Assembly: GCA_947624775.1 (NCBI GenBank) | Contig: CANQLT010000009.1 | Location: 1-45,751, forward strand | Direction: 5' to 3' | DNA from: an uncultured Monoglobus sp. | Lineage (GTDB): Bacteria > Bacillota > Clostridia > Monoglobales > Monoglobaceae | Length of the DNA stretch: 45,751 nt | Part shown: positions 1-45,751 of the stretch, piece by piece | Layout of the letters: each line of letters opens with the position of its first letter | Numbering within the stretch: position 1 is the first letter of the stretch | The notes under the pieces: model-generated | Database searches by the model: none | What the model saw: only the letters and a program-made list of their open reading frames with translations | What the model was told of the DNA's origin: nothing | Position numbers and translations under genes: made by a program

Positions 1-78
1 TTAGCAATAAGATGGATACGGACGCGGCTGGCTGCCGTGTGCCTTACCCATAAATCTATTATAGTAGGAGATGAATAT

Positions 79-762
79 ATGAACGAACGCAAATTCCGTC
101 ATGAATATAAATATTTTATATCATACTCAGACTACCTTTCTTTATCGTCGCGCCTGTCCGCGGTCGCCATGCACGACACGCATACGGGCGTCTCGGGAAA
201 GTACAATATCCGCAGCCTGTATTTCGATAATTTATACGACAGCGCGTTGAAGGATAAGATAAACGGCGTGAACAACCGCGAGAAATTTCGCATCCGTTGC
301 TATAATTATGACGACTCGTTTATAAGGCTCGAAAAAAAGAGCAAGATAAACGGTCTGTGCAATAAGATCTCCGCGCCGCTCACGCGCGCTGAAACGGAGC
401 GTATCATAAGCGGCGATATTTCATGGATGTCGGGAAGCGGGCGCGCGCTCGTGATTGAGTTGTATTCGAAGATGAAGGCAGGACTTTTAAAGCCGAAGGT
501 AATAGTCGAATACACGCGCGAACCGTATGTGTTCCGCGCGGGCAACGTGCGCATCACGTTTGACTATAACCTGCGGACGGGGATTAAATGCACGGATTTA
601 TTCGATTTTACTGCTCCGCTCGCTTCAACCAATGCGGGCGAAATACTTGTTGAGATAAAATACGACGAGTTCCTGCCCGACGTTATCCGCGATATAGTGC
701 AGATAAATGACCGTCAATGCGGCGCGTTTTCGAAATACGGCGCGTGCAGAATGTACGGCTGA
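79..762 (+). CDS. VTC-domain (polyphosphate polymerase-like) protein
   Basis: A 227-residue soluble protein of the VTC / polyphosphate polymerase superfamily, a tunnel-shaped fold that in yeast Vtc4 makes polyphosphate from ATP. The basic and acidic strand motifs expected to line the tunnel are visible: RHEYKYFI near the N-terminus, KFRIRCYN, IRLEKKSK, KVIVEYTR, RITFDYNLRTG and, at the C-terminus, ILVEIKYDEFLP. I chose the ATG at 79 because TAGGAG lies 8 nt upstream; a longer reading from 37 has no such site. It is the first gene of a tight operon with a DUF4956 protein and a CotH kinase-like protein, a trio seen repeatedly in Firmicutes. Polymerase activity is inferred from the family, not shown; in this context the enzyme could serve a cell-surface modification. 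No promoter was found in the 78 bases before it. Confidence 0.82.
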   Translation: MNERKFRHEYKYFISYSDYLSLSSRLSAVAMHDTHTGVSGKYNIRSLYFDNLYDSALKDKINGVNNREKFRIRCYNYDDSFIRLEKKSKINGLCNKISAPLTRAETERIISGDISWMSGSGRALVIELYSKMKAGLLKPKVIVEYTREPYVFRAGNVRITFDYNLRTGIKCTDLFDFTAPLASTNAGEILVEIKYDEFLPDVIRDIVQINDRQCGAFSKYGACRMYG

Positions 763-798
763 AAATTACAATAAACAAACCAAAAGGAGAATAAAACG

Positions 799-1473
799 AT
801 GAGCTTTAATGATATTTTCAAATCAAATTTCTTGGATAATATAACCTCGGTGTCAGTACTTGACATGGTAATTGTGATGCTTCTCGCATTTGCGATAGGA
901 CTTTTCATATTCCTCGTTTATAAAAAGACATTCAGCGGTGTTATGTATTCGTCCTCGTTCGGCGTTACTCTCGTGGCGCTGACGCTGATTTCTACGTTCG
1001 TAATACTCGCTGTCACGAGTAATGTGGTATTATCGCTCGGCATGGTCGGTGCGCTGTCCATAGTGCGTTTTCGAACGGCGATAAAAGAGCCTCTCGATAT
1101 AGCGTTTCTGTTCTGGGCGATCGCGGCGGGAATAGTTCTCGCGGCGGGCATGATACCGCTGGCGGTGTTCGGAAGCGTTTTGATAGGCGTGATCATGCTC
1201 ATATTCTGCAACAAAAAATCATCCGACAGTCCGTATATTGTTATCATAAATTGCGACGGACAGCAGTCGGAAAAAGCGGCGGCGGAGGCGCTTTCGACGT
1301 TTGTTAAGAAAATGGTTGTAAAAAGCAAGACGGTCACGGCGGATTCGTGCGAGCTTAACTATGAGGTTCGCTTAAAGCCCGACGGAAATACAGATTTCGT
1401 CCACGCGCTCACGGGAGTCGAAGGAGTCAGAAATGCCGTTCTGGTAAGCTATAACGGCGATTACATGAATTAG
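799..1473 (+). CDS. DUF4956 integral membrane protein
   Basis: A 224-residue protein with about four membrane helices in its first 135 residues (starting near residues 15, 50, 105 and 120) followed by a soluble tail of roughly 85 residues. The stretch GMVGALSIVRFRTAIKEP between helices is the hallmark of the DUF4956 family. AAAGGAG lies just upstream of the ATG. It sits 36 nt behind the VTC-domain gene and 9 nt before the cotH-like gene, so the three are very likely co-transcribed and work together at the membrane. The molecular function of the family is unknown; a role as membrane partner or channel for the VTC protein is only inference from conserved neighbourhood. Confidence 0.8.
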   Translation: MSFNDIFKSNFLDNITSVSVLDMVIVMLLAFAIGLFIFLVYKKTFSGVMYSSSFGVTLVALTLISTFVILAVTSNVVLSLGMVGALSIVRFRTAIKEPLDIAFLFWAIAAGIVLAAGMIPLAVFGSVLIGVIMLIFCNKKSSDSPYIVIINCDGQQSEKAAAEALSTFVKKMVVKSKTVTADSCELNYEVRLKPDGNTDFVHALTGVEGVRNAVLVSYNGDYMN

Positions 1474-1482
1474 GGTGATACT

Positions 1483-3456
1483 ATGATAGGCAACAGACAT
1501 ATTACAGCGATATGCTGCGTAATGCTCGCGCTTGCGCTTGTGTTCACCTGCGTTTTCGTGTCGGGACTTTTCCCCGCCGCGAGCGTTGCCGTAAACGCGG
1601 ATACGGCGCAGTTCGGATATGTCGATACTCTGTTTAACACGTCATATGTCCATTCGCTCAACATAAGCGTCGATGATGAAAAATGGCAGGAAATGCTCGA
1701 TAATGCAATGGCTGAGGAGTATATAAGCTGCGACGTGACGATTGACGGGACTACGCTTAAAAACGTCGCGATCCGTCCGAAGGGCAACACGTCGCTCTCT
1801 AATGTGCAGAGCAAAGATTCCGACAGGTACAGCTTTAAAATAAAGTTTAACAAGTACGATGAGGACACAACATACAAGGGGCTCGACAAGCTGGCGCTCA
1901 ACAACATAATTCAGGACAACACATATATGAAGGACTATTTCAGCTACCGCATGATGGCTGAAGCCGGAGCGGAAGCGCCGCTTTGCAGCTTTATTTACAT
2001 CAAGGTAAACAACGAGGACCGGGGCTTGTACTTAGCTGTCGAAGCGATCGACGAAGCTTTCGCCGAACGAAACTACGGCAGCGACCACGGCGAAATTTAC
2101 AAGCCCGAAAGTATGGCGATGGGCGGCGGTATGGGCAGACGCGAAAACGGTGACAAGCCGCCCGAAATGCCCGGTGGAGGATTCGGCGGCGGTATGCCGC
2201 CAATGCCCGATTTTGAAACGAATACGGAAGCGGCGGAGCGGCCTGCAAATATGGGCGGACCGGGCGGCAGACCCGGCGGTAATAATACAGTCGCGCTCAT
2301 ATATCAGGACGACAACCCCGACAGCTATTCCGCGATATTCGATTACAGCGCGTTCGATATAGATGAAGCCGATAAAAAGCGGCTCATAAGCTCATTAAAG
2401 CAGCTTAATGAGAGTGAAAATCTTGAAGAGGTCGTGGACGTTGACGAGGTCCTTCGCTACTTTGCGGCGCATAATTTCACGGTCAATTCCGACAGCTACA
2501 CGGGTAATCTCATGCATAATTACTACCTCCATGAAAAAGACGGAAAAATGTCTATGATAGCGTGGGATTACAACCTCGCCTTCGGCGGGATGGGCGGCGG
2601 ACCCGGCGGACGCGCCAATCGCGGCGGAGAAAGCGCAACCGACTCCGCAACCAAATACGTCAATTATCCGATAGACACGCCTATGCTCGGCGCGTCAATG
2701 GACGAGCGCCCGATGATAGGAAAGCTTTTTGAGAACGAGGAATATATGGCGCACTATCACGAGGTGTTTGACGAGTTCATCACAGGCTATTTTGAAAGCG
2801 GCGATTTTGAAAATGAGTACAACCGCGTATTCAATATGATTGCCGAGTATGTGCAAAAAGACCCGACTAAATTCTGCACTTTTGACGAGTTTGTGACGGC
2901 TGCCGGAAATTTAAAGCAATTCTGCCTGCTCCGCGCCGAGAGCGTGCGCGGTCAGCTCGACGGCACTATTCCGTCAACGGACGAAGGACAATCTGCCGAC
3001 TCGTCAATGCTCATAGATGCGTCATCGGTTGATATTGATTCAATGGGCGATATGGGCATGGGCGGCGGCCCGGGCGGTATGGATCACGAAGGCGCTCCGA
3101 AGGACGAAAATGCGGCTGACGCAGAAACCGGTTCCGCTCATGAGAACCCGCCCGAAGATATGACGGAAAACGGCAATACTCCGCCCGACGGCGGACGCGG
3201 AAACGGAATGTTTGACACTTCTCGTCTCGCAGGTATGCTCGGCATGGACGAGACGGAGCTTGAGGCTATGAGCGAGGATGAAATCAGAACGCTTATAGAG
3301 GAGAAGATAAACGCCGGCGAGCTTAATATGTCGCCGCGCGGCGACAGTATATTGAGGCAGAGCCGTACTGAAAGTTACGCGCTTTTCGGCGCAAGTCTTC
3401 TGTTGTTGCTCATTGGAATTGTTTTCGCGTTTATATACAAACGAAGAAGGATATAA
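1483..3456 (+). CDS. CotH kinase-like membrane-anchored protein
   Basis: A 657-residue surface protein. Residues 1-38 form a signal peptide or anchor. The CotH protein-kinase-like domain follows, with recognisable motifs GLDKLALNNIIQDNTYMKDY, DRGLYLAVEAID and, near residue 358, MIAWDYNLAFGG, which corresponds to the metal-binding DxN region. CotH in Bacillus phosphorylates spore-coat proteins. Low-complexity Gly/Met/Pro segments interrupt the domain (about 206-270 and 368-382) and another Gly/Met/Asp-rich stretch covers about 524-575. A single C-terminal membrane helix (about 632-652) ends in a basic KRRRI tail, so the catalytic part should face outward. It is the last gene of the VTC/DUF4956/CotH operon and a bidirectional terminator follows. 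Substrates are unknown; the Met/Gly-rich regions could be substrates of the enzyme itself. Confidence 0.85.
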   Translation: MIGNRHITAICCVMLALALVFTCVFVSGLFPAASVAVNADTAQFGYVDTLFNTSYVHSLNISVDDEKWQEMLDNAMAEEYISCDVTIDGTTLKNVAIRPKGNTSLSNVQSKDSDRYSFKIKFNKYDEDTTYKGLDKLALNNIIQDNTYMKDYFSYRMMAEAGAEAPLCSFIYIKVNNEDRGLYLAVEAIDEAFAERNYGSDHGEIYKPESMAMGGGMGRRENGDKPPEMPGGGFGGGMPPMPDFETNTEAAERPANMGGPGGRPGGNNTVALIYQDDNPDSYSAIFDYSAFDIDEADKKRLISSLKQLNESENLEEVVDVDEVLRYFAAHNFTVNSDSYTGNLMHNYYLHEKDGKMSMIAWDYNLAFGGMGGGPGGRANRGGESATDSATKYVNYPIDTPMLGASMDERPMIGKLFENEEYMAHYHEVFDEFITGYFESGDFENEYNRVFNMIAEYVQKDPTKFCTFDEFVTAAGNLKQFCLLRAESVRGQLDGTIPSTDEGQSADSSMLIDASSVDIDSMGDMGMGGGPGGMDHEGAPKDENAADAETGSAHENPPEDMTENGNTPPDGGRGNGMFDTSRLAGMLGMDETELEAMSEDEIRTLIEEKINAGELNMSPRGDSILRQSRTESYALFGASLLLLLIGIVFAFIYKRRRI

Positions 3457-3476
3457 GGATACGTAAAATTCAACTT

Positions 3477-3506
3477 AAAATGCCGGGAATTACACCCCGG
3501 CATTTT
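3477..3506. terminator. Bidirectional intrinsic terminator
   Basis: An 11-bp perfect inverted repeat (AAAATGCCGGG / CCCGGCATTTT) with an 8-nt loop. The A-run before and T-run after the stem let it end both the plus-strand CotH operon and the minus-strand stalk-domain gene that converge here. Confidence 0.9.
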
Positions 3507-3529
3507 ATCGTTCCTGTTCGTCATTTTAA

Positions 3530-5161
3530 TTAATCGGCGGGAATGAGATCGAGCAGATCGAAGCGTCGGCGGGTGCCGTCGGTTTGGTCGGTGACGGTGA
3601 GGTACCGTCCGTCGGGGCTGACTTCGGGATCGTTCGCGGGCGTGATCCCGTATGCGGACATAAGACGCGCGACAGGCACCGCGAGGCCGTTTGAGCATAC
3701 CTTGAATAATTCAACGGTGCCGAGAGAGCTGAAATTGAAGCCGATTATTGTGTGATCCGTGCCTTTATAGAGATATTCTTTTGTAACGTTTGGCATATCG
3801 TCATAGGTGGTGTATACCCGCTCAATCTGGGTCTCATAACCGGGGAATCCCTCCATCGAGGTATCAACATGCAGAGCGCCGTCCCACTCGCTTTCTATGC
3901 CGCAGGAGATATCATAATTTTCAAAGGGCGTGATCTTCAGATTGTCGAGCCGAACCATCGGCTCACCGTCCACGCTGAGACATTCAACTCCCGTGCCGTT
4001 GATATAAACGGCCTTGGGCGCGGCGGCGTCCACGGTCCCCATATCTGTCCCGGGCGGCAGAGGCTTTGATGCGTCTTTGGTTCCGCCGCCGTTTTTTATC
4101 AGTACGATCATGCTGTCGTCTGAGAAGGTCTCCTCAAACCCGAAGGCTTTAAGCGTGTCGATATCGGCGTAGGTGCCGTTTTGGACGACCATAGCGCGGA
4201 CGGGAACGCCATCGATAAACACGTCAAAGCTCGGGGAAACCGCAGTCTTTCCTACGGGGCTTTCGGGAGTTGAAAATACCGGAGCATCGGGCGAGGTCTC
4301 CGAAATCGGGGTTATTATGCAGCTTTTCAGATCCATTGAGTAGCTGCCTTCGCGTCCGTCGTTCCTGTATCCCGTGAAATATAGAGTGTCGTTCTTCATC
4401 TCGGTGACCTCGATGTGGGTGACGCCCCATTGGCCGTTGAAGCCGTATTTGTAAAACACATCTCCGAGCTCGTTCGATCTGCCGCTGTCCGTAAACTGAC
4501 GATAATAAGTATAGGTGCCGTGAGACGTGCCGCTCGATGAGCATACGACCAGGTCAAAGTCCGAGCCTCGGTAGGTCGCGTCATGGCGCCAATTGAATTT
4601 GCCGGTCGGGTCTGTGAAGTCCGCGATCTGTTTGTCTTTGGGCTCTGTCGGCGCTGTGTCAAGGCAGAGCAGTCTTTGGCTGTCGTTGTACGTGTGGCGC
4701 ATGCCGAATTCATATCCGCCATCCTCTGCCATCCTGCCCAGATCTTCCACCTTCGCGGCCATGCGGCCGTTTATGGCATAGGCGTCAACCTCTGAGCCGT
4801 TAAAAAGCACGGTTATATCCGTTTCGTAGGTGTGGCCCGCGGTGTCTCCGACTTTGCCGCGGGAGATCTCGGGCATATTATCGCGCGGCGTCTCGTCGGT
4901 TTGGTTCACAAAAAGCGTTCTTATGCTGTCGTCATACGTGACCGTGAATCCGTAATCTCTCAGGTCCTCCATAGCGATCAGCGTCTCGCCGTCCACGCAG
5001 AAAGAGTTTATGTCGCGCCCGTTCACGCGGGTCAAAATATCGGTGGTGTAGATCGTCTCGGCGATGTCGCCGACAGCGGCGCGCGCGGGAGCGGGCGCGC
5101 ATGTCATTGTCAGCGCGAGCGCCGCGGCCGCGGCTTTTTTGAGTAAATTTTTCGATTTCAT
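3530..5161 (-). CDS. Secreted stalk-domain (copper amine oxidase N-terminal-like) protein
   Basis: A 543-residue exported protein with a clear Sec signal peptide (KSKNLLKKAAAAALALTMTCA..ARA). It contains about four copies of the 'copper amine oxidase N-terminal-like' stalk module, each with a short beta motif, a predicted 'VDGE.LIAMEDLRDYGF' helix and a 'TVTYDDSIRTLFV' strand; the copies begin near residues 30, 100, 315 and 395. The middle part (about 180-290) has Tyr/Asp-rich beta repeats, and the C-terminus ends with a propeller-like SPDGRYLTVTD motif. These modules are structural and do not imply oxidase activity. The ATG at 5161 is chosen because AAGGAG lies 8 nt away; a TTG at 5167 is too close to it. 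The gene is monocistronic and convergent with the CotH operon. Likely extracellular or wall-associated; function unknown. Confidence 0.72.
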   Translation of the reverse strand: MKSKNLLKKAAAAALALTMTCAPAPARAAVGDIAETIYTTDILTRVNGRDINSFCVDGETLIAMEDLRDYGFTVTYDDSIRTLFVNQTDETPRDNMPEISRGKVGDTAGHTYETDITVLFNGSEVDAYAINGRMAAKVEDLGRMAEDGGYEFGMRHTYNDSQRLLCLDTAPTEPKDKQIADFTDPTGKFNWRHDATYRGSDFDLVVCSSSGTSHGTYTYYRQFTDSGRSNELGDVFYKYGFNGQWGVTHIEVTEMKNDTLYFTGYRNDGREGSYSMDLKSCIITPISETSPDAPVFSTPESPVGKTAVSPSFDVFIDGVPVRAMVVQNGTYADIDTLKAFGFEETFSDDSMIVLIKNGGGTKDASKPLPPGTDMGTVDAAAPKAVYINGTGVECLSVDGEPMVRLDNLKITPFENYDISCGIESEWDGALHVDTSMEGFPGYETQIERVYTTYDDMPNVTKEYLYKGTDHTIIGFNFSSLGTVELFKVCSNGLAVPVARLMSAYGITPANDPEVSPDGRYLTVTDQTDGTRRRFDLLDLIPAD

Positions 5162-5268
5162 TCGCAAAGCTCCTTTCCTAAGTTTATAGATTTATGAAAT
5201 CAAATCATATATTGTTAGACGATAAAAAACCCGATTTTGTTCCCAATATTATTTAAATTTATTAAACC

Positions 5269-5299
5269 CGAAGCGGGCGGCAATTTGCCGTCCGCTTCG
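5269..5299 (-). terminator. Hairpin downstream of the YoeB/RelB-type module
   Basis: A 15-bp inverted repeat (CGAAGCGGGCGGCAA / TTGCCGTCCGCTTCG, one G-T position) with almost no spacer. Read on the minus strand it is followed by GGTTTAATAAATTT, a weak T-tract, so it may terminate the toxin-antitoxin transcript. Confidence 0.55.
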
Positions 5300-5327
5300 A
5301 TTATCGCAGATAGGTATTTATTGTTCT

Positions 5328-5588
5328 TTATTTGTCGTCATAATGACCTTTACACTGTTTAACGATTATCATTCCGTCCGATACCTCATAAACAAGTCTG
5401 TCTTTTTCATTGATCCGCCTGCTCCAATCGGATGTGCCGCGCAGAGGCTCCGGTTTGCCCTCTCCCTCAAAAGGCTCGCGCTGTATGCTTTTCAATAAAG
5501 AATTGATCTTTTTCAGAATTTTTTTGTCATGGGATTGCCAATACAGGTATTCGTCCCACGCGTCTTCGGCAAATGTTATCTTACTCAA
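5328..5588 (-). CDS. yoeB: Txe/YoeB-family mRNA interferase toxin
   Basis: An 86-residue toxin that matches YoeB along its length: ITFAEDAWDEYLYWQ at the N-terminus, KKINSLLKSIQREPF, the GEGKPEPL loop with the expected catalytic Glu, WSRRINEKDRLVYEV with the catalytic Arg, and CKGHYDDK with the C-terminal catalytic His. YoeB toxins cleave mRNA in the ribosomal A site. The start codon is TTG: the sequence TTGAGTAA contains both the toxin start and the antitoxin stop, so translation is coupled by an 8-nt overlap. GGAGG inside the antitoxin gene lies 9 nt before this TTG. A weak start and overlap would keep toxin below antitoxin. Only the last few residues (DDK tail) differ from the usual HY end. 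Confidence 0.9.
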   Translation of the reverse strand: MSKITFAEDAWDEYLYWQSHDKKILKKINSLLKSIQREPFEGEGKPEPLRGTSDWSRRINEKDRLVYEVSDGMIIVKQCKGHYDDK

Positions 5589-5853
5589 TTTCCATTGCCT
5601 CCAGTTCGTCCATAGATTTCACAACAACTCGGCCTGTGCGTACCTGCTCGTCTGCCTTGCGTATCTGCGCCATGTTGCTTTCGGAATAAAAGGGATCGAT
5701 CGGCGCGGTAATATCGAACGGAATTCTTCTGTCGCGCAAGGCCTTTTTCGCGTAAACCATGAAAAAGGTTGTAAGGTTCATACCCATTTCGGCGCACATT
5801 TCGTCAAGCTGCTTTTTCATCTCGTCATCGAATCTAAGACTTATAGTGGTCAT
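5581..5853 (-). CDS. RelB/DinJ-family antitoxin
   Basis: A 90-residue antitoxin. The N-terminal segment TTISLRFDDEMKKQLDEMC is the ribbon-helix-helix DNA-binding unit of RelB/DinJ proteins, followed by the family signature MNLTTFFMVYAKKALRDRRIPFDI and an acidic C-terminal toxin-wrapping tail. The ATG at 5853 is preferred over a GTG at 5862 because AAAGGAA sits 9 nt before it. The gene is the first of the pair and, by family precedent, should repress its own promoter alone and more strongly with toxin. Pairing a DinJ-like antitoxin with a YoeB-like toxin is a common mix in Firmicutes. Confidence 0.88.
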   Translation of the reverse strand: MTTISLRFDDEMKKQLDEMCAEMGMNLTTFFMVYAKKALRDRRIPFDITAPIDPFYSESNMAQIRKADEQVRTGRVVVKSMDELEAMEIE

Positions 5854-5886
5854 AATAATCACTTCCTTTCATAGCTGTTATACGTT

Positions 5887-5942
5887 ATTATATCACAAAA
5901 AGAAGCAATTTGCAACATATTTAATTAAATTTGTTGCAAATT
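5887..5942 (-). promoter_or_regulatory. Promoter and inverted-repeat operator of the YoeB/RelB-type module
   Basis: Minus-strand -35 TTGCAA (5910-5915), 17-bp spacer, -10 TATAAT (5887-5892) with an extended TGTGA before it. An 11-bp perfect inverted repeat AATTTGCAACA / TGTTGCAAATT (5907-5917 and 5932-5942, 14-nt spacer) covers the -35 box, the expected place for a RelB-type repressor. Confidence 0.75.
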
Positions 5943-6118
5943 TATTAAACCGCGCAGTTCTAATCACTATTCGCTAATCGCTAATCACTATGTTCGCATT
6001 CCCGCGTGAAAACAATAGTGTTGTAAATTTTTGTTTTAATTTTATATTATATATATTTGAAAATTATGCGGGATTGCGGGACTTTTTGCTGAAACCCACG
6101 TATCCACGGGCTTTGCGC

Positions 6119-6152
6119 AGTCCCACATTTTATAATTTCACGTGGGACTTTT
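6119..6152 (+). promoter_or_regulatory. Terminator-like hairpin with a competing partner
   Basis: An 8-bp stem AGTCCCAC / GTGGGACT (6119-6126 and 6142-6149) followed by TTTTGTT. An upstream GGGAC (6078-6082), itself followed by TTTTTG, could pair with the same GTCCC, so two mutually exclusive structures are possible. It lies before the promoter at 6213, so it is more likely an end of upstream transcription or a decayed attenuator than the transporter leader. The rest of 5943-6118 holds short direct repeats of CTAATCACTAT and AT-rich sequence; I see no gene. Confidence 0.35.
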
Positions 6153-6212
6153 GTTCCGTTTCGCGAGCAGGGGCGTTTAAAAATCGAAAAATCATTAATG
6201 AACAATTTTATA

Positions 6213-6241
6213 TTGACAATTATTAAAGATTGTGATAATAT
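6213..6241 (+). promoter_or_regulatory. Promoter of the amino-acid ABC transporter operon
   Basis: -35 TTGACA (6213-6218), 17-bp spacer, -10 TAATAT (6236-6241), with TGTGA in front of the -10. The predicted start near 6248 gives a leader of about 30 nt before the ATG at 6279. Confidence 0.75.
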
Positions 6242-6278
6242 TTTTTTGTACAAAATATTCCAAACGGGAGGTTCAATT

Positions 6279-7130
6279 ATGAAACTTAAGAAAATTCTGG
6301 CACTGGTGCTGGCGCTGGCGCTGGCGGTAACCGTTCTGGCGGCATGCGGAAGCGCTCCGGCGGATAACGCCAAAACCGACGAGGGCACAGCCGCGAAGAC
6401 CGACGCAGAGTCGACCGAGTCCGATCTGGCTTACATAAAGGACAAGGGCGAGATGGTTATAGGCATCACGCTGTTTGAGCCCATGAACTACTATGAGGGC
6501 GACGAGCTGGTAGGCTTTGAGACCGAGTTCAGCACGGCCGTGTGCGAAAAGCTCGGCGTTACGCCCAAGTATCAGGAGATCGACTGGGGATCAAAGGAGA
6601 TCGAGCTCAGCTCAAAGAACATCGACTGCATCTGGAACGGTTTGACGATCACCGACGAGAGAAAAGAGAACATGGCTATCACCGAGCCTTATATGAACAA
6701 CAGACAGGTCATGATAGTTAAGGCTGATAACGTTGACGCTTATTCTCAGAGCGTTGACGGTCTTGACGTTATCGCGGAGGTCGATTCTACCGGCTATGAG
6801 CTGATAGAGAGCGACGAGTTCTTCGCGAACGCCAACGCTACGGCCGTTGACTCTCAGGCCAAGGCTCTGATGGACGTTGCGGCGGGCACTTCCGATGTGG
6901 CGGTCGTTGACTATGTTTCCTCGATCGGCGCTATCGGCGAGGGCACCGACTACGCGGACCTGGTAGTTGCTCCCAACGAGTTCCCCGGCGACGAGTACGG
7001 CGTTGCTTTCAGAAAGGGCAGCGACGTCGCGGAAGAGGTCAACAAGGCCGTGAAGGAACTGGCGGCGGACGGCACTCTGGCGACGATAGCCGAGAAGTAC
7101 GGTCTGCAGGATCTGCTCATGGTGGAGTAA
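6279..7130 (+). CDS. Amino-acid ABC transporter substrate-binding lipoprotein
   Basis: A 283-residue binding protein of the family 3 (polar amino acid) type. It starts with a lipoprotein signal (MKLKKILALVLALALAV) and a lipobox VLAAC, so the mature protein is lipid-anchored on the outer face of the membrane. The family 3 core is visible: DKGEMVIGITLFEPMNYY, LVGFETEFSTAVCEKLG, IDCIWNGLTITDERKENM and DVAVVDYVSSIGA. CGGGAGG precedes the chosen ATG. The gene lies before permease and ATPase genes of the same system, and a stem-loop after it may raise its expression relative to them. The exact substrate (for example glutamine, arginine or cystine) cannot be told from the sequence. Confidence 0.9.
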   Translation: MKLKKILALVLALALAVTVLAACGSAPADNAKTDEGTAAKTDAESTESDLAYIKDKGEMVIGITLFEPMNYYEGDELVGFETEFSTAVCEKLGVTPKYQEIDWGSKEIELSSKNIDCIWNGLTITDERKENMAITEPYMNNRQVMIVKADNVDAYSQSVDGLDVIAEVDSTGYELIESDEFFANANATAVDSQAKALMDVAAGTSDVAVVDYVSSIGAIGEGTDYADLVVAPNEFPGDEYGVAFRKGSDVAEEVNKAVKELAADGTLATIAEKYGLQDLLMVE

Positions 7131-7144
7131 TCTTTTGAATTTCA

Positions 7145-7187
7145 CAGGCTAAACGGCGCGGTTCGCACGGCGTTTAGCCTGTAGTTT
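7145..7187 (+). terminator. Intercistronic hairpin after the binding-protein gene
   Basis: An 11-bp stem CAGGCTAAACG / CGTTTAGCCTG with a 15-nt loop, followed by TAGTTTTG. The short T-tract suggests partial termination or 3'-end protection, giving more binding protein than membrane components, a usual arrangement in ABC operons. Confidence 0.6.
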
Positions 7188-7212
7188 TGTGTAAAGACAA
7201 AAGGAGTTTTAA

Positions 7213-7860
7213 ATGGATAGATTATCGGAAGTAAGCGCCTCCCTTGTGGGCGGCTTTGAATATAACTGTATAATTTTTTTCTGCACTCTGATTATGGCGG
7301 TGCCTCTGGGGCTTGTTATAACCTTTGGCTCAATGTCAAGATTCAAGCCGCTCAAGTGGGTGTCGAAAACCTTTGTGTGGATAATCAGGGGCACGCCGCT
7401 GATGCTGCAGCTGTTTGTGGTGCTGTACGCGCCGGGACTTATCTTTGATATTCCCATAAAATCCAGAATGACCGCGGTGCTTATCGCGTTTGTCATCAAC
7501 TACGCGGCGTACTTTTCGGAGATCTACCGCGGCGGCATCGAGAGCATACCCAAAGGCCAGTACGAGGCGGGTCAGGTCCTCGGTCTCACAAAGCCGCAGG
7601 TGTTCTTTAAAGTAGTGCTGTTCCAGGTCATCAAGCGTGTGATCCCCGCCATGGGCAACGAGATAATAACGCTTGTCAAGGACACGTCTCTGGCGAGGAT
7701 AATCGGAGTGACCGAGATCATCATGTGCGCCGAGAGGTTCACCAAGCAGGGCCTCATCTGGCCGCTGTTCTCAACGGGTCTGTTCTTCCTGGCGTTCTGC
7801 GGAATACTGACGCTGCTGTTCGGATACATAGAAAAGAAGCTTGACTATTACAAGGGATAA
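7213..7860 (+). CDS. Amino-acid ABC transporter permease
   Basis: A 215-residue integral membrane protein of the HisMQ/GlnP family with about five helices. The cytoplasmic coupling (EAA) loop reads YEAGQVLGLTKPQVFFKVVLFQVIKRVIPAMGNEIITLVKDTSL, here split only for description: the EAG..LG core contacts the ATPase. Other family landmarks are WIIRGTPLMLQL and the YFSEIYRGGIESIP segment. It has AAAGGAG 9 nt upstream of the ATG. The single permease gene implies a homodimeric channel with the ATPase encoded next. Confidence 0.9.
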   Translation: MDRLSEVSASLVGGFEYNCIIFFCTLIMAVPLGLVITFGSMSRFKPLKWVSKTFVWIIRGTPLMLQLFVVLYAPGLIFDIPIKSRMTAVLIAFVINYAAYFSEIYRGGIESIPKGQYEAGQVLGLTKPQVFFKVVLFQVIKRVIPAMGNEIITLVKDTSLARIIGVTEIIMCAERFTKQGLIWPLFSTGLFFLAFCGILTLLFGYIEKKLDYYKG

Positions 7861-7873
7861 GGGGGCGAGTTCT

Positions 7874-8656
7874 GTGTCAATACTTGAAGTTAACAATATA
7901 CATAAAAGTTTCGGCAAAACCAAGGTTTTGCAGGGCGTGGATTTCACTATGGAGCAGGGCGAGGTCCTGGTTATCCTCGGCTCGTCGGGCAGCGGCAAAA
8001 CCACGCTGCTGCGCTGCCTGAATTTCCTGGAGACCGCCGACAAGGGAAAAATATTCGTCGACGGCCGCCTGATCTTCGACGCGGACAACAAGCAGAAGCC
8101 CTCCCGCGCCGAGATAAGGGAGCGGCAGCTGAATTTCGGGCTGGTGTTCCAGTCGTTCAATCTGTTTCCTCAGTACAGCGCCCTTGAGAACGTGACGCTT
8201 GCGCCCAAGCTGCTGGCTAAGGAGCGGGCCGATTTCAAGCAGAACAAGGCCGCGATATATGACGAGATCGAGAAAAGCGCCATAGCCCTGCTCGACGACG
8301 TGGGGCTCAAGGACAAGATGAACAACTATCCCTGCGAGCTGAGCGGCGGACAGCAGCAGAGGGTCTCGATCGCCCGCGCGATGGCTCAGGACCCGAAGAT
8401 TCTGTTTTTCGACGAGCCCACGTCGGCGCTCGACCCCGAGCTTACCGGCGAGGTGCTGAAAATAATCAGGAGCCTTGCCGCCGAGCACAAGACCATGGTG
8501 ATTGTCACCCACGAGATCGAGTTCGCCAGAAACGTGGCGGACAAGATCGTGTTCATGTCGGAGGGCGTGATCGTGGAGCAGGGCGCCCCCGAGGAAGTTA
8601 TCGACCACCCCAAGCAGGAGTGCACCCGCGCGTTTTTAAATAAATTAAGCAAATAG
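7874..8656 (+). CDS. Amino-acid ABC transporter ATP-binding protein
   Basis: A 260-residue ATPase of the GlnQ/HisP type. Walker A GSSGSGKTT, Q-loop region GLVFQSFNLFPQYS, signature LSGGQQQR, Walker B ILFFDEPTSALDPE and H-loop VTHEIEFA are all intact. The GTG at 7874 is chosen because AAGGGGG lies 8 nt before it and the protein then begins at the usual SILEVNNIHKSFG; an ATG at 7841 would overlap the permease gene without a ribosome site. A stretch around residues 60-75 (RLIFDADNKQKPSRAEIRE) is a little longer than in GlnQ. It is the last gene of the operon; no clear terminator was found before the ribosomal promoter. Confidence 0.9.
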   Translation: MSILEVNNIHKSFGKTKVLQGVDFTMEQGEVLVILGSSGSGKTTLLRCLNFLETADKGKIFVDGRLIFDADNKQKPSRAEIRERQLNFGLVFQSFNLFPQYSALENVTLAPKLLAKERADFKQNKAAIYDEIEKSAIALLDDVGLKDKMNNYPCELSGGQQQRVSIARAMAQDPKILFFDEPTSALDPELTGEVLKIIRSLAAEHKTMVIVTHEIEFARNVADKIVFMSEGVIVEQGAPEEVIDHPKQECTRAFLNKLSK

Positions 8657-8755
8657 AGTGTATGAGAGGTCAAATTCAATATAAATCCTGAGCAAAATGT
8701 GCAGAAAATTACTTCGATTTTGATTAATTTTGTGTAAATTTTACCGAAATTTTTC

Positions 8756-8784
8756 TTGACATTATTTGCTGAAGGTAGTATAAT
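8756..8784 (+). promoter_or_regulatory. Consensus promoter of the S10 ribosomal operon
   Basis: TTGACA (8756-8761), exactly 17 bp, TATAAT (8779-8784): a perfect sigma-A consensus. The predicted start near 8791 leaves a leader of about 285 nt before rpsJ. Confidence 0.92.
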
Positions 8785-8790
8785 AATCGA

Positions 8791-9076
8791 GTGTGACGCG
8801 ACCATGACTATGATCCCGGAGGTGGCAAACGGCGCAGATACGTCGGTTTGGGAATTTCGGGGGAGATTGTCCGGTTTCGAAAAACAGGGCGGAAGGTCAC
8901 ATTTTTATGAATACGGATTTGCTTTGCTCCCGCGGGATTTTTGCGGGCTTTTGGCAAAACTGTGTCAATTCCTCCCGAGTGCGTATCCGAAAGGATATGT
9001 TATTCGGGTTTAATTATTCGATCCGCGCGAAACGCCCGGCGCGGTGTAAAACTTATTTATAAGGAGGGTACCAAGA
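8791..9076 (+). promoter_or_regulatory. Structured 5' leader of rpsJ (candidate autoregulatory RNA)
   Basis: This non-coding leader contains three hairpins near its 3' end. The first is CCCGC / GCGGG (8929-8933, 8943-8947) followed by CTTTTGG, terminator-like but weak. The second, 8974-9008, has an outer stem CCCGAGT / ATTCGGG, a 3x4 internal loop and an inner stem TATCC / GGATA closed by a GAAA tetraloop. The third is CCGCGC / GCGCGG (9023-9044). The ribosome site AAGGAGGG follows at 9061. In E. coli L4 controls the S10 operon through its leader; whether a ribosomal protein binds here is inference. Confidence 0.5.
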
Positions 9077-9385
9077 ATGGCAACAGAAAGAATCAGAATC
9101 AGACTGAAGGCTTACGACGCGAACCTTATCGACCAGAGCGCCGCTAAGATCGTGGAGACGGCAAAGAGATCAGGCGCGAAGGTGTCGGGCCCCATCCCGC
9201 TTCCCACGAAGAAGGAGATCGTAACGATACTGAGAGCGGTCCACATGTACAAGGACTCGCGCGAGCAGTTTGAGCTGAGAACGCACAAGAGACTGATCGA
9301 TGTGCTCAATCCCAACGGAAAGACCATCGACGCGCTCAAGCACCTTGACCTGCCGGCGGGTGTTGACATTGAGCTTAAGATATAA
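9077..9385 (+). CDS. rpsJ: 30S ribosomal protein S10
   Basis: A 102-residue S10 of normal length, with the conserved [10 protein letters not shown] loop and [13 protein letters not shown] segment. S10 sits in the head of the 30S subunit and also acts as NusE in antitermination. It opens the superoperon behind a long structured leader. A 103-nt gap follows before rplC; it contains a small hairpin TTGGTT / AACCAA (9406-9426). Confidence 0.98.
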
Positions 9386-9488
9386 CAGGCGGCAAAACAA
9401 AAATTTTGGTTATGTTGGGGAACCAACCGCTGGCCCGCGGGTATGTTTAAGCCTAAACCGATGCTCGTGTATATAGGAGGAAAAATTT

Positions 9489-10124
9489 ATGAAAAAGGCG
9501 ATCTTAGGAAAAAAGATTGGTATGACTCAGGTATTCACCGAGGACGGACAGCTTATCCCTGTTTCGGTTATCGAGGCGGGACCGTGTCCGGTGGTACAGA
9601 AGAAAACCGAGGAAGTTGACGGCTACACCGCCGTTCAGGTCGGTTTTGAGGACAAGAAGGAAAGACGCGCGAACAAGCCCGAAAAAGGTCACTTCGGCAA
9701 GGCCGGCGTTCCCGTTAAGAGATACTTGAGGGAGCTCAAGCTGGACGGAGCCGCCGATATGAAGGTCGGCGACCAGCTGACGGTTTCCCAGTTCGAGGCG
9801 GGCGAGACGGTCGACGTTACCGGAACCAGCAAGGGTCACGGATACGCTGGCGTTATCAAGAGATGGGGCACCCACAGAGGTCCCATGACTCACGGCTCCC
9901 ACTATCACAGAGGCCCCGGTTCGATGGGCGCCTGCTCGGATCCGTCGAGAGTTTTCAAGGGCAAGAAGCTCCCCGGCCACTACGGCGTGGATAAGGTGAC
10001 GATTCTGAACCTTGATTTGGTTAAAATAGACACAGAGCGCAATCTTCTGTTGGTCAAGGGCTCGATTCCGGGTCCCAAGGGCGGCTTGGTTGTTGTTCGC
10101 AACGCAGTCAAGGCAAGAGCCTAA
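9489..10124 (+). CDS. rplC: 50S ribosomal protein L3
   Basis: A 211-residue L3. The extension that reaches the peptidyl-transferase region is conserved: [16 protein letters not shown], then [17 protein letters not shown] and the KKLPGHYG motif. L3 is one of the first proteins to join the 50S subunit. TAGGAGGAAAA precedes the ATG. Confidence 0.98.
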
Positions 10125-10150
10125 CCCGCAGAGAGAGGAGGATATAGAGA

Positions 10151-10774
10151 ATGCCTACAGTAGACGTTTATAACACCGACGGTCAGGTTGTCGGTTCAAT
10201 AGATTTGAATGAAAACGTGTTCGGCGTAGAAGTCAACACAAGCGTAATGCATGAGGTAGTCGTTAACTATCTGGCAAACCAGAGACAGGGCACACAGTCG
10301 ACGCTGACCCGCACAGAGGTCCGCGGCGGCGGAATCAAGCCCTGGCGCCAGAAGGGAACGGGCCGCGCAAGACAGGGCAGTATCCGCGCTCCCCAGTGGG
10401 TAGGCGGCGGCGTTGCTCTCGGCCCCAAGCCCAGAGACTACAGCTACAGAGTAAACAAGAAGGTTAAGAGGCTGGCGCTCAAGTCCGCGCTTTCGTCTAA
10501 AGTAGAGGACAGCGACATCATCGTTCTGGACTCGCTCAAGTGCGACGAGTACAAGACAAAGCAGATCGCGGACATGCTCAAAAAGCTGGGCGTTACCGAG
10601 AAGGCGCTGATCGTTCTTCCCGAGAACGACAAGAAGATCGTTAACTCGGCGAGAAACATCAAGGGCGTTGACGCCACATATGTCGGTGAGATCAACACCT
10701 ACGCGGTGCTTAATCACACAAAGTGCATCGTATTGAAAGATGCGGTAGCAAAGCTTGAGGAGGTGTACGCGTAA
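10151..10774 (+). CDS. rplD: 50S ribosomal protein L4
   Basis: A 207-residue L4 with the tunnel-lining loop motif [19 protein letters not shown] and the following [20 protein letters not shown]4 lines the exit tunnel and, in E. coli, represses its own operon; that makes it the prime candidate ligand for the leader upstream of rpsJ. Its TAA stop shares one base with the rplW start (TAATG), so the two are translationally coupled. Confidence 0.98.
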
Positions 10775-11058
10775 TGGTAGCACACGATATTATCAGAAAA
10801 CCTATCATAACAGAAAAGAGTATGGATCAGGTTGCGGACAGAAAGTACACTTTCGAGGTTGCGAAAGGCGCTAACAAGATCGAGATCAAAAAGGCCGTTG
10901 AGGAGATATTCAACGTTGAGGTCGAGAGAGTCACAACGATGAACTATAACGGAAAGCCCAAGAGACAGGGCGTTCACTTCGGCAAGAGAGCCGACTGGAA
11001 AAAGGCCGTTGTAAAGCTCACTCCCGGCAGCAAGACGATTGAGCTGTTCGAAGCGTAA
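10774..11058 (+). CDS. rplW: 50S ribosomal protein L23
   Basis: A 94-residue L23 with [12 protein letters not shown] at the start and the beta-hairpin [24 protein letters not shown] region that lies by the tunnel exit, where trigger factor and SRP dock. It starts inside the stop codon of rplD. Confidence 0.97.
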
Positions 11059-11095
11059 TAAACCTTGAAAAATAGCAGATAAGGAGATTTGAAAA

Positions 11096-11929
11096 ATGGG
11101 TATAAAAAAATATAATCCAACAACACCTTCGCTGCGTCAGATGACATGTTCCACGTTTGAGGAGATCGACAAGGTAGCGCCTGAGAAATCTCTGCTCCGC
11201 CCCTTAAAGAGCAAGGCGGGACGCAACTCATACGGCAGGATCACTGTGAGACACCGCGGCGGCGGCACAAAGAGAAAGTACAGAATCATTGACTTTAAGA
11301 GAAACAAGGACGGAATGGAAGCCACCGTTCAGTCCATTGAGTACGATCCCAACAGATCGGCAAACATCGCTCTCATCGAGTACGAGGACGGAGTTAAGAA
11401 TTATATCATCGCTCCCCTCGGCCTCAAAAAGGGCGACAAGGTCATCTCCGGCGACGGCGCCGACATCAAGCCCGGCAACGCCATGGAGATCAAAAACATT
11501 CCCGTCGGCACAATGATCTACAACATCGAATTAAGCCCCGGAAAGGGCGGCCAGATGGTTAGAAGCGCCGGCAACACGGCTCAGCTGATGGCTAAGGAAA
11601 ACGGATACGCGCAGGTAAGACTGCCCAGCGGCGAGGTAAGAATGGTAAGACTTAACTGCCGCGCTACTATCGGACAGGTCGGAAACGCGGATTACGAGAA
11701 CATCAATCTGGGCAAGGCGGGCAGAAAGCGCCACATGGGCTGGCGTCCCACCGTTCGAGGCGTCGTTATGAATCCTAACGACCACCCCCACGGCGGCGGC
11801 GAAGGAAAGTCCCCCATCGGTATGCCCAGCCCTGTTACCCCCTGGGGTAAGCCCACGCTGGGTTACAAGACCAGAAACAAGAAGAAGGCGTCCAACAAGT
11901 TTATCGTTAAGAGACGCAACAGTAAATAA
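11096..11929 (+). CDS. rplB: 50S ribosomal protein L2
   Basis: A 277-residue L2. It has the RNA-binding [18 protein letters not shown] region, and the C-terminal loop near the peptidyl-transferase centre, [17 protein letters not shown], with the essential His. AAGGAG lies before the ATG. Confidence 0.98.
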
Positions 11930-11943
11930 GGAGGGAATAGAGA

Positions 11944-12216
11944 ATGGGCAGAAGTATTAAAAAAGGACCTTTCGTTGACAAAAAGCTCCTGGCGAGAATC
12001 GTCGCCATGAACGAGAAAAACGAAAAGAACGTTCTCAAGACATGGTCAAGAGCTTCCACGATATTCCCTGAGATGGTAGGTCATACCATAGCGGTTTATG
12101 ACGGAAGAAAGCACGTTCCCGTGTATGTTAGTGAGGATATGGTCGGCCACAAGCTGGGCGAGTTTGCTCCCACAAGAACATTCAGAGGCCATGCCGGCGC
12201 CAAGACGACAGGCTAA
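11944..12216 (+). CDS. rpsS: 30S ribosomal protein S19
   Basis: A 90-residue S19, with [14 protein letters not shown] at the N-terminus and [18 protein letters not shown] at the C-terminus. It pairs with S13 in the 30S head. AGGAGG is 7-8 nt upstream. Confidence 0.98.
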
Positions 12217-12266
12217 GGCTTGAGAGAACGAAAGTATTGAATTGAATTGAAAGGAGCCATACAGAT

Positions 12267-12602
12267 ATGGAAGCAGTAGCAAAGGTTACTCATGTGCGTA
12301 TTGCGCCGCGCAAAGTCCGCATTGTTATCGACCTTATCAGAAACAAGCCGGTAGGCGAGGCAATCGGTATCCTGAGACACACGCCCAAGGCGGCGAGCCC
12401 CGTTGTTGAGAAGCTTTTAAACTCCGCGATAGCCAATGCCGAAAACAACCATCACATGGATGTTGAAAAGCTGTATATCTCGGAAATTTACGCAGATCAG
12501 GGCCCGACACTCAAGAGGATCCAGGCGAGAGCCCAGGGACGCGCGTTCAGAATAAACAAGAAAACAAGCCACATAACAGTAAAACTTCAGGAGAAGGAAT
12601 AA
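12267..12602 (+). CDS. rplV: 50S ribosomal protein L22
   Basis: A 111-residue L22. The [20 protein letters not shown]-terminus and the tunnel beta-hairpin [19 protein letters not shown] are conserved; this loop forms the exit-tunnel constriction with L4. AAAGGAG precedes the ATG. Confidence 0.98.
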
Positions 12603-12619
12603 GATAGGAGGAAAACAGC

Positions 12620-13363
12620 ATGGGTCAGAAAGTTAATCCGCATGGTCTCAGAGTAGGTATAATCAAAGACTGGGATTCACGTTGGTTTGCAAGCAAAAAA
12701 GACTTCGGCGACAGCCTCGTTGAGGACTATAACCTCAGAAAATTCTTGAAAGAGAAGTTATTCCAGGCCGGAGTTTCTAAAATAGAAATTGAAAAATTCG
12801 CGAACAAGGTTCGCATCTCCATCCATGCCGGCAAGCCGGGCATAGTTATCGGCAAGGGCGGCAGTGAGATAGAGAAGCTCAAGAAAGAGCTTGAGAAGAT
12901 GACGGGCAAGACCATCATCTTAAACGTTATTGAGGTCAGAAGCCCCGACCTCGACGCACAGCTGGTCGCCGAGAACATCGCCTCGCAGCTTGAGAGACGT
13001 ATTTCTTTCAGAAAAGCTATGAAGCAGTGCATGGGCAGAGCCATGAAGCTGGGCGCCAAGGGTATCAAGACTCAGGTATCGGGCCGCGTTGGCGGAGCCG
13101 AGATCGCCAGAGTTGAGCATTACCACGAGGGCACGATTCCGCTGCAGACACTGAGAGCGGACATCGACTACGGCTTTGCCGAGGCCAACACAACCTACGG
13201 CAAAATCGGCGTAAAGACATGGATTTATAAGGGCGAGGTCCTCACCGACAAGGCGGTGACCGCCAGATCGGCCGAGAATAACGACCGCCGTCCCCGCAGA
13301 AGAAACAGATCGGATGCTCCCAGACAGCGCAGAAACGCCGATCAGAGAGGAGGCAGAAGATAA
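12620..13363 (+). CDS. rpsC: 30S ribosomal protein S3
   Basis: A 247-residue S3 with a type II KH domain ([18 protein letters not shown] near residue 75) and the C-terminal mRNA-entry segment [19 protein letters not shown]. It ends with a basic low-complexity tail rich in Arg, Asn and Asp, common in Clostridia. The stop overlaps the rplP start as TAATG. Confidence 0.98.
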
Positions 13364-13794
13364 TGTTATCTCCCAAAAGAGTTAAGTACAGAAGAGTTCA
13401 CCGCGGCCGCATGAAGGGCGCGGCACACAGAGGAAACCGTGTGTCCTACGGTGAGTACGGCCTGATGGCGGCTGCTCCCGCGTGGGTGACAAGCAATCAG
13501 ATAGAGGCTGCCCGTGTAGCGATGACCCGTTACACCAAGAGAGGCGGTAAAGTATGGATAAAAATATTCCCCGATAAGAGCGTGACCAAGAAGCCCGCCG
13601 AGACCCGTATGGGTAAAGGTAAGGGCGCGCCCGAGTACTGGGTAGCGGTCGTAAAGCCCGGAAAGGTTATGTTCGAGATCGGAGGAGTATCGGAGAATGT
13701 CGCCCGAGAGGCGCTGCGTCTTGCCATGCACAAGCTGCCGATGAAGTGCAAGTTTGTCAGAAAGGCTGACCAAGAAACGGAAGGTGATAGTTAA
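13363..13794 (+). CDS. rplP: 50S ribosomal protein L16
   Basis: A 143-residue L16: [19 protein letters not shown] at the start and the conserved [19 protein letters not shown] segment. L16 contacts the A-site tRNA. It is coupled by one-base overlaps to both rpsC before it and rpmC after it. Confidence 0.98.
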
Positions 13795-14006
13795 TGAAAA
13801 TAAATGAAATTAGAGATCTTTCTCCCCAGGAGCTTGAGGATAAGGTTCAGGACTTAAAGGAAGAGCTGTTCAACTTACGTTTTCAAAACGCTACCAACCA
13901 GCTTGACAATCCGATGAGAATGGTTAGCGTAAAGAAAGAAATCGCGAGATGCAAAACAGTTATAAAAGAGAAGCAGCTGGGTTTGAATACCAGCATTAAC
14001 GCGTAG
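13794..14006 (+). CDS. rpmC: 50S ribosomal protein L29
   Basis: A 70-residue helical L29, with [23 protein letters not shown] at the N-terminus. It lies beside L23 at the tunnel exit. Its ATG is embedded in the rplP stop (TAATG). Confidence 0.97.
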
Positions 14007-14019
14007 GAGGTGCGGATAA

Positions 14020-14277
14020 ATGGAAGAGCGTAATTATCGTAAGACCCGCGTCGGCGAGGTAACAAGCGACAAGATGGACAAGACGATCGTCGTTACCATC
14101 AAGGAAAACATAAAGCACCCCCTCTATAACAAGGTAATGAAAAGAACCTATAAGCTCAAGGCGCACGACGAGAACAACGAGTGCGGCATTGGCGACAGAG
14201 TAAGGGTTATGGAGACCAGACCTCTCTCTAAGGACAAGAGATGGAGACTGGTTGAGATAATTGAGAAGGCGAAATAA
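14020..14277 (+). CDS. rpsQ: 30S ribosomal protein S17
   Basis: An 85-residue OB-fold S17, with [19 protein letters not shown] and the central [18 protein letters not shown] loop. Start supported by AGGAGG, about 7 nt before the ATG. Confidence 0.98.
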
Positions 14278-14328
14278 TTTTGCCTGCCCGCAATTTAATT
14301 TTAGAAATCAGATAGGAGGAAATCCGTT

Positions 14329-14697
14329 ATGGTACAACAGCAAACTATATTAAAGGTTGCTGACAACAGCGGCGCTAAGGAGATCCTGTGCATCCGCGTT
14401 ATGGGCGGTTCTTTCAGAAGATACGGAAATATAGGCGACGTTATAACCGCTTCGGTAAAAAAAGCAACGCCCGGCGGCGGTGTCAAGAAGGGCGACGTTG
14501 TCAAGGCCGTTATCGTCCGCACCAAGAAGGGTATACAGAGAAACGACGGTTCAAAGATCAGATTTGACGAGAATGCCGCTGTTTTGATCAGGGATGACAA
14601 GACCCCGAGAGGAACACGTATATTCGGCCCTGTCGCCAGAGAGCTGAGAGATAAGGACTACATGAAGATCCTGTCTCTTGCCCCCGAGGTACTGTAA
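14329..14697 (+). CDS. rplN: 50S ribosomal protein L14
   Basis: A 122-residue L14, with [18 protein letters not shown] at the start and [14 protein letters not shown] inside. It forms an intersubunit bridge with 16S RNA. A small hairpin GCCGG / CCGGC lies in the 67-nt gap that follows. Confidence 0.98.
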
Positions 14698-14764
14698 GGC
14701 GGCGGACAGAGAATATTTGAGCTAAGGCCGGCACGTCCGGCAGAATATGAATAGGAGGAATACG

Positions 14765-15085
14765 ATGTCTACAAAAATGCATGTCAGAACCGGCGATCAG
14801 GTAATAGTTCGCAGCGGCAAAGACAAGGGCAAAAAAGGCAAGGTTTTATCCGTTGACACGGATAAGCGCACCGTTATCGTAGAAGGCGTATCTATAGCCA
14901 CAAAGCATAAGAAGCCCCGCAGAATGGGCGAGGTCGGAGGCATTATCCAGCAGGAGACGCCTATATACGCCAGCAAGGTTATGCACCTCTGCGACAAGTG
15001 CGGATCTCCCACAAGAGTAGGCCGCAAGGTTCTTGAGGACGGCTCACATGTGCGCTACTGCAAGAAGTGCGGAGAAACGTTTTAA
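14765..15085 (+). CDS. rplX: 50S ribosomal protein L24
   Basis: A 106-residue L24 with its KOW motif (GDQVIVRSGKDKGKKGKVL). The C-terminal half holds LCDKCGSPTRVG and YCKKCGETF, two CxxC pairs that could bind zinc, as in many Firmicute L24 proteins. The ATG at 14765 follows TAGGAGG; an in-frame ATG at 14747 lies before that site and is rejected. Confidence 0.97.
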   Translation: MSTKMHVRTGDQVIVRSGKDKGKKGKVLSVDTDKRTVIVEGVSIATKHKKPRRMGEVGGIIQQETPIYASKVMHLCDKCGSPTRVGRKVLEDGSHVRYCKKCGETF

Positions 15086-15117
15086 CCTAAACTTCAGGAA
15101 GGAGGTAAAAGTCTGAT

Positions 15118-15654
15118 ATGAGACTTGAAGAGAGATATAACAACGAGATCAAGGACGCTATGATGGCCAAGTTCAGCTACAAGAGCGTTATGGAGATTCC
15201 CAAGCTCGTTAAGGTGGTCATCAACATGGGCGTCAGCGACGCCAGAGAGAACTCAAAGGCCTGCGACAGCGCTGCCGGAGACCTTGCCGTTATCACGGGC
15301 CAGAAGGCCGTTATAACAAAGGCAAAGAAGTCCGTTGCGCAGTTCAAGGTTAGAGAAGGCATGAACCTGGGCTGCAAGGTTACCCTCAGACGCTCGCGCA
15401 TGTACGAGTTCGTTGACAGACTCTTTAACGCGGCTCTGCCCCGCGTACGCGACTTCAGAGGAATCAATCCCAATTCTTTCGACGGCAGAGGCAATTATAA
15501 CCTCGGCATCAAGGAGCAGCTGATTTTCCCTGAGATCGAATATGATAAGATCGACAAAATCAGAGGTATGGATATAACATTTGTAACAACCGCCAAGACC
15601 GACGAGGAGGCAAAAGAGCTTCTCACTCTGATGGGCGCGCCGTTTACAAGGTAG
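15118..15654 (+). CDS. rplE: 50S ribosomal protein L5
   Basis: A 178-residue L5 that binds 5S rRNA. Recognisable: [16 protein letters not shown], the [19 protein letters not shown] loop that meets P-site tRNA, and [20 protein letters not shown]. In E. coli the S8 repressor site is at the start of this gene; I did not identify a copy here. Confidence 0.98.
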
Positions 15655-15695
15655 TACCGAACAGGCGAATAAGCGAATAAGGAGGAAAAAAGCTT

Positions 15696-15881
15696 ATGGC
15701 TAAAAAGGCAATGATTAATAAGCAGCAGAAAAAGCAGAAGTATTCGACGCGCGAGTACAACAGATGCAAGATTTGCGGCAGACCGCATGCTTATCTTCGC
15801 AAGTTCGGTATTTGCAGAATATGCTTCCGCGAGCTTGCTTACAAGGGCCAGATTCCGGGCGTTAAAAAAGCTTCCTGGTAA
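15696..15881 (+). CDS. rpsZ: 30S ribosomal protein S14, zinc-binding type
   Basis: A 61-residue short S14 with both zinc pairs, [10 protein letters not shown] and [10 protein letters not shown], the form found in Firmicutes in place of the longer C-minus S14. AGGAGG precedes the ATG. The 131-nt gap that follows (15882-16012) has no gene; it can form nested short stems (GGGG..CCCC outside, GTCT-TATG-AGAC inside). Confidence 0.97.
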
Positions 15882-16012
15882 GAGTTGCCGCGCCCGGCGC
15901 AATACAGTTACAGTATAAACACGCAGGGGTCAGGTGGTCTTATGAGACGGAAAACCAAACCGGCCCCGATGTCCGATAAAAAGGAAGTCCGATAATAAGG
16001 AGGTAAGTCTAA

Positions 16013-16411
16013 ATGCATATTACAGATCCTATAGCTGATATGCTGACCAGAATCAGAAACGCGAACAACGCGAGACACGAGACTGTTGATATTCCCGCGT
16101 CGAACATGAAAAAGGCTATCGCGGAGATCCTGGTAAACGAGGGATATGTTAAGAGCGCCGAATACATCGACGACGGCGTTCAGGGTGTAATCCGTATCAC
16201 ACTTAAATATGCGGAAAATAAGCAGAAGGTATTAACAGGCCTCAAGAGGGTTTCAAAGCCCGGCCTGAGATCATACGCGTCCAAGGATGAGCTGCCGAGA
16301 GTGTTAAAGGGTCTCGGTATCGCGATAATCTCAACATCCAAAGGCGTTATGACGGATAAAGAAGCGCGCCGCCAGAACGTTGGCGGAGAAGTGCTGGCAT
16401 TCATTTGGTAA
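16013..16411 (+). CDS. rpsH: 30S ribosomal protein S8
   Basis: A 132-residue S8, with [14 protein letters not shown] at the start and the C-terminal [24 protein letters not shown]-binding motif. S8 is the classical repressor of the spc genes. AGGAGG precedes the ATG. Confidence 0.98.
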
Positions 16412-16433
16412 CAGGAGAAAGGAGGAGAATTCA

Positions 16434-16979
16434 TTGTCACGTATAGGAAAGATGCCGGTTACCATTCCCGCGGGAGTGGAGGTAACGATCGGCGCAAACA
16501 ATGAGGTGACCGTCAAGGGCCCCAAGGGTGAGCTTCACCAGGTTATGCCCGCCGAGATGGCCATCGCGAAAAACGGTGACACGATCGACGTAACGCGTCC
16601 TTCGGACATCAAGAGACATAAAGCTCTTCATGGTCTTACTCGTTCTCTGCTGCACAATATGGTTGTCGGCGCAAGCGAGGGATTCAAGAAAGAACTTGAG
16701 ATAAACGGTGTCGGCTACAGAGCCCAGAAACAGGGCAACAAGCTGGTCATGAACCTGGGCTACTCGCATCAGGTAGAGGTCGAGGAGATCGACGGCATCA
16801 CGATCGACGTTCCCAAGCCGAACCAGATCATTATCTCGGGTCCCGACAAACAGAAGGTAGGTCAGTTTGCCGCGGAAGTCAGAGAGAAGAGACCTCCCGA
16901 GCCTTATAAGGGCAAGGGTATCAAATACGTCGATGAGCACATCAGACGTAAGGAAGGTAAGACCGGCGCTAAGAAATAG
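16434..16979 (+). CDS. rplF: 50S ribosomal protein L6
   Basis: A 181-residue L6, beginning (M)[16 protein letters not shown] and ending with [22 protein letters not shown]. The start codon is TTG at 16434: AAAGGAGGAG lies 6-8 nt before it, and the usual L6 N-terminus begins exactly there. An ATG further upstream at 16380 is inside rpsH and would add 18 foreign residues. Confidence 0.97.
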
Positions 16980-17000
16980 CGGCCGCAAGGAGGTGCGAAT

Positions 17001-17363
17001 ATGATAAAAAAGAAAAGCAGTAATGTAGCAAGACAGGCAAGACACCAGAGAGTCCGCAAAAAGATATCGGGCACGCCCGATCGTCCCAGACTCTGTGTTT
17101 TCAGAAGTCTTAAAAATATCTATGCTCAGGTAATTGACGACACGACCGGCAACACCCTGGCAGCCGCATCTTCCCTTGACGCCGAGCTTAAGGCATCATA
17201 CGGCGGAAACAAGGACGCGGCGAAGGCCGTTGGAGAGCTTATCGCCAAGAAGGCGCTCGACAAGGGCATAACAAACGTTGTGTTTGACAGAGGCGGATAT
17301 TTGTATCACGGCAGAGTTGCGGAGCTCGCCGCAGGCGCTCGCGAAGGCGGCCTGAAGTTTTAG
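17001..17363 (+). CDS. rplR: 50S ribosomal protein L18
   Basis: A 120-residue L18, the second 5S rRNA protein. Conserved segments are [27 protein letters not shown] and the C-terminal [25 protein letters not shown] precedes the ATG. Confidence 0.98.
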
Positions 17364-17389
17364 CGTTAAAGAAAGAGGTGAAACGATAA

Positions 17390-17920
17390 ATGGCAGAAAA
17401 GGGCGAAAGAACCAGAAAGCAGGAGCGCATCGACGCCGATGTGCTTGAGCTTGAGGAGAAAGTGGTTTATTTAAATCGTGTTGCAAAGGTTGTAAAGGGC
17501 GGCAGAAACTTCAGATTCAGCGCTCTGGTCGTAGTCGGTGACAACAACGGTCACGTGGGCTGCGGCATGGGCAAGGCGGCTGAAATTCCCGACGCTATAC
17601 GCAAGGGTATAGACGACGCCAAGAAGAATATGATAACCGTTCCCATCCTTGAGACAACGATCCCCCATGAAATTATCGGCGAATACGGCGCGGGCAGAGT
17701 TCTGCTCAAGCCTGCCGCGCAAGGTACCGGTGTTATCGCCGGAGGCGCGGCGCGTGCCGTGCTTGAGCTCGCGGGCATTAAGGATATAAGAACAAAGTGC
17801 CTGCGCAGCAATAATCCCAAGAACGTTGTGGCTGCTACTATCGAGGCGCTGGCTTCACTCAAGAGTCTTGAGGAGGTTGCCAGACTGAGAGGTAAGAAGC
17901 CCGAGGAGATTCTTGGCTAA
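17390..17920 (+). CDS. rpsE: 30S ribosomal protein S5
   Basis: A 176-residue S5. The double-stranded-RNA-binding N-domain contains [17 protein letters not shown] and the C-domain has [19 protein letters not shown] and [17 protein letters not shown]5 affects decoding accuracy. AGAGGTGAAA lies before the ATG. Confidence 0.98.
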
Positions 17921-17946
17921 AAGTTTAAAAACAGGAGGTAAGATCC

Positions 17947-18126
17947 TTGGCTAATACAATTAAAGTAACTTTAACCAAGAGCACCATCGGTGCAAAACCG
18001 GACCAGGTAGCCACAGTTAAGGCGCTGGGTCTTCGTAAGATGCATCAGACAGCAGAGCTGCCTGACAATCCTCAGGTAAGAGGAATGGTTTTCAAGGTAA
18101 AGCACCTTGTGACTGTAGCTGAATAA
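17947..18126 (+). CDS. rpmD: 50S ribosomal protein L30
   Basis: A 59-residue L30 that begins with a TTG start and is easy to miss. It reads (M)[17 protein letters not shown], then [19 protein letters not shown], and ends VKHLVTVAE, the usual L30 pattern and length. AGGAGGT lies 7 nt before the TTG. Its place between rpsE and rplO is canonical. Confidence 0.96.
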
Positions 18127-18177
18127 GGCGAAAGCCGTAAACTATTATTTTGATAAAAAAAGGAGGAGGTGGACTCT

Positions 18178-18621
18178 ATGAAACTTCACGAATTATCTCC
18201 GGCCGAGGGCGCGAAGAAGAAGGCTTTCAGAGTCGGCAGAGGCCACGGAAGCGGCAACGGTAAGACTTCGAGCAAAGGTCAGAAGGGTCAGAAATCCCGC
18301 AGCGGCGGTCATGTTCGTCCCGGCTTTGAAGGCGGACAGATGCCCATCTACAGAAGACTGCCAAAGCGCGGCTTCACAAATATTTTTGCAAAGAAGTACA
18401 CTTCGATAAACATTGAAAAGCTCAACAAATTCGACGACGGCGCAGAGGTAACGCCCGAGCTTCTCAAAGAGAGCGGCGTTATCAGCAAGATCAACGACGG
18501 CGTGGTTATTTTAGGCCGCGGCGAGCTTGACAAAAAGCTGACCGTTAAGGCGTCGAGATTCAGCAAGAGCGCGGAAGAAAAAATTAACGCGGCAGGCGGA
18601 AAGGCTGAGGTGATTAAGTAA
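18178..18621 (+). CDS. rplO: 50S ribosomal protein L15
   Basis: A 147-residue L15 with the Gly-rich N-terminal extension [22 protein letters not shown] and [18 protein letters not shown]. The ATG at 18178 has GGAGGAGGT 7 nt before it; a GTG at 18169 falls inside that ribosome site and is rejected. The stop overlaps the secY start (TAATG). Confidence 0.98.
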
Positions 18622-19901
18622 TGTTTGAAACCATTCGTAATGCGTGGAAGATTACCGACCTCAGAAAGAAGCTTTTATACACCGTGGTAATGATAATAAT
18701 CTTCCGTCTTGGTTCATGTATACCGGTTCCGCTTCTGGACCCGGCGGCAATGAGAGAAATATTCACAGGCGACAACTCGATATTCGGATTTATTGATATT
18801 ATTTCCGGCGGCGCGTTCCAGAACGCGACAATATTTGCCATGAGCATCACGCCGTACATCAACTCGTCAATTATCATGCAGCTTCTGACTGTCGCTATCC
18901 CCGCTCTTGAGAGACTCTCAAAGCAGGGCGAGGACGGCAGAAAGAAGATCGCTCAGTTCACGAGATACGGCACGGTTGTTCTGGCTTTGATACAGGCCAT
19001 AGGTCTGTACTTCATGCTGGCAAGCTATCACGCGGTTGAGAATCCCGGATTCCTCACCGCCATCGTGGTAATCTTCACGTTCACCGCGGGAACCTCGTTC
19101 CTGATGTGGCTGGGCGAGCAGATAACCGAAAAGGGCGTCGGCAACGGCATATCGCTGATAATCTTCGCGGGTATCGTTTCAAGATTCCCCAGCATGGCGC
19201 AGTCTCTTTACGCTTATTCCAAGGGCGGCAGCCTCGGACTTATAGGCGTTATAGCGGTTATTATTCTGATAATCGTGGCGGTTGCGCTGGTTGTTGCCAT
19301 GAACGAGGCCGAAAGACGTATTCCCGTTCAGTACGCCAAGCGTATGGTTGGCAGAAAGATGTACGGCGGTCAGAGCACTCATATCCCCATCAAGGTCGCT
19401 TCGGCAGGCGTTATTCCCATCATTTTCGCGATGTCGATAATGTCATTCCCGGGCACGATAGCCGGATTCTTCGGCGTGCAGGCGGGCCAGAGCGGATTCT
19501 GGGGAACATTCCTGAAGATATTCTCATCGGATTCGATAGTATACGCTATACTTTATTTCCTGCTGATAATATTCTTCACGTATTTCTATACTGCGATCCA
19601 GTTCAATCCTATTGAAATGTCAAATAACATGAAGAGAAACGGCGGATTTATCCCGGGTATCAGACCCGGCCGTCCCACATCCGAGTATATCTCGAGAGTT
19701 CTTTCGAGAGTAACTCTGGTAGGCGCTATTTTCCTCGGATTAATCGCGATCCTGCCTATTATAATCAACCTCGGCGTGGGCATCAGCAATTTCGCCATCG
19801 GCGGCACATCGCTGCTGATCGTTGTGGGCGTTGCCCTTGAGACAGTCAAGAGCATCGAGTCGCAGATGCTGATGCGTCATTACAAAGGTTTCCTGGAATA
19901 A
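18621..19901 (+). CDS. secY: Protein translocase subunit SecY
   Basis: A 426-residue, ten-helix channel protein of the Sec translocon. The plug-region text GRLGS..IPVPLLDPAA is represented by IFRLGSCIPVPLLDP near residue 30; the TM2 motif ALSIT-like is MSITPYINSSIIMQLL; the cytoplasmic loop NPIEMSNNMKRNGGFIPGIRPGRPT is intact. Secreted proteins in this window (stalk protein, lipoproteins) would use it. Translation is coupled to rplO by a one-base overlap. Confidence 0.98.
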   Translation: MFETIRNAWKITDLRKKLLYTVVMIIIFRLGSCIPVPLLDPAAMREIFTGDNSIFGFIDIISGGAFQNATIFAMSITPYINSSIIMQLLTVAIPALERLSKQGEDGRKKIAQFTRYGTVVLALIQAIGLYFMLASYHAVENPGFLTAIVVIFTFTAGTSFLMWLGEQITEKGVGNGISLIIFAGIVSRFPSMAQSLYAYSKGGSLGLIGVIAVIILIIVAVALVVAMNEAERRIPVQYAKRMVGRKMYGGQSTHIPIKVASAGVIPIIFAMSIMSFPGTIAGFFGVQAGQSGFWGTFLKIFSSDSIVYAILYFLLIIFFTYFYTAIQFNPIEMSNNMKRNGGFIPGIRPGRPTSEYISRVLSRVTLVGAIFLGLIAILPIIINLGVGISNFAIGGTSLLIVVGVALETVKSIESQMLMRHYKGFLE

Positions 19902-19926
19902 GGACAACGAAAATTATTTTGCGTAT

Positions 19927-20015
19927 GAGCAGGTGCGGTCCGCAAAGCGTCGGGCGTATGCCTGCTCTTGCGTCATTGATAAGCCCCGATCAGGCGCATC
20001 CGCGCGCCTCGGGGC
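19927..20015 (+). promoter_or_regulatory. Two strong hairpins between secY and adk
   Basis: The 156-nt gap holds GAGCAGG / CCTGCTC (19927-19933, 19961-19967) and a 12-bp stem GCCCCG+AGGCGC / GCGCCT+CGGGGC with a 3-nt bulge (19983-20015). No T-run follows either stem, so they look like an mRNA-processing or regulatory structure rather than a terminator. No promoter was seen. Confidence 0.45.
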
Positions 20016-20057
20016 ATAGCGCGACTATTTAAGTTTTAGTTTAAGGAGGCACGGTTT

Positions 20058-20690
20058 ATGAGATTAATATTATTGGCGGCACCCGGCGCGGGCAAGGGCA
20101 CCCAGGCCGAAATGCTCAGCGAGCATTACGGAATTCCGAGTATTTCCACGGGAGCGATCCTGAGGAAAAACATAAGCGAGGGCACCGAGCTCGGCAAGAT
20201 AGCGGCGGAATATATAAACGACGGAAAGCTGATCCCCGACGACCTGATGATAAAGGTCATGGACGAGAGATTCAAGCAGGACGACTGCAAAAACGGTTTT
20301 ATCCTGGACGGTTTTCCCAGAACTATCGCGCAGGCCGAGGCGCTGAGCGCGTCGGATATTGTGATAGACAAGGTGCTGTCGCTTGAGGTAGACGACGAGA
20401 CTATCGTTGAAAGGCTCGGCGGACGTCTTGAGTGCAAGTCCTGCGGCGCCACGTACCACACCGAGCACAGAACCCCCAAAATCGAGGGAAAATGCGACAA
20501 GTGCGGCGGCGAGCTGGGAGTTCGCTCGGACGACAAGCCCGAGACGGTGCGCGAGAGACTCAAAACATATCATGCCCAGACGGAGCCTCTTATCGAATAC
20601 TACAGAGAAAAGGGTCTGCTTTGCGTGGCGAAGGGCAGAAGCGAGATCGCCGACACGAGCAAGGCCGTGCTTGAGGCATTGGAGGCGTAG
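20058..20690 (+). CDS. adk: Adenylate kinase, zinc-LID type
   Basis: A 210-residue enzyme that converts ATP + AMP to 2 ADP. The P-loop LLAAPGAGKGTQAEML, the GFILDGFPRTIAQA AMP-site motif and the long LID are present. The LID carries CKSCGATYH and CDKCGGEL, four cysteines that bind a structural zinc, typical of Gram-positive enzymes. GGAGG at its 3' end acts as the ribosome site for map. Confidence 0.97.
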   Translation: MRLILLAAPGAGKGTQAEMLSEHYGIPSISTGAILRKNISEGTELGKIAAEYINDGKLIPDDLMIKVMDERFKQDDCKNGFILDGFPRTIAQAEALSASDIVIDKVLSLEVDDETIVERLGGRLECKSCGATYHTEHRTPKIEGKCDKCGGELGVRSDDKPETVRERLKTYHAQTEPLIEYYREKGLLCVAKGRSEIADTSKAVLEALEA

Positions 20691-20692
20691 TT

Positions 20693-21463
20693 TTGGTTAA
20701 AATCAAATCAAAGTCCGAGATCGACAAAATGAGGGTCGCGGGACGCTATACATACGAGACCTTAAAGGCCGTCTGTGAGGCGGTCCGTCCGGGCGTCACC
20801 ACAAGGCAGCTCGACAAGGTCGCCGAGCATTATATCCATTCCAAGGGCTGCACGGGCTCGTTCAAGGGCTACGGCGGCTTTCCCGGAACGATCTGCGCCA
20901 GCGTCAACGACACGGTTATCCACGGCTTTCCCGATGATGTTCCGCTGAAAGAAGGCGACGTGGTGAGTGTGGACGTGGGCGCCTGCTTTGAGGGCTACCA
21001 CGGCGACGCCTGCCGCACGTTCATAGTCGGAGGCAGGTCTGATGAAAAGACCGAAAAACTGGTGCGCGTGACCCGCGAGAGCTTTTATAAGGCCCTGAAG
21101 TTCGCCAGAAGCGGATACAGAATATCGGATATTTCAAAGGCGGTCCAGGACCACGTGGAGGCAAACGGTTTCTCGGTGCTGAGGAACTACTGCGGTCACG
21201 GCGTGGGCTCCGACCTTCACGAGGATCCCGAGGTCCCCAACTATGTGACGCGCAGCCGCGGAATACGTCTGCGCCCCGGCATGGTAATAGCCATCGAGCC
21301 GATGGTTTGCGGAGGCAAAAAGGACATATACGTTGACGATAACGAATGGGCGGTCATTACCTGTGACGGCGAGAAATCGGCGCACTACGAGAACACCGTG
21401 CTGATAACGTCCGGCGATCCGGTGTTGCTCACTCTGCCCGACGGCTGTCTCGACATCGGATAA
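20693..21463 (+). CDS. map: Type I methionine aminopeptidase
   Basis: A 256-residue enzyme that removes the initiator Met from new proteins. The metal ligands appear in the expected order: VDVGACFEGYHGD (two Asp), the GHGVGSDLHEDP His, IAIEPMVC Glu and the C-terminal YENTVLIT Glu; the substrate His lies in DTVIHGFP. The start is TTG at 20693, 2 nt after the adk stop, with GGAGG 7 nt upstream inside adk; no ATG is available near the N-terminus. This coupling keeps it in the adk operon. Confidence 0.96.
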   Translation: MVKIKSKSEIDKMRVAGRYTYETLKAVCEAVRPGVTTRQLDKVAEHYIHSKGCTGSFKGYGGFPGTICASVNDTVIHGFPDDVPLKEGDVVSVDVGACFEGYHGDACRTFIVGGRSDEKTEKLVRVTRESFYKALKFARSGYRISDISKAVQDHVEANGFSVLRNYCGHGVGSDLHEDPEVPNYVTRSRGIRLRPGMVIAIEPMVCGGKKDIYVDDNEWAVITCDGEKSAHYENTVLITSGDPVLLTLPDGCLDIG

Positions 21464-21531
21464 CGCAAATAAGAATAAAAAAGCCAAAATTTGTATATGC
21501 TTAAATTACGCAAATAAATTATAGGTGTGTT

Positions 21532-21816
21532 ATGAACAAAAACTCAAGGCCGGCGCTTGACGTCGGCGACATAGTCGAGGCGGCCGCGGGACGCGGCAAG
21601 GGCAGAAAATTTCTGGTGGTCGAAAAAGTCGATCATGAGTACGTTCGCGTGTCGGACGGCGACACCAGAAAGCTCAGCCGCGCCAAGCTGAAAAAAAATC
21701 TGCATCTCAGAAAACTGACGCATGTTGACGACACGGATTTTTTGACCACGCCCGGCGGCACCGCCGATTCCGAGATACGAAAAATACTGGATAAATATAA
21801 CAACAAGGAGGTGTAG
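21532..21816 (+). CDS. KOW-domain RNA-binding protein
   Basis: A 94-residue basic protein. The N-terminal half is a KOW module ([26 protein letters not shown]) followed by [22 protein letters not shown], resembling ribosomal eL14/eL27 proteins. Genes like this sit between map and infA in many Clostridia. A ribosome- or RNA-linked role is likely from context, but its function is not established. The ribosome site is weak (AGGTGTG). Confidence 0.85.
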
Positions 21817-21820
21817 ATTA

Positions 21821-22039
21821 ATGTCAAAAGAGGATATGCTGGAGGTTGAAGGCAAGGTTGTGGACGCGCTGCCCAACGCGATGTTCAAGGTGGAGCTTGA
21901 GAACGGGCACCAGATACTGGCTCATATTTCGGGCAAGCTCAGAATGCACTTTATCAAGATACTGCCCGGCGACAAAGTGACGGTCGAGATATCGCCCTAT
22001 GACCTGACAAAAGGCAGAATAACCTGGAGAGCGAAATAA
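21821..22039 (+). CDS. infA: Translation initiation factor IF-1
   Basis: A 72-residue S1/OB-fold IF-1 of exact family length: [20 protein letters not shown], then [18 protein letters not shown] and a C-terminal [11 protein letters not shown]. It blocks the A site during initiation. AAGGAGGTG lies upstream. Normally rpmJ follows directly; here a CapA-like gene intervenes. Confidence 0.98.
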
Positions 22040-22074
22040 TTAAGGCGCTCGCATAATTCGGGGGAGTTGATTTT

Positions 22075-23103
22075 ATGAGGAGATTTTTGGCTGCGGCGCT
22101 GTGCCTCGCGGCGTTTGCGCTCTGCTCTTGCGGAGCGGATGAGACGGAGCCGGTTTCGGCTCCCGAGACCACGGTCACGGTCAGCTGCGCGGGCGACTGC
22201 ACGCTTGCGTCGGACGCGAGCTTTTCGGGCGGCACGTTCGAGGAGGTGCTCGAGGCGGAGGACGACGATTATTCCTATTTTTTCAAAAATGTTAAAAGCA
22301 TTTTTGAGGAAGATGATCTGACGATTGTAAATTTTGAGGGCACTCTTTCCGAAAACGGAGAGAGGGCGGACAAGACCTACGCCTTCAGGGGCAAGCCCGA
22401 GTATACCGAGATCCTCACAAGCGGCAGCGTTGAGGGTGTGACGCTGGCGAACAACCACAGCAGCGACTACGGCGAAGTCTCGCTCAGGGACACGAAAGAG
22501 GCGCTGGACAGGGCCGGCATAAAGTATGCCAAGGACGGCGAGATCGCGAGGTTTAACATAAACGGCGCGAACGTGGCGGTCGCGGGCCTGTATCAGCTGG
22601 ACGAATCGGCAGACAAGCTTATTGATCCCGTGATGCGCGAGACCGAGGACGACGATCTGGTTATAGTCGAGGTGCATTGGGGCGAGGAAAAGGCCGAAAA
22701 ACCGAGCGAGGAGCAGATCGAGCTGGCTCACAAAGCGGTCGATCTGGGAGCCGATCTGGTGATCGGGCACCATCCGCACGTGCTCCAGGGTGTTGAAAAA
22801 TATCACGGCAAGTATATATGCTACAGCCTGGGCAATTTCTGTTTCGGCGGGAACCCCAATCCGAGCGACACCGACACGATGATATTCCGACAGACGTTCA
22901 GGTTCAGGGAGGGCATGGCGGCCAATACCGATGAGTATGAAATCATTCCCTGCTCGATAACCTCGTCGGGATCCGGCAACAACTATCAGCCCAAGGTCCT
23001 CGAGGGCGAGCAAAAGACGAGAGTCGAGAAAAAAATAATCGACAGGTCGGAGCAGGTTCGTCAAATCACCAAAACCGAAAATCTTGACTTAAAATTCAGA
23101 TAA
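22075..23103 (+). CDS. CapA/PgsA-like metallophosphatase-fold lipoprotein
   Basis: A 342-residue exported protein with a lipoprotein signal (MRRFLAAALCLAAFALCSC). The PGA_cap motifs are present in order: SCAGDCTLASD near residue 41, NFEGTLSENGE, LANNHSSDYG, VEVHWGEEKAEKPS and LVIGHHPHVLQGVEKY ending with YSLGNFCFGG, giving the Asp, Asn and His ligands of a two-metal centre. Relatives act in poly-gamma-glutamate capsule export or anchoring, but most family members are uncharacterised. GGGGGAG precedes the ATG. Its base and codon style match the neighbours. Its position inside the ribosomal block, 36 nt behind infA, is unusual, and a separate promoter restarts transcription after it. Confidence 0.85.
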   Translation: MRRFLAAALCLAAFALCSCGADETEPVSAPETTVTVSCAGDCTLASDASFSGGTFEEVLEAEDDDYSYFFKNVKSIFEEDDLTIVNFEGTLSENGERADKTYAFRGKPEYTEILTSGSVEGVTLANNHSSDYGEVSLRDTKEALDRAGIKYAKDGEIARFNINGANVAVAGLYQLDESADKLIDPVMRETEDDDLVIVEVHWGEEKAEKPSEEQIELAHKAVDLGADLVIGHHPHVLQGVEKYHGKYICYSLGNFCFGGNPNPSDTDTMIFRQTFRFREGMAANTDEYEIIPCSITSSGSGNNYQPKVLEGEQKTRVEKKIIDRSEQVRQITKTENLDLKFR

Positions 23104-23154
23104 AAAATATCAAAGTTTGTTGAAGATTTACATAGTCGGAATTAACGAAATTAC

Positions 23155-23183
23155 TTGACTTTGAAAAGAAATTATGGTAAAAT
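23155..23183 (+). promoter_or_regulatory. Promoter of the rpmJ-rpsM-rpsK-rpsD-rpoA-rplQ operon
   Basis: TTGACT (23155-23160), 17-bp spacer, TAAAAT (23178-23183). Predicted start near 23190, leaving about 60 nt before rpmJ. It lets the alpha-operon genes be expressed independently of the CapA insertion. Confidence 0.8.
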
Positions 23184-23236
23184 ATTACGGTTCGTTAGTA
23201 TGGGCAGTCATATTTTCGGACATAATACAAATTTAG

Positions 23237-23362
<126 letters not shown>

Positions 23363-23376
23363 GAGATAATCAAACC

Positions 23377-23464
23377 GCGGGAGCAGGGTCAGGCATCAAA
23401 ACCACTTTATTTTTTGCCGATGCCATATGCAAGCAGTATGGGTGAAATTCTGCTCCGCTTTTTC
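23377..23464 (+). promoter_or_regulatory. Candidate attenuator / leader hairpin upstream of rpsM
   Basis: An outer stem GCGGGAGCAG / CTGCTCCGC (23377-23386 and 23450-23458, one bulged G) encloses an inner stem GGCATC / GATGCC (23392-23397, 23419-23424) and a small CATA / TATG stem. The outer 3' arm is followed directly by TTTTTC, so the whole can act as an intrinsic terminator within the rpmJ-rpsM gap. The ribosome site GGAGGTGA lies just downstream. In E. coli S4 regulates this operon at this position. Confidence 0.55.
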
Positions 23465-23493
23465 ATTGAAAAATTTATGGAGGTGAAATAATT

Positions 23494-23859
23494 ATGGCAC
23501 GTATCGCAGGTGTGGATTTACCGAATGACAAAAGAGTTGAGGCAGGCCTCACATACATTTTCGGAATCGGTTTCTCCACTTCCAGAAAGATTTTGGCGGC
23601 AACAGGCGTTAATCCGGACACCAGAGTCCGTGATCTGACGGAGGAAGACGTTCAGAAGCTCAGAAACGAGATCGACAACTACAACGTTGAAGGTGATCTG
23701 AGACGAGACATCGCTCTTGACATCAAGCGCTTGATGGAGATCAACTGCTACAGGGGAATCCGTCACAGAAAGGGTCTCCCCGTTCGCGGACAGCGCAGCA
23801 AGACAAACGCCAGAACCCGCAAGGGTCCCAAGAGAACCATCGCGAACAAGAAGAAATAA
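23494..23859 (+). CDS. rpsM: 30S ribosomal protein S13
   Basis: A 121-residue S13. [42 protein letters not shown] and the basic C-terminus [11 protein letters not shown] are conserved. S13 bridges the 30S head to the 50S subunit and P-site tRNA. GGAGGTGA precedes the ATG. Confidence 0.98.
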
Positions 23860-23940
23860 GCGATTGGTTTATTGATTTTGAATTTTCTTTTGATGATATG
23901 TCAAAAGATGCCGTATTTCTTATAGGAGGTGAAAGATACA

Positions 23941-24333
23941 ATGGCAAAAGCAGTAAAGAGAACCAGACGCCGCAGAGAGAAAAAGCATATCGAGCGCGGC
24001 GCTGCACATATCAAATCTACATTTAACAACACCATTGTTACAATTACAGACGTTGCCGGCAACGCGATCTCATGGGCAAGCGCGGGCGGACTGGGATTCA
24101 AGGGATCCAAGAAGAGCACACCCTTCGCGGCGCAGATGGCCGCTGAGACCGCGGCGAGAGCAGCGATGGAACATGGTTTAAAGACGGTCGAGGTATACGT
24201 TAAGGGTCCCGGCTCGGGACGCGAGGCCGCTATCAGAGCGCTTCAGGTCGCCGGCCTTGAGGTAAACATGATCAAGGACGTTACGCCCATTCCCCACAAC
24301 GGATGCAGACCGCCCAAGAGAAGACGCGTGTAG
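23941..24333 (+). CDS. rpsK: 30S ribosomal protein S11
   Basis: A 130-residue S11, with [22 protein letters not shown] and the C-terminal [17 protein letters not shown]. The ATG at 23941 has AGGAGGTGAAA upstream; an upstream in-frame GTG at 23929 overlaps that site and is rejected. Confidence 0.98.
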
Positions 24334-24382
24334 TTTGGCGCGTATCGCGATTTTTTAAATTAGATTTGAAGGAGGAAATAAA

Positions 24383-24976
24383 ATGGCTAAAAATATGCAG
24401 CCTGTTCTTAAAAGATGCCGCACTCTGGGCATAGAGCCTACCGTTATGGGTATTGACAAGAGCTCGAACAGAACGTTTGACCAGAGACGCAAAAAGCAGA
24501 GCGAATATGGCATGCAGCTTAACGAGAAACAGAAGGTCAGATTCATCTACGGCGTTCTCGAGAAGCAGTTCGCTAAATATTATGTAATGGCTACAAAGAT
24601 GAACGGCGTTACGGGCGAATGCCTGCTGAGCATCCTTGAGTCGAGACTTGACAACGTTATCTATCGCATGGGTCTTGCTAACACAAGACGCGAGGCGAGA
24701 CAGATAGTAAACCACGGCCACGTTACCGTGAACGGCAAGAGAGTTAACATCCCCTCATACCTGGTTAAGCCGGGCGAGGTCATCAGCCTGAAGGAAAAGA
24801 GCAGAACAGCCGACAGAATGAAGGACATCGTTGAGAGAAATTCCAACAGACTGGTTCCCAAGTGGATCGACATGAACAAAGACACATTGGAAGGTAAGAT
24901 CATTGCGCTTGCTGACAGAGAGGATATCGACTTCCCTGTAGAGGAGCACTTGATAGTCGAGTATTACAGCAAATAA
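24383..24976 (+). CDS. rpsD: 30S ribosomal protein S4
   Basis: A 197-residue S4. It holds the QRRKKQSEYGMQLNEKQK N-domain and an S4 RNA-binding domain (LESRLDNVIYRMGLANTRREARQ, VNHGHVTVNGKRVNIPSYLV). S4 nucleates 30S assembly and is a known operon repressor in both E. coli and Bacillus. AAGGAGG precedes the ATG. Confidence 0.98.
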   Translation: MAKNMQPVLKRCRTLGIEPTVMGIDKSSNRTFDQRRKKQSEYGMQLNEKQKVRFIYGVLEKQFAKYYVMATKMNGVTGECLLSILESRLDNVIYRMGLANTRREARQIVNHGHVTVNGKRVNIPSYLVKPGEVISLKEKSRTADRMKDIVERNSNRLVPKWIDMNKDTLEGKIIALADREDIDFPVEEHLIVEYYSK

Positions 24977-25017
24977 TAGGCTCAGCCTATAGTCCTAATT
25001 TTATAGGAGGGTGAACA

Positions 25018-25965
25018 ATGATTGAAATTGAAAAGCCGAGAATAGAATGTGTTGAGGCGTCGGATGACGACAGATACGCGAAGTTCGTCATCGAGCCCCT
25101 CGAGCGGGGCTACGGCACGACCCTCGGTAACTCCCTGAGAAGAATGCTCCTGTCATCGCTGCCCGGCGTGGCTTCCACATCGGTCAAGATCGACGGAGTG
25201 CTTCATGAGTTTTCCACGATACCCGGAGTAAAAGAGGACGTTACCGAGATCATACTGAACATAAAGAATCTGGTGATCAAGCTTCACTCTGACGGCCCCA
25301 AGACGATATATATCAATCAGGAGGGCGCCGGAGAGGTTTGCGCCCGCGACATAAAGCATGACGCGGACGTGGAGATCCTCAACGAGGATCTGCATATAGC
25401 GACGCTGGACGAGGACGCCAAGCTGTTTATGGAGATAACCATAGACAAGGGCCGCGGCTATATTTCGTCGGACCAGAACAAGGAGCTTATTCAGGGTCAG
25501 ATCGGCGTTATAGCGACAGACTCTATATTCACACCGGTTGAAAAAGTTAATTATTATACCGACACGACCCGCGTGGGCAACGTTACCGACTACGACAAAC
25601 TCACGATCGAGATTTGGACAAACGGAACCATAACCCCCGCCGAGGCGGTGTCACTCGCGGCGAAGATAATCAGCGAGCATTTAAGCCTGTTCATTGATTT
25701 GTCAGACAACGCGAAAAATGTTGAGATCATGATAGAGAAGGAAGAGGGACAGAAAGAGAAAGTCCTCGAGACAACGATCGAGGAGCTTGATCTGTCAGTC
25801 CGTTCCTACAACTGTCTGAAACGCGCGGGCATCAACACCGTTCAGGACCTGACGACCCGCAGCGAAAGCGACATGATGAAGGTAAGAAACCTGGGCAGAA
25901 AGTCGCTTGAGGAAGTTATGTCGAAGCTTCAGGCTATGGACCTAAGCCTCGCCAGCGACGATTAA
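25018..25965 (+). CDS. rpoA: DNA-directed RNA polymerase subunit alpha
   Basis: A 315-residue alpha subunit. The N-domain has [20 protein letters not shown] and the dimer segment [15 protein letters not shown]; the C-domain, which binds UP elements and activators, is [26 protein letters not shown]. Length and order are normal. ATAGGAGGGTG precedes the ATG. Confidence 0.98.
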
Positions 25966-25997
25966 TAGTTTAAGAATTACAGGAAGAGGTGATTTAT

Positions 25998-26339
25998 ATG
26001 GCACAGCAGAGAAAGCTGGGCAGACCGACCGCTCACAGACGCGCTATGCTCAGAAATCTCACGACCTCGCTTCTGGAGAACGGCAAGATTGAGACCACCA
26101 CTACCAGAGCCAAAGAGGTTAAGAGAATGGCGGATAAAATGATAACACTCGGTAAAAAGAACACGCTTCACACCAAGAGACAGGCGCTCTCGTACATTAC
26201 AAAGAGAGAAGTCGTAACGAAGCTGTTCGACGAAATCGCTCCCAAGTATCAAAGCAGAAACGGCGGATACACAAGAATCATCAAGATCGGACCCCGCCGC
26301 GGCGACGCAGCCGAAGTTTCCGTTCTGGAGCTGGTTTAA
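25998..26339 (+). CDS. rplQ: 50S ribosomal protein L17
   Basis: A 113-residue L17: [17 protein letters not shown] at the start, then [21 protein letters not shown] and the C-terminal [19 protein letters not shown]. The ATG at 25998 follows AGAGGTGATTTAT. It is the last gene of the superoperon and a strong terminator follows. Confidence 0.98.
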
Positions 26340-26350
26340 TCAAAAAACAA

Positions 26351-26383
26351 AACCCCCGCGGCAATCCCGCGGGGGTTGTTTTT
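26351..26383. terminator. Bidirectional terminator after rplQ
   Basis: An 11-bp GC-rich stem AACCCCCGCGG / CCGCGGGGGTT with a 5-nt loop, then GTTTTTT; A-rich sequence on the left makes it work for the minus-strand toxin gene as well. Confidence 0.92.
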
Positions 26384-26637
26384 TAATATTTTTTATAAAT
26401 TTGACCGCGGTTTCCCGCGTCTATAACGCAAACAATATATTTGCCGTTATCAACAGTGAATATAATACGATAATCTCCGACGCGCAGTCTGAAATAACCT
26501 TCTCTGTCGGTTATCGCGGCAATGTCTCCGTTATCCGGAAGTTTATAAATTGCCCTGAGCAGCCGCTCTTGTTGATTACGCGGCTGTTTCATTATGAATT
26601 TCAAAGGTTTTTTCTCAATTACAACATGATATTTCAT
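26383..26637 (-). CDS. RelE/ParE-superfamily toxin
   Basis: An 84-residue toxin. It has the family pattern: KYHVVIEKKPLKFIMKQP at the N-terminus, a helical RLLRAIYKLPDNGD segment, then the beta core GYFRLRVGDYRIIFTVDNGKYIVCVIDAG with the YRI motif, and a C-terminal RGQIYKKY. Such proteins are ribosome-dependent mRNA interferases. Translation is coupled to the antitoxin by a 4-nt ATGA overlap. It is the second gene of the pair and ends at the shared terminator with rplQ. Confidence 0.85.
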   Translation of the reverse strand: MKYHVVIEKKPLKFIMKQPRNQQERLLRAIYKLPDNGDIAAITDREGYFRLRVGDYRIIFTVDNGKYIVCVIDAGNRGQIYKKY

Positions 26638-26855
26638 AAGGTGATGTCCAATTCCTTTGCCAAATCTTCAATCGAAACTGTCTCGTGTTTGTCGGGACTT
26701 TTGTCGCTTAAATATTCATCAACCAACTTGCGGCAATAAATGTCGTCTTCAATATCATCATCATAGGTAACGCCTTTGAGAAATGTTACAATATATGCCA
26801 GTTTATATTCGGGAAGATTATTTATCAAATCAATCGCGATTTCTCTGTTTGACAT
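26634..26855 (-). CDS. Antitoxin of the RelE-type module
   Basis: A 73-residue acidic protein, first gene of the pair. The N-terminal SNREIAIDLINNLPEYKLAYIVTFLKG helix pair resembles small antitoxins that accompany RelE toxins in Clostridia, and the DETVSIEDLAKELDI-like C-terminus (KHETVSIEDLAKELDITL) should wrap the toxin. The identification rests on size, gene order and overlap with the toxin more than on a strong domain. Ribosome site AAAGGGTGA is just upstream. Confidence 0.75.
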   Translation of the reverse strand: MSNREIAIDLINNLPEYKLAYIVTFLKGVTYDDDIEDDIYCRKLVDEYLSDKSPDKHETVSIEDLAKELDITL

Positions 26856-26889
26856 ACTATCACCCTTTCAATAATCCGATATTAATTTA

Positions 26890-26918
26890 ATTATATCACA
26901 AAACATTGTAATTTACAA
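26890..26918 (-). promoter_or_regulatory. Promoter of the RelE-type toxin-antitoxin module
   Basis: Minus-strand -35 TTGTAA (26913-26918), 17-bp spacer, -10 TATAAT (26890-26895) with TGTGA before it. Nearly the same promoter drives the other two toxin-antitoxin modules. Confidence 0.75.
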
Positions 26919-26955
26919 CTCTTTTTCGGTTTATAAAATACAAATATTGCATTTT
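26911..26955. repeat. 45-nt direct repeat, copy A
   Basis: It matches 28257-28301 at 44 of 45 positions. It spans the -35 box of the RelE-module promoter and the sequence upstream of it. Its far end also supplies the -35 of the plus-strand promoter at 26947. Confidence 0.9.
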
Positions 26956-26975
26956 TGTCAGTGTTATGCTAAAAT
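26947..26975 (+). promoter_or_regulatory. Promoter of the structured RNA unit
   Basis: TTGCAT (26947-26952), 17-bp spacer, TAAAAT (26970-26975). The predicted start, about 26982, coincides with the first base of the long hairpin. Confidence 0.6.
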
Positions 26976-26981
26976 AATCTT

Positions 26982-27148
26982 GCAACATAATTTCACAGTT
27001 TAACAGAACAGATAACGTGTGTCATTTTTATCATTGATAAAAATGCACGCTCTGTTTACGCGTTGTCTGTTCTTGACATTGTTGTGAAATTGTGTTGCAG
27101 CAATTGGAGTTTGTGCATTTTTTTGCGCGGCTCCGGCTGCGCATTTTT
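26982..27148 (+). ncRNA. Candidate structured small RNA or attenuator leader
   Basis: About 167 nt. Three nested stems make one long hairpin: 26981-26997 with 27083-27099 (17 bp, one U-G pair), 27005-27021 with 27057-27073 (17 bp, three G-U pairs), and an apical CATTTTTATC / GATAAAAATG (27023-27045). The wobble pairs are valid only for the plus-strand RNA, pointing to selection on that transcript. An intrinsic terminator follows: an 8-bp stem from 27124 to 27143 capped by C(UCCG)G and followed by TTTTT (27144-27148). Transcription would either stop here as a free RNA or read on into the Cys-rich and HicB-like genes. No known RNA family was recognised. Confidence 0.5.
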
Positions 27149-27166
27149 CATTATGGGGTTGATAAA

Positions 27167-27373
27167 ATGATATTTGATGTAACGGGAGTGGAATTGATTC
27201 CGGGTAATTATGGGAAGGATTGTCCCGGCAATGATAACAATTATGATGAGATAACGCATCCTTACGCATGTTGTAACGAGTGTGATTATTATTTATGCTG
27301 CATTTCCGAGGATTATAAGAGGTATTGTAAAATGTGTACGACATATAATTGTCCGCGAAAAATGGAGGTTTAA
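27167..27373 (+). CDS. Cysteine-rich small protein
   Basis: A 68-residue protein with nine cysteines (19, 35, 36, 39, 44, 45, 54, 57, 62) arranged as CPGN, ACCNEC, YLCCISED, YCKMC and NCPRK. This looks like a metal-binding or disulfide-stabilised mini-fold. There is no signal peptide, so it is probably cytoplasmic and metal-binding. The ATG at 27167 has ATGGGG 8 nt upstream. Its stop TAA is followed at once by the ATG of the HicB-like gene, whose GGAGG site lies within this gene's last codons, so the two are coupled. I do not recognise a named family and give no function; it takes the place where a HicA toxin would be expected. Confidence 0.7.
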   Translation: MIFDVTGVELIPGNYGKDCPGNDNNYDEITHPYACCNECDYYLCCISEDYKRYCKMCTTYNCPRKMEV

Positions 27374-27718
27374 ATGACTGTAAAAGAATATATGAAACTG
27401 CCTTATAACTTTATTATCCAAAAAGTCAATGACGAGAGCGGCGAGTATTATTACGCGCGCGTAATGGAGCTTGACGGCTGTCAGAGCGACGGCGAAACGT
27501 TTGATGAGGCGTATCAAAATATTTTGGATGCAATGGAAGGATATATTGAGACAAAGCTTGAAAACGGATTTGATGTGCCGCTGCCGAACAGCGTGGACAG
27601 ATACAGCGGCAAATTTGTTGTCAGAGTTCCGAAATCTCTTCATCGCTCCCTTGCCGCGGCCGCGGAAAGAGAAGGCGTTTCGCTCAATCAATACGTGCTG
27701 TATAAACTCAGCAAATAA
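27374..27718 (+). CDS. HicB-family protein without a HicA partner
   Basis: A 114-residue protein. Residues 1-68 form the HicB fold (YNFIIQKVNDESGEYYYARV, MELDGCQSDGETFDEAYQNI, LDAMEGYIETKL), and residues 75-114 form an Arc-type ribbon-helix-helix unit (KFVVRVPKSLHRSLAAAAER, GVSLNQYVLYKLSK). HicB normally neutralises the HicA mRNA interferase and represses its own promoter. No HicA-like gene (with its G-S-H motif) is present on either side; the upstream coupled gene is the Cys-rich protein. It may be an orphan regulator or the partner of that protein. Confidence 0.85.
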   Translation: MTVKEYMKLPYNFIIQKVNDESGEYYYARVMELDGCQSDGETFDEAYQNILDAMEGYIETKLENGFDVPLPNSVDRYSGKFVVRVPKSLHRSLAAAAEREGVSLNQYVLYKLSK

Positions 27719-27756
27719 CAAATCCCCGCGGCTTGATATGCCGCGGGGATTTGTTT
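27719..27756. terminator. Bidirectional terminator between the HicB-like gene and the minus-strand antitoxin
   Basis: A 14-bp perfect stem, CAAATCCCCGCGGC / GCCGCGGGGATTTG, with a 7-nt loop and TTT after it; it also overlaps the end of the minus-strand antitoxin gene. Confidence 0.9.
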
Positions 27757-27952
27757 AATCCCAATTAATGTCTTCGTGCGATATTGTCTCACCGTTTTGG
27801 TATTCGGCTCGCGCCGCCTTTATAGCCGCCAGATCGTCGGGTGTTGCAATATCATCGGGAACAAATCGCTGAGCTATTTCAAGAAGTAAAATCTGCTCAC
27901 GCATAGGCATATAATCTATTATTTCCAAAAGTTGATTTTTGATTGGTGACAT
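27755..27952 (-). CDS. Putative antitoxin (second gene of toxin-first pair)
   Basis: A 65-residue protein: MSPIKNQLLEIIDYMPMREQ, a LLLEIAQRFVPDDIATPDDLAAIKAARAEY helical stretch, and an acidic end NGETISHEDINWD. Its N-terminal pattern resembles the antitoxin at 26634-26855, and its Asp/Glu-rich tail fits toxin binding. The ATG at 27952 lies 1 nt after the toxin stop, with AAGGGGGT upstream; in-frame sequence before it belongs to the toxin gene in another frame. The gene order, toxin first, is like higBA. Confidence 0.7.
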   Translation of the reverse strand: MSPIKNQLLEIIDYMPMREQILLLEIAQRFVPDDIATPDDLAAIKAARAEYQNGETISHEDINWD

Positions 27953-27953
27953 A

Positions 27954-28202
27954 TTATTGTACCCCCTTATACACTTCTCCGCGCGGTGCAATCTTTTCAA
28001 TTAACACTTCGTCTTGTGACATATACGAAAATAATATACGCCAATTTCCAACGCGAATCCGAAAACTGTCTTTCGTACCCTTCAAAGGCTTAACATCACC
28101 GTCAGGTAATTTTTCAACGGCGGTTTTAATCCTTAGCTTTGTTGGTCGGTCCATAGCGTTAATAGTCTTTATTGCTTGCTTTGAATACCTTATATTTTTC
28201 AT
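27954..28202 (-). CDS. RelE/HigB-like toxin
   Basis: An 82-residue RelE-superfamily toxin: KNIRYSKQAIKTINAMDRPTKLR, TAVEKLPDGDVKPLKGTKDSF and RIRVGNWRILFSYMSQDEVLIEKIAPRGEVYKG. The G-D-V-K-P-L-K-G and R-VGNWRI motifs are characteristic. The ATG at 28202 is preferred to the upstream TTG at 28214; the ribosome site is weak (TTGGG). It precedes its antitoxin, the reverse of the two other modules in this window. Confidence 0.85.
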   Translation of the reverse strand: MKNIRYSKQAIKTINAMDRPTKLRIKTAVEKLPDGDVKPLKGTKDSFRIRVGNWRILFSYMSQDEVLIEKIAPRGEVYKGVQ

Positions 28203-28235
28203 AACAATACCCAATCTATAAATTTAACTGCTTTA

Positions 28236-28264
28236 ATTATATCACAATGTATTAAAATTTACAA
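28236..28264 (-). promoter_or_regulatory. Promoter of the toxin-first module
   Basis: Minus-strand -35 TTGTAA (28259-28264), 17-bp spacer, -10 TATAAT (28236-28241) preceded by TTGTGA. It is nearly identical to the promoter at 26890-26918. Confidence 0.75.
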
Positions 28265-28301
28265 CTCTTTTTCGGTTTATAAAATATAAATATTGCATTT
28301 T
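28257..28301. repeat. 45-nt direct repeat, copy B
   Basis: It matches copy A (26911-26955) at 44 of 45 positions. The sequence right after it, 28295-28317, also matches the ribosome-site region of the Cys-rich gene (27141-27164) apart from one indel and one substitution. So this copy joins two parts that lie about 190 nt apart in the other locus. Confidence 0.88.
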
Positions 28302-28320
28302 CATTATGAGGTTGATACGA

Positions 28321-28352
28321 GCCCCGCGGGTTTTGCCTGAGGGGTTGTTTTT
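28321..28352 (+). terminator. Weak terminator-like hairpin
   Basis: GCCCC / GGGGT stem (28321-28325, 28341-28345) with a loop of about 15 nt, followed by TGTTTTTT. It lies before the promoter at 28405 and may be the remnant of an upstream unit; nothing else is seen in 28302-28404. Confidence 0.35.
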
Positions 28353-28404
28353 TGATTTGATAGAAGTAACACAAAATTTTATCGTTAGTATTTTGCAAAA
28401 CGTG

Positions 28405-28433
28405 TTGACAATTGTATACAATTGTGATATAAT
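28405..28433 (+). promoter_or_regulatory. Promoter with embedded palindromic operator
   Basis: -35 TTGACA (28405-28410), 17-bp spacer, -10 TATAAT (28428-28433): full consensus. An 18-bp perfect palindrome, ACAATTGTATACAATTGT, spans 28408-28425 and fills the spacer. It is the natural binding site for the RHH protein encoded 24 nt downstream, implying autorepression of the whole SPFH operon. Confidence 0.85.
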
Positions 28434-28457
28434 GACAGAAAAACAGGGGGGATATAT

Positions 28458-28652
28458 TTGGCAAAGAAAAAACTTGTTATCACGGCAAAAAAATATGTCG
28501 GCGAAACGGCGGTCGTCTCGGCAAGGTTGCCAAATGACCTGATCCGAGAAATTGACAATATTTGTGAGATGACCGGAAGGAACAGGAACGAAGTTATCCA
28601 GATGTGTCTGGAGTTTTCCGTTGAGAATATTGAAATAGAAAGGCAGGATTAA
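28458..28652 (+). CDS. Ribbon-helix-helix transcriptional regulator
   Basis: A 64-residue CopG/Arc-like DNA-binding protein. After a basic arm (KKKLVITAKKYVGET), the beta strand AVVSARLP is followed by helices NDLIREIDNICEMTG and NRNEVIQMCLEFSVENI. The start is TTG at 28458, with AGGGGGGAT upstream. It is the first gene of an operon of SPFH, membrane and zinc-ribbon genes, and the palindrome in the promoter is probably its operator. There is no partner toxin. Confidence 0.8.
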   Translation: MAKKKLVITAKKYVGETAVVSARLPNDLIREIDNICEMTGRNRNEVIQMCLEFSVENIEIERQD

Positions 28653-28654
28653 AC

Positions 28655-29854
28655 ATGGCAAAGCTTAAAATGTTTGATGTGATTAAATATGAGGGCGATA
28701 ACAATACGTTTATATGGAAACACCCGTGTGAGGATTTTAATCGCTTGTCACAGCTTATTGTTCATGAAAATCAAGAAGCTGTTTTTTATCAGAACGGACA
28801 GGCGCTTGACCTGTTCGGGCCCGGCAGATACACGCTTAAAACCCAAAACATACCGCTTTTGAGCAAAGTGATAAATATACCGACGGGCGGATTGTCGCCA
28901 TTCCATTGTGAGGTATATTTTATAAACAAGACGGAGCAGATGGCGATAAAATGGGGGACCGACTCCCGTATTCAGTATATCGAGCCTAATTATGATTTTC
29001 CGATTTCTCTGGGCGCGTCGGGCGAGATGAGTCTGCGCGCGGCCGACAGCCGCAAGCTGCTGCTTAAGCTGGTGGGAACGGAGCGGGAGTTGAGCCGCAA
29101 ACAATTAGTGGGATTTTTCCGCGCTTTTCTTATGACGAGGGTCAAGACATATATCGCCAAGGTTATAAAGAGCGAAAAAATAAATATATTCGAAATCGAC
29201 GAAAACCTTTCCGCTTTTTCGGAATCCATAAAAAAGCTGCTCATATCGGATTTTGAAACGTATGGTGTGGCGCTTGAGCAATTCTTGATCACAACCGTGT
29301 CGAAGCCTGACGGCGACGAGCAGTATGAGAAATTCAAGGAGCTGCATTTTCGCAAATACGCGGATGTTGCCGAGGCGAAGATCAAGCAGCAGACAGATGT
29401 TATACACGCGGAGACCGAGGCCAAAAAAGTGGTTATCGACTCTAAGGCGCAGGCGGAAAAACGCGCCCAAGAGGGCTATACATATCAGCAGGAGCGCGGT
29501 TTTGACGTTGCCGAAAAGGTGGCGCAAAACGAGGCTGTGGGGGAGTTTACCAATATGGGCGTCGGGTTCGGCACGATGGCGGGCGTCGGCGGCGCGGTCG
29601 GCGGCATGGTTTCGGGAATGATGAACGACGCTGTCGGAGCGGTCAACAATCCTCAGGCTCCCGTCTCATCAGCGCAAAATATGTTTTGCGAAAACTGCGG
29701 CTCAAAATTAGCTCCGAGCGATAATTTCTGCACGGAGTGCGGAGCGGCCGTCGCGAAAGCGGCGGAAACATGCCCGCAATGCGGGTACGCTTTTGAGAGA
29801 GAGGGCAAATTCTGCCCCAGGTGCGGCGCAAAGAGAGGTGCGCGGAATGAATAA
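28655..29854 (+). CDS. SPFH-domain protein with C-terminal zinc ribbons (YdjI-like)
   Basis: A 399-residue protein. Residues 1-250 form an SPFH/prohibitin-like domain (LFGPGRYTLKT, MAIKWGTDSRIQY, RAFLMTRVKTYIAKVIKSEK) followed by a helical EAKIKQQTDVIHAETEAKK coiled coil. A Gly/Met-rich hydrophobic patch (GVGFGTMAGVGGAVGGMV) near residue 310 may touch the membrane. Two zinc ribbons end the protein: CENCGSKL..CTECG near 344-363 and CPQCGYAF..CPRCG near 372-390. It resembles Bacillus YdjI, which is recruited to membranes by YdjG/YdjH with PspA during membrane stress. There is no PspA gene nearby. Confidence 0.85.
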   Translation: MAKLKMFDVIKYEGDNNTFIWKHPCEDFNRLSQLIVHENQEAVFYQNGQALDLFGPGRYTLKTQNIPLLSKVINIPTGGLSPFHCEVYFINKTEQMAIKWGTDSRIQYIEPNYDFPISLGASGEMSLRAADSRKLLLKLVGTERELSRKQLVGFFRAFLMTRVKTYIAKVIKSEKINIFEIDENLSAFSESIKKLLISDFETYGVALEQFLITTVSKPDGDEQYEKFKELHFRKYADVAEAKIKQQTDVIHAETEAKKVVIDSKAQAEKRAQEGYTYQQERGFDVAEKVAQNEAVGEFTNMGVGFGTMAGVGGAVGGMVSGMMNDAVGAVNNPQAPVSSAQNMFCENCGSKLAPSDNFCTECGAAVAKAAETCPQCGYAFEREGKFCPRCGAKRGARNE

Positions 29855-30539
29855 AAAATTTATTTTATACGCGGTTGTGTGGTGTGTTTGCTGCATTATT
29901 TTCAATGCGCTGACATTTTTGACGCCTGTTGCTTTTAATGTCGTGCGCGGCGGATTTTGGACCGGCTATGTATTTATACTTATAGCTTTTGTGGGTCAGT
30001 TGGCGTGCGGCTACGCAGTGCTCGGAAACGAGTCTCCTCAAAAGACGTTTTATAATGTTTTGCTGATTATAATTGTTTACGCTTGTCTCGCGATGATGCT
30101 TGTTTCGGGAGCGATATGTATGATCGTTCCGTTTGTCACGATCAGGCGAGGAGCGGCGATTTGCGTGACGATGCTCGGGATATCCGTGATCGCCGTTTTG
30201 GCGGCGCGTTTTGCCGTCGGCACGATCTCGGAAACAGACGAGGAAATTATGACTAAATCTTTTATGATACGTTCTCTTACGGCCGAGGCGGAACATTTGG
30301 TGAGCAGCGCGTCCGATTCCGAAGTCAGGGCGGAGTCTGAGAGAATTTATGACGCGCTCAGATATTCGGACCCGATATCATCCACAGCGCTTGCGGATAT
30401 TGACGGTCAAATTCAAAAACAGTTTAAAGCTTTTGAGGAATCGGCAAACGCGGGTGACCATGAGCTTTGCAAGGCAAATGCCGACAGTCTTATTTCTTTG
30501 CTTGATAAGAGGAATAAGCAGTGCAGACTTAAAAAATAA
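29847..30539 (+). CDS. Four-helix membrane protein of the SPFH operon
   Basis: A 230-residue protein with four predicted membrane helices (about residues 5-27, 38-60, 68-95 and 104-122) and a helical cytoplasmic tail of about 105 residues. The tail is acidic and may bind the SPFH partner. The ATG at 29847 overlaps the stop of the SPFH gene by 8 nt and has GAGGTGCGCGG upstream, which couples the two. I recognise no named domain; a membrane anchor for the SPFH protein is inference from position. Confidence 0.72.
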   Translation: MNKKFILYAVVWCVCCIIFNALTFLTPVAFNVVRGGFWTGYVFILIAFVGQLACGYAVLGNESPQKTFYNVLLIIIVYACLAMMLVSGAICMIVPFVTIRRGAAICVTMLGISVIAVLAARFAVGTISETDEEIMTKSFMIRSLTAEAEHLVSSASDSEVRAESERIYDALRYSDPISSTALADIDGQIQKQFKAFEESANAGDHELCKANADSLISLLDKRNKQCRLKK

Positions 30540-30559
30540 ATACAGAAAGGAAGGTCGTT

Positions 30560-32089
30560 ATGGCTAACGAAAAGCAAAGGCAAAAAGTGACATCGCTTGT
30601 GTGTCCAACGTGCGGAGGAAGTCTTAAGATCGACGAGGCTCAGGAAAAAGCGGTTTGCGAATATTGCGGCGGGGAATTTGACGTCGATAACATGCTTGAT
30701 GAGAGCGAGGCGGTGAGAGTCCAGAAAATCAAGTCTCAGGCATACAAAGATGTGGAAACAAGCAAACACGAATTGGAAAGGGAGAAATTCAGGCACTATG
30801 CCGAAAAAGAAAAGACCGCGACGGAAAAAGCCGAGGCTTATGTATACAAAAAGAGCAAATTCAGTAAAATCACAATTCTTCTCGCTGTGATTATGGGTAT
30901 CAGCGGTTTCGGTGTCTTTTCCGGAAACAAGATTATTTCCGGTATTATTTGTTTGGCTTCAGCGATTTTTTTGATCCTTTCGTGGTTGATGGGAGCGCGC
31001 GTCATAAAAGAGAAAAAACGGAATTTGCATGTCATTTTGGCGATTATAGGCATTGTGCTTGTTCCGCTGTCAATATACGCGTCAAAAATCCATTTCGGTT
31101 CAAAAACGAATACGACTGCATCTTATACATCCGATTCGAAAATTGGGATGTTTAAGTGGGACGATATTCTGATGAAATCAGCTATTCCTCAGCCCGCATC
31201 CGAAAAAGGACTTGTTTATCAGAACACAAAGGAACAATTAAATTTGAATGTGGAGCAGATATCCCCTCAGCAATATGAGCAATATCTAAGCGATTGTTTG
31301 ACGAAAGGGTTTAATGTCGAGGCGGAAGAAAACGGCAACAAGTATACAGCCTTTAACGCGGAAGGCTATAAACTTAATCTGGATTATATGGGTTACGCAA
31401 ACACTTTGAACATAAAGCTCAAGGCTCCCATAAAGACCGAGAATATACAATGGCCGACAAGCGCGATTGCCGGTCAGATACCAAAGCCCGAATCAACGGT
31501 CGGAAAAATTTTAAAAGAAAGTTCCACTGAGATCTCGGCGTACCTGTCCGACACGACAAAAGAAAAATATGACGCGTATGTTAATAAGTGTATGGAAATG
31601 GGATTCAGTCTGGATTACAACAGAAATGATAAGGAATTCAGCGCGAGTAATCCAAGTGGATATGAGCTTAAAGTAAATTACGAAGGTAACGGCTTAATGT
31701 ATATAAATATAAGCGTTGATCAAGAAACAGCGGCGCAGGCTGAGGCGGCTACTCGAACGGCACCGACGCCCGAGCCTGTGCTCGATACCGCGGCGCAGAC
31801 GGCGCAGGAAGCGCCTGCGGCGGCAAATGGTGTCAGCGCCGATTTTAAAGCGACCATGGACAGCTACGAGCAATTTTTTGACGAGTACATCGCGTTTATG
31901 AAAAAATATGAGGATGGTGGCAGCCCTGCCGGAATGCTTGGAGATTATTTAAAGTACATGGCAAAATATGCGGAGACCATGACAAAATTTGAGGCCGTTG
32001 ATGAGGATGAGCTGTCTACCGCCGATGCGGCATATTATGTTGAAGTTCAGTCAAGAGTCACACAAAAGCTGCTGACCGCGGCGCAGTAA
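30560..32089 (+). CDS. Zinc-ribbon membrane protein with duplicated C-terminal domain
   Basis: A 509-residue protein. It starts with a zinc ribbon, LVCPTCGG..VCEYCGGEF (residues 14-36), then a charged helix rich in Lys/Glu, and three membrane helices near residues 100-118, 124-144 and 155-173. The outer part carries two copies of a module of about 90 residues (starting KWDDILMKSAIPQP and QWPTSAIAGQIPKPES), each with YEQYLSDCLTKGF / YDAYVNKCMEMGF helices, probably DUF6591-like. A Pro/Ala linker precedes a helical C-terminus. Its layout recalls YdjG of the Bacillus membrane-stress system. It ends the operon; a terminator follows. Confidence 0.75.
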   Translation: MANEKQRQKVTSLVCPTCGGSLKIDEAQEKAVCEYCGGEFDVDNMLDESEAVRVQKIKSQAYKDVETSKHELEREKFRHYAEKEKTATEKAEAYVYKKSKFSKITILLAVIMGISGFGVFSGNKIISGIICLASAIFLILSWLMGARVIKEKKRNLHVILAIIGIVLVPLSIYASKIHFGSKTNTTASYTSDSKIGMFKWDDILMKSAIPQPASEKGLVYQNTKEQLNLNVEQISPQQYEQYLSDCLTKGFNVEAEENGNKYTAFNAEGYKLNLDYMGYANTLNIKLKAPIKTENIQWPTSAIAGQIPKPESTVGKILKESSTEISAYLSDTTKEKYDAYVNKCMEMGFSLDYNRNDKEFSASNPSGYELKVNYEGNGLMYINISVDQETAAQAEAATRTAPTPEPVLDTAAQTAQEAPAAANGVSADFKATMDSYEQFFDEYIAFMKKYEDGGSPAGMLGDYLKYMAKYAETMTKFEAVDEDELSTADAAYYVEVQSRVTQKLLTAAQ

Positions 32090-32095
32090 AATAAT

Positions 32096-32126
32096 AAATC
32101 CCGCGGGGTGGCCGCGGGATTTTTAT
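32096..32126. terminator. Bidirectional terminator after the SPFH operon
   Basis: An 11-bp perfect stem AAATCCCGCGG / CCGCGGGATTT with a 5-nt loop; A's and T's on the flanks serve both convergent genes. Confidence 0.9.
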
Positions 32127-32135
32127 AATCGCTTA

Positions 32136-33839
32136 TTAATCAATTATGACCACGGTTTGGGTGGCGTCGTCCCAGGTAACGTAGCAGCCGAGGGCTTCGC
32201 TTACGGCTCGGGCGGGGACCATTGTGCGGTCGCCTATCAAACGGGCGGGCACGTCAAGAGATTCCCGATCGCCGTTTATTATCATATAGGAGGCGTTAAT
32301 TTTAATCAGGATCGTCCTGCTGCCTTTTTCCGCGATAGCGGTCTGCGAGGCATTGTCCCAGTAAACGTTGGCGCCCAGCTCTTCGAATATTTTGCGCATC
32401 GGCACCAGTACGCGGTCGCTTTCCATAACGGGAGGCTGGTCAAAGGTGAGCTTTCTGCCGTTGAGATTGACGTTTATTGTCGGCGCCGCAGGCACATACG
32501 CGGGTTCTGCGCCGAACTGTATAGCTCCGCCTCTTTTGTAGAACGTGTAGCTCTTTTCGCTGCCCGAGGCGGATATTTTCAGCGTGTGCGCTCCGTCCGT
32601 CAGTGCCGAGATATCAAAGTTATATATATACGGTATTTGATTTGCCGAGTGCTTCCACGTTCCGTCGATATAATAATTGACGGTAATGTTCGGATTCTTG
32701 GGCATATATGCCAATGTGTAGAGCCTTACAAGACCGTTTTTGGCGGCGAGAGTTCCCGCATTGTTCGCGGGCCGGAACACGAAGTCTGCCGTGTCGCTCG
32801 CGCTGTGGAGATACGCGTCGCATTGAGCCGCTTCTTTAAATATGTTACTCGCGTAGGAATAACCGGAGATCGGATATCTTACAGCCTCATCCGGTCTGTC
32901 GATATTGAAATAATTTATCATTTTTATCTGGGGGTATTTCATAATAACGCTCCACAGCATGTTTCTCAGTCTCGGCGCCACCCAGCTTTCATCGACCGGG
33001 CCGTGGTTTGTGGCGGTTGTCACTCCGCCCTCGCTTATCATAACCGGCTTTTGAATGTTGTAATCGCTCATGAATTTTAATATCGGCTTAAGGCGGTTCG
33101 TTGCCCAGGCGTAATCGCCGGTCATAAAATACACGCTGTCTTTATAGGTCGTGTTCGGGTTGCCCTGAAAATATCTGAGACTGTAGCAGCTGACGCCTAC
33201 CCAATCCACATACTCGTCGCCGGGATAATAGTATTTAAAGGGCCTGTCAAGAGAGCCCAAGTCAATGGGTGACCATACCATTGCAAAGTTCGGGTACTCG
33301 TGGACCACGTTGGCGACGGCCCTGAAGGTATCGACATATTTTGTGGGATCGTCGCCTATGCCCGATGTGTTCATTTCGTTGGCAAAACGGATAAACATGG
33401 GCTTGTTGTAAGAGCTCAGAGTGTTTAAAACATTGCGCACATGATTAATATCCACCATGTCCAGGCTGTGTATTGTCCAGCCCACCATCGTTGCCACGTC
33501 GTCATCTTTTATCATTTGATTTGCGGGATAATACAGATCGGGCTGATTCATGTTGTCAATATATGTCAGGTAGGAACTCAGGGGTCTGAATTCGTCCGAT
33601 GTTTCGGCTATCATTCCCAGATAGGCTCCGCTGCGCGGTTCCAGCCGCGCGCCGTAATATGGGGCATGGTCGGGACTTGCCTCGGCGTACAGCTCAAAAT
33701 CCGTCTCGTTTACCATATTTTCTTTTTCACGCAGAAGAGCTCCCCAATCGGGTTCCGGAAAGCTGAACGCGAAAGCCGGCGCGGCGCAAAGAAGTGTTAT
33801 GCTCAGCAGCAGCGTCGCCGCGATAATCTTTTTCTTCAA
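32136..33839 (-). CDS. Secreted GH26-like glycoside hydrolase with C-terminal stalk domain
   Basis: A 567-residue exported protein with a signal peptide (KKKIIAATLLLSITLLCAAPAFA). The catalytic part (about 45-330) resembles GH26 mannanases: FIRFANEMN near residue 150 holds the likely acid/base Glu, and VMISEGG near 265 holds the likely nucleophile Glu; WVGVSCYS and SYASNIF also fit a TIM barrel. A beta-rich linker follows and two copper-amine-oxidase-like stalk repeats end the protein (LVPMRKIFEELGANVYWDN near 473 and MVPARAVSEALG near 540). The start is TTG at 33839, 6 nt after GAGGTG; a GTG at 33848 overlaps that site. Substrate is a guess. Confidence 0.72.
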   Translation of the reverse strand: MKKKIIAATLLLSITLLCAAPAFAFSFPEPDWGALLREKENMVNETDFELYAEASPDHAPYYGARLEPRSGAYLGMIAETSDEFRPLSSYLTYIDNMNQPDLYYPANQMIKDDDVATMVGWTIHSLDMVDINHVRNVLNTLSSYNKPMFIRFANEMNTSGIGDDPTKYVDTFRAVANVVHEYPNFAMVWSPIDLGSLDRPFKYYYPGDEYVDWVGVSCYSLRYFQGNPNTTYKDSVYFMTGDYAWATNRLKPILKFMSDYNIQKPVMISEGGVTTATNHGPVDESWVAPRLRNMLWSVIMKYPQIKMINYFNIDRPDEAVRYPISGYSYASNIFKEAAQCDAYLHSASDTADFVFRPANNAGTLAAKNGLVRLYTLAYMPKNPNITVNYYIDGTWKHSANQIPYIYNFDISALTDGAHTLKISASGSEKSYTFYKRGGAIQFGAEPAYVPAAPTINVNLNGRKLTFDQPPVMESDRVLVPMRKIFEELGANVYWDNASQTAIAEKGSRTILIKINASYMIINGDRESLDVPARLIGDRTMVPARAVSEALGCYVTWDDATQTVVIID

Positions 33840-33871
33840 ATAAATCACCTCGTATATTTTGTTTTTGAAAT

Positions 33872-33900
33872 ATTATACACTATAATTCGCAGGATTTCAA
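33872..33900 (-). promoter_or_regulatory. Promoter of the GH26-like gene
   Basis: Minus-strand TTGAAA (33895-33900), 17-bp spacer, TATAAT (33872-33877); start expected near 33865. Confidence 0.75.
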
Positions 33901-33957
33901 GGATTTTTTATTGTTTGGCGAATTTTTAATAAAATCAGTTATTAATAAAAAAATAAC

Positions 33958-33986
33958 TTGTAATATATGTTAATATATGTTAGAAT
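33958..33986 (+). promoter_or_regulatory. Promoter of the antiporter operon
   Basis: TTGTAA (33958-33963), 17-bp spacer made of a tandem AATATATGTT repeat, TAGAAT (33981-33986). The mRNA would start near 33993. Confidence 0.65.
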
Positions 33987-34028
33987 AATAATAGAGAGAT
34001 ATGCAGTTTGCTGAAATGGAGGAAGGTT

Positions 34029-34994
34029 ATGGAAAGTATATTAATGTATGTATGGCTTTTGGTGGGCTTTGTGCTGCTCATCAAGGGCGCGGATTTTTTT
34101 GTGGACGGCACATCGTCGATCGCGAGACTGCTCAAAGTGCCGAGCATTGTGGTCGGCCTCACCATTGTCGCTATGGGCACCAGCGCGCCCGAGATGGCGG
34201 TATCGGTGTCCGCGGCGCTCAAGGGCAGCAACGACATAGTTATCAGCAACGTGCTGGGCTCCAATTTGTTTAATCTTCTGGTTGTCGCGGGCGCCTGCGC
34301 CGTGATAAAAAATCTGCCCGTTTCGAAGGATCTAAAAAATCGCGATTTTCCGTTTTCGATCATTGTGGGACTGATTCTTATGCTGTTCATAGTTGACAGC
34401 CTGTTTTTGGGCGGCGGACAATTTATGATTGGCAGGATCGAGGGAATAATATTGTTCGCCCTGCTTATCGCCTATCTGATATATCTGGTGTTCGCGGCTC
34501 TGAAAAACAGGACCGAGGCCGGCGAGGATATCAAGGTTATGTCGCCCCTTAAAAGTATTATTTTCACGATAATAGGAATCGCGGGTATCGTTATCGGCGG
34601 TGATATGACCGTTGACGCGGCGACCGATATAGCCAAAGCCTTCGGCCTCAGCGACGTTATCATAGGCCTCACGATACTGGCGGTCGGAACGTCCCTGCCC
34701 GAGCTGGTGACCTCTTTGGTCGCCACCCGCAAGGGAGAGAACGACCTGGCGATGGGCAACGTTATAGGCTCGAATATTTTCAATATACTGGGAGTCGCGG
34801 GACTTTCGGGAGCTATAAGCCCTTATAAAGTAGGAAGTCTTTCTGTCATCGACCTCTGTCTGTTCTTGGGATTCAGCGTTATCGTGTACATAGTGGTGCG
34901 CGCCCGAAACAAGATAGAGCGGCTGCCCGGAATCTGCATGGTGCTGATGTACGCGGCGTATATGGTGTACGCGGTCATGAGAGAGATCATGTAA
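34029..34994 (+). CDS. Calcium/sodium antiporter, CaCA family
   Basis: A 321-residue membrane protein with ten predicted helices in two inverted halves. The alpha-repeats that form the ion site are intact: MGTSAPEMAVSVSAAL..NVLGSNLFN (residues 48-82) and AVGTSLPELVTSLVATR..NVIGSNIFN (217-252), each with the key Glu and Asn. It exchanges Na+ for Ca2+, or a related ion, across the membrane. The ATG at 34029 has GGAGGAAGG upstream; a TTG start at 34008 lies before that site. A small membrane gene follows 13 nt later. Confidence 0.92.
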   Translation: MESILMYVWLLVGFVLLIKGADFFVDGTSSIARLLKVPSIVVGLTIVAMGTSAPEMAVSVSAALKGSNDIVISNVLGSNLFNLLVVAGACAVIKNLPVSKDLKNRDFPFSIIVGLILMLFIVDSLFLGGGQFMIGRIEGIILFALLIAYLIYLVFAALKNRTEAGEDIKVMSPLKSIIFTIIGIAGIVIGGDMTVDAATDIAKAFGLSDVIIGLTILAVGTSLPELVTSLVATRKGENDLAMGNVIGSNIFNILGVAGLSGAISPYKVGSLSVIDLCLFLGFSVIVYIVVRARNKIERLPGICMVLMYAAYMVYAVMREIM

Positions 34995-35007
34995 AAAGAG
35001 GTGCCCT

Positions 35008-35190
35008 ATGAAAAGAAAAACATTTTATATAATAGCGGCGGTATGGTTCGCGCTGCTGATAATTGTGGTGGCGGGCAGCTTTTTGCCCGGAGTCGACGCG
35101 GCGCTCAGAGAGGAAGTGCGCAAGTACGTTGGCTACGTTATTGTGGTCGGCGCGCTGTGCCTGATCCTGATCCGCAGAAAAGTTAAATAG
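35008..35190 (+). CDS. Small two-helix membrane protein
   Basis: A 60-residue protein with two hydrophobic stretches (FYIIAAVWFALLIIVVAG and YVGYVIVVGALCLILI) and basic ends. GAGGTGCCC lies 3-8 nt before the ATG. It is 13 nt behind the antiporter and ends at a shared terminator, so it is probably co-expressed. No family was recognised. Confidence 0.6.
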   Translation: MKRKTFYIIAAVWFALLIIVVAGSFLPGVDAALREEVRKYVGYVIVVGALCLILIRRKVK

Positions 35191-35197
35191 TAAAATA

Positions 35198-35237
35198 AAA
35201 TCGGTTGTTTCCCAAAAGGAAACAACCGATTTGTTTT
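35198..35237. terminator. Bidirectional terminator
   Basis: A 15-bp perfect stem (AAATCGGTTGTTTCC / GGAAACAACCGATTT) with a 5-nt loop, followed by GTTTTT; it ends both the antiporter operon and the minus-strand flavodiiron gene. Confidence 0.92.
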
Positions 35238-35240
35238 TAT

Positions 35241-36410
35241 TTATTTTACCAAAGCATCCGCCAGGGCATTCAGGGCCTCGACAGTCTCGGGCTTCATTGA
35301 TGACTTAACGGTGACGATAGGCTCAATTACCTCGATGCCTTTGAGGCTTTCCATGGCGGCCTTGATTTTTTGGCCCGCCGAGGGAGCCCAGGTTCCGTTT
35401 TCGATTATGCCGACCTTGCGGTTCCTGTAGGTCTTGGCGATAAGGTGATGGATAAACTCGTCCGCCGGAGTGAAGATTCCGCCGTCGTATGTGGGCGAGG
35501 CGATAACCAGGCGGTCATAGCGGAACGCGTCCTCAACACACTCGGCCCAGTCGTCGCGGGCCAGATCGGCGATCGAGACTTTTTCCGCGCCCTTTTCTTT
35601 AAGCAGCTCCGCCAGCTTTTCGGCGGCCTTTTTTGTGTTGCCGTATATCGAGGCGTAGGCAATAAACACGCCGCGGCTTTCGGGCTCGTACTTGCTCCAG
35701 GTGTCGTAAAGGCCGATGTAGTGGCCGAGGTCCTCTTTGAGGATGGGACCGTGGAGCGGGCAGATGATTTGAATGTCGAGAGCGGCCGCCTTTTTAAGCA
35801 GCGCCTGCACCTGTGCGCCGTACTTGCCGACAATGTTGAAGTAGTAGCGTCTGGCCTCGCAGTCCCAGTCCTCGTCGGTGTCGAGGGCGCCGAACTTGCC
35901 GAAGCCGTCAGCAGCGAACAAAATTTTCTCCGAGCTCTCGTAGGTCACCATAACCTCAGGCCAGTGGACCATGGGCGCCATAACGAATGTCAGAGTGTGG
36001 CTGCCGAGCTCAAGCGTGTCGCCTTCCTTTACCGTAACCTTGCGGTCCTCTATATCAATATCAAAAAATTGGTCGATCATCACAAAGGTCTTGGCGTTGC
36101 CCACGATCTTCATATCGGGGTATTTTTCCGCGGCGGCCTTGATGCTCGCCGAGTGGTCTGGCTCCATATGCTGGACCACCAGATAGTCGGGGGATTTGCC
36201 GTCCAGTACCTCGTCGAGATTGCCGAGCCACTCGTCGCACGCGCGTTTGTCAACCGTGTCCATGACCGCGATTTTTTCGTCCATGATAACATAGGAGTTA
36301 TACGCCACGCCATTGGGGATTATATACTGCCCCTCGAACAGGTCAAGATCGTAATCCTGAACGCCGACATACTTGACCGAGTCGGTCACAATAATATCAC
36401 TGTATTTCAT
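35241..36410 (-). CDS. FprA-type flavodiiron protein
   Basis: A 389-residue enzyme that reduces O2 (or NO) to protect anaerobes. The metallo-beta-lactamase-like diiron domain has the QHMEPDHSAS motif (HxExDH, near residue 80), APMVHWPEVMV and CPLHGPIL His ligands. The C-terminal flavodoxin domain holds the FMN loop YASIYGNTKKAA and SPTYDGGIFTP. Electrons would come from rubredoxin or a reductase not encoded here. GGAGGTG lies 7 nt before the ATG. Expression is monocistronic. Confidence 0.95.
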   Translation of the reverse strand: MKYSDIIVTDSVKYVGVQDYDLDLFEGQYIIPNGVAYNSYVIMDEKIAVMDTVDKRACDEWLGNLDEVLDGKSPDYLVVQHMEPDHSASIKAAAEKYPDMKIVGNAKTFVMIDQFFDIDIEDRKVTVKEGDTLELGSHTLTFVMAPMVHWPEVMVTYESSEKILFAADGFGKFGALDTDEDWDCEARRYYFNIVGKYGAQVQALLKKAAALDIQIICPLHGPILKEDLGHYIGLYDTWSKYEPESRGVFIAYASIYGNTKKAAEKLAELLKEKGAEKVSIADLARDDWAECVEDAFRYDRLVIASPTYDGGIFTPADEFIHHLIAKTYRNRKVGIIENGTWAPSAGQKIKAAMESLKGIEVIEPIVTVKSSMKPETVEALNALADALVK

Positions 36411-36440
36411 AAATTTGCACCTCCAAAAAATTCTTTTTTT

Positions 36441-36468
36441 ATTATACCACTATTTTCCGAAAGGTCAA
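36441..36468 (-). promoter_or_regulatory. Promoter of the flavodiiron gene
   Basis: Minus-strand TTGACC (36463-36468), 16-bp spacer, TATAAT (36441-36446). The surrounding 36411-36723 gap also has GC-rich inverted pieces (CGCC..GGCG). I saw no DnaA box of the TTATCCACA type. Confidence 0.65.
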
Positions 36469-36633
36469 TATTTTTTTGAAATAAATTAGCCGCGCGCGGA
36501 TTTTTCGGCGGTTGCGGCGGGCCTTTTTCCGCGCCTTTTGAGGCGTGGAAATTGTGACTAAATAATCCCGAAAAAACGGCGTATTTTCGGCACTTTTCAG
36601 CGCGTAAAAACTTTGAAAAATTTTAAAAAATTG

Positions 36634-36662
36634 TTGCGTTAAAAAAACCGTTATGGTATAAT
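36634..36662 (+). promoter_or_regulatory. Promoter of the dnaN operon
   Basis: TTGCGT (36634-36639), 17-bp spacer, TATAAT (36657-36662). The start near 36669 gives a leader of about 55 nt. Confidence 0.7.
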
Positions 36663-36723
36663 TAAAGAAGTGAAATATTTACCTGAAACAACAGAAAAAT
36701 TGTAGTGCGAAAGGAAAGTTTTT

Positions 36724-37842
36724 ATGAAATTTATTTGCAGCAGAGACACGTTAAACGCGGTGATAACCGACGCTTCAAGAGCGGTTTCGGCCCGCTCCAG
36801 CATGGCGGTGCTTGAGGGAATTTATATAAAGGCGGAGGATGGCGGACGCCTCACGGTCACGGGCAACGATCTTGAGATCGCGATAGAGTCGGTCATTGAG
36901 GCGGACGTGCGCGAGCCCGGCGAGGTTGTTTTAAACGCCAAACTCCTCGCGAGGATCGTGGCGGCGTCGGGCAGCCCCTCGGTTTCGGTAGAGACCGACA
37001 AAAATAATCTGACGCTGATAAAGGCGGGCAACGCCAAGATCGAGATACCGGGCATACCGGCAGACGATTTCCCAGATCTGCCCAGAGTGGACGAGGAATA
37101 TTCGGTGAGCCTGCCCGCGGCGGTGCTCAAAAATATGATTGAGACCACGGCATTCGCGGCGGCCAAGACCGACAACGACCCCACAAGGACCGGCGCACAG
37201 CTTAAAATAATGAGCCACGGCCTTTCGATGGTCGCGCTGGACGGCTACAGGATAGCAAAGCGCAGCGTGAGTCTTGAGGGCGAGTTCGAGCCTAAGGAAA
37301 TGATAATACCCGAAAAGTCGCTGACCGAGCTGGCGAGGATCATAGGTGATTCGGATGGCGAGATAAAGGTCATAGCCGCGCCCGGCCACGCCATGTTTAT
37401 AATCGACAACTGCCGCATGGTGACGCGGCTGATCGAGGGCGCGTACACCAACTACGAGCGGATAATCCCGACGTCGTTTGAGCTTGAGCTCGAATGCTCG
37501 ACCGCGATGATAGCCGATTCGGTGCGCAGAGCGTCGCTTATAATCATAAACGACGTTATCAAGGGCCCCATCAAGTTCACCATAACAGACGGCAACATCA
37601 ATGTTTCCTGCGCAACGGCTGCGGGCTCGGTAGACGACAACATAGCGGTTGACACGCCGCCCGACACGATGCTGGAGATAGGATTCTACAACAGATATTT
37701 GCAGGACGTGTTCAGCGTGGTGCCCGACGATGAGATAGTGATGCGGTTCAACAAGAGCGTTAACCCGCTGATAATAACACCCAAAGATGGCGACGATTAT
37801 ATGTATATGATCCTGCCCATCAGACTGAGAAGCTCCTACTAA
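36724..37842 (+). CDS. dnaN: DNA polymerase III subunit beta (sliding clamp)
   Basis: A 372-residue clamp of three similar domains. Typical landmarks: KFICSRDTLNAVITDASRAV at the start, LEIAIESVIEADV, the FAAAKTDNDPTRTGAQLK domain 2 segment, ALDGYRIAKRSVSL and the C-terminal MYMILPIRLRSSY. It tethers the polymerase to DNA. AAAGGAAAG lies upstream. It normally follows dnaA; here the neighbour is the divergent flavodiiron gene. Confidence 0.97.
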   Translation: MKFICSRDTLNAVITDASRAVSARSSMAVLEGIYIKAEDGGRLTVTGNDLEIAIESVIEADVREPGEVVLNAKLLARIVAASGSPSVSVETDKNNLTLIKAGNAKIEIPGIPADDFPDLPRVDEEYSVSLPAAVLKNMIETTAFAAAKTDNDPTRTGAQLKIMSHGLSMVALDGYRIAKRSVSLEGEFEPKEMIIPEKSLTELARIIGDSDGEIKVIAAPGHAMFIIDNCRMVTRLIEGAYTNYERIIPTSFELELECSTAMIADSVRRASLIIINDVIKGPIKFTITDGNINVSCATAAGSVDDNIAVDTPPDTMLEIGFYNRYLQDVFSVVPDDEIVMRFNKSVNPLIITPKDGDDYMYMILPIRLRSSY

Positions 37843-37851
37843 GCGCGGCGG

Positions 37852-38973
37852 ATGAGAGCGAATAAACTGAGGCTTGAAAACTTTCGCAATTACGAAAAGC
37901 AGGAGATAGAGTTCGGAGCGGGCATAAATGTGATATACGGCGACAACGCCCAGGGCAAGACGAATATTTTAGAGGCGGTGCATATATTCTCGCTGGGGCG
38001 CTCGAACCGAACGGGCAAGGACGCAGAGCTGATACGCCACGGCGAGAGCCGCGCCGGGATCGGGCTTGACTTTAACGCCTACGACCGAGACAGCGTTTTT
38101 GAGATTGAGCTGAGCCGCGGCCGCCGCAAGAGCATAACCTACAACGAGATACCCGTTAGAAAAAACAGCGAGCTTTTGGGCAAGTTCAACGTAGTCTATT
38201 TCGGGCCCGAGCTTATGGGATTGGTCAAGGAAGGCCCGCGGGGCAGGCGGCGGAACCTCGACATGCTGATAAGCCAGCTCAGACCGAACTATTTTTCGGC
38301 GCTGTCGAATCTGCGCAAGGTGGTTGACAGCAAGAACGCCCTTCTCAGAATGTCCGAGCCGAACGGCACGCTGCTTGAGATCATGAACGAGAAGCTGGTC
38401 GCCTACTCGACCGAGATAATCGGGTATCGAATAGAGTTTCTGAGCAGGCTCGAGAGGTTAGCGGCGGAGATCCAAAAGGAGATATCCGGCGGAAGCGAGG
38501 AACTGACGATCAAATATATGTCATGCGCGGGCAAGATAGGTCTTGATAAAAAATACGGCCGAGGCGAGATCGAGGCCGCGCTGCGTGAAAAGCTCAAAGC
38601 CGCCGCTGCGAGAGAGGCGGAGTACCGCGAGACGGTGGTCAGCCCCCACCGCGAGGATATAGTCTATGAGATAAACAGCAAGGACGCGCGCTCGTTCGCC
38701 TCGCAGGGGCAGCAGAAAACGATCGTGCTGGTGCAGAAGCTGGCGGAGGTTCGGCTTATTAAAGACGAAATAAGCGAAACGCCCGTACTGTTGCTGGACG
38801 ATATCATGAGCGAGCTTGACAAAAACCGCCGCAGGTTCGTGCTAAAAAGCATAGACGATATGCAGATAATAATCACCTGCACCGATCTTGAGGAATTCTC
38901 CGAGAGCATGGAAGGCGGCGGAGATATCAGCAAAATATATGTCAAAAACGGCTCCGCAGAGCGGCTGTCGTAA
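37852..38973 (+). CDS. recF: DNA replication and repair protein RecF
   Basis: A 373-residue SMC-like ATPase that helps load RecA at gaps. Walker A is GDNAQGKTNILEAV, the signature FASQGQQKTIVL lies near residue 280 and Walker B reads VLLLDDIMSELD. N-terminal LRLENFRNYEKQEIEF is canonical. It starts 9 nt after dnaN; the site GCGGCGG is poor, so coupling is likely. Confidence 0.96.
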   Translation: MRANKLRLENFRNYEKQEIEFGAGINVIYGDNAQGKTNILEAVHIFSLGRSNRTGKDAELIRHGESRAGIGLDFNAYDRDSVFEIELSRGRRKSITYNEIPVRKNSELLGKFNVVYFGPELMGLVKEGPRGRRRNLDMLISQLRPNYFSALSNLRKVVDSKNALLRMSEPNGTLLEIMNEKLVAYSTEIIGYRIEFLSRLERLAAEIQKEISGGSEELTIKYMSCAGKIGLDKKYGRGEIEAALREKLKAAAAREAEYRETVVSPHREDIVYEINSKDARSFASQGQQKTIVLVQKLAEVRLIKDEISETPVLLLDDIMSELDKNRRRFVLKSIDDMQIIITCTDLEEFSESMEGGGDISKIYVKNGSAERLS

Positions 38974-39008
38974 AGAAATAAATCAACAAACAAAAAAGGA
39001 ATGGTTGT

Positions 39009-39299
39009 ATGTACCTTCATCTGGGAAAAAACACAGCGGTCGACACCGACGATATTATCGCGATACTGGACATGGACAACCTGACGATTGCCAAAAATTC
39101 CAGAGAATTTTTGCGCAGAGCGCAGGAAAACGGCTCGGTGATAACCGTGGCCGAGGATGTGCCCAAGTCGGTCGTGCTTGTGAGGCAGAACCATGTCAAC
39201 AAGGTGTATATAACCAATATTTCATCAAGAGCGCTGGCGGGAAGAGCCGAAAGGATAAACGACTACTCGGCCTACGCTCTGCCGGACTTTAAGTTTTAA
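39009..39299 (+). CDS. remB: RemB/DUF370-family regulator
   Basis: A 96-residue protein: MYLHLGKNTAVDTDDIIAIL, then DNLTIAKNSREFLRRAQENG and VPKSVVLVRQNHVNKVYITN. In Bacillus this position (yaaB/remB, between recF and gyrB) encodes a paralogue of RemA, the biofilm-matrix activator. AAAAGGAATGG lies upstream. A DNA-binding role is inferred from RemA. Confidence 0.88.
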   Translation: MYLHLGKNTAVDTDDIIAILDMDNLTIAKNSREFLRRAQENGSVITVAEDVPKSVVLVRQNHVNKVYITNISSRALAGRAERINDYSAYALPDFKF

Positions 39300-41330
<2,031 letters not shown>

Positions 41331-41361
41331 AGGCATATAAAATCAATTCGGAGGCGGAGTT

Positions 41362-42003
41362 ATGATTTTGATTGAAAAAACCGGAGTGATGAATTTTGAG
41401 GGGGCGCTCCGCGGTGCGCGTAACCCTATGAACAGCTGGGCCAGAAGCGACAGCAAGTACGACGGGAAGGGCAGATATGTGCTTGGTCCCAACGATCTCG
41501 ATCTGGCAAAGCGTTTGTGCAAAGCGGGCAGCGACCACCGCAAATTCATACGCCAGATAATCGTGAGCGTGGATATAACCGCGCCGCTTTACTGGTGGAA
41601 GGAATTTGATACTTATAAAGTGGGCACCGTGGCGAACTCGACCAGCACCATGCACAAAATTCACGCCAAACCCTTTGAGCACGCCGACTTTTCGTGCGAG
41701 AAGCTGAGCAAGTCGGCCATGGAAGCGTTCACCGCCTATATGGAGTTCCTGGAGCTCAAGCGCAGGCACTTTGTCGAGACCAAGGACAAGGCCGACTGGG
41801 ATGATATTATCCAGCTGCTGCCCTCGTCGTATAACCAAAAGCGCACGGTCACGATGAATTATGAGAATCTGCTCAATATGTACTTCGCCCGCAGGAACCA
41901 TAAACTCAGTGAGTGGCGCGAATACTGCGACTGGATACTGACCCTGCCCTACACCAAGGACCTGTTTTTGGACGAGAGCGAAAACGGCGACGATCAATTT
42001 TAG
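41362..42003 (+). CDS. ThyX-like protein lacking the canonical RHR motif
   Basis: A 213-residue protein. Its layout recalls FAD-dependent thymidylate synthase ThyX: an HRKFIRQIIVSVDITAPLYW strand-helix, a block WKEFDTYKVGTVANSTSTMHK where ThyX has RHR..S, and a C-terminal QKRTVTMNYENLLNMYFARR followed by EWREYCDWILTLPY, similar to the ThyX 'NLRSL..FL..R' helix. The flavin/nucleotide RHRX7S motif is missing. It could be a diverged homologue with another role. GGAGGCGG precedes the ATG and the next gene starts 3 nt later. Fold assignment is by eye only. Confidence 0.5.
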   Translation: MILIEKTGVMNFEGALRGARNPMNSWARSDSKYDGKGRYVLGPNDLDLAKRLCKAGSDHRKFIRQIIVSVDITAPLYWWKEFDTYKVGTVANSTSTMHKIHAKPFEHADFSCEKLSKSAMEAFTAYMEFLELKRRHFVETKDKADWDDIIQLLPSSYNQKRTVTMNYENLLNMYFARRNHKLSEWREYCDWILTLPYTKDLFLDESENGDDQF

Positions 42004-42006
42004 ATC

Positions 42007-43500
42007 ATGAAAGACGTACTTGAGATAAAAAAAGTTAATATACATCTGAAAACGGAATTCGGTCCCGTTGTGAGCCTTAAGCACGAATTCGCGCTTAGGG
42101 CTCGCGGCGAGGACTTTTTTACCGCGCGGATATTATTCAGCCTGCCGAAAAACTCGGCCATATCCGCCTTTGAGATAAGCGGCGGAAAGTTTAGGGTAAA
42201 AAGCGAGCTGAGCCGAGGCGCGGCGAAATCGGGTGCGTCGATAACTCAAAAAGGTCCGCGGCTGTATGAGCTGTCTATCAGCGGTCTGCCTGCCCGTGGG
42301 GAAGAAATTTCGGTGAGCGTTTGCTCCTCGGCGATAATGGAACATGACCGAGCGGACGATGAGTATTATATTGACCTGCCCCTTTACACCGAAAACGACG
42401 GAGAAAAAAACGCCGACATAGAGGCGCGGCCTCGTTTTTCCGTGACTGCATTTTTAGGCGGCGGATATGGCGCGCCGTCCGCCAAATCGCAAAATTTGAC
42501 GCCCGTTGTCTGGAATGGTCGAAGCGGAACGGTCTTGTTTTCGGAGCCCGAGGCGGGCGGCGATTTCAGACTGCGCGTGTCCGATTCCGAGAGAAGAAAT
42601 ATTGGATATATAAGCAAAAAGCCCGGCGGAGGATTTTACTGTATGTATGTTATACGCTCGGGATTTGAAAATTTGGAGGGCGAAAAGGCTCTCGCGATAA
42701 GGGAATACGCACCCGGAACGTTTTATATGGTGCCTAATATTTACCGCGGTCAATATCCGCTTATTATAACCCTCGGCTCAGAGACCGATTTTCCCGACAG
42801 GTTTTACGTGGAGGGAGGAGGAGCTGAGCGGGAGATACTGATAGACGAGTTTATTGAGGTCGATAACAAAGATATGGCCCGAGCGTTCGCCGCGCGGACC
42901 ATAGACGCGATGTACGCAATGATAGGGGCGCGGGGCCTTGGGGAGCTGAGCGCCGAATCTGTTATAAAGCTTAAAAAGCAGGCCGCCGAACTGGCGTTTG
43001 AGACCAAAACGCTGTGCCCCGAAAACAGCTGTGTGATAGAATACGGGGCTCGCGGTGAGGAAAGAGCGGTCACCGTTTCTCTGTGGCGCGAGGGTCCCGC
43101 CCTGCCCGAGAGCGGAGAGCTTTCGGATACGGGATTTATCACGTCTGCCCAAGCGGAAGAGATCATCCGTGCCGCGTGCGCCGCGCTGCTTAGCTGCGCA
43201 AGGACGGACGGCTCGATCGCGGACCCCGCGGAGGAAAATCCGAGAGCCGCCGCCGAGCAGACCGCATACGCGGCGGCCGCGCTCGATTCGCTTGCAGACA
43301 GATTTTCTGTGTGCGCTGAGCTTTCGGCTCTCGCCTGCAAATTTTTGTCAAAAAACGGTGTGAGCCGCGATGTTGTGCCTGTTGTCTATGACAGTCTCAG
43401 CCTGAACCACTGCGGCGATATTCTGCGCCGCCAAAGCGTCAGGGAGATATCGCGGCTGATACTCTCGGTAAAACGCGGCCTCAGGGTAAGTCTGAGTTAA
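42007..43500 (+). CDS. VIT-like protein without a vWA domain
   Basis: A 497-residue protein without signal peptide. Residues 1-125 resemble a VIT domain: paired strands, then a PKNSAISAFEISGGKFRV segment and SISGLPARGEEISVSV before LPLYTEND. The usual von Willebrand A domain with its DxSxS metal site is absent; a beta-rich region (about 170-280) follows. The segment DAMYAMIGARG..SVIKLKKQAAEL..KTLCPENSCVIEYG (about 295-345) resembles the C-terminal part of VIT-vWA proteins. The last 120 residues are Ala-rich helices. It follows the ThyX-like gene directly. The role is unknown; its stop shares TTAA with the convergent spoIIE stop. Confidence 0.5.
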   Translation: MKDVLEIKKVNIHLKTEFGPVVSLKHEFALRARGEDFFTARILFSLPKNSAISAFEISGGKFRVKSELSRGAAKSGASITQKGPRLYELSISGLPARGEEISVSVCSSAIMEHDRADDEYYIDLPLYTENDGEKNADIEARPRFSVTAFLGGGYGAPSAKSQNLTPVVWNGRSGTVLFSEPEAGGDFRLRVSDSERRNIGYISKKPGGGFYCMYVIRSGFENLEGEKALAIREYAPGTFYMVPNIYRGQYPLIITLGSETDFPDRFYVEGGGAEREILIDEFIEVDNKDMARAFAARTIDAMYAMIGARGLGELSAESVIKLKKQAAELAFETKTLCPENSCVIEYGARGEERAVTVSLWREGPALPESGELSDTGFITSAQAEEIIRAACAALLSCARTDGSIADPAEENPRAAAEQTAYAAAALDSLADRFSVCAELSALACKFLSKNGVSRDVVPVVYDSLSLNHCGDILRRQSVREISRLILSVKRGLRVSLS

Positions 43501-45605
43501 GCCGCGGCGCCAGGCTCCAGCTTTACGCAGACCACGGTCATATCGTCGCTGCGCGTGTTATTATTATCCCGATTGCGGCGCACGGCCTCGTCGAGTATGA
43601 GCTGCGCCAGCTCTCCGGGCGACATTTCGATATCAATATGCTCAACCATTTCTTTTATCCAGGGGTTGTCCGGCGGAGAGGCCGCGCCGTCGCTGGTCAT
43701 GACGACGATCGAGCCGTTTTCGAGCGTTCGGGCAAAGGCTTCGATATCGCCGATCGGCACGATCCCGATAGGCAGCGAGGCGGCTCTGACGGTCTCGGTG
43801 TAGTTCGGGTGCTTGATGTAGCTGGGCTCGGCGCCGTTTTTTATAAACTCGATCTGGCCTGTGTACAGGTCGATTATGCACATATCTATCGTGGCGAAAA
43901 CGTCGCGCGCCGATTTCATTACCATTATTGAATTCACCAGCTTGACCGCAATCTTTTTGTCAAAGCCGGCGTCTAAAAAGCTGCTCAAAAGGCTTACGAT
44001 AGCTCCGCTCTCAATTGCGGCGCCATGTCCCGTTCCCATTCCGTCGCTGATGGTGACGGCCAGCTTGCCTCCGCTCAGATAATCGGTAAAGTGTCTGTCG
44101 CCGCATTCCGCGCCCGCTCCGAGCGACGCGATGCCGACAAGAGGCTCAAAGCCCTCCAGCTGGCAGAACCTTATTTTGCATTTGTTTTCTTTTTTGTTTT
44201 CGCACAGGTTATACGGGGTCGAGACCGAGATACCCAAAACCTGCTTTATGGCCGACTTGATATTGTTTCGGCAGGCCGAGAAATCGGCGCAGCCCGTGAC
44301 CCAAATCTCGACCGTGTATTTTTGGTTCTTGCCGCACACAACATCGACTCTCTCGGCATTCACGCCCATGTCCGAAAGCTTGAGTTTGAGCTCGTCCGCC
44401 GCGTCTATGTCAAAGGTGTTCTCGCCGCAAATTTCATCCGAGGCGTTTTTTATTATCTCTGATATTCCCTTAAACTGCTGTGAGTTCAGCTCGCGGCTCT
44501 CCTGCAGCTTGTGTTTCCATGTGGTGTTTATTTTGTATATTTCAAACAGGCGGTTGATCTCCGAGATCAGCGGCAGCAGATGCACGCATTTGTCCGAGAA
44601 CGACTTCGGCACGTCTCCTCGCAGAAGCGCTCCTTTGCGCTCCATTATCTCCAGGAATTTGAACATGGCGGCATAGGTGGATGAGAAATCCTTTTCCCAG
44701 CAGAAACCCGCGCGCTCGCAGTTTTTGCATATGCGGTCGGCGGCGGTGTCGAACATCAGCGCGATCTCGGTCATATCGGTATTGTCGGGACTGTCGGAGA
44801 TCTCGTCAAAGGTGGATGATATGTCCATAAAAGAGTCCGATATGCAGCTGAGTTTTTCTTTGACGTATTGCCTGAACCGCCTCGTCTCGTCCTCCTTGCG
44901 CATGTCGAAGTCGACTATCCTTTCGGCCGACATTATCACCTGCCGCGGCGTCAGATAGATCAAAACCGCCGCGGGAATGATCTCGTATATATTCGGCAGG
45001 TGCTCGTATCCCTCGGGTATGCCCAGATACAGCAGCGCCGCGCCGCCGAACAGACACAGCGCGAGGCATATGATTTTTTTGCCGAACCGCGCCGCGATCC
45101 CCAGAGCCAGGCCGCACAGCGCGAATATGGCCGTATATTCGGGAAAGCTGTCCGAGAGGCCTAAAATGATCCCGGCGAAAATTCCGCTCACGGCGCAGCG
45201 GGTGATATTTTTTCCCGTCAGCGCGATTATCCCCAGAAACAGGCACGCGAGAAAGTTTGACAGATTGAAAACATTAAACACCGTCAGATATTTTGTGCTG
45301 AGCAGAACGATCCCCGCCACAACGCAGAGGCATATTTTCTCGTCGAGCAGCAGACCGCGGCTCATAAATCCGCCGCTCAGCAGCACGCCGCGGCAGCGGT
45401 CAAATACCAAAACTCCCATCAGCATCAGCGTAACGTCGCATAAGATCAGGATCAGCCCCGCCACGGTGAACCCGACAAGGAACAGCACCGCGGTTTCGCA
45501 GACGAACATGGCCGCCCCCGCTGCCGCGCCTATAAAGCAGACCGACAAATTCTCATTGCGCTTTAGCACAAAAAGCGTCGCTTCAAACAAAACGCAGGCG
45601 GACAC
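43497..45605 (-). CDS. spoIIE: Stage II sporulation protein E, N-terminally cut
   Basis: At least 702 residues of SpoIIE, the membrane-bound PP2C phosphatase that activates sigma-F in the forespore. The rest of the multi-helix N-domain (hydrophobic segments to about residue 215), the regulatory middle with CKNCERAGFCWEKDFSSTY near 290, and the phosphatase domain with ISDGMGTGHGAAIES near 520, GAEPSYIKHP and SDDMTVVCV are all present. Compared with about 827 residues in Bacillus, roughly 110-125 N-terminal residues are missing; the frame runs into a TAG at 45618 just past the join to pilT-like sequence. The apparent GTG start has no ribosome site, so it is a broken edge, not a true start. Confidence 0.9.
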   Translation of the reverse strand: MSACVLFEATLFVLKRNENLSVCFIGAAAGAAMFVCETAVLFLVGFTVAGLILILCDVTLMLMGVLVFDRCRGVLLSGGFMSRGLLLDEKICLCVVAGIVLLSTKYLTVFNVFNLSNFLACLFLGIIALTGKNITRCAVSGIFAGIILGLSDSFPEYTAIFALCGLALGIAARFGKKIICLALCLFGGAALLYLGIPEGYEHLPNIYEIIPAAVLIYLTPRQVIMSAERIVDFDMRKEDETRRFRQYVKEKLSCISDSFMDISSTFDEISDSPDNTDMTEIALMFDTAADRICKNCERAGFCWEKDFSSTYAAMFKFLEIMERKGALLRGDVPKSFSDKCVHLLPLISEINRLFEIYKINTTWKHKLQESRELNSQQFKGISEIIKNASDEICGENTFDIDAADELKLKLSDMGVNAERVDVVCGKNQKYTVEIWVTGCADFSACRNNIKSAIKQVLGISVSTPYNLCENKKENKCKIRFCQLEGFEPLVGIASLGAGAECGDRHFTDYLSGGKLAVTISDGMGTGHGAAIESGAIVSLLSSFLDAGFDKKIAVKLVNSIMVMKSARDVFATIDMCIIDLYTGQIEFIKNGAEPSYIKHPNYTETVRAASLPIGIVPIGDIEAFARTLENGSIVVMTSDGAASPPDNPWIKEMVEHIDIEMSPGELAQLILDEAVRRNRDNNNTRSDDMTVVCVKLEPGAAA

Positions 45606-45751
45606 GCAGGCTATCGCCTACTCGATCATGAACGATGTACAGAGGGAGCGCTTCGAGGAGCGGGGCGAGTACGATATGTCGTTCTCGATAGCCGAGCTGG
45701 GCCGATACCGTGTCAATGTGTACAAGCAGAGAGGCTCAGCGGCACTGGCGC
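45604..45751 (+). pseudogene. pilT-like fragment (N-terminus missing, runs off the window)
   Basis: Reading from about 45604 gives TQAIAYSIMNDVQRERFEER, then GEYDMSFSIAELGRYRVNVY and KQRGSAALA, matching the N-terminal domain of twitching-motility ATPase PilT (residues about 60-110). The start of the gene is missing: upstream bases code for SpoIIE on the other strand. It continues past the end of the window. ACGCAGGC occurs twice close to the join (45592-45599, 45604-45611). Either a recombination event or an assembly artefact; the coding sequence itself shows no frameshift. Confidence 0.75.

Follow-up and report, generated by a model that had tools for sequence, protein, structure and literature searches.

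A family of structured leader RNAs in part of the Clostridia, absent from Rfam 15, as probable cis-acting attenuators with a predicted pseudoknot switch

The DNA analysed here (the window) is a stretch of 45,751 nucleotides from an uncultured Monoglobus sp. (assembly GCA_947624775.1, contig CANQLT010000009.1), in which a short structured RNA on the plus strand is followed by a gene for a Cys-rich protein and a gene for a HicB-family protein. ParE-type toxin modules on the minus strand (26383-26855 and 27755-28214) flank the RNA and these two genes, and the promoter regions of the two modules are duplicates of each other. The parts of the locus are listed below, with pairings as predicted.

26947-26952, plus strand: -35 hexamer TTGCAT, part of a sigma-A type promoter (26947-26975)
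26970-26975, plus strand: hexamer TAAAAT of the extended -10 TATGCTAAAAT, separated from the -35 by a 17-nt spacer
26981-26998, plus strand: 5' arm of stem P1, partner of the 3' arm ending at 27099
27005-27017, plus strand: 5' arm of stem P2, partner of 27061-27073
27024-27044, plus strand: apical A/U hairpin AUUUUUAUC-AUU-GAUAAAAAU
27039-27052, plus strand: apical 3' arm AAAAAUGCACGCUC, to which the switch pairs in the pseudoknot (anti-antiterminator)
27061-27073, plus strand: 3' arm of P2
27083-27099, plus strand: 3' arm of P1
27101-27122, plus strand: switch segment CAAUUGGAGUUUGUGCAUUUUU, whose alternative partners are 27039-27052 and the terminator 5' arm
27124-27134, plus strand: terminator 5' arm and loop UGCGCGGCUCC, which in the antiterminator pairs with 27106-27116
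27135-27148, plus strand: terminator 3' arm and U-run
27167-27373, plus strand: Cys-rich 68-aa protein, putative first regulated gene, with its ATG 18 nt past the U-run
27374-27718, plus strand: HicB-family protein (PF05534, E 4.6e-16), second gene of the presumed operon

The Cys-rich gene sits before the HicB-family gene at the place expected for HicA. Its product belongs to a Cys-rich family with the motif TGI.L.PGN.GKDC.GN, to which no family of Pfam or NCBIfam corresponded.

The RNA from 26982 to 27148 has a minimum free energy of -73.2 kcal/mol, compared to a mean of -40.3 kcal/mol for shuffled sequences (z -8.96), and none of 200 dinucleotide shuffles was as low. This fold, which includes U-G pairs in the plus-strand RNA, confirms the 119-nt hairpin that a preliminary description of this DNA had proposed (it spans 26981/2-27099) as well as the terminator, a GC stem with a U-run that ends at 27148. 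The promoter with 17-bp spacing put forward in the same description is likewise found in the window, with its -35, spacer and extended -10. Across 121 copies of the RNA family described below, the best hexamer pair scores on average 9.7 out of 12, compared to 8.2 after shuffling; the spacer measures 17 nt in 89 copies, TGn precedes the -10 in 95, and the -10 ends 5-7 nt upstream of the P1 stem in 101. Most copies of the family carry a sigma-A promoter starting at the hairpin, and because of these statistics the window promoter stands above chance. Two features had gone unremarked, namely that the window RNA belongs to a large family and that its 3' part holds a second, stronger predicted structure.

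A query of 281 bases gave matches in 27 of 100 related genomes, mostly across the hairpin tip and the 3' part. A covariance model (R1), built from 13 copies, identified 21 copies in the own genome, a 22nd match being the window copy read on its reverse strand. In the same bacterial family the RNA is present in 36 of 38 genomes, with up to 37 matches per genome, some of the weak ones being reverse-strand echoes. Two genomes (G009 and G018) are almost devoid of it while their siblings mostly have several to tens of matches, and the Cys-rich gene is still present in both. With the covariance model, the RNA was found in 97 of 391 sampled Clostridia genomes and in 54 of 222 genera, the copy numbers per genome in this class survey being 'at least' values. 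In a sample of 398 genomes of the phylum, the own genome was the sole match at E 1e-6; since this sample takes in other Clostridia, only part of that class has the RNA family. Named pattern matches, only partly confirmed by the covariance model, come mostly from uncultured gut Oscillospiraceae, Ruminococcaceae, other Clostridia and Monoglobus metagenome assemblies. A phage origin was considered and rejected: three pattern matches were obtained in IMG/VR, and the two that the model confirmed both run off the end of their stretch.

The homologues share an architecture of promoter, P1, a small 5'-side A/U bulge, P2, an A/U tip, a linker and a GC terminator, in which P1 usually counts 12-18 bp, P2 is variable and the A/U tip is conserved. 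At one locus (L089:4009-4589) three copies stand in tandem, about 215 nt apart, with one gene downstream. In a search of 12 loci against Rfam 15 (4227 families), T-box included, no family exceeded its gathering threshold, and at a permissive E-value nothing credible fell on the element, in agreement with the earlier statement that no known riboswitch or T-box is recognisable here. No known leader of such a kind was found in the literature. The RNA represents a structured RNA family that the Rfam 15 catalogue lacks.

The covariation among homologues that the preliminary description had named as a check is present. Over the 121 copies, 94.5% of the pair cells hold a standard pair, compared to 73.7% after shuffling and 37-53% after sliding, compensatory changes on both sides occur in 37 of the 40 modelled base pairs, and the covariation score is 0.599 compared to 0.199 shuffled and less than 0.1 slid. 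The alignment behind these counts had been fitted to the model, so that independent tests matter. For the helices of the 3' part, we compared the duplex energy of cognate partners with that of permuted partners: the apical 3' arm with the switch gave -12.4 compared to -10.0 kcal/mol, the switch with the terminator 5' arm -13.9 compared to -11.2 kcal/mol, and the two terminator arms -15.3 compared to -10.1 kcal/mol. For each of the three helices, 0 of 10000 permutations reached the observed energy. In a non-redundant set (n=42, less than 70% identity across apical arm and switch) the z values were -9.6, -8.4 and -13.6, respectively, while the control pairing of apical arm and terminator, which is not expected to form, gave 0.1. 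Moreover, where the usual GGAG core of the switch is missing, both pairing partners have changed along with it, as in locus L073 with switch UAAAUCAAAGC, apical arm UGCUUUGAUU and terminator GUGAUUUA. In the window this core occupies 27106-27109, its predicted partners being CUC in the apical arm and CUCC in the terminator. A mutually exclusive antiterminator, as an attenuator needs, is thereby kept by covariation. In the stems, sequence matters little and pairing alone is kept; outside them, recurrence is limited to the apical A/U tracts and a bulge of AAUA type, and no conserved ligand-binding core was recognised in the family copies. The idea of P1 and P2 as length-matched arms was dropped, the correlation of -0.49 being an artefact of a too rough automatic helix split.

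Genes adjoining the 121 loci were called with a simple hexamer gene caller. Among the 115 copies with a called neighbour, 94 have the next gene on their own strand and 21 have it on the opposite one. A same-strand gene starts less than 60 nt past the RNA in at least 58 of the 121 copies (48%), with a sharp mode at 18-25 nt; this number is a lower bound because the caller overlooked the small Cys-rich gene behind the window copy. Upstream members of tandem arrays before one gene account for further copies. At sequence level, these copies have what defines an attenuator, an intrinsic terminator in the 5' leader directly before a gene. The downstream genes encode BspA-type LRR secreted proteins, AbrB-like proteins with a zinc ribbon, copper-amine-oxidase-N secreted proteins and several small-protein families. 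Thirty loci with the Cys-rich gene were compared (25 genomes of the class, several genera and families); about half have the RNA before the gene and the remaining orthologous loci lack the leader, which indicates that the leader is a portable module.

Such portability before orthologous genes, together with the multicopy and patchy occurrence and with a precise element-free site in the window, would also fit a mobile element or dispersed repeat of the MITE, REP or bcr1 type, bringing its promoter, hairpin and terminator along and landing before genes by chance. That site, a duplicated flank at 28232-28317, bears at 28292-28300 the repeat GCATTTTT, which occurs three times in the element itself (26949-26956, 27115-27122 and 27141-27148). 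Judged from its sequence, the flank reads as the product of a deletion between the first and third GCATTTTT and not as an insertion target. Relatives show deletions between the first and second and between the first and third repeat, with two different junctions, and in one of them (G007) the deletion from the first to the second repeat left the terminator alone. On these grounds a mobile-element insertion in the window was ruled out, the element-free sites being losses between repeats. The preliminary description had feared a degenerate transposable inverted repeat found at many sites; the sites are indeed many, but the copies are old, covarying and at a fixed place before genes. Within a genome they have diverged to a median identity of 64%, and recent near-identical copies at unrelated sites were not found within the genome, the closest pairs (L059/L060 at 90%, L055/L057 at 83%) standing before homologous genes. 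A passive repeat, moreover, would have no need of covariation in P1, P2 and the switch, and we regard this explanation as improbable.

An RNA antitoxin or toxin-antitoxin regulator, also suggested earlier, would suit the window copy, with its ParE-type modules on either side and a HicB-family gene downstream, but most other copies precede the unrelated BspA-type LRR, AbrB-like, copper-amine-oxidase-N and other genes instead of toxin modules, and neither a toxin target nor complementarity was found. We give this role very little credence.

About 20 of the 121 copies (about 16%, including L016, L019 and L022) are convergent to the neighbouring gene and have no downstream gene of their own. They keep all three helices (z -4.5, -6.1 and -8.1, n=18), and at one site such copies adjoin the same AMP-binding gene in three species. 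They either act as free RNAs or are recently orphaned leaders. Together with the RNA's own promoter and terminator, these copies speak for a trans-acting small RNA of about 167 nt that would act on other RNAs or on proteins through its double-stranded arms or its exposed CUCU/CUCC loops, which are complementary to Shine-Dalgarno sequences, the copies before genes being incidental. The strong fixed spacing of the majority to same-strand genes, the covariation of the antiterminator and the lack of Hfq in the genus argue against it, and it appears an unlikely explanation of the family as a whole.

Taken together, we consider it probable that the RNA is a cis-acting transcription attenuator of a family uncatalogued in Rfam 15, with a predicted regulation by readthrough; position, covariation and the set of terminator, antiterminator and anti-antiterminator give good support to the earlier suggestion of an attenuator for the Cys-rich and HicB-like genes. 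In the proposed mechanism, the constitutive-looking sigma-A promoter would start the RNA at the base of the long, two-part hairpin, and the emerging switch would pair with the apical 3' arm to form a pseudoknot. The terminator could then form and the RNA would end as a leader of about 167 nt. When the apical arm is unavailable, the switch would instead pair with the terminator 5' arm as antiterminator, allowing readthrough into the Cys-rich and HicB-family genes. At the tip, the apical hairpin and the pseudoknot would compete for the same A-run of the A/U tracts. Since pairing alone is kept in its stems, the hairpin is probably a scaffold by which the tip is brought near the switch.

In the window tail alone, the antiterminator state is predicted at -20.8 kcal/mol compared to -16.7 kcal/mol for the terminator state, so that the hairpin pseudoknot would be needed for the stop. 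In 63 of the 121 copies, the tail folds with a minimum free energy more than 1 kcal/mol lower than that of the terminator state, compared to 33% with a shuffled switch. Over all copies the predicted balance between antiterminator and terminator seems close, as expected of a switch; with so small a difference in predicted energy, it is uncertain which of the two is the default. We infer the folding order, the direction of the switch and its default state, and likewise its control by a ligand, a protein or a cue of folding rate. No LoaP protein scored above the cut-off in the 38 genomes of the bacterial family, of which 2 have Hfq, so neither protein is a general partner of the RNA. Each termination event should release a free RNA of about 167 nt, which together with the copies lacking a downstream gene makes an additional free-RNA role a candidate. 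It is conceivable, though we hold it with reserve, that gut Clostridia possess a large regulatory network of RNAs built on a single conformational switch with no conserved aptamer, which would serve both as cis attenuator, for genes of surface proteins and other accessory genes, and as standalone RNAs possibly trans-acting on family members.

A quarter of the sampled Clostridia genomes may have up to a few dozen loci each under a leader RNA outside Rfam; among the products of the genes downstream of it are secreted LRR proteins of gut bacteria. Three competing helices that are readable directly from covariation are unusual for expression platforms, and for that reason the switch is testable with a handful of point mutants.

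Expression platforms with a terminator, an antiterminator and an anti-antiterminator are known from the trp attenuator, the T-box and SAM-type riboswitches. With these the family shares the 5' leader, the intrinsic terminator, the mutually exclusive antiterminator and a third, deciding helix; unlike in these, no known aptamer, T-box or leader peptide was recognised in the RNA family, and its deciding helix is a predicted pseudoknot that reaches the tip of a long hairpin whose sequence is free. In the fluoride and preQ1-I riboswitches a pseudoknot strand overlaps the expression platform, and in our family, too, the pseudoknot would compete for the terminator/antiterminator strand; the family differs from both in having two hairpin arms of variable sequence (about 13 and about 15 bp), a putatively opposite polarity and no Rfam match. 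Many of the candidate structured RNAs described from the human microbiome are palindromic and terminator-like (PMC8040213) and, compared by description alone, resemble our family as computationally found, terminator-containing RNAs of gut bacteria. The bcr1 repeats of Bacillus cereus, described as mobile and with TTTAT motifs (PMC6542083), are like our family short and dispersed in tens of copies per genome; in contrast to them, the copies of our family are old and covarying, with a fixed promoter/terminator layout and gene linkage.
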